DNA of 64,000 nt from Phycisphaerales bacterium. Lineage in GTDB: Bacteria; Planctomycetota; Phycisphaerae; Phycisphaerales; SM1A02. Shown here piece by piece: positions 1 through 64,000 of this stretch. Positions within the stretch are counted from its first letter, which is position 1; each line of letters starts with the position of its first letter. The notes beneath the pieces were generated by a model, which made no database searches, had not been told where the DNA came from, and saw only the letters and a list, made by a program, of their open reading frames with translations. The stretch lies in assembly GCA_014238965.1 (NCBI GenBank), contig JABAAC010000058.1, positions 1 through 64,000 on the forward strand, read 5' to 3'. Position numbers and translations under genes: made by a program.

Positions 1-522
1 AATGTCCGTCTCCATGGCATTTACTGAACCCGCATCGGTGAGCGCGTCGGCCGTGTAGACCGCCAGCACGTCAATGACGGTTCCGGTATCGCCAGCACCA
101 TCTCGCTGCGGTGGTGATGGTGGCGCGTCGCCCGAGGCTGCACCCGAGGCTGCAGTAGTGCCAAAGCCATCGGGCGATACAACCACGCACGGGGGCTGGT
201 GAGAGCGATTGTCCAATCGCCACTGCAGCGGCGCACCAGGCGCACCTCTCAATGCAATTGTGGGCTTGCCAGGCCGAAGTACTCGCCCTGCAATATGGCC
301 ATTGTGCCGTCGAATGATCACATGGCCCCCGGACACACTTTGAAGGCTGCCTCGCACTGGGGCACCCGCTGCCAAGCCCAGCAGCGGCCCATCGGCAACA
401 TGAAATCGCCCAAGACCATCAAGCGAAATGGCTGTGACGGCCTCCATTGGGCCCTCTAAGACGAGGTGCCCGCTGCCCGATTGGGCGCATAGCAGTACGG
501 TCAGAACGGTCGCAATGGTCAC
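1..522 (-). CDS. Secreted zinc-metallopeptidase-like protein, N-terminal part (truncated by left window edge)
   Basis: Manual reverse-strand translation is open from about 552 to 1. GTG start at 522 followed by signal-peptide-like VTIATVLTVLLCAQSGSG; later VIDVLAVYTADALTDAGSVNAMETDI, resembling the start of reprolysin-like secreted metallopeptidases. Not in the ORF track because it runs off the edge. Confidence 0.55.
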   Translation of the reverse strand, partial: MTIATVLTVLLCAQSGSGHLVLEGPMEAVTAISLDGLGRFHVADGPLLGLAAGAPVRGSLQSVSGGHVIIRRHNGHIAGRVLRPGKPTIALRGAPGAPLQWRLDNRSHQPPCVVVSPDGFGTTAASGAASGDAPPSPPQRDGAGDTGTVIDVLAVYTADALTDAGSVNAMETDI

Positions 523-776
523 AGGCGAAGGATACGGTCCAGATGCGGGTTTTCAAGCCACCCTCTGGCTACGGGCCACCTTGGAAACAGAATCCCCGCG
601 TAAACCCTTAAAACAAGGGTGGTTCCGGAAAATGAGGCCTTCAAGAGCCATTCCGAGGGATCCTCTTGGACAGATGGCCCGAATCATGGAATGCTATCAG
701 TACGCCTCTTGAGGCCACCGATAGAGCTAGCGAGAGAGCCCCAGCACCTGCGGGGTATGAGATGGACACAGGGGAT

Positions 777-800
777 AAGCGGACTACGCACGCTCCGCTT
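777..800 (+). promoter_or_regulatory. Inverted repeat AAGCGGA-N10-TCCGCTT in the 5' leader of the secreted protease
   Basis: Perfect 7-bp arms, just upstream of the GGAG-like ribosome-binding region of the CDS at 837. Confidence 0.35.
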
Positions 801-836
801 AGAGAACTTTATTGCCCAGGAGAGGACACCAAAGAC

Positions 837-3242
837 ATGCGACCCACAACGCCAAGATTAACCATGACCTGCCAATTGATAGCCGCAGCCGCCCTGACTT
901 CTGGAGCAATGGCTGTTGCGCCAAGTCAAACACGCCAAATCATGCCCATTGAGGCTGTCTCGATATTGGAAGTTGATGGCCCTGACTACGACGCGCTGTG
1001 GGAAGAAGATGCCCGTCGAGACTCCAAAGACCAACCGTGGCGCTTTGCCGTGCCTCACAAAGTAGATGTCACGCCCTTCACTTCCGGCACATGGTCAATC
1101 AAAGCTGACGGACGCATGCTTTGGCAACTTCGCATCGTGGCAGATCAGGCCCTGCACATTAATCTTGGCTTCGATCAGTGGACGTTGCCTAGTTCTGCAC
1201 AAATGTGGATGACAAGTTTCGACGGCACACACGAGCGTGGCCCATGGGACGCGCAAGACAACGCCGAACATGGCGAACTCTGGTCACCATTTGTATGGGG
1301 CGATGACCTTGTACTTGAAATCGAAGTCGATGCGAACCAGTGGCAACTTGTCGAAGACAATGTCCACTTGGCATTCGTCAACGTTGGTTATCGCGGCTTT
1401 GCCCCGCGAGACATGCCGCCTCGACGTGGCTCATCTGAATCATGCAACGTTGACGTTGAGTGCCCATTGGGCGATCCATGGTGGGACGAGATCCCTTCTG
1501 TGGGCGTGTACACACTCTCGGGCTACTTGACATGCACCGGCGCCATGATCAACAACACTGCCCAGGACGAGCGAAACCTCTTTCTGACCGCCCAACACTG
1601 CGGCATCAACACCGGTAATGATCAGACTATGGTCGTGTACTGGAATCACCAGAATTCAACTTGCCGCACTGGCGGATCCAGCGGCGGCAATGGCAACGGT
1701 AATTTCAACCAATACTCAAGTGGCGCAACCTACCGCACGTCAATCAATGCGACTGACTGCTGCCTTGTCGAGATGAACAACGATCCCAACTCGAGTTGGG
1801 GCGTGACCTACTCTGGCTGGAGTCGAACTACCAACCCAACTCAGGGCGTTGGCATACACCACCCCGAGACGGCTGAGAAGCGCATCTCCTCAGTTCAGAA
1901 CATCTATACGACCAGCGGCCAAGGCGTTCAGTACTGGGGCATCAACTGGGACGAAGGGCGAACAGCTCCTGGTTCATCTGGCTCCCCCCTGTATGACGCC
2001 AACTATCGCATCATTGGTCAGCTCTACGGCGGTTGGTCGTACTGCACCAACGATGATGATGACGTCTACGGACGATCCATCTCCTACAGTTGGAACTCGC
2101 TTAAGACGTATCTCGATCCGACAAACAGCAACGCCCAATACATTGATACATTCAATCCCAACAACCCATCTGAAAATGGCGCCTGCTGCTTGTCTGGTGG
2201 CCAGTGCCTCGTTGGATCACCAGAAGCATGCGATTTGGCCAGTGGCACATTCCAAGGTGCAGGCTCGGTGTGCGGCAACGTTGATTGCGACGACACCCCA
2301 CCAGCAACGGGCGCATGCTGCGTCGGTGACAGTTGTGCAGGTGGCGTCACCTCGGCACAGTGCAGCGCAGCTGGCGGTACATTCCAAGGCGACAACTCTG
2401 ACTGCTCAAACGTTAACTGTGGCGGCGATCCCCCATCCGACGTGGAACTCAAGTCAGTCATTGCAGCGCAGGACATGGTCGCGGGTGTGGCCAACGACTG
2501 GACCGTCGACATCTATGCGGTGCTCCCTGAGAACTGGCGTGTAGACGCGGTTGCTGGCACGAATAGCCAGCCTAAGACCGTGACGTGCAGCACCAGTTTC
2601 TATCAAGACTCCTATGGCGGCCCCACGTCAGCGGATATCAATCCGGCGTTCTACGACCTGATCCCGTCACTGCGATATGACAGCCGCGTCACGATCGGCG
2701 CACTGGATAGCTCAGGTGACCCATTCGGTGACAATGCACTGCAACAAATTGGCATCAACTGGAGCACGTTTGAAGGCGGCGGGGATCTGTCCGTCGACAA
2801 CGGCACGTGGTTCATCTTGCCAACCGATGCACAAGGTGACACTCGCGAGTTCACCGCTGGCGACTGCAGCGTGCAGCACGGTGTGCTGATCGCCCGATTG
2901 ACACCTGTGGGACACAATGCCACGGTGACCTTTGATGGCCTCGTGCAAGGTCGTGACGCAGCGGGTGCTACATGGCAGGGCACTGCAACCTCAACGGCCA
3001 CATGGTCCTCTACGCAGGATTGCAACATGAACGGTGTGCCAGACAGTTGCGACATTGCCAATGGCACGTCTCAGGACAGCAATAACGACGGTGTGCCCGA
3101 TGACTGCGGATGCCCAGGCGACTATGACGGCTCAGGCAATGTCAACGTGGATGATTTGCTGACAGTGATTGCAGGATTTGGTGGTCAGTACAACGTCGAA
3201 GACCTCCTGATCGTCCTTGCCGAATTCGGCAACGACTGCTGA
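837..3242 (+). CDS. Secreted trypsin-like/lysyl-endopeptidase-like serine protease with Cys-rich GACC repeats and C-terminal dockerin-like module
   Basis: ORF 666..3242; start refined to MRPTTPRLTMTCQLIAAAALTSGAMA (signal peptide). LFLTAQHC (His), APGSSGSPLYD (Ser); NGACCLSGGQC / TGACCVGDSC repeats; DCNMNGVPDSCDIANG and CPGDYDGSGNVNVDDLLTVIAGFG tail. Confidence 0.85.
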   Translation: MRPTTPRLTMTCQLIAAAALTSGAMAVAPSQTRQIMPIEAVSILEVDGPDYDALWEEDARRDSKDQPWRFAVPHKVDVTPFTSGTWSIKADGRMLWQLRIVADQALHINLGFDQWTLPSSAQMWMTSFDGTHERGPWDAQDNAEHGELWSPFVWGDDLVLEIEVDANQWQLVEDNVHLAFVNVGYRGFAPRDMPPRRGSSESCNVDVECPLGDPWWDEIPSVGVYTLSGYLTCTGAMINNTAQDERNLFLTAQHCGINTGNDQTMVVYWNHQNSTCRTGGSSGGNGNGNFNQYSSGATYRTSINATDCCLVEMNNDPNSSWGVTYSGWSRTTNPTQGVGIHHPETAEKRISSVQNIYTTSGQGVQYWGINWDEGRTAPGSSGSPLYDANYRIIGQLYGGWSYCTNDDDDVYGRSISYSWNSLKTYLDPTNSNAQYIDTFNPNNPSENGACCLSGGQCLVGSPEACDLASGTFQGAGSVCGNVDCDDTPPATGACCVGDSCAGGVTSAQCSAAGGTFQGDNSDCSNVNCGGDPPSDVELKSVIAAQDMVAGVANDWTVDIYAVLPENWRVDAVAGTNSQPKTVTCSTSFYQDSYGGPTSADINPAFYDLIPSLRYDSRVTIGALDSSGDPFGDNALQQIGINWSTFEGGGDLSVDNGTWFILPTDAQGDTREFTAGDCSVQHGVLIARLTPVGHNATVTFDGLVQGRDAAGATWQGTATSTATWSSTQDCNMNGVPDSCDIANGTSQDSNNDGVPDDCGCPGDYDGSGNVNVDDLLTVIAGFGGQYNVEDLLIVLAEFGNDC

Positions 3243-3275
3243 GAAGTTCTTATCCAGTACAACTTGCGTTGAACG

Positions 3276-3313
3276 CAGGCGTCGTCGGTTCTAACCGGCG
3301 ACGCCTGTTTCTT
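3276..3313 (+). terminator. Intrinsic terminator-like hairpin
   Basis: CAGGCGTCGtCGG-ttctaa-CCGgCGACGCCTG followed by TTTCTT, between convergent genes. Confidence 0.75.
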
Positions 3314-3345
3314 AGAGCATCGACAGCGCGCAACGTACTGCTGGT

Positions 3346-6300
3346 CTACTGCTGTGGACCACAACCCCCACCACCGGGCGTCTCGATGATGATGCGATCA
3401 CCAATGTGTGCATCAAGCACAAACCGAGCGGGCAGCTGTTCCACCGAGCCGTCAGTGTGCACAACGCGCTGCGCACCGGGTCGCCCTTGGCAGCCACCAT
3501 CCAGCCCAGGGGGCGAAACGCTTCGGCGACCCGACAGCAAGCTCACTTGCATGGGTTGCAAGCATTCAAGCTCGCGAATGACGCCGTCGCCACCTATGTG
3601 CGAACCGCGTCCGCCCGATGCGACCCGCCGCTCCAGCCGCCACAGCCGCACCGCGAAGCGACGCTCCAGCACCTCCGGATCGGTCAATCGCGAATTGGTC
3701 ATGTGGCCCTGCACGCAGTGCGCGCCATCGAATGCAGGACCCGCGCCTGTGCCGCCACACACCGTTTCATAGTGCTGTACGGTGTCGTCACCGAAAGCAA
3801 GGTTGTTCATGGTGCCCTGGCTTGCACTCTGCACACTGCAAGCAGAGAGCAACGCATCGACCACGAGTTGGCTCGTTTCAACATTGCCGCCAGCAACAGC
3901 TGCACCCGCTCTAGGGGAGAGGATAGAACCCTCCGGCAGTGTCAGTTGCACCGGCCGCAGGCACCCGTCGTTCAGTGGAATGGATTCGTTGACAAGGCAT
4001 CGAAGGACGTACAGCAGTGCCGCTCTCGTCACTGCTGGAGGCGCATTGCCGTTACCAGTGGATTGCGGCGTGGTGCCTGTGAAATCGACAATGAGATCGG
4101 TGCCCTCAGGCTGCACGCGGACGACGATCGCCCCGCCGGCATCAAGCTGCATGCAGGCCTTGCCCCCATGCAGTGTGCCTATGCAGCGACGAACAAGCGC
4201 CTCACCTTGGTCAAGCACACCTGCTACCAATGTACCGAACGTCGTGGTTCCAATCGCTTGAGCAACATCCTTCACCGCAGAACGGCCGCGTTGGTTGGCG
4301 GCGAGTTGCGCTCGAAGATCGTCAAGCACGCGATCGGGCGCTCGACATGGCCACTGCCCTGCACCAAGGATGTCGCGGAACCCTTGTTCGTCGAGCACAC
4401 CGTTGCGAACAAGTTGGAATGCGTCGATCACGACGCCTTCCTCCTCAAGCGTTGTGGCGTTTGGCGGCATCGACCCCGGCGTCGTCCCGCCAATGTCGCT
4501 GTGATGGCCGCGGCTGGCAATCATGGCGATGCGCTCACCCTGATCGTCGTACACAGCCGTCACGACGGTCAAGTCTGGCAGGTGCGTGCCACCGCGGAAG
4601 GGATCGTTGAGCACAAGGGCATCACCGGGCCCGGTCGCTTCCGGGCAAGCATCGAGCACGTGGCGAACGCTTGCCCCCATCGACCCAAGATGCACTGGCA
4701 TGTGTGGGCCGTTTGCAATGAGATCGCCCTCAGGGGTGAAGATGGCGCAGGAATAGTCGAGTCGCTCGCGAATGTTCACGGAGCGAGCCGTGAATCGAAG
4801 AAGGGCCCCCATCTCTTCGGCAATGGCCTGCATGCGATGCGATAGCAGCGTGACACGTGTTCCATCATCGCCACCGACCTGCGTGGGCATTGCTGCAACA
4901 CGATCGATCTGCAATGTTCCGTCTTCGAGCACCGTGCCCTGCCAACCAGCGTCAATGTGCACGGTTGAACCTGACTCGATGATGACCTGTGGTCCATCGA
5001 TGGGGGTTTCATGGGCCGCCCTGACTTGTCCGTTGGTCACATACGAAGGAACTTCGGTGGCGGGCTCTACCTCTTCAACTTGCACCGCAGTGATGACTGG
5101 CTCCGTGTCACCAGGATCCCACCCGAACCGCTGTAGGCAAGCTGTTCGAAAGGCATCGTGTGCTGCCTCTGGCGTACTGAGCAGCGATGCGGGCAACATG
5201 ACGCTTCGGTCCCAATCGGGCACCGCCACGTGAATGTGCACAGAGGAATCTGACGACAGGGCGCCCGACACCTTTTCCCACGCCGCTGGATCGTGCAAAG
5301 GAATGCGCACCGACACCCGCCGCAAGCTGCGCCCGCGAGCAAGCCCGATACCCCATGCAGAAAGCACACCACCCAGCGGATGGGTGAGCACCTGAGAAAT
5401 GCCAAGCGCGTCAGCTAGTGGACACGCCAGCAGACCCCCTGCTCCACCAAATGCCACCAACGCAGCATGATCAATTGAACGACCTTGAGCAGTTGAAATT
5501 CGACGCACCGCGGCGGCCATAGCCTCAACGGCTATATCACAGCACCGCTGCGCAAGCATCTCAATAGAGTCCATCGCAGCGCCTACCTGCGACATGGCAT
5601 TATGCACCTGCTCAAGCGCATGCCGCGATGCGAATACATCAGCACCCGCACAACGATTGGTCCCGAATACTTTGGGAAGTGCGTGTGCAGGCAATCGACC
5701 AAGGATGATCAGACAATCAGTGATCGTTGCGGGCCCACCATGCCCGTAGCATGCTGGGCCAGGATGAGCCCCGGCACTATCAGGCCCTACTTTCAATCGA
5801 ATGCCATCGAACATGCAGATAGACCCGCCGCCTGCTGCAATGGTCTCGACGCCAAGTGCCGGCACGGCAATGCGCAACCCACTGATGGTCGTGTCATCGC
5901 GTCGCTCCAGCGTGCCGTCCCACCAAGCTACATCCGTCGAGGTGCCACCCATATCCAAGGTCACAGCACACTCCACGCCCGCAGCCTCTGCCACTGCCGC
6001 GGCGCCAACAACGCCTCCGGCGGGTCCCGACAACACCGCTTGCGCTCCACGCATTGCTGCAGCATCGATCAGCCCGCCGGCACTGTGCATGCACCGCAAT
6101 GGAACATCTCCGAGATAACCAATCAAACTGCTCAAGCTTCGCTGCAATACGGGTGTCACCGATGCATCAACTGTCAATGTCTGCATGCGTGGCACAAGTT
6201 GTTCGATAGGCAAGTCGCTGCTGCACGAGATGGCATCATCTTGAAAGCCTGCTGCCCGCGCCGCCGCTACAACCAACTGCTCGTGTGCAGGGTGCTGCCA

Positions 6301-6774
6301 ACCGTGCAACAAGCAAATTGCCACAGCTTCGCAGCCTTGCTCGCGTGCACGTTGTAGATCATTTTCCACAGCATTCATGTCTAAAGGCAACAGGACTTCG
6401 CCGTCAACGGAAACCCGCTCGGATGCTTCAATACAGAGGGCATGCAATGGCTCTGGCCGATGAATGGCCAACGAAAAAAGTTCTGGCCGTGTTTGGTCGC
6501 CGATCCATGCCAAGTCGCCAAGCCCCTTGGTCATGACCAGAGCAGTTGCCGCGCCGCGGCGTGTCAGCAGCGCATTGGTCGCGACAGTTGTGCCAAGATG
6601 GACGACTTCAGGCTGCTCGCGGAGCGTATGGACGAGTTCCTTGATGCCCGCGACAACTGCGTCGTCATTTCGGTCTGGATCGCCTGAGAGCACTTTGCGC
6701 ACATGCAGGTGCCCCTGCGCATCAATCGCGACAAGATCGGTAAATGTGCCGCCGCGATCAACAAAAATACGCAT
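3346..6774 (-). CDS. 5-oxoprolinase / hydantoinase A-B fusion
   Basis: MRIFVDRGGTFTDLVAI...TTVATNALLTRRGA (HyuA) fused to ...RMQAIAEEMGALLRFTARSVNIRERLDYSCAIF... (HyuB); 1142 aa. Confidence 0.93.
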   Translation of the reverse strand: MRIFVDRGGTFTDLVAIDAQGHLHVRKVLSGDPDRNDDAVVAGIKELVHTLREQPEVVHLGTTVATNALLTRRGAATALVMTKGLGDLAWIGDQTRPELFSLAIHRPEPLHALCIEASERVSVDGEVLLPLDMNAVENDLQRAREQGCEAVAICLLHGWQHPAHEQLVVAAARAAGFQDDAISCSSDLPIEQLVPRMQTLTVDASVTPVLQRSLSSLIGYLGDVPLRCMHSAGGLIDAAAMRGAQAVLSGPAGGVVGAAAVAEAAGVECAVTLDMGGTSTDVAWWDGTLERRDDTTISGLRIAVPALGVETIAAGGGSICMFDGIRLKVGPDSAGAHPGPACYGHGGPATITDCLIILGRLPAHALPKVFGTNRCAGADVFASRHALEQVHNAMSQVGAAMDSIEMLAQRCCDIAVEAMAAAVRRISTAQGRSIDHAALVAFGGAGGLLACPLADALGISQVLTHPLGGVLSAWGIGLARGRSLRRVSVRIPLHDPAAWEKVSGALSSDSSVHIHVAVPDWDRSVMLPASLLSTPEAAHDAFRTACLQRFGWDPGDTEPVITAVQVEEVEPATEVPSYVTNGQVRAAHETPIDGPQVIIESGSTVHIDAGWQGTVLEDGTLQIDRVAAMPTQVGGDDGTRVTLLSHRMQAIAEEMGALLRFTARSVNIRERLDYSCAIFTPEGDLIANGPHMPVHLGSMGASVRHVLDACPEATGPGDALVLNDPFRGGTHLPDLTVVTAVYDDQGERIAMIASRGHHSDIGGTTPGSMPPNATTLEEEGVVIDAFQLVRNGVLDEQGFRDILGAGQWPCRAPDRVLDDLRAQLAANQRGRSAVKDVAQAIGTTTFGTLVAGVLDQGEALVRRCIGTLHGGKACMQLDAGGAIVVRVQPEGTDLIVDFTGTTPQSTGNGNAPPAVTRAALLYVLRCLVNESIPLNDGCLRPVQLTLPEGSILSPRAGAAVAGGNVETSQLVVDALLSACSVQSASQGTMNNLAFGDDTVQHYETVCGGTGAGPAFDGAHCVQGHMTNSRLTDPEVLERRFAVRLWRLERRVASGGRGSHIGGDGVIRELECLQPMQVSLLSGRRSVSPPGLDGGCQGRPGAQRVVHTDGSVEQLPARFVLDAHIGDRIIIETPGGGGCGPQQ

Positions 6775-6780
6775 GTGTGA

Positions 6781-7485
6781 TCAGTGCTTGTGTGGCTGCT
6801 GCAAAGCAGTTTCGACTACAGGGCCAATCGTTTTGGCCACGCCCATAATGCCTGAGATCATCATTTGCGCCGCTATGCACACCAACAAAAAGCCCATGAT
6901 TCGTGTCAGGGCGTTCATGCCCGTTGTACCCAGCACTCTGAGCACCACGCTAGATGATCGTAGGCACAACCAGCTCACGACCATCGCTACAAGCACCGCC
7001 AAGCCAAGCGAGAGCCATCCCTCCCATATCTGGACACCCTCCTTGGCTAAGTGCTGCACACTTGTTGGATCAGTGAGTTTCGACCCCTGGGCAATGACTA
7101 CTGCAATGGCCCCGGGACCCGCAATCAAGGGAAGAGCCAAGGGGCAAAAGGAGATGTCCTCGGATGCCTTGGATTCCTTCTCTTCCGTAGCCGTGTGCTT
7201 GCGTTTTTCCTTGGGGTGCAACAGCCCCCAGCCAACGTACCCAACGACAAGCCCGCCACCAAGATTCACTGCATCGAGCGTGATGCCAAAGAACTCCAGA
7301 ATGTACGTACCCCCAAACAAGAACGCCAAAAGCAAAATGAGGGCATACACATTCCCCATCAACGCTTGCTTGCGACGAGTGGCCTTGTCATCCCCTTCGG
7401 TGATGCTGAGGAAGATCCCAACATTGCCAAATGGATCTGTAATAACAAAGAGCGATACAAAGGCGCCAATAAACAATTCAACCAT
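6781..7485 (-). CDS. MarC family integral membrane protein
   Basis: Multi-TM; MVELFIGAFVSLFVITDPFGNVGIFLSIT...FCPLALPLIAGPGAIAVVI is typical of MarC. Confidence 0.85.
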   Translation of the reverse strand: MVELFIGAFVSLFVITDPFGNVGIFLSITEGDDKATRRKQALMGNVYALILLLAFLFGGTYILEFFGITLDAVNLGGGLVVGYVGWGLLHPKEKRKHTATEEKESKASEDISFCPLALPLIAGPGAIAVVIAQGSKLTDPTSVQHLAKEGVQIWEGWLSLGLAVLVAMVVSWLCLRSSSVVLRVLGTTGMNALTRIMGFLLVCIAAQMMISGIMGVAKTIGPVVETALQQPHKH

Positions 7486-7531
7486 AGGGGAACGATAGTC
7501 GAAAACGCAGGCTGGGCCCGCGTGGGCCTAC

Positions 7532-8149
7532 TCAACCCTTAGGGAGGACCGGCACGGAGGATGGCTTGCGCATCGCTATGCGTTCCACCGCTTGCTGCAA
7601 CTTCACAAACCCATCGTTCTCTTGTGCCTTTGACCTATCCGAACTAGGAAAGAGAACGGGTCCCTTGTGCGCGTGCACCATACGACGCGATGAATCCAAT
7701 ACCACGGTGACGCTCGTGGCCGACAATCCGCTTGGCGCACCGACCAATCGCTTCAACTCGGACCAATCAGTATCGATCGCGACGGGACCATTGAAGCCCA
7801 GTGCCTTGGCATCCGCGGCGATGGTCTCTGGGGCAATTGGGCGTGGCGGCTTGGGGTGAAACACCGCAACAAATTGAATACCACGTGATGCGTAATCCTT
7901 GCGCAACTGCTCTAGCGCAGGCAAACTCTGTCGACACCACGGACATTCAATGGTCCACCAGCGATAGACGATGCCCCGTGGTGGTGGCGCATCAGCATCA
8001 CTATGCATCGGCGTTGCCCAACCATCAAACTGTGGTACAGGCCGCACGGTATTGATCGACTTTGCTAACGATGGAGGCAATGACACCGGTGGAGCACTAG
8101 GCGGCGACTGTGAAAGACTCACTGCCACGGCAAACGCTGCAGCAATCAC
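7532..8149 (-). CDS. TlpA/thioredoxin-like secreted redoxin
   Basis: Signal peptide then WWTIECPWCRQSLPALEQLRKDY (CxxC motif). Confidence 0.75.
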   Translation of the reverse strand: MIAAAFAVAVSLSQSPPSAPPVSLPPSLAKSINTVRPVPQFDGWATPMHSDADAPPPRGIVYRWWTIECPWCRQSLPALEQLRKDYASRGIQFVAVFHPKPPRPIAPETIAADAKALGFNGPVAIDTDWSELKRLVGAPSGLSATSVTVVLDSSRRMVHAHKGPVLFPSSDRSKAQENDGFVKLQQAVERIAMRKPSSVPVLPKG

Positions 8150-9078
8150 GAGCCGCCTTCTTTCCCCTTGTCAGCATCTTCGCCTTGCCCCTTCTTCGCA
8201 TCTTTGGTGTCTTTCTTATCTGAGCCATCACCGAGCAAGCCCGTGAGTTGACCACTAATCGCTCCCCCAATGCCCCCGCCAATATCCTTGATGCCTTGCG
8301 TCGCTTTCCCAAGCCCCTGGTTTAGCGTCTCATTCACATTGAGCAGTACCTTCCCCACACCCAATTGTCGCAAGCCAGGCACCGATTCCATCGCGGTTGC
8401 CAATGAGCCCACGGCTGCGCCGCTAAGGCCTTTCACGGGATGATCAACGATGTGCTGCATCACAATCGACAAAGCCAGCGAAATCACCTGGCCAGCCACA
8501 TCGCCGTCTTCCGTGTTTGTGCCAACGTTTTTCATGACGAAACTTGGAATCGTTGCATCAAGTTTGCCACCGGCAAGGTTCACAATGGAACCGCTGGCGG
8601 TAAGCGTTATGTTCGTGATCTCCAGTTCGCCAATGCTCAAGTGCACCGGCTCGTCTTCCTCGTCGTCCTCGCCAGCTCCTTCTGTTGCCTTTGTCACATG
8701 ATCGACGATCACGGTTGCGTTGAGCCGGTCATCGATTTGCTCAAGATCCAGCGTCAATCCATCAATTTTGACCGTTGGGATATTGATTTTTCTTGAGAGC
8801 AAGGTGCCCACTGATGCAGCGATGTCTGCCCGATCGAGGTGCACAAATTCCGTTCTCTTAAAGCCAGGCGGGTTAGCAATGACCAGCCCCTCGACCGAGG
8901 TTTTCGAGCTGAACAAACCCAGACGAATGGATGACACATCGGTCTTCACCCCCAAGATGGCAGTTCCTTCACTGCGAAGCAGTGAGGCAGCAATCGCATC
9001 GACTGCCATGTATGCCCCGAGCAGTAACACCACAATGCCCACGATGATGCCTGCGATGATCTTTTTGGTACGACTCAT
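8146..9078 (-). CDS. AsmA-like membrane-anchored protein, function unknown
   Basis: N-terminal TM (KKIIAGIIVGIVVLLLGAY) plus beta-rich AsmA-like region; ATGA overlap with the downstream redoxin. Confidence 0.55.
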   Translation of the reverse strand: MSRTKKIIAGIIVGIVVLLLGAYMAVDAIAASLLRSEGTAILGVKTDVSSIRLGLFSSKTSVEGLVIANPPGFKRTEFVHLDRADIAASVGTLLSRKINIPTVKIDGLTLDLEQIDDRLNATVIVDHVTKATEGAGEDDEEDEPVHLSIGELEITNITLTASGSIVNLAGGKLDATIPSFVMKNVGTNTEDGDVAGQVISLALSIVMQHIVDHPVKGLSGAAVGSLATAMESVPGLRQLGVGKVLLNVNETLNQGLGKATQGIKDIGGGIGGAISGQLTGLLGDGSDKKDTKDAKKGQGEDADKGKEGGS

Positions 9079-9147
9079 AGAGCTGTTGTTCCTTCTGAAG
9101 TGAGCAGTGTACGCGGAGAGTGATCACCAGTGACGGTTCGTTCATGA

Positions 9148-9590
9148 GTGGCGCGGCACGACAGTGCGATGATTGGTTGCCTTAGCGGCGGGAATTGGTT
9201 GCCTGAGTGGACAATGATCCTTGTGGCATCAGCAACTGTACTACTGGCCATAGGCGGCGCAGAACGCCTTCGGTGGCGGATCGTGCCAGTGCCAGCGGTG
9301 GATGTTCCTAGTGCCGCATGGACCCTTGTCAATGACGTCTCCGACAATGGCATGCTGACTGACCGAAGCGGCGCGTCGTCGAGCGCCGTGGGCTGGCACG
9401 CATTCACCTGGACCCTTGAGGGTGGCACCCATCAATGTAAGGATGGCGCTGTAAATGTCGGCGATCTCTTACTGCTCATCGAAGGCTGGGGCCCTATGGC
9501 GAGTCGTGCTTCGACGATCTTGACGCAAGTGGAACCATCGGCGTTGATGACCTGTTGAGCGTCTTAGCCCACTACGAGACCACAGGATGA
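9148..9590 (+). pseudogene. Dockerin-like ORF disrupted by a single-base frameshift
   Basis: ORF 9148..9558 ends DGAVNVGDLLLLIEGWGP|MASR...; a -1 shift at about 9492 continues as YGESCFDDLDASGTIGVDDLLSVLAHYETTG*, a second dockerin-like repeat. Confidence 0.6.
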
Positions 9591-9642
9591 GGCCTCGCCT
9601 TGACCGGCTCACCCTACCTGCTAAACTGCCGCGTTCCCAATT

Positions 9643-9716
9643 GGGGCGGTAGCTCAATTGGTTAGAGTACCGGCCTGTCGAGCCGGTGGTTGCGGGTTCG
9701 AGTCCCGTCCGCCTCG
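9643..9716 (+). tRNA. tRNA-Asp (GTC anticodon)
   Basis: GGGGCGG acceptor / CCGCCTC, D-arm GCTC..GAGT, anticodon stem CCGGC-CTGTCGA-GCCGG, T-arm GCGGG-TTCGAGT-CCCGT; discriminator G; CCA not encoded. Confidence 0.96.
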
Positions 9717-9723
9717 TTCACTT

Positions 9724-9757
9724 GGAAGGAGAAGCCAATGCTTCTCCTTCCTGCGTT
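9724..9757 (+). terminator. Terminator hairpin after tRNA-Asp
   Basis: GGAAGGAGAAGC-CAAT-GCTTCTCCTTCC, a 12-bp perfect stem, then TGCGTTTT. Confidence 0.75.
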
Positions 9758-9914
9758 TTGGCCTAAGGCGAGCCATGCACAATGGCCCAATACCCTTGGC
9801 AGCACAACCAGATCCACTGCCTTCGCACGCATCACGCCATTGAGATCCATGCTGTGAACGAGGCCGATGCATAACTGGGCCTGCATACATCCTTCAAGCC
9901 GTACACTTGGGTTC

Positions 9915-11423
9915 ATGCCTGCCTCCTCTCTTTTCAGTGCGTTCCTCATTGCCACCTTGCAGGCACCGCAACCCAACATTGTTGTTGTCATGGCTGACGA
10001 CCTTGGTTGGCAGGATGTGTCCGTACCAATGCACACGGAGGCCACTGCACTCAATGCCCAGTGGCACACGCCCCATCTGGAGCGACTTGCCGCCCAAGGC
10101 ACCGTACTGACGAATGGTTACGCCGCTGCACCCGTGTGCACCCCAACGCGTGTAAGCCTGATGACGGGTCAAATGCCCGCCCGACACAACGTCACGTATT
10201 GGACACTCCATCACGATCGTGACACAAGCAAGAACCACCCACGCATCGCACCGCCCGCCTGGTCGAAGGAAGGTCTTCAGCCAGGGACACCCACGCTGCC
10301 CAAAGTGCTTCGCGATGCGGGCTACCGAACCATCCACGCCGGCAAGGCGCACTTTGGCGCCCATGGCACACCCGGTAGCAATCCATCTCATCTTGGCTTT
10401 GATGTCAATATCGCGGGCCATGGATCAGGCGCGCCGTCGAGCTTTCTTGGGACCCACAACTTCTCTGCTGCGGGGAAGCAAATGGCCAATACCCCCGATG
10501 CCAAGCCAGGACGCCCAAGCGTCTGGGATGTGCCAGGACTGGATGCCTATCACGGCAAGGACATGTACCTGACAGAAGCGCTTTGCACCGAAGCAATCAA
10601 CGCACTCGATGCCGCTGTCAACGATGGCGTGCCCGTGTACCTGTACTTCGCACCCTACGCGGTGCACACACCCATCATGGCCAACGCCAAGTATCTACAG
10701 CGATACGAGGGGCTGCACCGAACCGAAGCTGCCTACGGCACCATGATTGAGTCGGTCGATGCCGCGCTCGGGCGTATTCTTGAACGCCTTGACCATCATG
10801 GCCTTGCGAACAACACCATCGTCGTGTTCACCAGTGATAACGGCGGGCTCAGCGCGCACGCCCGAGGTGGCACGCCCAATACCCACAATGCCCCACTGCA
10901 TTCAGGCAAGGGGTCAAGCTATGAGGGCGGCACCCGTGTTCCTTGGGTGGTGCGTTGGCCCGATGTCACTGAGCCAGGGAGCCGAATTGATACGCCAGTG
11001 ATCACACAGGACCTCACACCGACGCTTGCCCGAGCCGCTGGCGCTGTCTTTCCAGCTGATCATCCCCTTGATGGTGCAGATCTCCGCAGTGTTCTGAAGG
11101 CTGGTGGCGTGCCCACACGCCCACTGGTGTGGCATCAACCGCACCAATGGGGCGCCAATGGACCTGGTATCGAGCCCTTCAGCGCTATCCGCGATGGCAA
11201 CTGGAAACTCCTAGTGTTCCACGATGGACCGCGTGTGGAACTCTATGACCTGTCCGAGGATCTGGGTGAATCCAACGATCTGAGTGTCGAGCGACCGGAA
11301 ATGACCTCGCAAATGCTGCAGCAGTTGCGCCGGGTAGCCATTGGTACGGGCCTGCAAATGTCCATCGACAAGGCCACAGGTACTCCAATTCACCTCCCAA
11401 GTGGCACTGGCGGAGCCCAGTAA
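9915..11423 (+). CDS. Sulfatase (formylglycine-type)
   Basis: NIVVVMADDLGWQDVSV; CTPTRVSLMTG (CxPxR sulfatase signature); start refined to MPASSLFSAFL. Confidence 0.93.
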   Translation: MPASSLFSAFLIATLQAPQPNIVVVMADDLGWQDVSVPMHTEATALNAQWHTPHLERLAAQGTVLTNGYAAAPVCTPTRVSLMTGQMPARHNVTYWTLHHDRDTSKNHPRIAPPAWSKEGLQPGTPTLPKVLRDAGYRTIHAGKAHFGAHGTPGSNPSHLGFDVNIAGHGSGAPSSFLGTHNFSAAGKQMANTPDAKPGRPSVWDVPGLDAYHGKDMYLTEALCTEAINALDAAVNDGVPVYLYFAPYAVHTPIMANAKYLQRYEGLHRTEAAYGTMIESVDAALGRILERLDHHGLANNTIVVFTSDNGGLSAHARGGTPNTHNAPLHSGKGSSYEGGTRVPWVVRWPDVTEPGSRIDTPVITQDLTPTLARAAGAVFPADHPLDGADLRSVLKAGGVPTRPLVWHQPHQWGANGPGIEPFSAIRDGNWKLLVFHDGPRVELYDLSEDLGESNDLSVERPEMTSQMLQQLRRVAIGTGLQMSIDKATGTPIHLPSGTGGAQ

Positions 11424-11465
11424 GAAAAGTTGCTCCAATTTCCTGAAGGAGATACTTGCATCTGC

Positions 11466-11513
11466 TCAGCAAACGGTCATTGTGGAGTGCACTCCATAAC
11501 GAGTCCTTGCTGA
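11466..11513. repeat. Nested inverted repeat around a 14-bp perfect palindrome
   Basis: TCAGCAA ... TGGAGTGCACTCCA (11483-11496) ... TTGCTGA in the long sulfatase-polA intergenic region. Confidence 0.6.
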
Positions 11514-11619
11514 ACGTCCTAGCTCCTTGTGGGGCTACTGAAATAGGGCACACAGCAACACGGCTTCGGGAGGTACGGAACATCGACGCGTGAGAAACGT
11601 CGACCTGTCAGCGACACGA

Positions 11620-11650
11620 CCTAAGAGTCATCGGGAGAGTGACTCTTGGG
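11620..11650. terminator. Stable hairpin, possible terminator
   Basis: CCTAAGAGTCA-tcgggagag-TGACTCTTGGG, 11-bp stem (one G-T pair); weak T tract TTGTT. Confidence 0.45.
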
Positions 11651-11753
11651 TTGTTCCAAAACGAGAGAGGTGCACAGCACACGCTGTGCTACGGCGGTGG
11701 CGAAGAGAGGAACCTATGACGCCTGGTTGCAAAACTGGGCGTCCATGGTTTTT

Positions 11754-11834
11754 GCCCCCCGTTCTTGCCCCCCGTTCTTGCCCCCCGTTGTTGCCCCCCG
11801 TTCTTGCCCCCCGTTCTTGCCCCGCATCTTCGCC
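11754..11834. repeat. 13-bp tandem repeat GCCCCCCGTTCTT (5 copies plus degenerate continuation); minus strand is a regular G6-tract array
   Basis: Units at 11754, 11767, 11780 (GTTGTT variant), 11793, 11806, then GCCCCGCATCTT; just 3' of the polA stop codon (11853-11855). Confidence 0.95.
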
Positions 11835-11852
11835 CCCCGCCGCTGTCAACGC

Positions 11853-14696
11853 TTACTTCGCGTCATACCAGTCTTTGGACACGCTCGCATCAACAATCAA
11901 CGGCACGTCGAGGTCCATCGCACCCTCCATCTCCGACACCAGCAGCGACAAGCCCTCGTCCGCTCGTGACTCGGGCACCTCGATGACGAGTTCATCATGC
12001 ACTTGCAACACCAACCGAGCATCGGCGTGCAGCCCACCAAGTTTGGCATGCAAATTGACCATGGCGATCTTGATCAAGTCCGCCGCTGAACCCTGCACGA
12101 CAGAATTGATCGCCAGCCGCTCAGCTAAGGCCTGCTCCTGCCTGTTGGACGAGTCGATGTTGTGAATGGCCCGCCGCCGTCCCTCGATCGTCTCGACCCA
12201 TCCCTCTGCGCGAGCCTGATCGACACAGTCTTGAAGAAACGATTCAATGCCAGTGAACCGCGACTTGTAATCGGCGATAATCTGACTCGCCCGGGCAACA
12301 CTGGTGCCTTCACCCAGCCGACGCGACAAGCCATAGGGCGTAATCCCATAGACGATGCCAAAGTTCACCATCTTGGCAGCGCTGCGTTGCTCGCTCGTCA
12401 CATTGTCCAATTGCACGCCAAACACTTCCGCGGCAACCGCCCGATGAATATCCTCACCCGCGGCAAATGCCCCAAGCAACCCCTCATCACCCGACAGATG
12501 CGCCAAAATTCGCAACTCGACCTGCGAGTAGTCGGCTGTCACAAGCACGCAACCTGGATCAGCCACGAAGGCCCGACGAATCTCACGACCAAGATCGCTT
12601 CGGATTGGAATGTTCTGCAAATTAGGGTCGCTTGAACTCAGCCGACCCGTCGCTGTTGACACCTGATTGAACCTCGCATGCACTCGACCGGTCTGGGCAT
12701 TGATACATGCCTTGAGCGACACGAGATACGTGCCCACAAGTTTGGCCAATTGCCGGTATTCGAGAATCAGGCCCGGTAACGGTGTGGTGACATCTGGATC
12801 ACTGTCGAGTTTCTCAAGCACTTCAACATCGGTTGATGGCCCGGTCTTACCCCGCTTGATGACTTTGAGCCCAAGGCCGGGCACCTCATCTTGTGGAGCG
12901 TTGAATAAGACACTGGCAAGTTGCTTGGGTGAGTCGGGATTCATTGGCCCTGGCGCGGCGTCAGCGATGTCTAGTCGGAGTTCCTCAAGTCGCTTGACCA
13001 ATCGCTCACGCTGATGATCGAGTTCATCGGGGTCAACGCGAACGCCCGCGTACTCCATATCCCCAAGCACTGGCACCAGCGGCAATTCCAGATCCTCTAG
13101 CAATCCAGACAGCCCCAACGCTTCAATCTCGCTGAGCAATGGATCGACGAGCCGAAGGGTCACATCGGCATCTTCTGCGGCATAGGGCACTGCTCGATCA
13201 AGTTCTACCGTGTCAAATGTCGTTTGATGCTTGCCCGAACCAATCAACGACGCAATGGGAATGCAGTCTAGATCAAGCAATCCTAATGCAAGCGCATCCA
13301 TGCGGTGACTTGACCGCGATGCATCCGCCACATACGAGGCAACCATGGTGTCGACAATCGTTCCCTTGACCAACAACCCTGCTCGCCGAAGGACTTTCAG
13401 GTCAAACTTGGCATTGTGCGCCACGAACCGCGTGTTGGCATCTGCAAATGGACCACGCAAAGCTTCAATCACTGTTGCTTGATCAAGGTGCGTCTCGGGC
13501 TCAGGCGAACGCACCGGGATGTACCACGCTGCACCTGGTTCCACAGCAATCGAAATGCCACATAGGTGGCACTGCATCGGATCCAGACCCGTCGTCTCAG
13601 TGTCGAAGGCCACGACATCAGCACGTGCCATCGCGTCGACTACTGTCTGCAAGCCCGTGGCATCAAGCACTGCGGTGTAGTGCGCCGAGGGATCCGCTGG
13701 CTGAAGCGTTGGCGTTTCAATCCCGCCCCACAGCGTGCCCGCACCATCGGCAGCCGAATCGACATTGCTTATGTCACTGCCTTTGACATCAGATCCACTG
13801 GCAGAGCCTCTGGCCGATGCGATCAGTTTCTCAAGCTGCCCGGGTGTCCGTCGAAAGTCCAATTGGCGAAACAATGGCAAGGCTCGATCAAGTGACAACG
13901 TGGCAAGATCGATCTTGGCCGCATCAAGCTCAAACTCGAAGTCGAGGTCGTCTTTGAGTTGGATCAGCGAGCGATTGAGTTGTAATCGATCAAGTGCTCC
14001 ATCAAGGTTCTCTCGGCGTTTCCCTTTAATGTCGTCAATGTGCTCATACAGGCCCTCGATGCTTCCGTACTGAAGAATTAACTTCGCTGCCGTCTTTGGA
14101 CCAATGCCTGGAACGCCAGGAATGTTGTCAACAGAGTCCCCCATCAGGCTGAGCATGTCCACGACGTGCTTTGGCTCAACACCTTCAGTTTTAAAAACAT
14201 CAGACGGCGTGCGCAGGGTGTCTCGCTGCGGGTCGTACAACTGCACTCGATCCCCAACAATCTGAGTGAGGTCCTTGTCCGCTGAAATAATCCATACGTC
14301 CATGTCGTGGGTTGACTCGACCACTCGGCGAGCAACCGTGGCGATCACGTCGTCCGCTTCGGCACCCTCGACACCCAGTAAGGGAATGTCCAGCGATTCA
14401 ATGACCTCTAGACACCGTTCCACTTGTGGGTGGAAGTCATCTGGCGCGGCCTCGCGATTGGCCTTGTAGTCCTCGTCAATCTCGCTTCGAAATGTACCGG
14501 TGTCACCCGAAACATCCAATGCAACAGCAAGGTGGGTTGGCCCGCCTGAATCAAGCAGATGAATGAGAATGTCGCAGAATCCTGCAACCAGTTTGGTCGG
14601 CTCTTTGGTGACACTCGAACTTTGATAGGGCCGCCGCGCATAATACGCGCGAAAGAACTGCGAGTAGCCGTCAATCAGGCACAGTGTCTTCTTCAT
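11853..14696 (-). CDS. polA: DNA polymerase I (5'-3' exo, 3'-5' exo and polymerase domains)
   Basis: MKKTLCLIDGYSQFFRAYYA; VVAFDTETTGLDPM; VTADYSQVELRILAHLSGDEGL; VLQVHDELVIEVPE. Confidence 0.97.
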   Translation of the reverse strand: MKKTLCLIDGYSQFFRAYYARRPYQSSSVTKEPTKLVAGFCDILIHLLDSGGPTHLAVALDVSGDTGTFRSEIDEDYKANREAAPDDFHPQVERCLEVIESLDIPLLGVEGAEADDVIATVARRVVESTHDMDVWIISADKDLTQIVGDRVQLYDPQRDTLRTPSDVFKTEGVEPKHVVDMLSLMGDSVDNIPGVPGIGPKTAAKLILQYGSIEGLYEHIDDIKGKRRENLDGALDRLQLNRSLIQLKDDLDFEFELDAAKIDLATLSLDRALPLFRQLDFRRTPGQLEKLIASARGSASGSDVKGSDISNVDSAADGAGTLWGGIETPTLQPADPSAHYTAVLDATGLQTVVDAMARADVVAFDTETTGLDPMQCHLCGISIAVEPGAAWYIPVRSPEPETHLDQATVIEALRGPFADANTRFVAHNAKFDLKVLRRAGLLVKGTIVDTMVASYVADASRSSHRMDALALGLLDLDCIPIASLIGSGKHQTTFDTVELDRAVPYAAEDADVTLRLVDPLLSEIEALGLSGLLEDLELPLVPVLGDMEYAGVRVDPDELDHQRERLVKRLEELRLDIADAAPGPMNPDSPKQLASVLFNAPQDEVPGLGLKVIKRGKTGPSTDVEVLEKLDSDPDVTTPLPGLILEYRQLAKLVGTYLVSLKACINAQTGRVHARFNQVSTATGRLSSSDPNLQNIPIRSDLGREIRRAFVADPGCVLVTADYSQVELRILAHLSGDEGLLGAFAAGEDIHRAVAAEVFGVQLDNVTSEQRSAAKMVNFGIVYGITPYGLSRRLGEGTSVARASQIIADYKSRFTGIESFLQDCVDQARAEGWVETIEGRRRAIHNIDSSNRQEQALAERLAINSVVQGSAADLIKIAMVNLHAKLGGLHADARLVLQVHDELVIEVPESRADEGLSLLVSEMEGAMDLDVPLIVDASVSKDWYDAK

Positions 14697-15874
14697 GTCT
14701 GACTGAGTATCTCTAGTCGCGCACGCAATGCATCTGAAACGTGCTGCCCACGCCTTGCCATGACTGCTTCAAGTGACTCAAACAACTTGTCAGTCCGATA
14801 CGGCTTGTCGCCATCGTCAGTAAACCAACGCAGCGGCCGCATGCTTGATGGTGGTGGAGTGGAAGCCGCGATCATGCAGCCCGTTCCCAACACAGTGCCC
14901 GTAGCGAGCAAGGTTCCGATAGCAGTCTTGACATGATCCCCCACGATCGACCCAAGGAACGTACGCCCCGTACGCATACGTGGCCCGTCTGCTGAGGGTC
15001 GCATTGTTACCTCGCTATAGGTGTTTAAGAGATTTGATGTAATGGTTCCTGCACCGAGATTCACCCATTCGCCGACCCACGAGTCGCCGAGGTATCCATC
15101 GTGGGCCTTGTTTGATCGTCCCTGAAAAACGCTCGACCCTATCTCCCCGCCGACTTTACACCCAGGACCGATCACAGTGCCACCGCGGATCACCGCTCGA
15201 TCGGCGATCATCGCGCCACGGGCCACATGGCACGGCCCAGACAATACGGCGCCAGGTCGAATAGTCGCCCCGCGCGCAACAACGACAGGGCCAGCACTTG
15301 CATCGACTACCACATTTGGAAACACAACAGCCTCTGGATGAATACGAACCGCGGCGGTTCCAACAACAGCAACCTGATCGGGGCACCCAAGCGGGGTCGA
15401 TGATGCTTCAAGATCGTCGAGCAAGCATGAGGACAGTGATGCGATCAGGTCCCATGGATACATCAGCATGGGCAGGTCTACAACAGTCGCATCTACGGCA
15501 TCGGGCAAGTCGCCACCATTGAGGACATGCGGCGCATCGTCTCGAGTAAGGCATGCTGCAATGACGCTACCGTCAGCAGCAATGACCCCTTGCCCCACAC
15601 CTAGGTCAGGCAGGTCGCCCAAGCCAAGCCAGCGGCCATTAACCAGAAGGAGCGAGTCGCCATCAGGCAGTTCGTTGACGGGGTGTTCGGTGGACTCAGA
15701 CCACAGGGCCGCAAGTTCCTGAGGCACCCACCAAGCGGCGGGGAACCTGCTGAGCCGTCGTTCAATGCGCTCCAGTGATCGATGTGCACCTGTTCGCAAA
15801 TCAAAGGCTGGGCGCAAATCAACCATCGGGCCAAGTTGCCCGCGTCCGTCATCAAAGATCACCAATCTTGGCAC
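14693..15874 (-). CDS. Sugar nucleotidyltransferase-like protein with left-handed beta-helix (GlmU-like)
   Basis: LVIFDDGRGQLGPMVDLRPAFDLRTGAHRSLERI; hexapeptide repeats (ATIRPGAVLSGPCHVARGAMIADRAVIRGGTVIGPG). Confidence 0.75.
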   Translation of the reverse strand: MPRLVIFDDGRGQLGPMVDLRPAFDLRTGAHRSLERIERRLSRFPAAWWVPQELAALWSESTEHPVNELPDGDSLLLVNGRWLGLGDLPDLGVGQGVIAADGSVIAACLTRDDAPHVLNGGDLPDAVDATVVDLPMLMYPWDLIASLSSCLLDDLEASSTPLGCPDQVAVVGTAAVRIHPEAVVFPNVVVDASAGPVVVARGATIRPGAVLSGPCHVARGAMIADRAVIRGGTVIGPGCKVGGEIGSSVFQGRSNKAHDGYLGDSWVGEWVNLGAGTITSNLLNTYSEVTMRPSADGPRMRTGRTFLGSIVGDHVKTAIGTLLATGTVLGTGCMIAASTPPPSSMRPLRWFTDDGDKPYRTDKLFESLEAVMARRGQHVSDALRARLEILSQT

Positions 15875-15876
15875 AG

Positions 15877-16461
15877 TCAGCCTCCACGCCGGCCAGCATA
15901 ATCAAGCCGCCCCGGCGAGGTTTCAAACCGCCACCCGCGGGCACTCAGCAGCAGGACCCAGCCCACCAAAATCGCCAGCAACGATGTGGCAAGGGCATCC
16001 CCACAGAGCCGAAGGAGTACGTCCGAGGCGGGCTGAGGAATAGCGGCCTGCGTCCATGGCAGCCAAAATCGGAATGTCTGAATAGATGCCAACGCCAATG
16101 CCGCTGAGGCCGCCACCACCCCGGCCACAACCACGAGCGTCACCGCCCGCGAGCGAAACAGCATGCTTCGGCACAACAGCACGAACCATGCTGCTGCGGT
16201 CATGCCCAGTGCTGATGGACCCAGCACAACGATCGCTGTGCCACCACCACCACTGCCTGGGGCTGCATCGAGCAGCAGTCCAGCCCACCAACCAGCCCAG
16301 AGCGCCGAGGCGGGCGAGGCATGGAGTGCTACGAAGGCCACAAGTACCGCCACAAGCGACGGTGCGGCACCTCCGAGCCAGCCAATGGAAAAGAGGCCAC
16401 CAACACCAGCATCCAAGCCTGCAAAGACCAACAGCACTGGCGCAAAGACGATCCACCTCAT
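15877..16461 (-). CDS. mreD: MreD-like membrane protein
   Basis: Multi-TM 194 aa, ATGA overlap with mreC; called by position and topology. Confidence 0.55.
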   Translation of the reverse strand: MRWIVFAPVLLVFAGLDAGVGGLFSIGWLGGAAPSLVAVLVAFVALHASPASALWAGWWAGLLLDAAPGSGGGGTAIVVLGPSALGMTAAAWFVLLCRSMLFRSRAVTLVVVAGVVAASAALALASIQTFRFWLPWTQAAIPQPASDVLLRLCGDALATSLLAILVGWVLLLSARGWRFETSPGRLDYAGRRGG

Positions 16462-17327
16462 TCCGTGGCCCCCTCTTCCCCAGCGGAGACCACTGCTACT
16501 TGCACGACCGACTGTGGTGGGGCGGCGGGCACTGCGATGACCCGCTGTCGCAAAGGTGCATCGTCAATGGGCTCCAATGACCGCACCGTGGCCAAGACCA
16601 AACCTTGCACCCGACTTGGCCACCGCGGATCGGTCAACATCAATCGATCGCCCAATTGAATGTCGGCACGCCGATCCACATCGGCGAGGAATGCCCCTGT
16701 GCCATCTGGTTGAAGGAGCAGACGATCGAGGGGGCGATCTAGTGACTCAATAGTTCGAACAACTGCAACTTCCACAGGACCGGAGTCTGGGTGCGCCACG
16801 GGCCGCACGAGCAATCGGAATGGGCCAACACGCTCCAATCGACCCACCAACAATCGATCCTTTGCAATAACCACATCGCCTGTGCGCACCCGACCTTGAG
16901 TTGCATCTGGCGGCTGCAACTCGATGCGCGCTGTGGCATCTCGTACCGCTCGACCAGTTACGACGCGGACCAACGTAGTTGGTGGCACGGGTGCGCGTAA
17001 GGCCGTGTCGGGCAGCGATTCAAGCAATCGCACACGCTGCGCCAAACCGTCAGCGCGAATTCTTTCTTGGCGGAATAGGCGTGCCCACGTGTCTCGCTCT
17101 CGCTGGACAAGGTCGAGGTGCTCGCGAGCTTGCATGCCGCCCAGACCATCGCCCGAGGGGCGAAGCCAATCGTCAAGCAGCACGCCCAATCGAGCGAAAG
17201 GCATTTGGGGCACTCGAAGAAGATCAGCGAGATCGGCGGACAGCCCCGATTGCGAAGGCGGCAATACAACTGACACACTCGTCAGCAGCAGCGCGAACCC
17301 AAGAGCCATTCGGCGTTTGCTGAGCAT
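16458..17327 (-). CDS. mreC: Rod shape-determining protein MreC
   Basis: TM + coiled coil + VVTGRAVRDATARIELQPPDATQGRVRTGDVVIAKDRLLVGRLERVGPFRLLVRPVAHPDSGPVEV; directly downstream of mreB. Confidence 0.75.
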   Translation of the reverse strand: MLSKRRMALGFALLLTSVSVVLPPSQSGLSADLADLLRVPQMPFARLGVLLDDWLRPSGDGLGGMQAREHLDLVQRERDTWARLFRQERIRADGLAQRVRLLESLPDTALRAPVPPTTLVRVVTGRAVRDATARIELQPPDATQGRVRTGDVVIAKDRLLVGRLERVGPFRLLVRPVAHPDSGPVEVAVVRTIESLDRPLDRLLLQPDGTGAFLADVDRRADIQLGDRLMLTDPRWPSRVQGLVLATVRSLEPIDDAPLRQRVIAVPAAPPQSVVQVAVVSAGEEGATE

Positions 17328-17356
17328 GGGTCAAACACCTCAAAGCGAACGTAAGG

Positions 17357-18415
17357 TCACAGGTCGTCGACGTCCGACTCCATGGTCGCCTTCCACATCT
17401 CAAGATTCTCAAGATAGATGCTGGTTCCACGGGCCACGCAGGTCAATGGGTCCTCGGCAATCGTCACGTCCAACCCCGTATCGCGATTCAACACGATGTC
17501 TAGGCCCCGCAGTAGTGCCCCGCCACCGACGAGGCAAATACCGTTGTCCACAAGATCGGCAGCAAGTTCAGGAGCTGCTCGCTCCAGCGTTCGCTTGACC
17601 GCATCCACAATGGCGCGAATTGGTTCCTGCAAGGCTTCGCGAATCTCCTCGCTGGTCACCTCTGTCTTGCGTGGCAAGCCCGACAAATTGTCGCGGCCAC
17701 GCACTGCCATGGTGGTCTCCTCGCCCGTGGCTGCAGCAGAGCCAATCTCGATCTTGATCCGCTCGGATGTCTGCTCACCGATGGTGAGGTTGTACGTCTT
17801 CTTCATGTGCGTGATGATGGCTTCATCAAAGTCATCACCCGCGGTACGCACGGATTCGCACGTTGCAATATCTGCCAGCGACATGATGGCGACCTCGGTT
17901 GTACCACCGCCAATGTCAACAACCATCGATGCGGTGGGCTCGGCAATAGGCAACCCCGCGCCAATGCCTGCGGCCATTGGCTCTTCAACGAGGAAAACGC
18001 GTCGAGCGCCAGCGCGTTCTGCTGAATCAAGCACTGCACGCTTCTCAACTGCGGTGATCCCACTGGGCACCGCCACCACAACACGCGGGCTCACGATTCG
18101 AGCTTTACCCGTGGCTTTGCGAATGAAGTACGCAAGCATTGCTTCAGTGATTTCAAAGTCACTGATGACGCCGTCCTTCAACGGCCGAATGGCGCTGATA
18201 GATCCAGGAGTCTTACCGAGCATTTCCTTGGCTTCCCAACCCACGGCGTTGCCGTTGTTGAGCACCCGATTCGTGCCCTTGTGCACTGCAACGACAGACG
18301 GCTCATTGAGAATGATGCCTTCCCCCCTGACGGCAACAAGCGTGTTGCACGTACCAAGGTCTATTCCCATATCAACGCTGAACCAACTGAGTATGCGGTC
18401 GAGAACCAACTTCAT
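17357..18415 (-). CDS. mreB: Rod shape-determining protein MreB
   Basis: FSVDMGIDLGTCNTLVAVRGEGIILNEPSVVA; VVDIGGGTTEVAIMSL; SD GGAGGG upstream. Confidence 0.97.
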   Translation of the reverse strand: MKLVLDRILSWFSVDMGIDLGTCNTLVAVRGEGIILNEPSVVAVHKGTNRVLNNGNAVGWEAKEMLGKTPGSISAIRPLKDGVISDFEITEAMLAYFIRKATGKARIVSPRVVVAVPSGITAVEKRAVLDSAERAGARRVFLVEEPMAAGIGAGLPIAEPTASMVVDIGGGTTEVAIMSLADIATCESVRTAGDDFDEAIITHMKKTYNLTIGEQTSERIKIEIGSAAATGEETTMAVRGRDNLSGLPRKTEVTSEEIREALQEPIRAIVDAVKRTLERAAPELAADLVDNGICLVGGGALLRGLDIVLNRDTGLDVTIAEDPLTCVARGTSIYLENLEMWKATMESDVDDL

Positions 18416-18510
18416 CCCTCCAAAAGGTGGAGCGACATCATAGTCACGTCAGCCTCTCGGCGACGGCAAGGGCCCCATTGGAGTCATTAAGTATTTGGAA
18501 GCCCGGTTCG

Positions 18511-18690
18511 CTACTGCAGAATCTCAAACGGCGAACCGGCCTGGCGACCATCCTGGGCGCTACCGTGTTCCATGTTGTGGAGCACCAAGTAGACGCAGCC
18601 GAGAATCATTATGAGCAGCGCGATGCCTGAGATAGCGCTGTAAACGTCTAGCGGGGCCCCCGCAGTTCCCTTTTTGGCGAATCGACTCAT
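18511..18690 (-). CDS. Small single-TM protein of unknown function
   Basis: MSRFAKKGTAGAPLDVYSAISGIALLIMILGCVYLVLHNMEHG...; between mreB and a MreC-like gene in the same orientation. Confidence 0.55.
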   Translation of the reverse strand: MSRFAKKGTAGAPLDVYSAISGIALLIMILGCVYLVLHNMEHGSAQDGRQAGSPFEILQ

Positions 18691-18697
18691 GGCTGGT

Positions 18698-19642
18698 TCA
18701 ACTTTCGCCTTCAAGGGCGTAGGCTCGATGCCCAGCCTGTGCCAACCCACGAGCGGGGTCTTCATGCGTCAGCAGACCCGTAGATCGGTTCAGGTCGACC
18801 TGAATGATGCGTAGGCGACCGATGAAGGTGCCACCATCACCGATTGTGAGAATCCAGCCTTCTTGCACACCGTCACGAGAACCCGCGTCTATTTCCACCA
18901 AGGTGTTTTCGCCGCGGGAAACATCAAGCACGGTTGATGTGAGATTTCGATCAGGAGCAATACCTTCGTCAAGTGCACGGTCTGATCCATCGATCGATCC
19001 GAAGTTGGCTTCGAATTGGGCCAACTCTTCACTTGATCGTTGTTGAACCTGACGCAGGGACTCATTCTCTTCCTGCAAGACCTTGCGGACGTCTGCAGCA
19101 ACTTGCAGTTGCGCCTCGGCCTCTGCCAAACGCTCGTCAATTTCCACACGCTGCGACTCGGCCAATACGGTTCGGCTTCGCAGACCCTCAAGATCACTCA
19201 GCAGCAATTTGCTCAAGCCGCTGCTTGTAGACAAACTCTGGGCCATGGCCAATTGCATGGCCTCCTTGCTGGCAAGTTGGCTGCGTGACTCAAGCAGTTG
19301 CGCTTCCGTCTGCGTCATCGCCATAGCAAGCGATTCCATTTGGGAAATCTGTGCCTGCTCGCGCTGGCTGTAAATTGCAAGTTCCTCATTGAGGACTGCA
19401 ACTTGCCCCTGCGCTTGCTGTCGATGTTGCGAGAGATCGTTACGAGCCGTGCGCAGTTGCGTCTGATGGTCGAGGGCTTCAGCCCGCCAATGCTCTTGAT
19501 TGAGTGTCGAGACAACAACGAGCGGGACCATGAAGATGGCCAGCAGCGACACGAGAACCACGAAGATCTTGGTGAGAATGTGCACGTATGTATTCCGTGA
19601 TAAACCCCACCCAAGGGGTTGTGATGGTGGACTCTGGGCCAA
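18698..19642 (-). CDS. Membrane-anchored coiled-coil protein with MreC-like topology
   Basis: N-terminal TM (IFVVLVSLLAIFMVPLVVVSTL), long Gln-rich coiled coil, C-terminal NTLVEIDAGSRDGVQEGWILTIGDGGTFIGRLRIIQVDLNRSTGLL (MreC-type beta domain). Confidence 0.6.
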   Translation of the reverse strand: MAQSPPSQPLGWGLSRNTYVHILTKIFVVLVSLLAIFMVPLVVVSTLNQEHWRAEALDHQTQLRTARNDLSQHRQQAQGQVAVLNEELAIYSQREQAQISQMESLAMAMTQTEAQLLESRSQLASKEAMQLAMAQSLSTSSGLSKLLLSDLEGLRSRTVLAESQRVEIDERLAEAEAQLQVAADVRKVLQEENESLRQVQQRSSEELAQFEANFGSIDGSDRALDEGIAPDRNLTSTVLDVSRGENTLVEIDAGSRDGVQEGWILTIGDGGTFIGRLRIIQVDLNRSTGLLTHEDPARGLAQAGHRAYALEGES

Positions 19643-19663
19643 ATGGCTGTGGAAGCCTGTTCG

Positions 19664-20683
19664 CTAAAGAGGCTTTGTAGGTTCCCAGAGGCGTTTCGTC
19701 AATGGCGCAGCCCCCGATTGCTTCCGCCTGTGGAGAACCGAACCCGCCGCACGGACGCGTACGTGGGGATTGGGGTCTGCACAAAGTTCAAGTAGTGCCG
19801 CGTTCTGACCAGCGGCTTCACCAAAAGCGAGTGCCGAGGCAGCCTGTGCTCGAATGGCCGGTTCGGCATCAGTCACGAATTCCAGCGCGATTCGTGGCTG
19901 AGCTGCTTCGGGGGTCAAACGGCCCAATGCCTCAACTGCAATCAACCGCAATTCAGGCCCACAGGGCCGAGGTCCGGAGTTGAACGCGATCTGCTCTAGG
20001 GCATGCCCGAGGCCCGTATCTCCTAATTGGCCAGCTAGTTGCGCTGCAAGGGCGATAATCTCACCATCGTCGGCAGATCCAAAAAATGCGGCGCGTATTT
20101 CCTCTAGATGGCTCATGCTGCCAAGGCGCACCAAAGCCTCCGCGGTGGCCAACTCAACCAATCGAACGCGTCGAGCGTCTAGGCCAGGAATGGGTCGGCC
20201 AAGCGAGGCTGTCAGCAACCCCACGGCCGACTCGTTGCCAAGACGCCCCAAGACCATGGCGGCGTTAGATCGAGAGGTCGGATCGTCCCCAAACATCATT
20301 TCGGCCAACAATTGCAACTTCACGGATTCTTGACAAGTGGCCAACGCATACAACGCTGCAGCTCGAACCGACATCGACGAATCGTTTTGCAGCGGGCGAA
20401 CAAGGTCGACGAGATCGCAATGCTTGCCATCACCGAGGCTGATCGCTGCAACGAACCGAACGCCTTCGTTGACATCCACCAATCCGAACTTTAGCGCATT
20501 GGCTTGCTGAGACGGTGCGGGTGCGAGCGCCTCGATGGCGTTTGCACGCAGCAGTGGATCGGGTGAACGCCCCGCCTGAAGCAGGATCTCGATGGGATCA
20601 GGCGGTGCCGGCGGCGGCGTTGCGGGCATAGGCGAGCACGCAACGAGCACCAGTAGCATCAGGCAGGCGATTGTGTGACGCAT
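19664..20683 (-). CDS. HEAT-repeat lipoprotein
   Basis: MRHTIACLMLLVLVACSP lipobox; repeated LRANAIEALAP / VRAAALYALAT / RSNAAMVLGRLG HEAT-like units. Confidence 0.7.
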   Translation of the reverse strand: MRHTIACLMLLVLVACSPMPATPPPAPPDPIEILLQAGRSPDPLLRANAIEALAPAPSQQANALKFGLVDVNEGVRFVAAISLGDGKHCDLVDLVRPLQNDSSMSVRAAALYALATCQESVKLQLLAEMMFGDDPTSRSNAAMVLGRLGNESAVGLLTASLGRPIPGLDARRVRLVELATAEALVRLGSMSHLEEIRAAFFGSADDGEIIALAAQLAGQLGDTGLGHALEQIAFNSGPRPCGPELRLIAVEALGRLTPEAAQPRIALEFVTDAEPAIRAQAASALAFGEAAGQNAALLELCADPNPHVRVRAAGSVLHRRKQSGAAPLTKRLWEPTKPL

Positions 20684-22350
20684 GACGCTCCATTCATCGG
20701 CCCGAGAGGGCCACCAACGACACGAACGATGAACCCAAGGAGAACCAACACACATAAAAGCCTTGGGAACCAATTGCCCCAACGAGCATATGTCGTGTGC
20801 TGTGGCGTTGCCCCAGGCGCTCTAATCACGCCAGCGAGTGAACCGGCCGTTTGAGCGGCAAGCCGGTGGCGAATCCTCCCCCTCGGTGAAATCACAGACG
20901 TAAACCCAGTGTTTGCAACGCGAATCATGGGCCGCCGCAATTCGATTGCCCGATAGATCGCTGCAACCTCGTGTGCACGACGACCAGCATCGTCTGTGCC
21001 AAACCAGCCGTCATTGCTGACGTTGATGATGACATCAGCAACCGTCTGGCCATCTTGCACCGCCAACTCACGCACGACACTAGGCACGGCATCTTCGAAA
21101 CACACTGGCACTGCCATGGTCCACGTGCGATCACGAACCTCAATGCTAAGCCGCACTGGCGCCTCCCCGGCGTCGAGATCAAATTGCATGCCGCTTGCAC
21201 CCACAGCCATGAGCTGATGCTCCAGCCACGGCCAACTGCGGATCCATGGCATCGTCTCGCCAAATGGTGTCAGAAAGATCTTGTCGTAACGCTGCAAGGC
21301 ACCCTTAGGATCCACCAAGACGGCGCTGTTGTACCGCTGGGCACTTTGCAAGTAACCCTCGTCATTGAAAGACATGCCCACCCACGACGGTGAGCCCACC
21401 AGCCAGGGCATGCCTGTCTTGACTGCAGCACGCTGAACCACCTGTGGCCAACGCGCCAGATGTGCCGCCCTAGGACCCAGGGATGCAATGAAGGAGATGG
21501 TGTCCGGGTCAAAGCCAACCCCTGGCACCATGGTCTCAGGCCACACAACAAGATCGATGGGCCCTGCCTTGTCTAGCGCAGCGAATGTTTGATCAATGAA
21601 CCCGTTGACATCAGCTTCTTGTCGGTCCTGAGCCCAACCGATTTTGTTGTCTTGGGGCAAATTGGTCTGCACCGCAAGCACCCGCAATGTTGCGTCATCT
21701 GTCGAAGGTGATGTTGTATTGGAGCTCGCCAGGTTGATCCAAAGCCAAAGAACGAGGAAGCACACAAACATCACAAGACTTCGATTCCAAGGCCTAGCCG
21801 TCACGAGCGACACAGACCCAAAGACAACGAGAAAACTCGCCAACCAAACGCCGCCGAATGACGCGACCTGTCCTAACGAGGTCCCCACAACACCGTGGGC
21901 TACGAAGTAGAACGGCCACGCATCCAAGACCACTTCGCCGCGGAGATATTCGAGCGTCGTAAACAACACAGCCGCGGTAAAGGCAAGTGGTACGCGAGCG
22001 GTCCAGCGGCCCAATGCCAATGCACGCAGTAAGACGGCAAACAGTGGCACCCAGAGGGTCGAATACAGCGCGAGCCCCGGCCAACCTGCCACCGAAACAT
22101 CTTGCACCCATCTCAGGGCAATCAACCAAGGCACCAGAAAGACCACACCGCACAGCAATGCCATGCGCCATGTTGAGGGCGCCCACAGCGCAGCTCGAAC
22201 AAGCAACCCAGGCCAGAGCAAACTCGCCGCCACCACCACAGCCAGCGGCAAGGGCGCCGCCGTGACGGGCATTGACAGCCACCAGCACACTGCAGATGCA
22301 ATCAGCAGCCCAACCGTAGTGGTCAGCGGCGGATCGCACGTGCGTTGCAC
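20659..22350 (-). CDS. lnt: Apolipoprotein N-acyltransferase
   Basis: N-terminal multi-TM; LVVWPETMVPG, FLTPFGETMPW, VPVCFEDAVP, NVSNDGWFG nitrilase-domain motifs; start refined to GTG at 22350. Confidence 0.9.
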   Translation of the reverse strand: MQRTCDPPLTTTVGLLIASAVCWWLSMPVTAAPLPLAVVVAASLLWPGLLVRAALWAPSTWRMALLCGVVFLVPWLIALRWVQDVSVAGWPGLALYSTLWVPLFAVLLRALALGRWTARVPLAFTAAVLFTTLEYLRGEVVLDAWPFYFVAHGVVGTSLGQVASFGGVWLASFLVVFGSVSLVTARPWNRSLVMFVCFLVLWLWINLASSNTTSPSTDDATLRVLAVQTNLPQDNKIGWAQDRQEADVNGFIDQTFAALDKAGPIDLVVWPETMVPGVGFDPDTISFIASLGPRAAHLARWPQVVQRAAVKTGMPWLVGSPSWVGMSFNDEGYLQSAQRYNSAVLVDPKGALQRYDKIFLTPFGETMPWIRSWPWLEHQLMAVGASGMQFDLDAGEAPVRLSIEVRDRTWTMAVPVCFEDAVPSVVRELAVQDGQTVADVIINVSNDGWFGTDDAGRRAHEVAAIYRAIELRRPMIRVANTGFTSVISPRGRIRHRLAAQTAGSLAGVIRAPGATPQHTTYARWGNWFPRLLCVLVLLGFIVRVVGGPLGPMNGASCVTQSPA

Positions 22351-22351
22351 G

Positions 22352-23203
22352 TCACTTCCCGGAATAATCGATGATGCTAGAGATCTCACTGCGCAGATCC
22401 TTGCGGTCGATGACACGGTCAACAAAGCCACGCGTCTGCAGGAACTCCGATCGCTGGAAACCATCTGGAAGATCCTGGCGAATGGTCTGCTTGATGACGC
22501 GGGGTCCGGCGAATCCGATCAACGCTGCGGGCTCGGCAAGAATGAAGTCACCCAACATGGCGAAACTGGCCGTAACGCCACCAGTTGTCGGATCTGTCAG
22601 GACACTGATGTACAGCCCCCCCATGTCGTCGAATCGAGCCAACGCCGCTGAAGTCTTTGCCATCTGCATGAGTGACAAACCAGACTCCATCATGCGTGCT
22701 CCCCCCGAGGCGGACACAACCACCAAGGGCAGATCGTTTGCGGCAGCCGCTTCGATGGCCCGAACAATCTTCTCGCCAACGGCACTGCCCATGGAACCCC
22801 CGAGAAAACGAAAGTCCATCACCGCAAAGATTGTCTTCCGTCCCTTGACGAATCCGGTTCCACATCGAACTGCTTCATTGATACCCGTTTTGCGACGGGC
22901 ATCACGCAACCGGTCTGGGTAGGGCCGGACATCTTGAAACTGCAATGGATCGCCGCCAACTACGTCGACGTCGAATTCGACAAACGTGCCCGGATCGCAG
23001 AGTTGCTCAATGCGTGCTTCAGCGGAAATGCGAAAGTGATATCGGCACTCAGGACAGACGCTCTGGCTGTTGTCGAGCGTCCGTTTGAATAAGATGGCGG
23101 TGCATTCGGGGCAGCGAAGCCAGAGTCCCTCTGGGACGGGCTTCTTGCGAGTCGCCGTCTGGACGTCGTCATCTGTCCAAGATCGTGTGTGCTGTCGAGC
23201 CAT
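22352..23203 (-). CDS. accD: Acetyl-CoA carboxylase carboxyltransferase subunit beta
   Basis: CPECTAILFKRTLDNSQSVCPECRYHFRISAEARIEQL; LVVVSASGGARMMESGLSLMQMAKTSAAL. Confidence 0.96.
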   Translation of the reverse strand: MARQHTRSWTDDDVQTATRKKPVPEGLWLRCPECTAILFKRTLDNSQSVCPECRYHFRISAEARIEQLCDPGTFVEFDVDVVGGDPLQFQDVRPYPDRLRDARRKTGINEAVRCGTGFVKGRKTIFAVMDFRFLGGSMGSAVGEKIVRAIEAAAANDLPLVVVSASGGARMMESGLSLMQMAKTSAALARFDDMGGLYISVLTDPTTGGVTASFAMLGDFILAEPAALIGFAGPRVIKQTIRQDLPDGFQRSEFLQTRGFVDRVIDRKDLRSEISSIIDYSGK

Positions 23204-23352
23204 GAGGGGAAACCCTATCTGCCGGCGAAGTGGCGTGACGGGGGCATGATCGGGTTCTGAGCGGCCCCGTCAAGGGCCCAATGGCAGGAATTGGACAAAG
23301 CCCGCCCCAACCGGCTTCAAAACGCCCTTTGCGTCTATCGCACGATTATTGA

Positions 23353-24054
23353 TTAGCCCTGTATCGCCCCAATAACGCCCGCGTAGTCATCTGACCCAAA
23401 GAGTGCTGAAGCGCTCACCAGCACGTTTGCACCAGCCTCCCGGCATGCCTGCGCTGTTGCTGGCCCAACACCCCCATCCATCTGGATGTGACCCGCTGGG
23501 CCCAGTTGTGCGCGAATTGCCCGCACATGCTCAAGCACCTGGGGCATGAAGGCCTGCCCCGAAAAGCCAGGCACGACGCTCATAACCAGCACCATGTCAA
23601 AACACGCAGCGACATCGAGAACAGCCTGCGGATCAGTCGTGGGATTCATCGCAATGCCGGCAGTGCACCCCAACGCTCGAATCGCTTCAGCCATCGCTGG
23701 TGGATCATCGAGTACTTCGATGTGCACGGTCAGATGATCGGCCCCCGCGTGAGCGAACGACTCAATTCGGTCGGCCGGATTGTCGATCATCAAGTGCACG
23801 TCTTGGTACACATCCGGCAGGTGCTGCCGCATAGCCTTGCACACAACCGGCCCCATCGACAGATTTGGCACAAAGTGGCCGTCCATCACATCGATGTGCA
23901 GCATCGACGCCCCTGCGTCAATGGCTGCACCTGCGTCTCGAGCAAGATCACCGAAGTCCGCCGACAAGATCGATGCCGCGACCAACGTCTGGTCGGTTGC
24001 ATCACGCCCAAAGTGGACAGGATCAGGCAGCATTGCCAGTGTTTTGTTTGACAT
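23353..24054 (-). CDS. rpe: Ribulose-phosphate 3-epimerase
   Basis: VAASILSADFGDLARD; LHIDVMDGHFVPNLSMGP; IQMDGGVGPATA; start refined to MSNKTLAML. Confidence 0.95.
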   Translation of the reverse strand: MSNKTLAMLPDPVHFGRDATDQTLVAASILSADFGDLARDAGAAIDAGASMLHIDVMDGHFVPNLSMGPVVCKAMRQHLPDVYQDVHLMIDNPADRIESFAHAGADHLTVHIEVLDDPPAMAEAIRALGCTAGIAMNPTTDPQAVLDVAACFDMVLVMSVVPGFSGQAFMPQVLEHVRAIRAQLGPAGHIQMDGGVGPATAQACREAGANVLVSASALFGSDDYAGVIGAIQG

Positions 24055-25105
24055 AAAGCCAGCGTTCCTTGAGTTCAGATTTGATGTTTGGCGGCGCAAT
24101 GCGATACGCCTTCTTGGCCTGCTGCCGTGCCACATCATGCTTACCCTGTCGAGTACTTACGATTGCCATACGACCAAGGGCTCGCGCTCGATCTTCAGAC
24201 GTTTCCGCCGAGTCAAATGAGATCTTCGCTGCAACGGCGGCAGCATCGAGCATGCGGCGATCGTCGGGAATGCTCGGGTCGTTGGCGAGTCGCTCGGCGA
24301 CCATGCCCAGAAAGTCAGGGTCAACGTCCGAATATTCCATCACCCACTTTTGAACCATGCTTGCTGCAAACTCCGGATCGTTCTGCTCGGTCAGCGTGGA
24401 CACCAGAAAGTCCAACTCTTCATCAACGAAGTACAGTTGCGTACCGCGACCGCGTGCTGACATTCGATCCACGACCGCCCTGTACTGCGTCCAGTCTCTA
24501 GACCGTCGATAATTCTCAATCTCCACACGGTAGGGCGCGGCCCACTCTTCAGCTGTCACGTCGTATCGCCCGGTAACTAACTTGGCTACGAGTTCATGCA
24601 ATTTGGGGTCAAGCGGACTCATGAGTCCTTGCACAGCACCCTGTGGGCCAATGGCCACAAGCAACAGGAACGGCGGCTGCCGCTTGCGCAACCACGTGCG
24701 GGTCATGTCGCCCTCCTTGACGGAAGCAACAGGAAACTTAATGCGCGTCGACTGCTTGATTACAAATGGGCGGACCGTTGGGACAGGATCTTCGTTGTAA
24801 TTGACGGGCCTTCGCTCCACGCCATATCCGAGCACTTGCAGCCGGTCGTTCCCCCAACGCTGTTGCAGTTTGCTCAGAATCGGCATTGCCATTCTGGACC
24901 CTTGCAAGCTGGGCTCCCAAAACAACACCAATTTAGTCTTCTTCCCTGCAGTGTCAGGCGCATCGCCGATCCACTCGCCTACGGGCAATGCTGGAGGCAC
25001 ATAGCCAATGGTCAGGGGCTCCGGTGGAGGATCCCGGACGACCGCCGTGGCAACGGTCGTGAGCAACATGGTCAACAAGATGGATAGACGATTTGGGACA
25101 GACAT
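24023..25105 (-). CDS. Secreted thioredoxin-fold/TPR-like protein of unknown function
   Basis: Signal peptide MSVPNRLSILLTMLLTTVATA; KTKLVLFWEPSLQGSRMAMPILSKLQQRW redoxin-like start without CxxC. Confidence 0.5.
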   Translation of the reverse strand: MSVPNRLSILLTMLLTTVATAVVRDPPPEPLTIGYVPPALPVGEWIGDAPDTAGKKTKLVLFWEPSLQGSRMAMPILSKLQQRWGNDRLQVLGYGVERRPVNYNEDPVPTVRPFVIKQSTRIKFPVASVKEGDMTRTWLRKRQPPFLLLVAIGPQGAVQGLMSPLDPKLHELVAKLVTGRYDVTAEEWAAPYRVEIENYRRSRDWTQYRAVVDRMSARGRGTQLYFVDEELDFLVSTLTEQNDPEFAASMVQKWVMEYSDVDPDFLGMVAERLANDPSIPDDRRMLDAAAVAAKISFDSAETSEDRARALGRMAIVSTRQGKHDVARQQAKKAYRIAPPNIKSELKERWLYVKQNTGNAA

Positions 25106-25182
25106 GTCGATTGCTCCTGCTTGGGTTCCCAATTTGGGTCACCGATTGGAAGAAGGCAAGTATACGCCCCATCGCCCACCAA

Positions 25183-26397
25183 TCACGCCTCTTCTAGGCA
25201 AGCAACAGAGGCAAAGGACAGCCCTTCGAGCATACGGAGACTTGCACCACCACCCGTTGAGACATGAGAGACCTGCGCATCAACGCCCGCAGCCTTCACA
25301 GCAGCAGCGGTCTCTCCGCCCCCGACAATTGTCACCGCCCCTCGCTCTGTCGCTGCTCGAAGTGCCTGTGCCACCGCCTGGGTGCCCATGTCCAACGGTG
25401 GCATTTCAAAGACACCCATGGGCCCGTTCCAAACCACCGTGCCAGCGGTGTGCAACTCACGCGTACACAATTCGATGGTCGCTGGACCGATATCCAGGCC
25501 AATCCAACCATCGGGAACATTGCCCTTGCACACCTGTGTCGGCACGTGAGCTTCGATGCGCTGCGCGCACACATGATCGACAGGGAGGTGAATCGCCTTG
25601 CCCGCCTGCTGCGCCTTGGAAAGTAATTCAGCAGCCGTTGACACCATCTCTAACTCAACAAGACTGTCGCCAATGGACTTGCCCTGCGCAGCAAGGAACG
25701 TGTAAGCCATACCGCCGCCAACGATGATTGAATCGACGTCATCAAGCAAGTTTCGAATAGCGTTAAGTTTGTCGGACACTTTCGCGCCGCCAAGTACCGC
25801 TATAAACGGGCGCTTGGGTGCGGCAATCGCCTCACCGAGAAACTGAAGTTCCTTTTCCAGAAGGAAGCCTGCAACGCGTGGCTGAGCCTGCATTGCAGCA
25901 GGCACGCCAACCATTGACGCGTGGTCGCGATGGGCTGTTCCGAATGCATCGTTCACATACGCCCTGCCTAGCGCCGCGAGATCTGCTGCGAATGCCGCGT
26001 CGCCGGCTTTCTCGCCTGCTTCAAAGCGAAGGTTGTCAAGCAAGACAACATCGCCTGGACTCGCCGAATCGATGGCTGCTTGCGCCATGGGACCTCGACA
26101 CGCACCGGCAACAAAATGCACCCTGTGCTCCGCACCGAGCAACATTTGCAACACGTCAGCGACGGGCGAAAGTGAGTACTTTTCCTCTGGACCGGTGCCC
26201 GCAGGCCGACCAAGGTGACTCATGCACACGGCGATACCACCAACGTCGAGGATGCACTTGATCGTCGGCACCGCCATACGAATGCGACGGTCATCTAGGA
26301 CACTACCGTCCGCACGGAGTGGTACGTTGAAATCAACCCGCACGAGCACAGGCATGCCTTGCTCTACGTGCAAATCAGTGATTGTCTTCACAGGCAT
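25183..26397 (-). CDS. pgk: Phosphoglycerate kinase
   Basis: VRVDFNVPLRADGSVLDDRRIRMAVPTI; VLLDNLRFEAGEKA; VGGGETAAAVKAAG; SD GGAGG upstream of ATG at 26397. Confidence 0.97.
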   Translation of the reverse strand: MPVKTITDLHVEQGMPVLVRVDFNVPLRADGSVLDDRRIRMAVPTIKCILDVGGIAVCMSHLGRPAGTGPEEKYSLSPVADVLQMLLGAEHRVHFVAGACRGPMAQAAIDSASPGDVVLLDNLRFEAGEKAGDAAFAADLAALGRAYVNDAFGTAHRDHASMVGVPAAMQAQPRVAGFLLEKELQFLGEAIAAPKRPFIAVLGGAKVSDKLNAIRNLLDDVDSIIVGGGMAYTFLAAQGKSIGDSLVELEMVSTAAELLSKAQQAGKAIHLPVDHVCAQRIEAHVPTQVCKGNVPDGWIGLDIGPATIELCTRELHTAGTVVWNGPMGVFEMPPLDMGTQAVAQALRAATERGAVTIVGGGETAAAVKAAGVDAQVSHVSTGGGASLRMLEGLSFASVACLEEA

Positions 26398-26455
26398 ATG
26401 TTGTCGCCTCCACGTCCAGAGTGACACGGGTCATGCGATACCGTAGCGTGCAACC

Positions 26456-27436
26456 ATGCATGCTTCCGCACATTCGCCTGCATCGCTCAATCGACCTGTC
26501 GTCGTGGTGGCTGGCCCGACCGCTGGGGGAAAGTCTGCCCTCGCAGTTCAGTTGGCCCAAGGCCTCCCAGATGGAGGTGAGTGCATCAACGCAGACTCAA
26601 TGCAGGTCTACCGAGGTATGGATATCGGAACTGCCAAGCCATCCATGGCTGAGCGGTGCGGTATTCCTCATCATTTGATTGATGTGGCCCAGCCCAATGA
26701 GCCCTTTACGCTTGACACTTGGCATGCGATGGCCAATGAAGCCGTCCAAGACATTCGTAGCAGGGGCAAGTGGCCCGTGCTGGTAGGTGGCACCAATTTG
26801 TATGTGCAGGCCTTTCTCTATGGAATGCTCGATGCGCCCGGCCCTGATGCATCGATGCGAGCCAATCTGGACACGCTTGAGGCTGCCCAGTTGCGAGCCC
26901 AACTTGAAATTGCAGACTCCGAGGCGGCCAAGCAGATTCACCCCAATGACCGTCGTCGCATGATTCGAGCCCTGGAAGTTGCCGCATCGGGCACGACAAT
27001 CTCGAGCCTGCAAACACAATGGACTCGCCCCCCTCGCAATGATACCTTGCTGATCGCCTTGCAATGGCCCACAGACATCATCAACAGCCGAATCAACGCA
27101 CGAGTACGCACCATGGTTGATGCCGGGCTTATCGATGAGATTCGTTCCCTGGCACCGACTCTTGGACCGCAAGCGGCTGCCGCCCTTGGATACAAACAGG
27201 TTTTATCCGCAATTGATGGCTCTCAAGCCGACCTAGATACAGCGTTAGAGCAAGTCAAAATTCGGACGCGCCGATTCGCCAAAGGACAGCGAACGTGGCT
27301 TCGGCGCTTTAAGTCAGTGAAAGTATCGCTGTGGCTTGAACCGGCCCTTGGAGATGCGCAAACTCTTTATTCCCAAGCAATTAACTGGGTATTACAACAG
27401 CCTCCCTCCCAAACAAATTCTACAAAGCAGGCTTGA
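26456..27436 (+). CDS. miaA: tRNA dimethylallyltransferase
   Basis: VVVAGPTAGGKSALAVQLA; NADSMQVYRGMDIGTAKPS; VLVGGTNLYVQAFLYG. Confidence 0.96.
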   Translation: MHASAHSPASLNRPVVVVAGPTAGGKSALAVQLAQGLPDGGECINADSMQVYRGMDIGTAKPSMAERCGIPHHLIDVAQPNEPFTLDTWHAMANEAVQDIRSRGKWPVLVGGTNLYVQAFLYGMLDAPGPDASMRANLDTLEAAQLRAQLEIADSEAAKQIHPNDRRRMIRALEVAASGTTISSLQTQWTRPPRNDTLLIALQWPTDIINSRINARVRTMVDAGLIDEIRSLAPTLGPQAAAALGYKQVLSAIDGSQADLDTALEQVKIRTRRFAKGQRTWLRRFKSVKVSLWLEPALGDAQTLYSQAINWVLQQPPSQTNSTKQA

Positions 27437-27463
27437 CAAGCGGACACAAATTGCCCATATAAG
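27433..27463 (+). promoter_or_regulatory. Sigma70-like promoter of topA overlapping the miaA stop codon
   Basis: TTGACA (27433-27438), 17-18 nt spacer, CATATAA (27456-27462); topA ATG at 27481. Confidence 0.6.
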
Positions 27464-27480
27464 CCCGCCGGCCAACACCC

Positions 27481-30072
27481 ATGGGTACCAATCTCGTCAT
27501 TGTCGAATCGCCTGCAAAGGCCAAGACCGTCGAACGCTATCTCGGCGGAGGCTGGGTCGTGAAGGCTTCAGTGGGCCATATTCGTGATCTGCTCAAGCGA
27601 GAAAAGGGAAACCCAGTGCCAGGCGTGGACCTGACCAAGGACTTCCAGCCCACCTATCAAGTCTCCCCGGACTCAAAGAAGGTTGTTGCTGAACTGAAGA
27701 AACTCGCCAAGAAGTGCGACGAGATCTGGTTCGCCACTGACCTTGACCGTGAAGGCGAGGCCATTGCTTGGCACCTCGCAGAGGAACTGAAGGTCGACCC
27801 GATTACGGCCAAACGCGTGACATTCAACGCAATCACAAAGACCGCGATCGCAGAGGCATTCGACAACCCTCGCCCCATTGACATGGACTATGTGAACGCT
27901 CAACAGACGCGGCGCATTCTTGATCGCATCGTTGGCTATCAAGTCTCTCCGTTGCTCTGGCGACGAGTCGCCCCGGGCCTGAGTGCCGGCCGAGTCCAAT
28001 CCGTTGCGGTGCGCCTTGTTGTTGAACGCGAGCGGGAGATTCGTGCACATGTGCCCGATGAATCGTGGCGTGTCGTGGGCCGATTCACGCCTGATATCGA
28101 TTCCGCCACGGACATGCATGACCAGTGGGCCAACTTGATCGCGTCACAAGTTGACGATGGTTTGACCCGCAAGGATCGCTTCGCCTGGATGGCAAAGCAC
28201 GGAGCGCTTGGATCATTGCTGGTGGAACTGATCGACGGCAATGAAGCCATGTCGTTGGCTGCAGATGATTGGACCATTGATGGCGACCTTGAACAAGCGC
28301 ACCACGCTCGGCTCATGGCGATGGCCAGTGCCATTGGCTTACTTGATCCATCGCTGAAAGAGACTCGTGACCCCGATGGCAAAGGTCCCGCTGCGCGCTG
28401 TTTGGCATTGACTGGGCAACTCGATCCTGATGCGCGATACACCGTGCAGTCCATTCGCCAAAAACAGTCCCGATCACGCCCGCATGCACCGTTCATCACG
28501 AGCAGCCTGCAAGCGACCGCCGCCAATGTGCTGGGCTTTACGGCAAAGCGAACCATGGGCGCCGCCCAAAAGCTCTATCAAGGCATTGATGTCAAGGGTG
28601 AAGGCCAAGTCGGCCTCATCACCTATATGCGAACAGACTCAACGCACGTGTCGCCAGATGCCCTCAAGATGGCCCGTGACTACATCGAGTCATCGCACGG
28701 CGATGACTATCTTCCCGCGAAAGCAAACGTCTACACATCGGCGAACAAGAGCGCACAAGAAGCACACGAAGCAATTCGACCTACCGATGTCCAGCGGCAC
28801 CCAGACAACCTGCCCGGGGGCATGGATGACGATTTGCGAAAGTTATACCGATTGGTATGGAATCGCTTCGTCTCAAGCCAAATGACGCCCGCTGTATGGG
28901 ATCGCACGGAAATCAGGCTGGGCCGAACAGACACGGACACGGGGGCGGCATTCCGATCGACCGGCCGTGTACTCAAGTTCGATGGGTTCTATCGCGTCGC
29001 GGGTGTGCCATCGACCGACGCAGAGCAAACGCTCCCACCACTTGAAGAAGGCCAGCAGTTCGCACCCTTTAGCCTTGAACCGGAACAGAAGTTCAGTCCG
29101 CCCCCGACTCGGTACACCGAAGCAAGCCTGGTCAAGAATCTTGAAAAAGAAGGCATTGGACGACCTTCCACATACGCCTCGATCATCGAGACCATCCAGA
29201 AGCGCCGCTATGTCGAAAAGATGGAACGCAACTTCCGAGCGACGTACATGGGTGAAAAAGTGACTGACCGATTACTCGAAGCCTTCCCAAAGCTCATGGA
29301 CCTTGGATACACCAAGTACATGGAAAGCGAACTTGATCGCATCGCCGACGGCGAATTGAATTGGGTAGATGAGTTGAAGTCGTTCTACGTAGATTTCTCT
29401 GATGCCCTTGAGCATGCCGAAGAGAATATGACGCATGCCAAGGCGGAAACGGAGCCAGCGGACTGGAAGTGTCCCGACTGCGGGGCACGAACTGCTTACC
29501 GGCTCGGTCGCCGCGGACGGTTCCTAACGTGCTCAGCGTATCCCGATTGTGAATTCGGTTGCAGCGTTGATCGAGACGGCAGACCTCAACTCGTGCAAGA
29601 AGTAGACATTCGTCATCCCGAGACGGGTGAGACGATGGTGCTTCGCAATGGCCGATTCGGACCATTTATCGCCGCAGCCGATTACACCAAGGGCGATATT
29701 GTCCTCAACACAGACAAAAAGACCAATGGTCTGAAGTTCCCTTCCATTCCGCCGCTGCAAATCGAGTTGACCTGTGCCAAGTGCGATGCGCCATTAAACC
29801 TGCGCAATGGCAAACGCGGTCCGTGGCTTGGCTGTTCCAAGTTTCCAAAATGTCGTGGCCGTGGCAAGTGGAGTGAACTTGACGACGACTTGCGAGCCAA
29901 ACTCGAGCAAGAACTCGATGCGCACGAAAAGGCCAATCCAAGACCGACCTTGTTCAGAGGCGATGGCACAACCGAGGTTGTCGAGGGCGAGCCGCTGGAT
30001 GGCCTCATGGTGGCTAATGAAGATGACAAGCTCGAATTGCACGAAGATGCTATTGCTGAGCGTGGCGTCTAA
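27481..30072 (+). CDS. topA: DNA topoisomerase I (type IA) with C-terminal zinc ribbons
   Basis: MGTNLVIVESPAKAKTVERYLG; ITYMRTDSTHVSPDAL; two CPDC/CAKC zinc ribbons. Confidence 0.97.
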   Translation: MGTNLVIVESPAKAKTVERYLGGGWVVKASVGHIRDLLKREKGNPVPGVDLTKDFQPTYQVSPDSKKVVAELKKLAKKCDEIWFATDLDREGEAIAWHLAEELKVDPITAKRVTFNAITKTAIAEAFDNPRPIDMDYVNAQQTRRILDRIVGYQVSPLLWRRVAPGLSAGRVQSVAVRLVVEREREIRAHVPDESWRVVGRFTPDIDSATDMHDQWANLIASQVDDGLTRKDRFAWMAKHGALGSLLVELIDGNEAMSLAADDWTIDGDLEQAHHARLMAMASAIGLLDPSLKETRDPDGKGPAARCLALTGQLDPDARYTVQSIRQKQSRSRPHAPFITSSLQATAANVLGFTAKRTMGAAQKLYQGIDVKGEGQVGLITYMRTDSTHVSPDALKMARDYIESSHGDDYLPAKANVYTSANKSAQEAHEAIRPTDVQRHPDNLPGGMDDDLRKLYRLVWNRFVSSQMTPAVWDRTEIRLGRTDTDTGAAFRSTGRVLKFDGFYRVAGVPSTDAEQTLPPLEEGQQFAPFSLEPEQKFSPPPTRYTEASLVKNLEKEGIGRPSTYASIIETIQKRRYVEKMERNFRATYMGEKVTDRLLEAFPKLMDLGYTKYMESELDRIADGELNWVDELKSFYVDFSDALEHAEENMTHAKAETEPADWKCPDCGARTAYRLGRRGRFLTCSAYPDCEFGCSVDRDGRPQLVQEVDIRHPETGETMVLRNGRFGPFIAAADYTKGDIVLNTDKKTNGLKFPSIPPLQIELTCAKCDAPLNLRNGKRGPWLGCSKFPKCRGRGKWSELDDDLRAKLEQELDAHEKANPRPTLFRGDGTTEVVEGEPLDGLMVANEDDKLELHEDAIAERGV

Positions 30073-30146
30073 AAGCACACCAACACCGCTTCCCCCCACA
30101 ATCGCCGCCCCAGTTGCGTCCAAGAACGCCCTACACTGGTGTATTC

Positions 30147-31403
30147 ATGTCGCATCGAGCCACAACACGGCAGATCTCCGTTGGCGATGACCGCGTTGGC
30201 GTTGTCCGCATCGGGGGCGACGCGCCTGTTTCAGTACAGACCATGACGGCGGGCTACACATACGAGATCGACGCGTGTGTAAAGGAAATCAATCGACTGC
30301 ACGACGCCGGCGCTGACATTGTTCGCGTCGCGGTACCCGAACGAAAGGACACCGAAGCATTACCCGAAATCCTCTCACAGACCAACGTCCCAATCGTGGC
30401 CGACGTGCACTTTCACTACAAGCGTGCGCTAGAGTCTGTTGAAGCGGGCGTGCATAAGATTCGACTCAATCCCGGCAATATCAACGACCGAGATCAAGTC
30501 AATGCAGTCATCGATGCCTGCCGAGAACGTTCGATTCCCATACGGGTTGGGGTCAATGAAGGATCGATCATCGAACGACGGGACAAACAAGCCCGTGCCA
30601 AGGAGCTGGGAACCTTTTTCGCCGACCGCCGTGGTGGACATCTGATCGCCTTGATGATCGCCAAGCTCGAGGAGTACATGGACATCTTCGATGCCCGCGA
30701 CTTCCACGATGTTGCAATCAGTGCCAAGTCCATGGACCCTCTGCTGGTCATCGATGTCTACAGCGAAATTGCCGCTCGATTCGATTACCCGTTGCACTTA
30801 GGCGTCACACACGCGGGTCCTCGAGAAACCGGCACAATTCGAAGTGTGGTTGCGCTGGGCTCACTCCTTTCACGCGGCATTGGCGACACCATTCGTGTGT
30901 CGTATGCCAGTGATCCGGCGCTGGAAGTCGAAGACGGATTGGAAATGCTGTACTGCCTTGGACTGCGCAATCGAACAGGTGTGGAGCTCATTGCATGCCC
31001 AACGTGCGGACGAATTCAAGTGGACCTCTTCACCTTGGTTCAGGAGGTTCGCAAGACCCTCGCCGATGCGATCGATGTACCGCTGAAAGTTGCCGTGATG
31101 GGCTGCGTAGTCAATGGCCCCGGCGAAGCTGAAGGTGCCGATGTGGCGGTCTTTGCCGGTGATCGCCGAGGCATTATTTACGTGCAGGGCGAACGCGTCG
31201 CCAACGTCAAGGAAGAAGAGATTCTTGATCGACTTCTTGAAGCATGTGTTGACTTGCAGGATCGCGTTCGCCGCGGCGAAGCAACCATTGGTCACAAGAA
31301 CGTAGAGATCGTGCCACCAGATCCCATTGGGGAGCTTGGCAGCGGCATAAAGAAGATTCAAGCTGGCGACGTTGAGCAGATAACAATCAGCGCCAAGCCA
31401 TAG
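30147..31403 (+). CDS. ispG: 4-hydroxy-3-methylbut-2-en-1-yl diphosphate synthase
   Basis: PVSVQTMTAGYTYEIDACVKEINRLHDAGADIVRVAVPE; MGCVVNGPGEAEGAD. Confidence 0.95.
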   Translation: MSHRATTRQISVGDDRVGVVRIGGDAPVSVQTMTAGYTYEIDACVKEINRLHDAGADIVRVAVPERKDTEALPEILSQTNVPIVADVHFHYKRALESVEAGVHKIRLNPGNINDRDQVNAVIDACRERSIPIRVGVNEGSIIERRDKQARAKELGTFFADRRGGHLIALMIAKLEEYMDIFDARDFHDVAISAKSMDPLLVIDVYSEIAARFDYPLHLGVTHAGPRETGTIRSVVALGSLLSRGIGDTIRVSYASDPALEVEDGLEMLYCLGLRNRTGVELIACPTCGRIQVDLFTLVQEVRKTLADAIDVPLKVAVMGCVVNGPGEAEGADVAVFAGDRRGIIYVQGERVANVKEEEILDRLLEACVDLQDRVRRGEATIGHKNVEIVPPDPIGELGSGIKKIQAGDVEQITISAKP

Positions 31404-31410
31404 CAGACCG

Positions 31411-32619
31411 CTACTGCGTACCAAACATTGACGATGCCATCGTGGACATCTGTTCCATCGCAGCAATGTCTTGGGCGTCCAGATTCGATGCTTCCAAGTC
31501 AATAGAAATCGCAGGCAACCAACGAGTTTCAACCGGTTCCCACCCCGCATCACAAAAACCAACATCGAGCCCAGGCATATGCGCTGCGCCGTACAGCACC
31601 GCGATTGTTGCGTCAGGCGACATGCGAGCAAGTTGTGCCTTGGTGACCTCGATCGCCACGTCATTTCGATCATGCAGAATGACTTGTTCCAACTGCTCGC
31701 CATACATCGCCACGCCCTGTTTGACGAGATCAGGGTTTGACAACAACTCGATCATCATGAGCCGAAAGCCGTCGATGGTTCGCCCGCCTGATATGGCATC
31801 GATCCTCGGCAGCATGCGAATCAGCCCAACAGCAACCTTCCCCGTCAGACTTGAACCCGTGAGCATCCCTCCAATGTCAATGGTGTCCTCCCCACCACTG
31901 AGTCGGCGAGACACTTCTTCCGCGCTCATGTCCCCAGGCACCCAATTTGGGCGTTCATAGGGCAACTCATTGAGTTGAAATCGCATGCGCAACACGTCGG
32001 CCAACTCCCGCTGCAAGTTGGCATTAGGGCCAGATGGCATGTCGGGAATAGACATGTCGATATCCGCTGCAGGTCCGTCGCCTCCAAGGCGGCCGTCCGC
32101 TGCGAAACTTCGAAACACTGTGCCCTGTGGCGTTTCCACGATCTCCACAGTGTTACCCCATGCATCCTTGCCAAGGGTTCGCACGATGTTGGCCATGACG
32201 CGATGTTGATCGACCACCGCCTCAGCCATGTTGTGCATATCAGTGGGAGGAACCTCAAGATTGGCTGCGGCGTGGGCGAGTACCTTCAGCGACGCCTTGG
32301 TTGACGTGATGCGATTTGCATCCGTCAGGCCCGATGGGGCAACAGCGCCTTCCGGAAGGACTGCTTCAAAGATAACGACATCCGACTGCTCAAGAAGATT
32401 GCCGACGGCTTCAAAGTATGCCGCATCACCGAGGTGCGCAACGCCGACAAGCCAAACTGACGGCGACCCGGGGCGAACATATCGACGCGCTGCAGTTTGC
32501 AGTGCACGTGTCGATGCGCCACGCGTTGCGCCAAGCCAAACAAGTTCTTCGCTCGCACTAACTGATGGAGTGGTTGAACACACCAATGCCACGCATGCTG
32601 TCAACAGGCGCGCATTCAT
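31411..32619 (-). CDS. Secreted TraB/GumN-like protein
   Basis: Signal peptide; VWLVGVAHLGDAAYFEAVGNLLEQSDVVIFEAVLP and VLYGAAHMPGL are TraB/GumN-like. Confidence 0.6.
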   Translation of the reverse strand: MNARLLTACVALVCSTTPSVSASEELVWLGATRGASTRALQTAARRYVRPGSPSVWLVGVAHLGDAAYFEAVGNLLEQSDVVIFEAVLPEGAVAPSGLTDANRITSTKASLKVLAHAAANLEVPPTDMHNMAEAVVDQHRVMANIVRTLGKDAWGNTVEIVETPQGTVFRSFAADGRLGGDGPAADIDMSIPDMPSGPNANLQRELADVLRMRFQLNELPYERPNWVPGDMSAEEVSRRLSGGEDTIDIGGMLTGSSLTGKVAVGLIRMLPRIDAISGGRTIDGFRLMMIELLSNPDLVKQGVAMYGEQLEQVILHDRNDVAIEVTKAQLARMSPDATIAVLYGAAHMPGLDVGFCDAGWEPVETRWLPAISIDLEASNLDAQDIAAMEQMSTMASSMFGTQ

Positions 32620-33254
32620 GAGGAAGCGTCTGTCTTGTCAGTTGGATCGCACATGCCTTCTTGGGCCGCCGCGACCATGGCTTCAATGCGACCAAGTGCA
32701 TGAGCGACTTGGCCGCGAAAAGCCATATAGGGGAACAGCGTTACCAAGGCAACGACTAGCCCAAATGCGGTCGTCAAAAGTGCAGTAGCGATCCCGCCAG
32801 CTACGGCAGTTGGGTCTGTGAGCGTCGACTTGCCACCAAGTAATTCGAAACTCTGAATGATGCCCAGCACCGTTCCAAGAATGCCTAGAAGTGGCGCCGC
32901 CGTGATAATGGTGCTCAGCGTCACCATGAATCGATCGAGTCGACCACGTTCATCCTCAACGGCTTCAACCGCAACGGCATCGCTGACTCCTTCATAAAAC
33001 AGTCGGCGTGCCAGACGGCCGTAGGGCGTCATGTCGCCCTCGATGAGTTCCCTCACATTATCTCGATCGCCTTCACGCAGTGCCCTGTTCAATCGCGCAA
33101 TACGCCGCAAACTTGCTCGGCCATTGACCGAGACCCAAAAAACAGTGCGTTCGATGACAAGCGTCAATGTCATCACCGACAAAATGATCAGTGGGAACAT
33201 GACGTAGCCACCACGAGTCATCAGCGATACAACTTGGTCGAAGAGTTCACTCAT
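32616..33254 (-). CDS. MotA/TolQ/ExbB proton channel family protein
   Basis: Three TM segments; TIITAAPLLGILGTVLGIIQSFELLGG...VAGGIATALLTTAFGLVVAL. Confidence 0.88.
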   Translation of the reverse strand: MSELFDQVVSLMTRGGYVMFPLIILSVMTLTLVIERTVFWVSVNGRASLRRIARLNRALREGDRDNVRELIEGDMTPYGRLARRLFYEGVSDAVAVEAVEDERGRLDRFMVTLSTIITAAPLLGILGTVLGIIQSFELLGGKSTLTDPTAVAGGIATALLTTAFGLVVALVTLFPYMAFRGQVAHALGRIEAMVAAAQEGMCDPTDKTDASS

Positions 33255-33302
33255 AAGGAGGCGTATGGTACGGTCCCGGATCTTCGCCATCTGAGTTTCA
33301 TC

Positions 33303-34226
33303 ATGCCCAGTATTGATAAACCCAACACCGACGCATACAACCTCGCCACTGAACGTGGCATGGCGCTGCTCGAAACTGCCGCTACACAGGTTGAGGCATG
33401 GTTGGACCAGTGGCCGGGCTGGGATCTACTCCCCAAGCATTTGGCCTCCGCTGGCCGATACGGTGTGCTTGGCGGGGGCAAACGGTTGCGCCCCAGCCTT
33501 GTACTGGCAGCGTGCGAGGCCTGTGGTGGCAATCGAACCGATGCCATGCCCGCTGCTGCAGCGCTTGAATTAGTGCACTGTTTCAGCCTCGTCCACGATG
33601 ATCTGCCAGCCCTAGATGACGACGCACTGCGTCGTGGCCGCCCCACGCTGCACGTGCACGCGGGAGAGCCAATGGCCATTCTTGCAGGCGACTTGCTGCT
33701 GACACAAGCATTTCAGGTACTTGGATCAGCCAACTGGCCTTCCGATGTTCGCGCTGAGTTAATGCGGATGCTTGCAGACGGAACGGTGCAGATGGTTGCG
33801 GGCCAGGTCTACGACACCTTAGGGGGGTTACCTGACACGATTGATCCAATCGAACAACTGCGACTCGTCCACAACTGCAAAACCGGCGCACTGATCAAGT
33901 CCGCAGTCTTGATGGGTGCCAAGGTCGCCCAGGCGAACGAGGACACGATGCAGGTGCTCACGCACTACGGTGATGCCATCGGTCTGATGTTCCAAGTCGT
34001 GGATGACCTGCTGGACGTTACCCAGAGCGAGGCACACATTGGTAAAGCCGTCGGCAAAGACGCCGCGAAGGGTCGGCCAAATTGGCCAGATGTCTTGGGC
34101 ACTGAAGCCTCAGGACTCGAAGTCAATCGACTCTTGCAATTGGCTGTTGAGTCGATTGAACCGCTGCAGGCCAATGGCCGCGCGCTCCACGATCTCGCCT
34201 TGACCATGGCTGTGCGAACACGCTGA
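33303..34226 (+). CDS. ispA: Polyprenyl synthetase (farnesyl/geranylgeranyl diphosphate synthase type)
   Basis: GGGKRLRPSLVLAACEA; LVHDDLPALDDDALRRGRPT; FQVVDDLLDVT. Confidence 0.92.
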   Translation: MPSIDKPNTDAYNLATERGMALLETAATQVEAWLDQWPGWDLLPKHLASAGRYGVLGGGKRLRPSLVLAACEACGGNRTDAMPAAAALELVHCFSLVHDDLPALDDDALRRGRPTLHVHAGEPMAILAGDLLLTQAFQVLGSANWPSDVRAELMRMLADGTVQMVAGQVYDTLGGLPDTIDPIEQLRLVHNCKTGALIKSAVLMGAKVAQANEDTMQVLTHYGDAIGLMFQVVDDLLDVTQSEAHIGKAVGKDAAKGRPNWPDVLGTEASGLEVNRLLQLAVESIEPLQANGRALHDLALTMAVRTR

Positions 34227-34236
34227 ATGCGTGTTC
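34216..34236 (+). terminator. Hairpin carrying the polyprenyl synthase stop codon in its loop
   Basis: GAACACGC-TGAAT-GCGTGTTC, perfect 8-bp stem; no U tract. Confidence 0.45.
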
Positions 34237-34351
34237 AGAGACGAGTTCCACGAATCGCCGTATTGTGGTCTGGACTTCTCGAGGCAGGCCTGCGATCCTA
34301 TGCCCACGGGCTCTGCCCAACACTCACTCCAGCAACCTGAGCACGCACCGC

Positions 34352-36301
34352 ATGGATCTGACATTGCTTTCTCAAATTGAATCACCAGCTGACCTCAAGG
34401 CGTTGCCCATCGAGCAACTTCCGTCGCTGGCGGCTGAAATTCGCCATGCCATCTGCTCACAGGTCATGCAGTCAGGTGGACACCTCGCTCCAAATCTGGG
34501 CGTTGTCGAACTGACTATTGCCCTGCACTACGTGTTTGACTTTGGCCATGACCGACTGCTGTTTGATGTCGGACACCAGTGCTACCCACACAAATTGCTG
34601 ACCGGCCGCTTCCCCATGCTGAAAGGCCTTCGTCAGCGAAGTGGTATGGCAGGCTTTCCAGAACCCTTGGAATCGAATTTCGACTTGTTTGCAGTGGGGC
34701 ACGCTGGCACAGCCATCTCGACAGCGGTGGGCATGGCTCGTGGTGACACCCTTACCGGTGAGGGCGTCAGCGGTGAGCAACCCGACGGCCGACGTGTCGT
34801 TGCGCTGGTTGGCGATGCAAGCATTGTCAATGGCGTTGCGATGGAAGGGCTAAACAACGCCGGTACGTTGAAGAGGCAGTTTCTTGTCGTGCTCAACGAC
34901 AATGGAATGAGCATTGCCAAGCCACAAGGCGCTGTCTCTGGCTACTTCGATCGACTCCGCGTCAGCGACACCTACCGATCCATGAAGCGAGTGGCAAAAG
35001 ACGCCTTGAGCAAGTTGCCCGGTGGCACCGCACTGAAGGGTGCCTGCCATCGCATGGGTGAAATGGCCAAAGATGCATTGCTTGAAGACACTTGGTTTGA
35101 GCACTTCGGACTGGTGACTGTTGGCCCAGTGGACGGCCATGACATTCAGGGCTTGATTGAAATGTTGACCGCTGTCAAACATGTTGATCGCCCCATGGTG
35201 CTGCACGTGCATACCGTCAAAGGAAAGGGATACGACTTCACCGAAGGCGACGCAACAACATTCCACTCTCCCAAACCCTTCACCGTCTCTGGTTGCGACG
35301 TTGAACTCAAGTCGGGCGGACGATCATTCACCTCTGCATACGGCGATGCAATGTGTAACCTGATGGACGACGATGACCGCGTGGTCATCTGCACGGCGGC
35401 AATGCCCGACGGCACAGGTGTCAAGCAGGCCATCGATCGATTCCCAGATCGGGCATTCGACACGGGCATCTGCGAGTCGCACGCCATGGACATGATGGCA
35501 GGCATGGCCAAGAGTGGCTTGCGGCCCTTCTTTGCTGTGTATTCCACATTCCTCCAACGCGCATTCGACCAAGCCTTCCAAGAAGTTGCATTGCAAGGAC
35601 TGCCAGTTCGACTGTGCTTGGATCGCGCGGGCGTAGTTGGCGGAGATGGCGCAGTGCACCATGGCTTTTGCGACATCGCATTGCTCAGAGCCCTGCCCGG
35701 TGCCACGATCTGTGCCGCGATGGATGAAGCAAGCCTGAAAGCGGCGCTTGAATTCATGCGGACCTGGGATGATGGACTGTCGTGTGTACGGTATCCACGT
35801 GATGGTGTCGCTGGACGGTTTGCCAAGACGCCCTGTGCCGCGTTTGAACGAGGCCGAGGTCGATGCCTACGCCCCGTTGCCGAGCCCGCAGCGATCGTAC
35901 TGGCCTATGGCACATGTGCGATGACTGCGATGGATGCGGCCGATACCCTTGCTGATGAACATGCCATTGAGGTGTGGGATGCGAGATTCGCCAAGCCAGT
36001 GGACCGCAAAATGCTCATTTCGGCGCTCGAGCGAAGTGTCCCTGTCATGACAATTGAAGATCACTCGATCATTGGCGGTTTTGGAGCGGCCTGTTTGGAA
36101 GAAGCGTCATCCCTTGGACTTGATGCGTCACAATTGCAACGACTCGGGCTTCCAGATGGTTGGATTTATCAAGGCTCACGCACGGAACAACTTGCCGAAG
36201 CAGGCATTGACGCAATCTCGCTGGTTACAGCCCTGCGAAATGCAATTGGACGTGGATGTAATGCAAACACCACTTCGCCGCGCCACTCACCCGTTCGTTG
36301 A
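34352..36301 (+). CDS. dxs: 1-deoxy-D-xylulose-5-phosphate synthase
   Basis: LLFDVGHQCYPHKLLTGR; VALVGDASIVNGVAMEGLNNAG; LVTVGPVDGHDIQGLIEML; start refined to MDLTLLSQIE. Confidence 0.96.
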   Translation: MDLTLLSQIESPADLKALPIEQLPSLAAEIRHAICSQVMQSGGHLAPNLGVVELTIALHYVFDFGHDRLLFDVGHQCYPHKLLTGRFPMLKGLRQRSGMAGFPEPLESNFDLFAVGHAGTAISTAVGMARGDTLTGEGVSGEQPDGRRVVALVGDASIVNGVAMEGLNNAGTLKRQFLVVLNDNGMSIAKPQGAVSGYFDRLRVSDTYRSMKRVAKDALSKLPGGTALKGACHRMGEMAKDALLEDTWFEHFGLVTVGPVDGHDIQGLIEMLTAVKHVDRPMVLHVHTVKGKGYDFTEGDATTFHSPKPFTVSGCDVELKSGGRSFTSAYGDAMCNLMDDDDRVVICTAAMPDGTGVKQAIDRFPDRAFDTGICESHAMDMMAGMAKSGLRPFFAVYSTFLQRAFDQAFQEVALQGLPVRLCLDRAGVVGGDGAVHHGFCDIALLRALPGATICAAMDEASLKAALEFMRTWDDGLSCVRYPRDGVAGRFAKTPCAAFERGRGRCLRPVAEPAAIVLAYGTCAMTAMDAADTLADEHAIEVWDARFAKPVDRKMLISALERSVPVMTIEDHSIIGGFGAACLEEASSLGLDASQLQRLGLPDGWIYQGSRTEQLAEAGIDAISLVTALRNAIGRGCNANTTSPRHSPVR

Positions 36302-36326
36302 TGCACATTCTGCTCGTAGTGGGTTG

Positions 36327-37073
36327 TCAGTGCCGTAGCTGCCGAACGGTATCAAGCGATCGTTGATCAAGTGGCATGAGAAGCATGGCGATATTCGCCA
36401 TAAGCCTATTGGTGAGCCGCTCATACGTTGGCCATGCGCTGGCGACACCCTCACGCACTGCTTCAATCGTTAACCCGGCCTCGGCGATATCAGGGCGGTC
36501 CTCATCAATGATCTGATCGATGACGCCTGGGTGCATCTCAGGATGAAACTGAATGGCGTAGGTCCGCACACCAAGTTTCCACGCCTGAGGATCGTCCGCT
36601 GGCCCCTTGGCCAACAGCACAGCATCGTCCGGTAGCCTTGTGGCGACGTCGCGATTCCAATGCAAGCAGTCTGTTGCCCACGGTAAGCCTGCAAACACAG
36701 GATCTTCACGACCTTGTGGCGTCAACCGAACTTCGTGTGAACCAACTCGAACGCCCGTTTCCAGCGGCCCAACCTTGCCACCAAGCGCCGCTGCGAGAAT
36801 CTGCGCTCCAAAACAAATGCCCAGCACTGGACAACCTGCCTCATGCGCCATTCTCGCCAAGGCCATTTCCGCGTCTGCATGAACCGCACTGCCATCGGTC
36901 AATCGATCGGGCGAGCCCATGATGACCACCCCGTCAACGCCATCAAGAGAGTCGGGCACCACGTCGCCTTTGTGCACGCGGACATACTCCAACTTGTGAC
37001 CGTAACGACCAAGCACGGTTGCAAGGCGGTTGGCGCGTGAAATACAGGTATGCTCGAGAATAATAATGGGCAT
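36327..37073 (-). CDS. Type 1 glutamine amidotransferase (GMP synthase-like)
   Basis: GCPVLGICFGAQILAAALGG; AIQFHPEMHPG. Confidence 0.9.
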   Translation of the reverse strand: MPIIILEHTCISRANRLATVLGRYGHKLEYVRVHKGDVVPDSLDGVDGVVIMGSPDRLTDGSAVHADAEMALARMAHEAGCPVLGICFGAQILAAALGGKVGPLETGVRVGSHEVRLTPQGREDPVFAGLPWATDCLHWNRDVATRLPDDAVLLAKGPADDPQAWKLGVRTYAIQFHPEMHPGVIDQIIDEDRPDIAEAGLTIEAVREGVASAWPTYERLTNRLMANIAMLLMPLDQRSLDTVRQLRH

Positions 37074-37128
37074 GCGCAAATGCTAACAGGAGCCGGCGTT
37101 TGTGCAGTGAAACCGCAAAGCCACCGAT

Positions 37129-39348
37129 GTGTCTGCGACAACACGATCTATGCCGCTGCTCCTCATACTGTTCGCCCTGGCAGGCCCCGTCGATACGATG
37201 GACGCACGCGCATTGACCGACGATGCCGTTGGCGAGGCGATCCACACAATTCGCGAAGCGATCCTCGGTCGACACAATTCCAATCGCCACTGGGACCCGC
37301 GAAGTATGCCTGCTGGCGAAAGTACGGGCCAGCGAACGGGTGGATACACCGCACTGGCCTGTTTGGCGCTCACCACCGCTGGACACCCCTGGCACACTGA
37401 ACCAGTACGTGGCGCAATCGAAACGCTTGCAAAAGGGAAGGGCACAGGCACCTACACCATTGCTCTTCGCGTGCTGTTGTTCGCTTCGCTGCCAGAACGG
37501 TTTCGCCCTGCACTGGTGCGTGATGTGCGAACATTGATTCAAGGCTTTGACATCAAGCGAGCCGGCTGGACGTACACCTGCCCGGGCAACCGAGGGCCCT
37601 CTTCGCCGAGCGTTCGCCACATGGCACTGCTTGCATTGCGTGCTGCCGCGGATGCAGGTGTCACTGTGCCACCGCAAATCACCGCTGCCGTTGGCGACTC
37701 ATTGCTTCGTGACCAACATGCCGATGGCGGCTGGGGCTATCGGCCCAACGAAGGCGCATCAGGCTCCATGACGGCAGCGGCCATTGCGTCGCTGTTACTG
37801 GCAACTGATCTAGGATGCACCACCGACCACACCCGTTCCGCCCTTGAGCACGGTATGGCTTGGCTGAACACACACTTTCAAGCGGACACCTCACCCGGAG
37901 GTGGTCGTTCACGTGGTTTTCCCTTGTATTGGCTCTACGCGTTGGAACGTACCGCAATGGAAACTGGACGTCGATCATTAGCTAATGTCGATTGGTTTAG
38001 GCACGCTGCTGTCGCGGTCAAAGACCGATTGCTCAATTGCGACGGTGAAGTCTCCAATCGCTCAAAGAGTGTCACCGCTTTGCGGCAGTTGTGCTTTGGC
38101 CTACTGGTGCTGCACAGCGGCCGTGTACCACTATGCGCATCGGTGCTTGTAGAAGACGTCAACGCACCTCCGCCAACACTGGCCCGTGCATTTACCCATG
38201 CGCTGTCTAAACGCTCTGAGCATACGCATAGCTGGCAAAGCGTCTCAATCGACGATGATGTTGGCGTATGGCTTGAAGCACCAATGGTGTTAATACCTCC
38301 TGGCTTTGAGGCGTTAGCCAAACCAACCGCTGTGCAAGCTATCGACACTGCAATTGAACACGGAGGCACAATTGTCTTTGCAGGTCGAGGAGGTCAATTC
38401 GCCACAGCTGCTCGCGACATCATGAGACAGGTGTGCCCTGACACTCGTTGGAAACGGCTGACACCAGGACGCACGCCCCGTGGCATCATTGTTGCCAAGC
38501 AGCGCAAACCCGTTCACGCTGAGATCATTGAACGGGACGGTCGGCTTATCGCTTGGCTGCTCCTAGACAAGCCCGATCGCAGTGGCGGCTGGAGCAACGG
38601 GCTACTGGAGGCGCTGATGGACGCTTGGGGCACCGCAACAGAACGCCTTCCATTTCCGCCTCGGCTCGCACAACCCCCGCCACCAAAGCCTCTGCCTACG
38701 CCACTGAAGTTCTACTGGACCAACCGGCCGCCAATCCGTGCCGTTGCTGCGTTGTGTAGAGCGATGCCGACCAAGCAATCCCACCTCACCCCACTGGTAA
38801 TCGCCTGCAGCGACCCAAATGAAGCACCACACGCAATGGTGCGGGCCATTGAAGCATCCAACACCGGTCGCCCGGTGTTATTGACCCCCCCAGGTGGGAG
38901 TATTGAACTGGCCAAGGCAATCCTTGCATCAGCGCCAGCGGGCACGCGACCGCAGCGTTGGTGGCCACTGCGTACACCAAAGCCCAGATGGCGGGCGTTC
39001 TCACGACAAATGCGACCCAACCGAGCCATGGACCTCCCGCTGCTACTGCAGCGACCCACTGCACACCAAGGTGGCATTGTGCTGTGCCCGTGTGACGTGC
39101 TGCTATCGCTGCTAGAGCGCCCCGCCTGGGGCATCCACGGTTTGCAGAGCGAATCAGCACGGGGCTTGCTGGCAGGGCTGCATCAATTACGGGAGACTGG
39201 TGGCCGTGATGAATCCCCCACCTCAACGAACCTGGCTCCCATGGACCGCCATGGCAGCAGTTCTCCTGGGCGCTGTACTGACGATCGTACTCCTTCCCAA
39301 TGCAGACCAAACACAGGCCCTTCGTGGCATTGCAAGCACCAACCTTGA
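37129..39348 (+). CDS. Alpha-toroid + DUF4159-type hypothetical protein (3' end possibly frameshifted)
   Basis: N-terminal alpha6-toroid-like repeats (ADGGWGYRPNEGASGSMTAAAIASLLLA), then DDDVGVWLEAPMVLIPPGF...GGTIVFAGRGGQFATAARDIM...RDGRLIAWLLLDKPDRSGGWSNG; last ~50 aa low-complexity and overlapping the next gene. Confidence 0.7.
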   Translation: MSATTRSMPLLLILFALAGPVDTMDARALTDDAVGEAIHTIREAILGRHNSNRHWDPRSMPAGESTGQRTGGYTALACLALTTAGHPWHTEPVRGAIETLAKGKGTGTYTIALRVLLFASLPERFRPALVRDVRTLIQGFDIKRAGWTYTCPGNRGPSSPSVRHMALLALRAAADAGVTVPPQITAAVGDSLLRDQHADGGWGYRPNEGASGSMTAAAIASLLLATDLGCTTDHTRSALEHGMAWLNTHFQADTSPGGGRSRGFPLYWLYALERTAMETGRRSLANVDWFRHAAVAVKDRLLNCDGEVSNRSKSVTALRQLCFGLLVLHSGRVPLCASVLVEDVNAPPPTLARAFTHALSKRSEHTHSWQSVSIDDDVGVWLEAPMVLIPPGFEALAKPTAVQAIDTAIEHGGTIVFAGRGGQFATAARDIMRQVCPDTRWKRLTPGRTPRGIIVAKQRKPVHAEIIERDGRLIAWLLLDKPDRSGGWSNGLLEALMDAWGTATERLPFPPRLAQPPPPKPLPTPLKFYWTNRPPIRAVAALCRAMPTKQSHLTPLVIACSDPNEAPHAMVRAIEASNTGRPVLLTPPGGSIELAKAILASAPAGTRPQRWWPLRTPKPRWRAFSRQMRPNRAMDLPLLLQRPTAHQGGIVLCPCDVLLSLLERPAWGIHGLQSESARGLLAGLHQLRETGGRDESPTSTNLAPMDRHGSSSPGRCTDDRTPSQCRPNTGPSWHCKHQP

Positions 39349-39676
39349 GAGTCGGACTCAAGCCTGGGCATGGCTTTCAAGCAAGGCGCCAGGGGCGACT
39401 AGACCACGAGTGATCGTCATGCTGGATGATCATCCAGATATTCTGGGCCAAGCCATTGCACCCGCCGGAGCCGATGCGCTACGAGATGCGGCCGTCGCGC
39501 TCCTTGCGACACAGGGGTTTGCACCACCCATGGTCTCTTACGAGACCTGGACACCGATCCTGCAGGCGCTACACGCTGGATCGCCTGATGAACAGTCGCT
39601 CGGAGCAGCTGTTGAAGCTTCTACATTGCACGATCGCAGCGCCGATGTCACCATGCCCGGAACGAACCACCCATGA
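39209..39676 (+). CDS. Small single-TM protein of unknown function
   Basis: MNPPPQRTWLPWTAMAAVLLGAVLTIVLLPN; ATGA overlap with the downstream thioesterase. Confidence 0.55.
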   Translation: MNPPPQRTWLPWTAMAAVLLGAVLTIVLLPNADQTQALRGIASTNLESRTQAWAWLSSKAPGATRPRVIVMLDDHPDILGQAIAPAGADALRDAAVALLATQGFAPPMVSYETWTPILQALHAGSPDEQSLGAAVEASTLHDRSADVTMPGTNHP

Positions 39677-40086
39677 CGCACGAATCTGACCATACTGAGA
39701 CCCTTGCCCTTCGGGTGCACATGATGCCCAAGGACACCAACCACATGGGCAGCGTGTTTGGCGGAACCATTCTGTCACTCATCGATCAGGCAGGATTTCA
39801 CGAGGCCCTGCGCCATGGCCGGCACCGCTACGTCACAGCGTCAATGGACGCAGTAGAGTTCCGCGAGCCCGTGCATGTGGGCGATGTTGTCACCGTGTAC
39901 ACACAACTGCTGCACGCGGGACGAACGTCGCTACGAATTGGCGTGCGCGTCGAGGCCAAGCGGCTTGAATCTGGCAATGAGGTCTGTGTGACCTCCGCCA
40001 CATTAACCATGGTCGCCATTGACGAGCACGGGACGCCGATTCCTTGGAACAGCAAGCCCACCGCAGGACGAGGGCTGTCCGCGTGA
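39673..40086 (+). CDS. Hotdog-fold acyl-CoA thioesterase
   Basis: MPKDTNHMGSVFGGTILSLIDQAGFHEALRHGRHRYVTASMDAVEFREPVHVGD. Confidence 0.88.
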   Translation: MTHESDHTETLALRVHMMPKDTNHMGSVFGGTILSLIDQAGFHEALRHGRHRYVTASMDAVEFREPVHVGDVVTVYTQLLHAGRTSLRIGVRVEAKRLESGNEVCVTSATLTMVAIDEHGTPIPWNSKPTAGRGLSA

Positions 40087-40727
40087 GCACACCGCTGAAG
40101 GCCGTCGCCATGGCTAGTGGCGGTGGCAGAACCGTGCTGAATCTCCTTGAGTCCATCAGCCGCGGTGATCTATGCGATGTAGCTCTAGAGCATGTGTTTG
40201 TCTCGCGCCATGATGCACCGGCTGTTGAACGATGCTCCAAAGCAGGCTTGCATGTTCACCTCCCCGATAGCAACGTCGATGTGTCGGCGAAACAATTTCT
40301 GATCGACACAAGTCCCGACCTTGTATTGCTCTGTGGCTACCTACGGCATCTGCAGATCCCCGTGGACCTCACTGATCGGGTTTTGAACATTCACCCCTCA
40401 TTGCTGCCTGCCTTTGGCGGCCAGGGCATGTACGGCCAACGCGTGCATGCGGCGGTGCTGAACGCCAAGCACACCGAGTCCGGCTGTACCGTACATCTGG
40501 TTGACGACACCTACGACAGCGGTCCCATTGTGCTGCAACGAACATGCCCCGTGTACGAGCACGACACACCTGACACACTGGCATCCCGCGTATTCCAGCT
40601 GGAGTGCGATGTCCTGCCCGAGGCCATCTCGCTAGCGACACAAGGTCGCTTGCGACTGATTGAGGGCTGCATTGAGGTCGCTCCTGAAAGCACCCCTTGG
40701 CCCATTGCCTTATTTGATCCACGCTGA
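40083..40727 (+). CDS. purN: Phosphoribosylglycinamide formyltransferase
   Basis: MASGGGRTVLNLLESI; LCGYLRHLQIPVDLTDRVLNIHPSLLPAFGGQGMYGQRVH; GCTVHLVDDTYDSGPIVLQ; GTG start in a GTGA overlap. Confidence 0.92.
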   Translation: MSTPLKAVAMASGGGRTVLNLLESISRGDLCDVALEHVFVSRHDAPAVERCSKAGLHVHLPDSNVDVSAKQFLIDTSPDLVLLCGYLRHLQIPVDLTDRVLNIHPSLLPAFGGQGMYGQRVHAAVLNAKHTESGCTVHLVDDTYDSGPIVLQRTCPVYEHDTPDTLASRVFQLECDVLPEAISLATQGRLRLIEGCIEVAPESTPWPIALFDPR

Positions 40728-40768
40728 CCGGGGGTTATTTTTGTCCAGAGCCAGTAGCATGCACCTTC

Positions 40769-41635
40769 ATGGCTGATTCCAAAAGTGGCCGCGGCAATTT
40801 TCGCCGCTTCTTCCTGCGGGGCTTGGCCGTGGTGCTTCCCGCCACGCTCACGCTGTGGGTGCTGGTGCAGGCATACCTCTGGGTCGATCGCTCGATCGCA
40901 CAGCCCATCAATGCCGGCGTACGGACGCTCCTCGTTGAGTCATTCACATATTGGAATGGCCTCACCGAAACATTTGGCATCACACCTGATTCCAGCACTA
41001 TGGCGCTGGCTCGCGAGACGTTGCATCTGGCCCCGGATGATTCGTCCAGCGACACCACAATCATCCATGACTACTACGTTGGACTGACCCAGTCGTGGTG
41101 GACTGACTATCCACCGCTTCGCTTGATCGGCTTGGTCGTCGCTGCCATTGGTGTCTACCTAGCGGGTCGCTTGGTTGGCGGACTTGTGGGCCGCGCCGTC
41201 TATCGATGGCTTGAACGGCTCATTACCTCACTGCCAGTTGTCAAGAAAATCTATTCGTGGATCAAACAAGTCGTCGACTTCCTGTTCCGCCGTCAAGACG
41301 ACGAAAGGGCCATGAAGTTCAGCCGCGTCGTAGCAGTGCAGTACCCTCGAAAGGGCGTTTGGTCTGTTGGCTTTCAGACTGGTGTTGCCATGCTCAGCAT
41401 GCAAGAGAAAGCTGGGGCATCCGCAATCACTATCTTCATTCCATCGTCACCAGCCCCATTTACTGGATACACCATCACGGTGCCCAAAGAAGACACGATC
41501 GACCTGCCATTAACTGTTGAAGAGGCCATCGGCTTTACGATCAGCGGCGGCGTGCTTCGTCCACCCTCGCAGCTCGTGCCAAGTGAAGACCCTACAAGCG
41601 AGCAACTTAGCTTAAAAGAGAAGGACGCCAGTTGA
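40769..41635 (+). CDS. DUF502 family membrane protein
   Basis: RRFFLRGLAVVLPATLTLWVLVQAYLWVD...GRAVYRWLERLITSLPVVKKIYSWIKQVVDFLF...YPRKGVWSVGFQTG. Confidence 0.88.
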   Translation: MADSKSGRGNFRRFFLRGLAVVLPATLTLWVLVQAYLWVDRSIAQPINAGVRTLLVESFTYWNGLTETFGITPDSSTMALARETLHLAPDDSSSDTTIIHDYYVGLTQSWWTDYPPLRLIGLVVAAIGVYLAGRLVGGLVGRAVYRWLERLITSLPVVKKIYSWIKQVVDFLFRRQDDERAMKFSRVVAVQYPRKGVWSVGFQTGVAMLSMQEKAGASAITIFIPSSPAPFTGYTITVPKEDTIDLPLTVEEAIGFTISGGVLRPPSQLVPSEDPTSEQLSLKEKDAS

Positions 41636-41928
41636 AAACCACAATCACCTGCCGACATGGCGAACGCACTGAAGCGATCGACGACTATGTACTCCGAAAG
41701 ACTGAGCGACTTCCCCGTTATTATGACGCAATCACTGCTGTGGAAATAGTGCTCGACCACCAAAAGTCGTCGCACTGTATTGAGATGATCATCTCAATTG
41801 ACCATGGCGAGCCACTGATTTGTCATGCTGATGATGCCGACTTGTACGCCGCCATCGACCGTTGCACCGACCGCGCAGTTCGACAACTATCTGACCGCAA
41901 GAGTAGGATCAGGGACGACCATCACTGA
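41632..41928 (+). CDS. hpf: Ribosome hibernation-promoting factor (HPF/RaiA, short form)
   Basis: MKTTITCRHGERTEAIDDYVLRKTERLPRYYDAITAVEIVLDHQKSSHCIEMIIS; TTG start overlapping the upstream stop. Confidence 0.85.
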   Translation: MKTTITCRHGERTEAIDDYVLRKTERLPRYYDAITAVEIVLDHQKSSHCIEMIISIDHGEPLICHADDADLYAAIDRCTDRAVRQLSDRKSRIRDDHH

Positions 41929-41943
41929 GTTAGCCATTGGAGC

Positions 41944-42426
41944 GTGTGTATGAAACTACTTGACATCGTTGTTCGTGACGCAATTTCCGCTGATCTTGGA
42001 TCCATTTCGAGAGACGAAGTCATCGGCACACTCGCCGACATGCTCGTCAAAGACGGTGTCCTTGCTGCAGATTGCCGCGATGACTGCATTAAATCCGTCA
42101 TCAAACGCGAGCGGCGCGGGTCCACTGGCTTCGGTCATGGCGTTGCCGTACCACACGCAAAGATGGCAGGCCTAGACCGCGCGATTGCCGCCATCGGCAA
42201 TATCCCCCAAGGCGTCGACTTCAATGCGCTCGACCGAGGCGATGTGCACTCGGTCGTCCTGTTGCTGAGCCCTGAAGATGCACCTGAAGTACACCTCGAA
42301 GCAATGGAAGTCATTTTCGGACATCTCAGCCAAGAAACATTCCGTCGATTTCTACGACAAGCCGAGTCGGTGGATGCCATCGTCACGCTGCTTGAAGATG
42401 CCGACGAGAGTCAACTCAACGCCTGA
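41944..42426 (+). CDS. PTS IIA-type (PtsN-like) protein
   Basis: RERRGSTGFGHGVAVPHAKMAGLDRAIAAIG with phosphoryl-accepting His motif; mannitol/fructose IIA family. Confidence 0.9.
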   Translation: MCMKLLDIVVRDAISADLGSISRDEVIGTLADMLVKDGVLAADCRDDCIKSVIKRERRGSTGFGHGVAVPHAKMAGLDRAIAAIGNIPQGVDFNALDRGDVHSVVLLLSPEDAPEVHLEAMEVIFGHLSQETFRRFLRQAESVDAIVTLLEDADESQLNA

Positions 42427-42462
42427 GCGCCCCTTAGGGTCGCCCCACGCGTATCAATTCCA

Positions 42463-42747
42463 GTGGCTACATCCGCCCGCATCACCGTCACCGTCCCCAA
42501 CCGGCTCGGCCTACACGCCCGCCCCGCCATGCTTTTCGCAGAACGGGCGCAGGACTACGCCGCCGATGTGCGTGTGCAGCGTTCCGACAGCGATGAACAA
42601 GTCGACGGCAAGTCGATCATGCACCTAATGATGCTCGCGGCGACGAAAGGCACGGAGTTGGTGATTGAGGCCACTGGTTCTGGTGCCCAAGACGCCGTTG
42701 ATGCCCTGCAGACCCTCGTTGTGAGTGGTTTCAGCGAAGCTGAATAA
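42463..42747 (+). CDS. HPr family phosphocarrier protein
   Basis: NRLGLHARPAMLFAERA (His15) and VDGKSIMHLMMLAATKGTEL (Ser46 region). Confidence 0.93.
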   Translation: MATSARITVTVPNRLGLHARPAMLFAERAQDYAADVRVQRSDSDEQVDGKSIMHLMMLAATKGTELVIEATGSGAQDAVDALQTLVVSGFSEAE

Positions 42748-42751
42748 AGAC

Positions 42752-42769
42752 TGCCAGGCATACCTGGCA
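42752..42769. terminator. Hairpin between convergent HPr and gpsA genes
   Basis: TGCCAGG-CATA-CCTGGCA perfect 7-bp stem; no clear U tract on the plus strand. Confidence 0.5.
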
Positions 42770-42810
42770 TGGCGCTACGCACGAACGTCCCACGCTCGCC
42801 TTGGGCAGAC

Positions 42811-43812
42811 CTACCATTCCGAGCCCATATCACGACCCATCAGCGATTCGAAGGCCTCGTCAACCGCTAGGTCCTCATACAGCACCTCATAGATTGCCTG
42901 GGCGATGGGCATTTCCACATTCACTTCCGCAGCAACGGCTGTGATGGACTTCGCCGTGGACATGCCCTCTACCGTGGCGCCCGTGCGCTGCAGAAACGCC
43001 GATGATGATTCGCCACGCCCAAGCGCTTCGCCGAACGTTCGATTTCGACCAAACGGGCTGAAGCATGTCGTGGCAAGATCACCTACCCCCGCAATGCCAA
43101 AGAATGTCTCCGACTTGGCACCGTAGGCCACGCCAAGTCGCGTGATCTCTGCCAGTCCACGTGATAACACCGCTGACTTGGCGTTATCTCCCAGTTCAAG
43201 CCCATCACACATGCCCGCGGCAATGGCAATGACGTTTTTGGCTGCGCCGGCAAGTTCAACTCCAACGACATCGTCAGATGCATAGATACGAAGCCAAGGC
43301 GCGTGCAACGCCTGCTGCAAACGCTCGGCAACATCGCTTCGAGTTGCCGCGGCAACCATGACCGCTGGCTTACGATGTACAAGTTCCGAGGCGATCGTGG
43401 GCCCAGATACAACCGCAAGATCAACATCAGTCCCAATCACATCCGCCAAAATGTGCGTTGGCAATCGATACGTATCAACCTCGATGCCCTTTGCAGCAGA
43501 GGCGATCATGGTCCCCTTGGCAAGATGCGGTGCCAGTACGCCCCATGCCGATGCGGTGGCCTGTACGGGAATGGCATGGATAACAATCGTGGCACCATCG
43601 AGCGCTGCTGCAGGATCATCGTGCACGACAATGCCCTCTGGCAATATGAAGTGCTCCAGCCGATCGTGATTCGTCCGCGTGGAGCGAAGATCCTCGATCA
43701 TGGACCCAGCAGGTCCCCAAATACGTACGTCGGGCATGCCCGCAGCGGCAGCCGCATCGGCCATCACCAGACCCATCTGCCCACATCCAACAACTGTGAC
43801 TTGCTCGCGCAT
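42811..43812 (-). CDS. gpsA: Glycerol-3-phosphate dehydrogenase [NAD(P)+]
   Basis: VTVVGCGQMGLVMADAAA; MIASAAKGIEVDT; VSGPTIASELV; GAAKNVIAIAAGMCDGLELGDNAKSAVLSRGLAEITRLG. Confidence 0.94.
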   Translation of the reverse strand: MREQVTVVGCGQMGLVMADAAAAAGMPDVRIWGPAGSMIEDLRSTRTNHDRLEHFILPEGIVVHDDPAAALDGATIVIHAIPVQATASAWGVLAPHLAKGTMIASAAKGIEVDTYRLPTHILADVIGTDVDLAVVSGPTIASELVHRKPAVMVAAATRSDVAERLQQALHAPWLRIYASDDVVGVELAGAAKNVIAIAAGMCDGLELGDNAKSAVLSRGLAEITRLGVAYGAKSETFFGIAGVGDLATTCFSPFGRNRTFGEALGRGESSSAFLQRTGATVEGMSTAKSITAVAAEVNVEMPIAQAIYEVLYEDLAVDEAFESLMGRDMGSEW

Positions 43813-43892
43813 GATGTGCATTCAACCAAGTAAGAGCCTCCGAGGCAATTGGGCGAACCCCAGATACCCCAAATGCGTACCCCGGGGGTTCT

Positions 43893-43904
43893 GCCTGATC
43901 AGGC
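43893..43904. promoter_or_regulatory. 12-bp perfect palindrome GCCTGATCAGGC between gpsA and the P-type ATPase
   Basis: Perfect dyad in a divergent intergenic region, upstream of a TACACT -10-like box at about 43934. Confidence 0.35.
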
Positions 43905-44020
43905 GCCGTTCAGGGCTATGGCTGTAATCTGGCTACACTGGCACGCCCCACAAGACCCCCGGGCCCGGCACCACCGGATCCAAGCCCTAGGGGCCACCGC
44001 TTTGAGGAGTCGAGTTCCCC

Positions 44021-46072
44021 ATGTCTCATATGGATGCCGCCGCCACGGCCAGTTTGCACGATCACACCCAAGACGAACCGCTCTCGGCCGTTGGACTTGA
44101 ACGCCGCTTGCTGGTGGCATTGGCTGGAGGCGTGTTGCTTGGTGCCTCTTGGATTGGATCGCTACTGGGCGTCGATGAAGGGGTCAGCCAGTTCCCCGCC
44201 TTTTTGGGCGCGATCATTCTGGTCATTCCACTGCTCATGGGCGCTTGGCGAGAACTCGCCGTGGGCCGCCCAAGCGGCGATGCACTGGCAACGCTGGCCA
44301 TTCTGGCAGCGATGTCATCTGAAAACTATCTAGCGGCTGGGTTCTTGGCATTGTTCTTGTGGATGGCCAACCTCATCCTGAGCCGAACGGCCTGGGGTGC
44401 CCAACGAGCCATCCGAGACCTCGTGCGACTCACGCCAGACCTCGCTCGAAAAATTACTGCAGAGGGCAAAGAGGTGCAGGTTCCACTCGCTGACCTCACG
44501 CTCGGCGAGGTCGTTCGCGTGCTGCCAGGCGAGAATCTTCCTGTCGATGGCACTGTGCACTCGGGCCAATCAAGCATCAACCAAGCATCACTCACTGGTG
44601 AAGCTGTGCCAATCGAAGCACAAACCGGAACAGACGTCTACGCAGGCACGACCAACCTCACCGGCCGACTTGACGTGACCGTGACTGCGGTGGCTGGCGA
44701 AACCACCATTGGGAAGGTCGAACAGCTCATCCGTGAAGCTGAGTCCTCACGCACCTACCGACAGGAAGTCATCGAGCAACTTGCTGGGTACTACTTCTGG
44801 GTCGTCATCATGGTCGCATCACTCGTGTGGTTCTTTACCACTCGAAACGCTGATGAAGCGATTCGTGCAGAAGCCTCATTGCGTGCCATCACGGTACTCG
44901 TCGTCACCTGCCCTGGCGGCCTGCTGATTTCGCACCCAACCGCCATGGTCGCTGCATTCGCCGCAGCAGCCCGATTGGGCATCATGATCAAGCAGACACG
45001 CACGCTGGAAGCGGCCGCCGACATCGACACAGTCGTCATGGACAAAACCGGCACACTGACCACCGGCGTCTTTGAAGTATCACGCCTTGCACCAGGCGAC
45101 AACGTTGACGGCGCTGCACTGCTGCAAGCGGCGGCCGATGCAGAGCAGTCATCGAATCACCCCCTCGCTCGATCGATTCTAGATACCGCCGAGAAGGCGA
45201 AAATCGAACCCGCCCCAGTCGAAGGCTACGAAGAGATTCACGGCCGGGGTGTCAAGGCGGAAACCACCCATGGCACGACCTACGCTGGCCGTGCTGCGTG
45301 GTTGCTGGAACTGGAACCCTCTATCGCCGACGCCGTCGCTGCAGTGGAAGAACGCATTGCGGGCATGTCCGGTGTGCACGTCATGCGCAATGATGTCTAT
45401 CTTGGCGCTGTCGGGCTGGAAGACAAACTTCGTCACAACGCAGCGGAGGCAGTTGGCGAACTTCGCCGTTTGGGCTGTCGCCGACTAGCCATATTCACAG
45501 GCGACCGCATTGCCGTGGCCCGCCGGGTTGGCCAAGCTGTCGGTGTTGACATGATCGAAGCGGAATGTCTACCTGAAGAGAAGCACGAAGAACTCAAGCA
45601 TCTCATGCGCCAAGGCCATCGCACGCTTGTCGTTGGCGATGGCATTAACGACGGCCCGATTCTCGCCACGGCAGATGTGGGCGTCGCCATGGGCTTGTCT
45701 GGCTCCGATATTGCCACCAACTCCGCTGGCGTGGCATTGATGAACGACGATCTTCGGAACATCCCCTTCTTGCTTGCTCTGGCTCGCCGCGCACGGCGAG
45801 TCATTTCACAGAACATCGCCATGTCGCTGCTGCTGGCGGTGATTGGCTTGGCCCTGGCAGCCACTGGCACCCTGCTCAACTTGTGGCTCGCACCCTTCTA
45901 CTACGCCCTTGGCTACATCGTCGTTATCGCCAACTCCTTGCGATTGGTCAGGTTCGGTGAAGATCATGCCGAGGCCGAACAGAGCCGAGTGCAAGATGAG
46001 ATGGCCCGCGCCCAGCGGGAACGTTCCGGCGAAGCTCGCCGTCGGCGGATTGAGGGCCAAACAGCGGGCTGA
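44021..46072 (+). CDS. P1B-type (heavy metal) P-type ATPase with CPG motif, no N-terminal CxxC metal-binding domain
   Basis: VVTCPGGLLISHPTAMVAA; VVMDKTGTLTTG; SSNHPLARSIL; VVGDGINDGPILATADVGVAMG. Confidence 0.93.
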   Translation: MSHMDAAATASLHDHTQDEPLSAVGLERRLLVALAGGVLLGASWIGSLLGVDEGVSQFPAFLGAIILVIPLLMGAWRELAVGRPSGDALATLAILAAMSSENYLAAGFLALFLWMANLILSRTAWGAQRAIRDLVRLTPDLARKITAEGKEVQVPLADLTLGEVVRVLPGENLPVDGTVHSGQSSINQASLTGEAVPIEAQTGTDVYAGTTNLTGRLDVTVTAVAGETTIGKVEQLIREAESSRTYRQEVIEQLAGYYFWVVIMVASLVWFFTTRNADEAIRAEASLRAITVLVVTCPGGLLISHPTAMVAAFAAAARLGIMIKQTRTLEAAADIDTVVMDKTGTLTTGVFEVSRLAPGDNVDGAALLQAAADAEQSSNHPLARSILDTAEKAKIEPAPVEGYEEIHGRGVKAETTHGTTYAGRAAWLLELEPSIADAVAAVEERIAGMSGVHVMRNDVYLGAVGLEDKLRHNAAEAVGELRRLGCRRLAIFTGDRIAVARRVGQAVGVDMIEAECLPEEKHEELKHLMRQGHRTLVVGDGINDGPILATADVGVAMGLSGSDIATNSAGVALMNDDLRNIPFLLALARRARRVISQNIAMSLLLAVIGLALAATGTLLNLWLAPFYYALGYIVVIANSLRLVRFGEDHAEAEQSRVQDEMARAQRERSGEARRRRIEGQTAG

Positions 46073-46079
46073 GGCCCGC
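46064..46079 (+). terminator. GC hairpin with the ATPase stop codon in its loop
   Basis: GCGGGC-TGAG-GCCCGC; TGA stop 46070-46072 in the loop. Confidence 0.45.
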
Positions 46080-46099
46080 CGCACGGTAGAATGGACACC

Positions 46100-47158
46100 A
46101 TGAGCACGATCAACGATCTGCTGGGTGCCGAGGCCAACGATCTCCTCGAGCACAAATGTTCGATCCCCGCGTCTTCGCTGCACCTGCCTGGTGGCGACTT
46201 CGTCGACCGCATGTTCAGCCAGTCCGACCGCAACCCACAGGTGTTGCGTTCGCTGCAACAGTTGTACGGTCATGGCCGGCTTGGTGGATCAGGCTACCTG
46301 TCCATCCTGCCTGTGGATCAAGGCATCGAACACTCAGCAGCGGCATCGTTCACCAAGAATCCTGTGTGCTTCGACCCCGAAGGCATACTGGAACTCGCAG
46401 TGGAAGGTGGCTGCAACGCAGTAGCAAGCACGTTCGGCGTGCTGGGTTTGATGGCCCGCCGCTGGGCTCACCGCATTCCATTCATCGTCAAACTGAATCA
46501 CAATGAGTTACTCACATCACCCAACTCATTCGATCAAGTGATGTTTGGCACGATCGACCAAGCGTGGAACATGGGCGCTGTGGCGGTGGGTGCAACGATT
46601 TACTTTGGCTCGCCTGAAAGTCGACGACAAATTGTGGAAGTTGCAGAAGCCTTTGCTTACGCACACGAGCGCGGCATGGCCACCATTCTCTGGTGCTACC
46701 TGCGAAACGACGACTTCAAGCATGGCGACGCTGATCACCATGCCTCTGCTGATCTCACCGGCCAGGCAAACCACTTGGGTGTGACGATTCAAGCTGACAT
46801 CATCAAACAAAAACTAGCTGAAACCAACCGTGGCTACGTCGCAATGAACGACGCGGGCAGCTTTGGCAAGTACGACAAAAGTATGTACGACGGCCAATGC
46901 ACGGACCACCCCATCGACCTATGTCGATGGCAAGTGCTCAACTGCTTCGCCGGCCGAATTGGTTTGATTAACTCCGGCGGAGCCTCTGGCGACAACGACC
47001 TCGCCCAAGCTGTCCGCACGGCGGTTGTGAATAAACGTGCTGGGGGCACTGGGCTGATCTCCGGACGAAAGGCCTTCCAGAAGCCCCTGAAAGACGGCGT
47101 CGCATTGCTCAATGCAATTCAAGACGTCTACCTCGACGACTCAGTAACGATCGCGTAA
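46100..47158 (+). CDS. fbaB: Class I fructose-bisphosphate aldolase (FbaB type)
   Basis: [65 protein letters not shown]; start refined to MSTINDLL. Confidence 0.93.
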
Positions 47159-47240
47159 TCGAGAGAACGAGCCCTCCGGGCACTTGATTGAAGCGATCGC
47201 CCTGCTGACAGCGATTCTCGTGGCAACTACCATTCAACGC

Positions 47241-48389
47241 ATGATGCGCCCCGCTGTACCTGCCGGCCCCCCTCCTGGTGCCAGAGTCCTTGTCGCCATG
47301 TCTGGCGGCGTAGACTCGGCCGTTGCAGGCGCGTTGCTCATCGAGCAAGGCTTTGATCCAGTGGGCTGCTTCATGCGACTGGGCGAACAAGGAGAAGCTG
47401 TCGAAGCCGCTGGCGAAGGCGTCAAACTGCACCACAGGGGATGCTGCTCCATTTCCGATGCAGGCGACGCCCGGCGTGTGTGCGACATTCTCGGCATGCC
47501 ATTTTATGCAGTTGACTTCAGCAACGACTTCAAACGCATCGTCAATTATTTCGAATCCGAGTATCACGCTGGCCGCACACCCAACCCGTGTGTGCGATGC
47601 AACGACTGGTTGAAGTTCGGTCGGCTCTTTGACTATGCCAAGGCAGTGGGCACCCAGTGGATTGCTACGGGTCACCACGCGCGCATCGAATACGTTGACG
47701 GCCGGCCACGCTTGCGGCGCGGACATGATGTGCCCAAAGACCAGTCCTACGTCCTGTTCGGCCAGCCCACTGAGCGACTTGCACAGATGCTCTTGCCAGT
47801 AGGCTCAATGACGAAAGATGAAGTCCGCCAGCGTGCCCAAGCACTGCAGCTCCCCGTCGCGAGCAAGCCCGACTCCATGGAAATCTGCTTTGTGCCAAAT
47901 ACAGACTATGCAGGTCTGCTTCGACGTCGATCGCCCGAGGCATTCGAGCAAGGCAAAATTCAAGATACGCATGGCACCGTCCTAGGCACACACGATGGAC
48001 ATCAGCAATTCACTATCGGCCAGCGTCGTGGGCTAAACCTCGCCTTGGGTGAACCCCGATATGTGACAGCGAAAGATCCATCGACGAATACCATCACCAT
48101 CGGGCCACGCAGCGCCCTTGCAAGCGCTGGTTGCACCGCCCATGAATCGGTTTGGCATATCAGCCCTGAGACACAATGGCAGCCCTGCCGCGCGCAAGTA
48201 CGTGCCCATGGCGAAGGGTTACCTGCACGGGTGCGTGCATCAAGCGACTCCACACTTGAGATTGAATTCGCCACGCCGCACGATGCAATCGCCCCCGGAC
48301 AAGCTGTGGTGTGTTACCAGGGCGACATCGTGTGCTGTGGCGGCTGGATCAACCGAACGCTTCGAGCCGACGAAACATTCGACACATGA
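47241..48389 (+). CDS. mnmA: tRNA-specific 2-thiouridylase MnmA
   Basis: VLVAMSGGVDSAVAGALLIEQGFDPVGCFMRL; GRTPNPCVRCNDWLKFGRL; ATGHHARIEY; FTIGQRRGL. Confidence 0.96.
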   Translation: MMRPAVPAGPPPGARVLVAMSGGVDSAVAGALLIEQGFDPVGCFMRLGEQGEAVEAAGEGVKLHHRGCCSISDAGDARRVCDILGMPFYAVDFSNDFKRIVNYFESEYHAGRTPNPCVRCNDWLKFGRLFDYAKAVGTQWIATGHHARIEYVDGRPRLRRGHDVPKDQSYVLFGQPTERLAQMLLPVGSMTKDEVRQRAQALQLPVASKPDSMEICFVPNTDYAGLLRRRSPEAFEQGKIQDTHGTVLGTHDGHQQFTIGQRRGLNLALGEPRYVTAKDPSTNTITIGPRSALASAGCTAHESVWHISPETQWQPCRAQVRAHGEGLPARVRASSDSTLEIEFATPHDAIAPGQAVVCYQGDIVCCGGWINRTLRADETFDT

Positions 48390-49963
48390 ACGTTGGCCTG
48401 CCATACAGCAGTTCGCGTGAGCCGGTGATGGGCCGAAACGTGGTGGCGACGTCGCAGCCCCTTGCCGCACAAGCGGGCCTGATGATGCTCCACGCCGGGG
48501 GCACTGCCATTGACGCGGCCATCGCAACCGCCGCAGCCCTCACCGTTGTGGAACCTACGGCCAATGGCCTTGGGGCCGATGCATTTGCCATGTGGTGGGA
48601 TGGTGAGACCTTGCATGGGCTCAACGCCTCAGGCCGTGCCCCAGCGGCTCTTGATGTAGAACGCCTACGCACAACTGGTGGCATACCACGACTCGGCTGG
48701 GACGCTGTCACGGTGCCAGGGGCTGTCTCGGGCTGGATCAGCATGTGTCATGCCGGTGGCACGCTGCCATTGCCACAACTGCTCGCCCCTGCAATCGCAT
48801 ATGCCCGCGATGGCTTTGCCGTCTCGCCCCAGACCGCCCGTGGATGGGCTCGATCGGTGCGTCGATACGCCCAGTTCGACGATTGGATGGCAACCTTTGC
48901 CCCCAATGGCCGTGCCCCGGCACCTGGCGAGTACTTCAAAAGCGAAGCCCATGCATGCACGCTCGAAGCCATCGCCCAGACGAATGGTGAAGCGTTTTAT
49001 CAGGGTGACATTGCCCAACGCATCGCCGCGGCGGCTGGGCACAGCGGCGCGGCCATGGGGCTTGAAGATCTTCATACACACGAGCCGATGCGTATCGATC
49101 CACTCAGCGTGTCATTGGGTGATGTCCAATTACATGAGCTGCCACCCAACGGCCAAGGGCTCGCAGCCCTCGTCGCAGCGGGCGTGCTTGAACGACTCGG
49201 CGGATCATCACTGGACCCCGATGACCCCGCGACCATGCACATACAAATCGAATGTATGAAACTGGGGTTTGCAGATGCCAGTGCGCACATCGGAGACCCG
49301 CACTTATTGCAGATGGATGCGGCGGAACTCATCGAACCAGCGCGACTCGACACACTTGCGGGCATGGTCGATGTTGTACACGCCAAACCCCTGTGCAGTG
49401 GTGTCCCCCAGTGGAGCAGTACCGTGTATCTCGCAACCGCGGATGCCTGTGGCCGCGCGGTGTCGTTCATTCAGAGCAACTACGAGGGCTTTGGCTCGGG
49501 TATCGTCATTCCCGACACTGGCATTGCAATGCAGAACCGAGGTGCTGGATTTGTGCTTGAAGAGGGTCACCCCAACACATTGCGGCCCGGGGCTCGACCG
49601 TACCACACCATCATTCCTGGCTTCACGACCTGCAAGGGCGCAGCGCACATGGCCTTTGGCGTGATGGGCGGACCAATGCAGCCACAAGGTCACTTGCAAG
49701 TGCTCTCGCGTGTGACATATGGCTGGAATCCACAGGCCGCGCTCGATGCCCCTCGCTGGCGCGTCGAAGGCGCTCAGCGGGTCGCCGTCGAACCGCAGAT
49801 GCCCCAGCAGACCATCGCCACCCTTGAACGTATGGGCCACGACGTCCACGTTGCTACCGAGCGCGATGTCTCCTTTGGTGGTGGCCAAGTAGCGCTTCGC
49901 CACGGCGAAGGCTGGATAGGCGCAAGCGATTGCAGACGCGATGGCCAAGCCGTTGCCTTTTGA
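48386..49963 (+). CDS. Gamma-glutamyltransferase family protein
   Basis: LHAGGTAIDAAIATAAALTVVEPTANGLGADAFAMWWDG; STVYLATADACGRAVSFIQSNYEGFGSG; ATGA overlap with mnmA. Confidence 0.93.
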   Translation: MNVGLPYSSSREPVMGRNVVATSQPLAAQAGLMMLHAGGTAIDAAIATAAALTVVEPTANGLGADAFAMWWDGETLHGLNASGRAPAALDVERLRTTGGIPRLGWDAVTVPGAVSGWISMCHAGGTLPLPQLLAPAIAYARDGFAVSPQTARGWARSVRRYAQFDDWMATFAPNGRAPAPGEYFKSEAHACTLEAIAQTNGEAFYQGDIAQRIAAAAGHSGAAMGLEDLHTHEPMRIDPLSVSLGDVQLHELPPNGQGLAALVAAGVLERLGGSSLDPDDPATMHIQIECMKLGFADASAHIGDPHLLQMDAAELIEPARLDTLAGMVDVVHAKPLCSGVPQWSSTVYLATADACGRAVSFIQSNYEGFGSGIVIPDTGIAMQNRGAGFVLEEGHPNTLRPGARPYHTIIPGFTTCKGAAHMAFGVMGGPMQPQGHLQVLSRVTYGWNPQAALDAPRWRVEGAQRVAVEPQMPQQTIATLERMGHDVHVATERDVSFGGGQVALRHGEGWIGASDCRRDGQAVAF

Positions 49964-49977
49964 CCTAGCATTGCACC

Positions 49978-50949
49978 ATGCACTACGGCGGTATTGATGA
50001 AGCGGGCTATGGCCCGATGCTCGGTCCACTATGCGTGGGCAATGCCGTTTTTCACATTGATCCCACGCCCACAGAGCGACCATGTCTTTGGACGCTGCTT
50101 AACCGAGCCATTTCCCATGCGGGGCGAGATCGCGCCCGCCGGATTGCCATTGACGACTCTAAGAAACTCAAAGGTGCACGTGGTGGCATTGCACATCCGC
50201 TCATGCAACTTGAACGCGGCGTGCTGGCCATGCTCGGGGCAACTCACGAAGATCGATCGTGGTTGGAATCATGCACCGACCTCGTGCTGCTACGCAAACT
50301 CGGCGTCATACTGCCTGATGAACCCTGGTTCGTAGGTGAGCCAATTCAACTGCCATTAGGTACTGATGCTCGTTCCCTTCGACTGGATGCCAAGGTGCTT
50401 CGAAGCACCATGGTGGACGCGGGTGTCCAACTGAGCCGCTTGCAGGTGCAAGCCTTGTCGGTGACGCACTACAACAACCGTGTTGAGGCCTCTGGTTCAA
50501 AGAGTTGGGTGAATTTTGAAACCGCTGCGGGGCTTATCGACGCAGCATGGGCCCAGGCCCCGTCGCTGCATCTGGTTATGGATCGCCATGGCGGGCGAAC
50601 GAGTTATCAACGAGAACTTCGAACAAGTTGGCCCGACGCAGTAATCGACATCCGTGGCGAGTCAGAAGATCGATCCGACTACCTGCTCCGCCACGGCAAC
50701 GCGTCGCTGCATCTGCATGTGCGGGCCAAAGCTGATGCCAATCACCTGCCTGTGGCATTGGCCTCAATGGCAGCCAAATTGGTCCGCGAACTCATGATGC
50801 TCCGCCTCAATCGATTCTTTCAGGGTCTGATGCCAGACCTTGAGCCCACCGCAGGCTATGTCAAAGATGGCCGCCGCTGGCTTCAGGATGTCAGGCCACT
50901 CCTTGAAGCCCAAGGATTCGACAAGCAAACCCTCGTCCGCTGCCGATAG
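49978..50949 (+). CDS. RNase HII-like protein (RNase H fold), divergent/long form
   Basis: HYGGIDEAGYGPMLGPLCVG and IDDSKKLKG match RNase HII/HIII motifs; 323 aa with extra internal sequence; LVMDRHGGRTSY. Confidence 0.65.
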   Translation: MHYGGIDEAGYGPMLGPLCVGNAVFHIDPTPTERPCLWTLLNRAISHAGRDRARRIAIDDSKKLKGARGGIAHPLMQLERGVLAMLGATHEDRSWLESCTDLVLLRKLGVILPDEPWFVGEPIQLPLGTDARSLRLDAKVLRSTMVDAGVQLSRLQVQALSVTHYNNRVEASGSKSWVNFETAAGLIDAAWAQAPSLHLVMDRHGGRTSYQRELRTSWPDAVIDIRGESEDRSDYLLRHGNASLHLHVRAKADANHLPVALASMAAKLVRELMMLRLNRFFQGLMPDLEPTAGYVKDGRRWLQDVRPLLEAQGFDKQTLVRCR

Positions 50950-51039
50950 AAAAAACACACGTGTTCCTTTTAATTGCCGGGCAACCAGTTACAATGGGGA
51001 ATTCGAGTTTGTCGGCCCAGCCGACGGAGGATCCCGCTC

Positions 51040-51078
51040 ATGCACCGCGAAAAAGACACCGACCCCCGGTCACGCTGA
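51040..51078 (+). CDS. Candidate 12-aa leader ORF upstream of fusA
   Basis: GGAGG SD then ATG CAC CGC GAA AAA GAC ACC GAC CCC CGG TCA CGC TGA. Confidence 0.25.
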   Translation: MHREKDTDPRSR

Positions 51079-51241
51079 CGCGGCACTCCGTCCGGCGATG
51101 ACCGGGCCACTCGACTCCACACACGCCATATGACCATCACGTTCCGTAGATGGCTGGCCGCTGACAACAGCATGCGGCATGCCTCTTCCCTCACTGTGTT
51201 TCACCCTTTTTCACTTCCACTTACTGACGATGACAACAGCC

Positions 51242-53356
51242 ATGGCACTAGATCTCACTACTCTTCGCAACATCGGCATCTGCGCTCATATCGACGCAGG
51301 CAAGACAACTGTCACCGAACGCATCCTGTACTACACGGGTAAGTCCTACAAGATGGGCGAGGTGCACGAAGGCACCGCCACCATGGACTTCCTCGAGGAA
51401 GAACAGGAACGTGGCATCACCATTCAGAGTGCCGCGACCACCTGCCCATGGGAAAAGGATGGCGTCACCTACACAGTGAATCTCATCGACACGCCCGGCC
51501 ACGTCGACTTCACCATCGAAGTGGAGCGATCGATGCGCGTCCTTGACGGCGCTGTGGCTGTCTTCGACGGCAAAGAAGGCGTCGAAGCCCAATCCGAGAC
51601 CGTTTGGCGACAGGCTGAGCGATACCGCGTGCCTCGCATGTGCTTCATCAACAAGATGGACAAAGTCGGCGCAGATTTCGAATTCTCTTTCAACTCCATC
51701 AAAGAGCGCCTTGGCGCCAACCCCATTCCCCTGCAGATTCCCATCGGCGCGGGCAATGAACTTGAAGGGCTTGTAGACCTGCTTGAAATGCGGGCCTACT
51801 ACTTCGACTCGGGCGAACTTGGCGCCGTCGTCACGGAAAAAGACATCCCCGACGACATGAAAGAAATGGCCGAACTCTGGCGACACGACATGATCGAACG
51901 CGCCGCTGAGATCGACGACGACCTTATGGAGAAGTTCATCGAAGATGAAGACTCTGTCACGACCGAAGAGGTCAAATCTGCAATTCGCAGAGGCACCATT
52001 AGCGAGGTCTGCACGCCTGTGCTCACCGGTGCGGCCCTGAAGAACATTGGTGTGCAGCGGCTGCTCAATGCCATCATTGACTTCCTACCGAATCCCACAG
52101 AAGTTCCCGACGTACATGGCACCGATCCAGAAGACGAAGATATCCAACTGGCCCGCACCGCCAGTCGAGACGCTTCCTTTTCAGCGCTCGTCTTCAAAGT
52201 CGTATCCGACACGCATGGTGATCTAACGTACGCCCGCGTCTACTCGGGCACGCTCGCCAAGGGCACACGCGTACTGAATCCGGTCAACGGCCGCAAGGAA
52301 AACATCTCACGGATCTATGAGATGCATGCCAAGGATCGCGAAGCAAAAGATGAAATTTACGCCGGACAAATCGTCGCACTCATCGGCCTGAAACACTCGA
52401 TCACCGGCGACACCTTGTGTGACCCCAATGATCCAATCGTGCTGGAACGCATGACGTTCCCTGATCCAGTGATCACCATGGCTATCGAACCCGTCACACA
52501 GGACGACAAAAAGAAGCTTGGCGAAGCGTTGACGACGCTGCATCGAGAAGACCCGTCGTTCCGCTCGCAATTCAACGACGAGACCGGGGAGACCATCATC
52601 TCGGGCATGGGCGAGTTACACCTAGAGATTGTTCGAAACAAGCTCGTTCGCGACATGAATATCAATGTCAACGTTGGAACACCACGTGTCTCCTACCGCG
52701 AGACAATCACGAACACCGCCGCTGATGTCCGTGGAAAATTCGCCAAACAAACCGGTGGCCGTGGTCAATTCGGCGACGTCGTCTTGACGGTTGAACCCTA
52801 TACCGCCGCGGAAGCCGAAGCCGATGAACTCAAGTTCAAAAACGGCATTTGCTTCGTTGATGACATCAGCCAAGGCGTGATTCCACGCGAGTACATTCCG
52901 TCGGTCGGCAACGGCTGTCGAAATGCTGCAACCTCAGGCATTCTCGGTGGCTACCCCATGGTGAACGTCAAGGTCACGCTGACCTATGGCTCGTACCACG
53001 AGGTGGACTCCAGCCAAATTGCCTTTGAACAAGCCGGTGCACTTGCCTATCGCCAAGCTTGCACCCAGGCCGGGCTTGCTCTTCTTGAGCCGATCATGAA
53101 GGTCACCATTCTCACGCCGGAAGAGTTCTTCGGCACCGTGTCTGGAGACCTCGCCAGTCGTCGCGGGCAAATCAGTGAATCTGAAATTCGCGGGAATGTC
53201 CGAGTGATTACCGCGGAAGTGCCTCTGTCAGAAATGTTCGGCTACACAACCGTGCTTCGTGGCATGACCCAAGGTCGTGCCAGTAGCTCGATGGAACCCG
53301 CTGAGTACCGCATCATGCCGCCGAACCTCTCCAAGGAAGTCCTCGCGGGCTCGTGA
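51242..53356 (+). CDS. fusA: Elongation factor G
   Basis: [60 protein letters not shown]; five-domain length. Confidence 0.96.
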
Positions 53357-54453
53357 GCACGATTGCGGACCGCCACTGGTTGAATCTGGCAGCTCGAGCT
53401 GCATCGCGTAGCCATGGCTTTGTCTCCCCCAACCCTCCGGTGGGCTGTGCGATTGTGTCTGTTCAGGGTCAGTTGATCGCGCTCGGGCGACATCGACGCT
53501 GTGGCGAGGCGCACGCAGAAGTCAATGCGTTGATGATTGCAGGCGACGCGGCCCGCAGCGGAACGGCCTTTGTCACGCTTGAGCCGTGCACGCACAGTGG
53601 CCGTACCGGCCCATGTACGCAAGCATTGATTGAAGCTGGCATCGCTCGCGTCGTCATCGGCGCTGCAGATCCAGCACCGCATGCACATGGTGGTGCAGAT
53701 GTCCTTCGAGGGGCGGGCATTGCTGTTGACCTCGTCGATCATCAACCATCTTTGGACTTAAGCGCGCCACACCGAAAGCGCCACCTCGATGGGCGCCCAT
53801 GGGTGCGATGCAAGTGGGCACAATCTCTCGATGGACATGTTGTGACCCGCACTGGTGAAAGTATGTGGATCAGCAACACGACATCGCGACGGCTAGTGCA
53901 CCGCGAACGTGGTCGCGTTGATGCTGTACTCACCGGCATTGGTACCGTGCTCGCCGATGATTGCCGATTAACCGTGCGAGATGTTCCAGCCCGCCGAACA
54001 CCAATGCGCGTTGTGATCGATCGAGACCTACAAACACCCACAGACTCAGCGCTCGTACAGACCATAGCGCAGGCACCGCTGATCCTTGTTGCGCGGCCTG
54101 ATGCAGAGGCCTCTCGCCGAGACGCCCTGGCCGCTGCGGGCGCACACATCTTGGACAGTCCGGCCCATACAGATGGGACCTTTGATTTGAAACAGGTGCT
54201 GCGCGAACTCTGGATGCGATTTGACGTGGGAGAGGTACTCGTTGAGTCCGGTCCACGCCTGATGCATTCGCTGATGGCTGCCCACCTGATTGATGAGTTA
54301 GCAGTGTTCATCGCCCCGCGTGTACTGGGCAAGGAAGATGCGATGCCAGGGTTCAAAGAGCTTGCTCCACCGAAACTCACAGATGGCAACGACATGCGAT
54401 TGATTGGCGTGCACCGACGCAATGGCGATCTGTTGCTTCGCTACATGTGCTGA
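53353..54453 (+). CDS. ribD: Bifunctional riboflavin deaminase/reductase RibD
   Basis: [82 protein letters not shown] overlap with fusA. Confidence 0.95.
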
Positions 54454-54481
54454 GCCCATAGAGGGCACAAGTGAACGCCGG

Positions 54482-55819
54482 CTAAAAGCCACCCAGTGGC
54501 AGCCAGGTCCCCTCAGGCAGAATGCGAATGACACTGTCGCCATTTTCAAGCCCCCACCGACCCCCACCCTGAGGCGTTACGGGTTCCTGCAGCACCCGAA
54601 CCGTATCTAGTGGTCGGCCGTCGTCCCCCTCGAGCACAACCGTGGCAACCTCTAATTCACTTGGATACTGGTCAACTAAGGTAATTTCTGGCGCCGACGT
54701 TGACAGGAGTGTCTCAAGCAACCCATCTACTGTGGCAGTATCGACGTGTGCGCCATCGCTGGACTGCCACGCATCCAAGTCTCGCATGAGTTGTATCGTT
54801 TCCCCCGCAGTCAAGATGCGAATCGAACGCACATCTACAGCAGCCACGCCCGAGCCGGTTCGATCGACCAATGCCACAGGATCCGCAAGCAACGAAGCGA
54901 CGGTTTCCTGATCGACTCGAACGATAGACGGTACACCCTCGATCATGGCATATCGATCGCCACTGGTGCCGCCCACGCGATCGCCGATCAGCAGTGTTGT
55001 CACATTAGATGCACGCCCACCGGCACGAGCCACTGCAATGCTCGCGATGGGCGGGGCCAATCCGAAGGCCGCGGGATCGGTGGGTTCATCAAGCAGCACA
55101 GATTGAAACCTCGCTCGAGCCAACTCACCTAGGTGCCCGGCAACACTGGGTGTATCAGCTCGCGTTTCAACTGGTGAAGCAAATCGCCATGTGCGTCCAG
55201 ATCGGTTCAAGCTGATTTGCTCACCATTGAGCAGCCACGCAACATGGTCTGCATCAGCATCGGTGCCCGGCAATAATCGCGCGTCGCGCCAAGCGCTGGG
55301 ATGCTCATGCAATGCCATGGCATGTACATCATCGTCCACAACGACTGCCTCCGCTGCATCGCCCAACCGCAACCACCCACGACCACCAATGCCGGTTCGG
55401 CCAAGATGAACATCGATGGTGGTACCGTCGCTGCTGCGAAGCACCAATCGCCCTAGATCACTGCCTGTGCCATCTGGAGCAACCAATCCAAGCACACCAG
55501 ATTGTGTTTCATCAAGCGCTACACTCGCGACGGCTCGCAAACTTCGCAGCAACTCGGGTAGTTCCAGTAACCGAGCAGCATCCATGCGATGCACAAATGG
55601 TGATTCCTGCCACCATGTCCCTGATTCATCACGTTGGAACGTCCATGTTGAATCACCCTGCTGCAATTCGATGAACGACAACGCGTCATCTTGCGGCACA
55701 TCAGGAACCGCTACTGCATCAATCGAGCCCGCCGTGCCCCCGCCGGTACGAGCAAGCAAGGCAACGATCAGACAGACCATTGCAATCACCCAAATGATGC
55801 CAGTGGTTCGTGTGCTCAT
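54482..55819 (-). CDS. DUF4340 domain-containing protein
   Basis: N-terminal TM then LSFIELQQGDSTWTFQRDESGTWWQESPF..., typical DUF4340; coupled to the Gld-like ABC genes. Confidence 0.8.
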   Translation of the reverse strand: MSTRTTGIIWVIAMVCLIVALLARTGGGTAGSIDAVAVPDVPQDDALSFIELQQGDSTWTFQRDESGTWWQESPFVHRMDAARLLELPELLRSLRAVASVALDETQSGVLGLVAPDGTGSDLGRLVLRSSDGTTIDVHLGRTGIGGRGWLRLGDAAEAVVVDDDVHAMALHEHPSAWRDARLLPGTDADADHVAWLLNGEQISLNRSGRTWRFASPVETRADTPSVAGHLGELARARFQSVLLDEPTDPAAFGLAPPIASIAVARAGGRASNVTTLLIGDRVGGTSGDRYAMIEGVPSIVRVDQETVASLLADPVALVDRTGSGVAAVDVRSIRILTAGETIQLMRDLDAWQSSDGAHVDTATVDGLLETLLSTSAPEITLVDQYPSELEVATVVLEGDDGRPLDTVRVLQEPVTPQGGGRWGLENGDSVIRILPEGTWLPLGGF

Positions 55820-58587
55820 GCGTCTCGCCGTCCCATGTGGATGAACACGCCTGCCATAATGAGCCCACCAGGCAATACAAGTAACAACACCCAGCCCCAT
55901 GCGGTGTGTGATGCAACCCCAACTGCCCCCAGCCGAGCGACCTCCTGGCTTAATGGACCCGCGGCGATGCGATCATCCAACCCTGAAAGCCACGCCGTTC
56001 CGGCAAGCAACAACTCGTGATTGCCTGGATTTGACAGTGCAATACGTCCACCACCTGCCGATACCGCCGCATCAGCAATATTCGTTCGAAGCCAACTGCC
56101 GCTACCAATGGCGAGCACCCGTCCAAAGACACCCTCGCTATCGGTTGCTTGTGCTGCCACAACAACCGGCACGTCGCTTTGGGGTGCGGCCTCTGGATCG
56201 AACCGTGGCAACCGATGTGTGGGCACCGATGGGCCAAGCGTCAAGACCCGCCAATCGGGCTCAATCCAAATGCCCTCTGCTGGCCTTTGCGTGCCCAGAG
56301 CGACAACCTGCACACCGCTGGGCACGCTGGTGCTCGCTGCAAGCGGCACGGTCATAGGCAACAAGAGATCTTGGCCGTGCAACGCAGCGGCTACAGCATG
56401 GTCTGCTGGGAAGTCGGCAAGATTCATTGCCGTCGACAGCGCCCCACGACCATCCGTTGAGGGCATCGACCGTAGTAGAACCTTGCCAGTGTCAGCCTTG
56501 ATGCCCACATCACCAAGCAGCGCCGCCCACGGATCAACCTGTCCGTACCGCGGCATCAATGATGGGTTGAGATTGACCATGACACCCTCGCCTCGGCCAA
56601 TCAAGGTGCGTGCTGCCTGCACAAGCGCTGTCTCTTGGGGCGTGGGCTTTAAGCCTCCACTACGCATCGGTGGCACAATGACCCACGCCGTAGGGCCCAC
56701 GGCCCAAGGCTCAGGCTCGCGACCTTCACTTGGCCGCCATTCCTGCACCTGAACCCGGGACGCTGCGAGCATCGCCGCTGGCCCAGACACATCAGACTTC
56801 GACTTGCCATCGAGTACAGAGCCAGACTCGGCATGGACAAAGACAACCCGTGGTGTAATGCCATCACGGATAGAACGGATCGCCGCAGCAAGGACTTGAT
56901 CGCCTCGGAACCGCTGGTCGATAGCGATGCCACCGATAGCCTCACCCAATGCCGATGGCAGAAGCTGCGCAGCAGGAACCACCACGGCCCCATCAGGGCC
57001 AATCACGACAGCCGCCTCGCCCTGGGCAAGCAATGCACCCATCGAATCAAGATCTGATGGGGGAAGTCGGCCCAAGCCGTCCGCTGCCTGCGCCAACTCC
57101 AATGCATGCGCCCGCCAGCTGCCAGACTCAACTGGGGCTCTCTTGTCAAGGCTGCCTTCATCGAGCATTGCAAGCATGCGGCCTGTGGCGTCGAGTTCCT
57201 CAGCCCACTGCCCGAGCGCCTGCTGCAGAATTGACAATGCCGCACCTCGATCCGCCAATGGGTGCGTCGCGGAGGCGATCCTCGCTGTGGCAACCGCGTC
57301 GACCAACCGCCCCCCTTCAGCACCCAGCAGCGCTAATGCCGCAGCGCGAGATCGCAACGCTTCACGCAGACTGTCATCCTCAACAGTTGCTGCACGCTGG
57401 CGAAGTGATGCTGCTGCCGACTGCGCAAAGAGCACCAAATTCTGAAGTGCGTCTTCACCCTGATCGAGCGCAGCGTCCCACGAGACGGTCTCTTTACTGA
57501 GCCGTAGCCGAAGTGCTTCCAGCAACCCTTCAAACGCGAGAATCGCCTTGGGGTCAGTTGGATCGATACGTTCAACCCTCAATCCATCTGCAACTGCGGC
57601 ATACCGATCGAGCACTTCATCGACCTGCTGCAGCAAGGCGGGATCAGCCCGATCCTCAACGAGTAATACGGCAATACGCCAGTCGCCCTCCAAGTCATTG
57701 AGCAACGCCGACGTTCGCGGGCTGAGCGAGTACCGCCTCGATTTGGTCGCATCGACGCGCAGTTGCAGCCACGGTGCCCCTGCCAAGGCGACGAGGGACA
57801 CAGCAAGCACACAGACGCCCCCTAAGGCGGCCAGATCGACACGACGCCGGCCTGGGACAGCAAAGAGCGTTGCTCCAATCAGAAAGAACGCCGTTAGGGA
57901 GAGGAAGTACACAACATTGGCCGTATCGAACAAGCCCAGCGTGAACGCCTGCAGTCGACGTACCGGATCAATGTCAGCAAGTACAGGGCCCCACTGTGGC
58001 GCAATGATCGATGGCAGCGCCATCTCCAAGACCACGACAGCCAGTACCCAACTCAGCGCCGTAATGAGAAACGCGGTTGTGGCCCCATTGGTTAGCGAAC
58101 TGGCAAGCAAGCCGCTGGACATGACTGCAACAGACAGCAAATACACGCCAACAACACCACAGAGCACCTCGCCCAGATCCGGTCGGCCATGGAGTTCCAG
58201 CAGCATCACCTGTGGAATTGTTGGCACCAGCAGCATCAGCAGTGCGATGATGGCTGCACCGACAAACTTTGCAGCTACCAACGTCCAGGCGGGGACAGGC
58301 CCCGCGCACAGCAACTCCCACGTGCCGCGGCGGCGCTCTTCGCCAATGGCCGCCATAGTCACTGCTGGTGCGGCGAGCATCATGAAGATTGCGTCAAACT
58401 CCAAAACAAACCGGAGCGATGCCGGTCGGCCCGACTGAAACACCCCCATCAGAAAAACAAGCCCTGACCCAAATGCGAACATCGCCAACACAACCCAACC
58501 CGATGGGGACAGCAAGAATGCCCGGACCTCGCGATGAACGAGCGCCCCAAAAGCTGGCCACAGTGGTGGAGCCTTCATCAGGCTCAT
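55816..58587 (-). CDS. ABC-2 permease fused to GldG-like domain (GldFG fusion)
   Basis: Six-TM ABC-2 permease (VHREVRAFLLSPSGWVVLAMFAFGSGLVF...GEERRRGTWELLCAGPVPAW) followed by RVDATKSRRYSLSPRTSALLNDLEGDWRIAVLL GldG-like region and C-terminal TM. Confidence 0.85.
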   Translation of the reverse strand: MSLMKAPPLWPAFGALVHREVRAFLLSPSGWVVLAMFAFGSGLVFLMGVFQSGRPASLRFVLEFDAIFMMLAAPAVTMAAIGEERRRGTWELLCAGPVPAWTLVAAKFVGAAIIALLMLLVPTIPQVMLLELHGRPDLGEVLCGVVGVYLLSVAVMSSGLLASSLTNGATTAFLITALSWVLAVVVLEMALPSIIAPQWGPVLADIDPVRRLQAFTLGLFDTANVVYFLSLTAFFLIGATLFAVPGRRRVDLAALGGVCVLAVSLVALAGAPWLQLRVDATKSRRYSLSPRTSALLNDLEGDWRIAVLLVEDRADPALLQQVDEVLDRYAAVADGLRVERIDPTDPKAILAFEGLLEALRLRLSKETVSWDAALDQGEDALQNLVLFAQSAAASLRQRAATVEDDSLREALRSRAAALALLGAEGGRLVDAVATARIASATHPLADRGAALSILQQALGQWAEELDATGRMLAMLDEGSLDKRAPVESGSWRAHALELAQAADGLGRLPPSDLDSMGALLAQGEAAVVIGPDGAVVVPAAQLLPSALGEAIGGIAIDQRFRGDQVLAAAIRSIRDGITPRVVFVHAESGSVLDGKSKSDVSGPAAMLAASRVQVQEWRPSEGREPEPWAVGPTAWVIVPPMRSGGLKPTPQETALVQAARTLIGRGEGVMVNLNPSLMPRYGQVDPWAALLGDVGIKADTGKVLLRSMPSTDGRGALSTAMNLADFPADHAVAAALHGQDLLLPMTVPLAASTSVPSGVQVVALGTQRPAEGIWIEPDWRVLTLGPSVPTHRLPRFDPEAAPQSDVPVVVAAQATDSEGVFGRVLAIGSGSWLRTNIADAAVSAGGGRIALSNPGNHELLLAGTAWLSGLDDRIAAGPLSQEVARLGAVGVASHTAWGWVLLLVLPGGLIMAGVFIHMGRRDA

Positions 58588-59501
58588 GGCTGGGCTCTAT
58601 TCAGATGGTGGTCAATGAGGGTGTCAATCGTGCCATGCTCCGGTCCAAGTTCTCGCCACTGTAGATGGGCATCGGCCACCGCAGAAGCGATGACGCTGCG
58701 AAGGTCTTCCGAGGCATCTGTTGGTGTGATACTCGTGCGGTGCCAACCATCCTGGAGCACCTGCGTGGCAAGGCTCGCGATGCCCGGAACGTTGGCAAGC
58801 GCATTGGCTGGGTCAGCGTGGGTCTCCAGTGCGATACGCCCACGTGATGCTGCCTGCTGTAAGTCATCGACCGCCCCAGCTGCCTGCACGCGACCACCCG
58901 AAAGCAGAATGAGGTCGTCACACATTGCTGCTGCATCGGCGACTTGATGCGTCGACAAAATGACAGCCCGGTCCTGGGCAAGGTCTCGAATGAGCGTTCG
59001 AAAGGCACGCTGTTGAAGCGGGTCTAGGCCAGTTCCTGGTTCATCCAGAATGAGTACCGCAGGGTTATGCACGATGGCAGCGGCAAGCGCCACGCGTTGG
59101 CGAAAGCCCCGCGACAGGCGGCCGATGATGCGGCGACGGACGCTGGAGAGGTCACACCGCTCAATTGCTCCCTCGACGGAAGCAGCGGGCACGCCGTAGA
59201 GCCGGGTGCGAAGTGTGAGCCATTGATCAACCCGCAGTTCGTCCCAAGCTGGTGCTGCATCGGGCAACCAGCCCAAGGCAGATCGAGCAACGCGGCCATG
59301 GGTCACTAGGTCGAGGCCGTCAAGGGTCACGGTGCCCGCATCAGGCCGAAGCACCCCACAAAGCATCCGGAGCGTGGTTGTTTTGCCCGCCCCATTGGGA
59401 CCAAGCATCCCCGTGACCCGCCCTTTGAGGGCAGTCACCGAGACCCCATCAACTGCCAGAAGCGTGCCGAATCGCCTTGTCAGGTCATGTGCTTGAAGCA
59501 T
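58584..59501 (-). CDS. ABC transporter ATP-binding protein, GldA-like
   Basis: GMLGPNGAGKTTTLRMLCGVL; GRLSRGFRQRVALAAAI; VLILDEPGTGLDP. Confidence 0.93.
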   Translation of the reverse strand: MLQAHDLTRRFGTLLAVDGVSVTALKGRVTGMLGPNGAGKTTTLRMLCGVLRPDAGTVTLDGLDLVTHGRVARSALGWLPDAAPAWDELRVDQWLTLRTRLYGVPAASVEGAIERCDLSSVRRRIIGRLSRGFRQRVALAAAIVHNPAVLILDEPGTGLDPLQQRAFRTLIRDLAQDRAVILSTHQVADAAAMCDDLILLSGGRVQAAGAVDDLQQAASRGRIALETHADPANALANVPGIASLATQVLQDGWHRTSITPTDASEDLRSVIASAVADAHLQWRELGPEHGTIDTLIDHHLNRAQP

Positions 59502-59629
59502 CAGCCGGTCACCGTACCGCCCAGAGGCCGGCGGGTCGAATGGACTGAACCTTCAGGCCTTCAAAGAACTGCTTGCCGCTGGCGAACAAGGGTGTACTCT
59601 TCCGATGGGAGGCTTGGAGGACTTTTTCC

Positions 59630-61174
59630 ATGAATCGGAAGAAGCCGAGCATCTTTGTGGTCGTTCCCCCCGCCTTGGCGGGCGGTGATCGCTGCGACGA
59701 CCCGGAACTGCTCACCGCTGTGACCACCCTTGCTGAAGCCCTCAAGCGATGTGGCCCAGCTGATGCCATTGCCGACGCTGGAGCGTCAATGCTGCTGCGT
59801 GGGCTTGGCACAGCTGCTGCCGTGGTCGGAGCCGACGGAACTATTGCCTGGAGCGACGATCGATTCGATGCACTGCCAACGTCGGTACAGGAAGCCTGCT
59901 GCATCAAGGTTGCAGATCGCGGCTCCCCGCGTATTCGATTCGAGCTAGAAGACCGGTTGTGGGAATTACACGTAGCGCCCCTAGAGGGCAATGGCATTGG
60001 CATTCTGCTCGTGGACGCCACGACTGCCGGTGAGCGTATTCATCGCCGGGCGGCGATCGATGCATCAGGACTCTCACTGCTTCGACTCGATCGTCGTGCC
60101 ATTGCCGAACTCTCGGTAGCCGATCGGCTTCGTCAATTGGAAGCGGCTATTCGTGAGGCGGTACATGCCAACCTTGACTTCGATCACTTTGAGATTCGAT
60201 TGCTCTCGCCAGACTCAAACCGGTTGGACTTAGTCATCTCCGAATCGCTTTCACCAATGCGCATCGGGGAAGTGCTGTACGCCGAAGAAACGGGCAATGG
60301 CATCAGTGGCTGGGTCGCAGCGACGGGTCGCCCATACCTCTGTCTCGACGTGCGAACGGATCCGCTGTATCGAGAGGGCCTCGATGAAGCTTGCACCTCG
60401 TTGACCATTCCCTTGAAGGTCAACGAACGTGTCATCGGCGTCTTCAATATCGAGTGCGACACGCTCGGTGTACTGGATGAAGTCGACTTAGAAATGGCAA
60501 TCCGCTTCGGCGAGTACGTAGCAAGTGTGCTGCACTTGCTTGACCTTTTGGTCGTCGAACGCATTACAACAAGCGAGCAGACCGGGCGCCGCTTAGCTGA
60601 GTCGATGGAGACACCGCTAAACGACTTAGAGGCTCTCGCTGCAGCGCTGGATTCAAGTGGCCACGACCAACGCGCTGCCGAACTGCGTGCGACAATGGAC
60701 AACATTCGTAAGGGTATTGAGCAGTGCGCCTCAGGGCCGCGAAGTGTCATTGATGCGGAGCAAGAATTGCGGACGCTTGAAGCCGACGAAATGCTCATTG
60801 GCCGAACAGTGGCCATTGTGGAAGATGAACCGCGCATTCGCGACGAAGTGACGCGCATCCTTGGCCAACTTGGCTGCCGCGTGGCGAGTTTCCCCGGCGG
60901 CCAGGCGTTTTTCAACCAACTCAACCGTGGGCTCGAACCGGATTTGGTGATCAGCGACATCCGGCTGGGCGATGCCAGCGGCTACGAAGTATTGACCGCT
61001 GCTCGCGATGCGAATGCCGATGTCCCGGTGTTGCTCATGACTGGCTTTGGGTACGACCCAAATCACACGATTGTCCGTGCGAGCGCTGAAGGCGTGCAGG
61101 GCGTGCTGCTCAAACCCTTCCGTGTTGGACAACTCGTCGATGCTGTTCGTGGTGCACTAGGCGTCAAGGTGTAA
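59630..61174 (+). CDS. GAF domain protein with C-terminal response-regulator receiver domain
   Basis: ETGNGISGWVAATGRPYLCLDVRTDPLYREGLDEACTSLTIPLKVNERVIGVFNIE (GAF); VAIVEDEPRIRDEV...DLVISDIRLGDASGYEV...VLLMTGFG...VLLKPFRVGQLVD (REC). Confidence 0.9.
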   Translation: MNRKKPSIFVVVPPALAGGDRCDDPELLTAVTTLAEALKRCGPADAIADAGASMLLRGLGTAAAVVGADGTIAWSDDRFDALPTSVQEACCIKVADRGSPRIRFELEDRLWELHVAPLEGNGIGILLVDATTAGERIHRRAAIDASGLSLLRLDRRAIAELSVADRLRQLEAAIREAVHANLDFDHFEIRLLSPDSNRLDLVISESLSPMRIGEVLYAEETGNGISGWVAATGRPYLCLDVRTDPLYREGLDEACTSLTIPLKVNERVIGVFNIECDTLGVLDEVDLEMAIRFGEYVASVLHLLDLLVVERITTSEQTGRRLAESMETPLNDLEALAAALDSSGHDQRAAELRATMDNIRKGIEQCASGPRSVIDAEQELRTLEADEMLIGRTVAIVEDEPRIRDEVTRILGQLGCRVASFPGGQAFFNQLNRGLEPDLVISDIRLGDASGYEVLTAARDANADVPVLLMTGFGYDPNHTIVRASAEGVQGVLLKPFRVGQLVDAVRGALGVKV

Positions 61175-62089
61175 CGAGGGAGGGGTGTTCGTCGCCATTT
61201 CCGCAAGCACAATTCGCTCATCGCCCCAAGCATCGCGCAGTACCCGAGCATTGACCAGCCCCGCCTGAGTACATAACTGGGCAGCCTTGTGCACATGCCA
61301 ATCGTCGACTTCCATGGCAAGCAACCCGCCTGGGTGCAAACGACCAGGCGCTTGGGCAACCAATCGGCGCACAACATCAAGACCATCGATCCCACCACGC
61401 AGGGCCAGCGATGGCTCGTGAGCTTGAACGGTGCTTGCAAGGGCCTCAAATCGTTCATCACTGATATAGGGCGGGTTTGAAACAATGATGTGCACGTCGT
61501 TCTCAAGAGGACCAAGCAGGTCACCCTCTACACATGTAAGGCGATGGGATACATCGTGCTGTGTCACGTTGTCCATCGCAACTGCAAGCGCCGAGTCGCT
61601 GCAATCCACCGCCAGCACCTTGGCAGTGGGCAATTCCAGGGCCAACGTGATGGCGATGCACCCAGAGCCAGTGCCGATGTCAGCGATGGTCAGTGGCTCG
61701 GGACGGTCCTGAGGGTCGATGCCTCGCACCCATGTCAGCACGGCCCGCACAAGCGACTCCGTAGAGTCACGCGGCACAAGCACACTGGCGTTCACTTGAA
61801 AGTCACGCAGCATGAAACCACTTCTTCCAAGAAGTTGTTGCAATGGCTCCCCCGCCGTTGCCCGAGTAACCAGGGCACGCAACGTCTCTCGCTGGGAATT
61901 GGTTGTAGGCCGATCGGGATGAGTAAAGAGGTCCATTACATCGCAGCCAATGGATTCAGCCACGAGGTGTCGAGCCACGACCTTTGGTGCGTCGATGGCC
62001 TTGTCCGTCAGATGCCCCTCAATCCACGCCAGCAATAATCGTGTTGTCCACGTTTCCCTTGCGAGCGTATCTTTGGAGGCTTGGGCCAT
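61157..62089 (-). CDS. prmC: Peptide chain release factor N5-glutamine methyltransferase
   Basis: TIADIGTGSGCIAITLALELP; VHIIVSNPPYISDERFEAL; 3' end overlaps the convergent GAF-REC gene by 18 nt. Confidence 0.93.
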   Translation of the reverse strand: MAQASKDTLARETWTTRLLLAWIEGHLTDKAIDAPKVVARHLVAESIGCDVMDLFTHPDRPTTNSQRETLRALVTRATAGEPLQQLLGRSGFMLRDFQVNASVLVPRDSTESLVRAVLTWVRGIDPQDRPEPLTIADIGTGSGCIAITLALELPTAKVLAVDCSDSALAVAMDNVTQHDVSHRLTCVEGDLLGPLENDVHIIVSNPPYISDERFEALASTVQAHEPSLALRGGIDGLDVVRRLVAQAPGRLHPGGLLAMEVDDWHVHKAAQLCTQAGLVNARVLRDAWGDERIVLAEMATNTPPSLHLDA

Positions 62090-62233
62090 GGTGTGCATGG
62101 TAGACGCGAACGCCGTGAGTCAATTCACACAGGCCCACGAAAGTCGCGATGGGGCCCTGCCATGGCCTACGTTGCAGCCTTGACAGCCCGCTGGGCATAT
62201 ACTTCGCGCCCTTGGAACGCGCTGGAGTACCAC

Positions 62234-64000
62234 ATGGCCCTCTTTCGAAAATCCAAACACCCCGCCACGATGGTTGATTCAGTTGCGGCCAAACCCTTGG
62301 CAAGCCCCTTCGATCCGGCGATCGAAGCGAGCATCCATCGCATCGGCAACGACCTGCTGACAGAATCGCAGGACCACCGCAAGGGCATGTTGTCCTCGGC
62401 GTTCTGGTCCGACAAATTGATGGACTGGGCCATGAAGGATGAGGCCTTCAAGGTGCAGTTGTTCCGGTACGTGGACTGTTTCCCAACGCTCCGCACACCT
62501 AAGGTTGTGCACGAGCACTTGGTGGACTATCTGACACAGCCAGGCGTGACGTTGCCCCCGGGGCTAGGCCTGGGGCTCAAAGCCGGTGGACTGATGAAGG
62601 GCACGCTCACCAAGACGGTGTCGGGCAGAATTGAGGGCATGGCCAAGCGGTTCATTGCAGGCGAAGATGCCGCCAGCGCCACGCCGATGCTCGAGAAACT
62701 CTGGTCGCAAGGCATCGCGTTCTCCGTCGACTTGCTTGGTGAAGCATGCGTCAGTGACAAAGAGGCCGCGGCGTATCAACAGCGATACCTCGACCTTGTC
62801 GAGCAACTACCCCAGACGACGGCACATTGGCCCGCCAATGATCAATTGGAACGTGACCATTTGGGTGTTGTGCCGCGAACAAATGTGTCCATCAAAATCT
62901 CATCGCTGTACGCACATACCGATCCAATTGACACCGAAGGCTCGATTGCCGGGTTGATGCAATCGCTCGAGCCGATTCTTGTCAATGCTGCCAAGCACCA
63001 GGTGCTGGTCAACTTCGACATGGAGCACCATGCCTTCAAGGATCTGACATTAACACTGTTCCAGCAGTGCTGTGAGCGATGGGACTTCCCTGCTGGCCTC
63101 GCCATGCAGGCGTATCTGCGAAGCGGCGATGCCGATGCGCAGCGCATGATTGAGTGGTCGCAGGCGACTGGTCGGCAGGTCACGATTCGACTTGTCAAAG
63201 GCGCGTATTGGGATCAGGAGACGATCGAAGCTGAGATGGAAGGCTGGCCAATTCCAGTGTGGTCACGCAAGGCCGACACAGATGCCTGCTTTGAACGCAT
63301 GACCAACGCCTTCATCAAAGCAACGCCCACGACCGTGGATCAAGGCGGTGTGAAGTTGGCACTGGGATCGCACAATCTTCGCTCCATCGCTGTTGCCTTG
63401 GCGTTGTTGGAGGACCGCGGTCTTCCGCCTGAGGCCTTGGAGTTGCAGATGCTCCATGGCATGGCCGATCAACTCAAGACAATGGCCGTTGCTCGTGGAT
63501 TGCGACTGCGTGAGTACGTGCCAGTGGGCGACATGATTCCGGGCATGGCGTACTTGGTTCGTCGATTGCTAGAGAACACCAGCAATGAGTCGTGGCTTCG
63601 TGGGTCGAGCGTGGGCACCGTGTCGGCTTCGGAGTTGTTGCAGTCGCCCCATGGCGGTGATGAAGCAACCGATCCAGGACTTGCTCGAATTGCCCAGAGC
63701 CCTGAGCGCCATGCCTTAAGCTCGGCAGTTGAGGGTGTGGGCGATGGCCGGGCGTTCTTCACCGAACCGCTTCGAGACTTTGCCCAGGCACCACAGCGCA
63801 ACGCATTTGCTTCGGACATCGCCAACGCCACGGTGCCTAACGTACAGATTGATGCGACGATTGTGGATGCCGATGCTGCGATAGGCGCTGCGGCTAAAGC
63901 GTTTCCCACATGGCGTGATACGCCGGCCCTGGATCGCTGCGGCATGTTGGTGCGTTGTGCGGCCTTGATGCGAGAGCGTCGTAATGTGCTTGCTGGCGTG
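62234..64000 (+). CDS. putA: Proline dehydrogenase / pyrroline-5-carboxylate dehydrogenase (PutA-like), truncated by right window edge
   Basis: Manual translation MALFRKSKHPATMVDSVAAKPLASPFDPAIEASIHRIGNDLL...; VDLLGEACVSDKEAAAYQQRYLDLVEQ; SIKISSLYAHTDP; RLVKGAYWDQE; QMLHGMADQL; REYVPVGDMIPGMAYLVRRLLENTSNESWLR. Confidence 0.95.
   Translation, partial: MALFRKSKHPATMVDSVAAKPLASPFDPAIEASIHRIGNDLLTESQDHRKGMLSSAFWSDKLMDWAMKDEAFKVQLFRYVDCFPTLRTPKVVHEHLVDYLTQPGVTLPPGLGLGLKAGGLMKGTLTKTVSGRIEGMAKRFIAGEDAASATPMLEKLWSQGIAFSVDLLGEACVSDKEAAAYQQRYLDLVEQLPQTTAHWPANDQLERDHLGVVPRTNVSIKISSLYAHTDPIDTEGSIAGLMQSLEPILVNAAKHQVLVNFDMEHHAFKDLTLTLFQQCCERWDFPAGLAMQAYLRSGDADAQRMIEWSQATGRQVTIRLVKGAYWDQETIEAEMEGWPIPVWSRKADTDACFERMTNAFIKATPTTVDQGGVKLALGSHNLRSIAVALALLEDRGLPPEALELQMLHGMADQLKTMAVARGLRLREYVPVGDMIPGMAYLVRRLLENTSNESWLRGSSVGTVSASELLQSPHGGDEATDPGLARIAQSPERHALSSAVEGVGDGRAFFTEPLRDFAQAPQRNAFASDIANATVPNVQIDATIVDADAAIGAAAKAFPTWRDTPALDRCGMLVRCAALMRERRNVLAGV

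Follow-up and report, generated by a model that had tools for sequence, protein, structure and literature searches.

A coiled-coil membrane protein encoded beside mreB and its small partner: a candidate envelope module of planctomycetes

What does a membrane protein with a long coiled coil do directly upstream of mreB in a planctomycete, and does its function belong with that of mreBCD? The question is raised by a locus of a Phycisphaerales bacterium, for which the whole stretch of DNA analysed (64,000 nucleotides) is referred to as the window. An earlier note had interpreted three open reading frames at this locus as a small transmembrane (TM) protein, a second MreC-like protein and a HEAT-repeat lipoprotein, and together as a possible accessory elongasome module. 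All three were found where the note had placed them on the minus strand, with lnt upstream and mreB, mreC and mreD downstream. The full gene order on this strand is accD, lnt, the HEAT lipoprotein gene, the gene in question (hereafter Q), the gene for a 59-aa TM protein, mreB, mreC, mreD, an alternative glmU and polA, with only short gaps or overlaps.

The apolipoprotein N-acyltransferase gene lnt (20659-22350, minus strand; TIGR00546, 232 bits) overlaps the start of the HEAT lipoprotein gene by 25 bp. The product of the latter (19664-20683, minus strand, 339 aa) was assigned from Pfam HEAT_2 (1e-21), from synteny and from a lipobox, LVAC, preceded by a signal sequence. On the other side, mreB (17357-18415, minus strand) matches PF06723 at 5e-139. 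The frame at 16458-17327 (minus strand) is a canonical mreC, as the earlier note had it, with 31.4 bits against a cut-off of 28 for the Pfam family MreC (PF04085), although it is divergent. The first-lobe motif G-S-x-x-G-V has been lost from this MreC, which reads PPDATQGRV at that place; most relatives keep the motif. For mreD (15877-16461, minus strand) the profile matches lie below cut-off (PF04093 8e-4, TIGR03426 2e-3), and its place in the cluster is conserved. A scan for promoters and terminators gave no more sites than were found in shuffled sequence. Just past the 3' end of polA, a 13-bp unit, GTTCTTGCCCCCC, occurs in 7 tandem copies (window 11748-11839).

Q itself (18698-19585, minus strand) is assigned as a bitopic membrane protein of 295 aa with a GTG start, based on the conserved start, an AF2 model and the spread of the family. 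The length of 314 aa given in the earlier note was revised: the TTG at 19642 is too early, and conservation places the start at the GTG at 19585 ('MHILTKIF...'). All 54 loci of the order have GTG or TTG as the codon immediately before 'HILTKIF'. Among these starts were 36 GTG, 18 TTG and 0 ATG (n = 54); in the rest of the phylum ATG is used at 30/63 loci. The conserved weak start may hold the level of Q low.

The sole hydrophobic membrane helix of Q, delimited from sequence and alignment, spans residues 7-27 (19505-19567, minus strand); K6 stands before it and there is no cytoplasmic domain. Lysine or arginine occupies position 6 in all 117 proteins compared (117/117). Residues 27-195 (19001-19506, minus strand) are assigned to a continuous coiled coil of ~25 nm from the AF2 model, periodicity, heptad phase and length. 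The model (mean pLDDT 90) consists of a single helix (residues 3-195) followed by six strands. The hydrophobic periodicity peaks at 3.5 residues with a constant phase over residues 28-181, and the heptad core positions are hydrophobic at frequencies of 0.57 and 0.50, compared with 0.06-0.16 at the other five positions. The constant phase and the hydrophobic core positions indicate an unbroken canonical coiled coil of ~24 heptads.

The length of this coiled coil is fixed although sequence identities drop to ~20%. K6 and E172 are 166 aa apart in 48/48 aligned proteins and in 64/64 proteins of the order in an ungapped landmark scan. Phylum-wide, a gapped alignment gave 166 in 106 of 117 proteins; seven have 159 and two have 173, differences of one heptad less or more, which account for most of the exceptions. 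Outside the order, the ungapped scan returned 166 in only 18/53 proteins, being too weak in distant classes; because E172 is weakly conserved beyond the order, the exact length there rests on the gapped alignment. The linker to the C-terminal barrel varies (K6-G235, SD 6), and the comparable landmark distance in MreC ranges from 104 to 122. From the monomer prediction we infer that Q probably spans the periplasm as a dimer with the corresponding topology. As an alternative to a membrane anchor, the hydrophobic stretch may be a signal peptide that is cleaved behind it.

The gene for the 59-aa one-TM protein (18511-18690, minus strand) starts 7 bp after Q, and an equivalent small TM frame lies 3' of Q in most Q loci. 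The protein has a basic N-terminus, a motif D-V-Y-S/T, a single TM helix and a short tail. A small TM frame with a D/N-V-Y-T-like motif was found within 350 nt after Q at 90/117 Q loci, compared with 12/351 random places; 90/117 is a lower bound, because some of the remaining loci carry a small TM frame with a different motif. Q and the 59-aa protein are thus a two-gene module. The HEAT lipoprotein gene adjoins Q only within the class among the sampled loci, and it is therefore not counted in the core module.

Gene order around Q is conserved far beyond this genome; the earlier note had named absence of such synteny as evidence against its lead. Q lies immediately 5' of mreB on the same strand at 46/54 loci of the order, and likewise at 18/20 loci sampled in the other families of this class and at 14/20 from outside it. 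Upstream of Q, lnt is often found, and in most of the phylum the Q gene stands between lnt and mreB. Distances between Q proteins and between MreB proteins are correlated (Mantel rho 0.70, p 0.001, 77 loci), as they would be under vertical co-inheritance. In family f43 (L140, L141, L142, L164, L174), Q is immediately preceded by a shorter Q-like frame, ~224-239 aa long in L140-L142, so that the arrangement amounts to a tandem duplication.

Q is near-universal in the phylum and absent from the anammox lineages. A scan with the single Q protein matched four contigs, all from Phycisphaerales/Phycisphaerae. Homologues were found in 55/61 relatives, and the Q family matched 147/148 genomes of the class and 189/195 of the phylum. 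This spread, together with the conserved gene order, indicates real genes and not chance reading frames. To guard against coiled-coil matches that reflect composition, the search was redone with the barrel alone; this profile matched 42/44 non-anammox genomes and 1/15 genomes of families f55 and f73, where the match was a different, 720-aa protein. Families f55, f73 and f77 were identified as anammox bacteria from hydrazine synthase, which is present in 5/6 genomes tested. At the anammox loci (L159-L163, L166, L167), neither Q nor the small TM gene was found between lnt and mreB, and the cluster there reads lnt-mreB-mreC-mreD followed by PBP2- and RodA-like frames (with rodA matches there).

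The opposite case was found in five genomes that are 98-99% complete (G289, G301, G325, G346, G349). All retain Q (E 5e-23 to 6e-28), and searches of them gave no MreB at E<=1e-60, no FtsW/RodA and no MraY above cut-off. In many Planctomycetales, peptidoglycan genes and the MreB complex have been lost together (PMC8567305). Where mreB is gone, Q still stands together with both lnt and the small TM gene (L151, L168, L169); in L152 it is found with the small TM gene. The retention of Q without MreB, SEDS proteins or MraY, and its absence beside mreBCD in anammox bacteria, show that its occurrence is not tied to the elongasome. Present in nearly all planctomycetes, including those without the shape and wall machinery, Q probably has a general role in the envelope and is not a spare shape protein.

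These data bear on the accessory elongasome module of the earlier note, of which the coding together with mreBCD stands and the functional tie is put in doubt. According to this explanation, Q would be a scaffold resembling MreC or RodZ that couples MreB to the wall synthases in a phylum without RodZ. Its place directly 5' of mreB in most loci and its MreC-like motif are consistent with such a role, as is the apparent lack of RodZ: the RodZ_C profile matched 0/195 planctomycete genomes, while the same search found RodZ_C in 5 control genomes, and in a review no RodZ is reported from Planctomycetes (PMC5147048). The HTH_25 profile gave weak matches in 19/195 planctomycete genomes. The strong linkage to mreB equally suits an elongasome role combined with a second function where MreB was lost. 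However, Q is retained in the five genomes in which MreB, SEDS proteins and a full MraY are missing, anammox bacteria with an intact mreBCD cluster and PBP2- and RodA-like genes lack it, and Q has no cytoplasmic part with which to touch MreB. In addition, Planctopirus limnophila can do without mreB, a deletion of which is viable (PMC6952346). Overall, we consider an elongasome scaffold possible but rather unlikely.

A second explanation links Q to lnt and not to mreB, and would have it serve the transport of lipoproteins or lipids to the outer membrane. It could account for the loci at which mreB is gone and lnt still adjoins Q (L151, L168, L169), and for the overlap of the HEAT lipoprotein gene with lnt in this genome. 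It also agrees with a second protein in the genome of the window (L182:715-2088, G000 contig 180) that adjoins a lipid A acyltransferase gene; this protein has 457 aa and the order TM, coiled coil and FlgT_C domain, so the architecture recurs at envelope-lipid loci. Similar FlgT_C matches were seen in G037, G046 and G081. Yet several lineages (f43: L140-L142) have no lnt in the vicinity of Q, lnt occurs without Q in anammox lineages, and Q carries no transport domain, which makes a transport function improbable.

The C-terminal part of Q, residues 211-295 (18701-18955, minus strand), was assigned by AF2 and hhalign as a six-strand beta barrel of the FlgT_C/MreC-lobe-1 type. Modelled alone, the barrel has a pLDDT of 96.4. 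It carries the motif N/D-x-G-S-x-D-G-V, in which G235 is invariant (117/117); D and V in 'GSRDGV' are conserved for the most part. By hhalign, the barrel aligns with the first lobe of planctomycete MreC over 50 columns (P=4e-7); the best of the controls for this comparison, comprising ten unrelated families, twenty column shuffles and one reversal, reached P=0.039. With planctomycete FlgT_C-type domains it aligns over 69 columns (P=6e-10). Scanning the barrels of 48 Q members with Pfam MreC gave 11 weak matches (best E 5.7e-5), none of them at the cut-off; the Q of the window scored 13.9 bits versus 28. Pfam FlgT_C (PF16538) matched 12/48 members (best E 0.0019), and one member (G187) exceeds its cut-off, only with pieces summed over the frame. 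Profile matches in the PDB were a LysM domain protein and MreC, both with E 0.022. With full-length Q, myosins and other coiled coils came out on top of the PDB profile search; these were discounted as compositional. A fold search with the full model placed MreC at ranks 1, 2 and 4 (best 7.8e-4), and the same search with the barrel alone was not discriminating, as scores similar to those of MreC were reached by ATPase N-terminal barrels, alanine racemase and the LPHT ring.

The resemblance to MreC that the earlier note had seen is therefore real in the motif and in the first-lobe similarity, but is confined to half of one lobe. The duplicated or divergent MreC-like scaffold that it suggested, taken as a second MreC arisen by duplication of the neighbouring mreC, is very improbable: the shared succession of TM helix, coiled coil and beta domain, the hhalign match and the fold-search ranks of the full model speak for it, but no Q member passes the MreC cut-off, the alignment is limited to half of one of the two MreC lobes, FlgT_C matches better and over more length, the barrel alone retrieves many generic barrels, and the second beta lobe that follows the coiled coil in MreC was not found in Q, where one predicted six-strand barrel is followed by the C-terminus. 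The barrel of Q is related both to FlgT_C and to lobe 1 of MreC, and Q does not belong to the MreC family. Neither Q nor the small TM protein is covered by a family in Pfam or NCBIfam, and our literature search found no paper describing either of them.

The reading that we prefer, with the balance of belief for and against it about even, is that Q and the small TM protein form a planctomycete envelope module, a periplasmic strut or scaffold that was ancestrally encoded with mreBCD and is independent of MreB. Two features, the lysine K6 ahead of the hydrophobic stretch and the periplasmic location of related barrels, suggest an N-in, C-out orientation, in which the N-terminus of Q would lie inside and Q would be retained in the inner membrane as an anchor. 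Two coiled coils could pair in parallel into a periplasmic rod of ~25 nm, which would hold the barrel near the peptidoglycan or the outer membrane, docking on an envelope partner; the HEAT lipoprotein may be this partner in Phycisphaerae. The small TM protein might stabilise or position Q in the membrane. The neighbours lnt and mreB suggest that Q is expressed along with envelope growth, and the module was probably co-expressed with MreBCD, where it might coordinate the envelope layers during growth. That it is kept where MreB and peptidoglycan enzymes are missing points to a task in the envelope itself. The second protein of this architecture (L182), with its lipid A acyltransferase neighbour, likewise has an outer-membrane context. 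The core task would be spacing, tethering or scaffolding of the envelope, for which MreB and peptidoglycan synthesis would not be needed.

More speculatively, and with considerable doubt on our side, Q could be a molecular ruler, in which a parallel rod of fixed length and its small TM partner set or hold the distance between the inner membrane and the outer layer. Such a ruler would have arisen early in the phylum, be missing only in anammox bacteria, and have taken over structural work where peptidoglycan and MreB were lost. Planctomycete envelopes are unusual, with deep membrane invaginations, and some lineages have no peptidoglycan or MreB. Near-universal, with a rod of almost invariant length and a gene that remains beside the shape operon and persists where that operon is lost, Q is a concrete candidate for holding such envelopes together. 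The partner gene has been identified, and the length of the rod can be altered heptad by heptad in genetically tractable laboratory strains such as Planctopirus limnophila.

Among known systems, MreC (PF04085) shares with Q the inner-membrane helix, the periplasmic coiled coil, a beta barrel with I/N-x-G-S-x-x-G-V and the operon. Unlike MreC with its two barrels, Q has one, and its coiled coil is several times longer and of fixed length; it also scores below the MreC Pfam cut-off, is closer to FlgT_C and coexists with a true MreC. The C-terminal domain of FlgT (PF16538; FlgT, TsaP) aligns with the barrel of Q over most of its length. In contrast to FlgT and TsaP, Q is anchored by the TM helix and coiled coil and has no LysM domain, and no flagellar or pilus gene context was found at Q loci, where the neighbours are lnt and mreBCD. 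RodZ is bitopic, has a periplasmic coiled coil and a beta part, and is found near MreB; these traits are shared by Q, which differs in having no cytoplasmic HTH and only ~6 residues before the TM helix. Proteins of the TolA/TonB type combine a membrane anchor, a long helical periplasmic part and a small C-terminal domain, and Q resembles them in architecture; their C-terminal fold is different, and no TolQR neighbours were seen at Q. UPF0242 (PF06785) matches 7/48 Q members (best E 1.7e-7) through the TM and coiled-coil part, possibly by composition. The bitopic anchor, the coiled coil and the FlgT_C/MreC-like barrel are of known kinds; what is new is the way they are combined, together with the fixed length of Q and its pairing with a small TM protein across the phylum.
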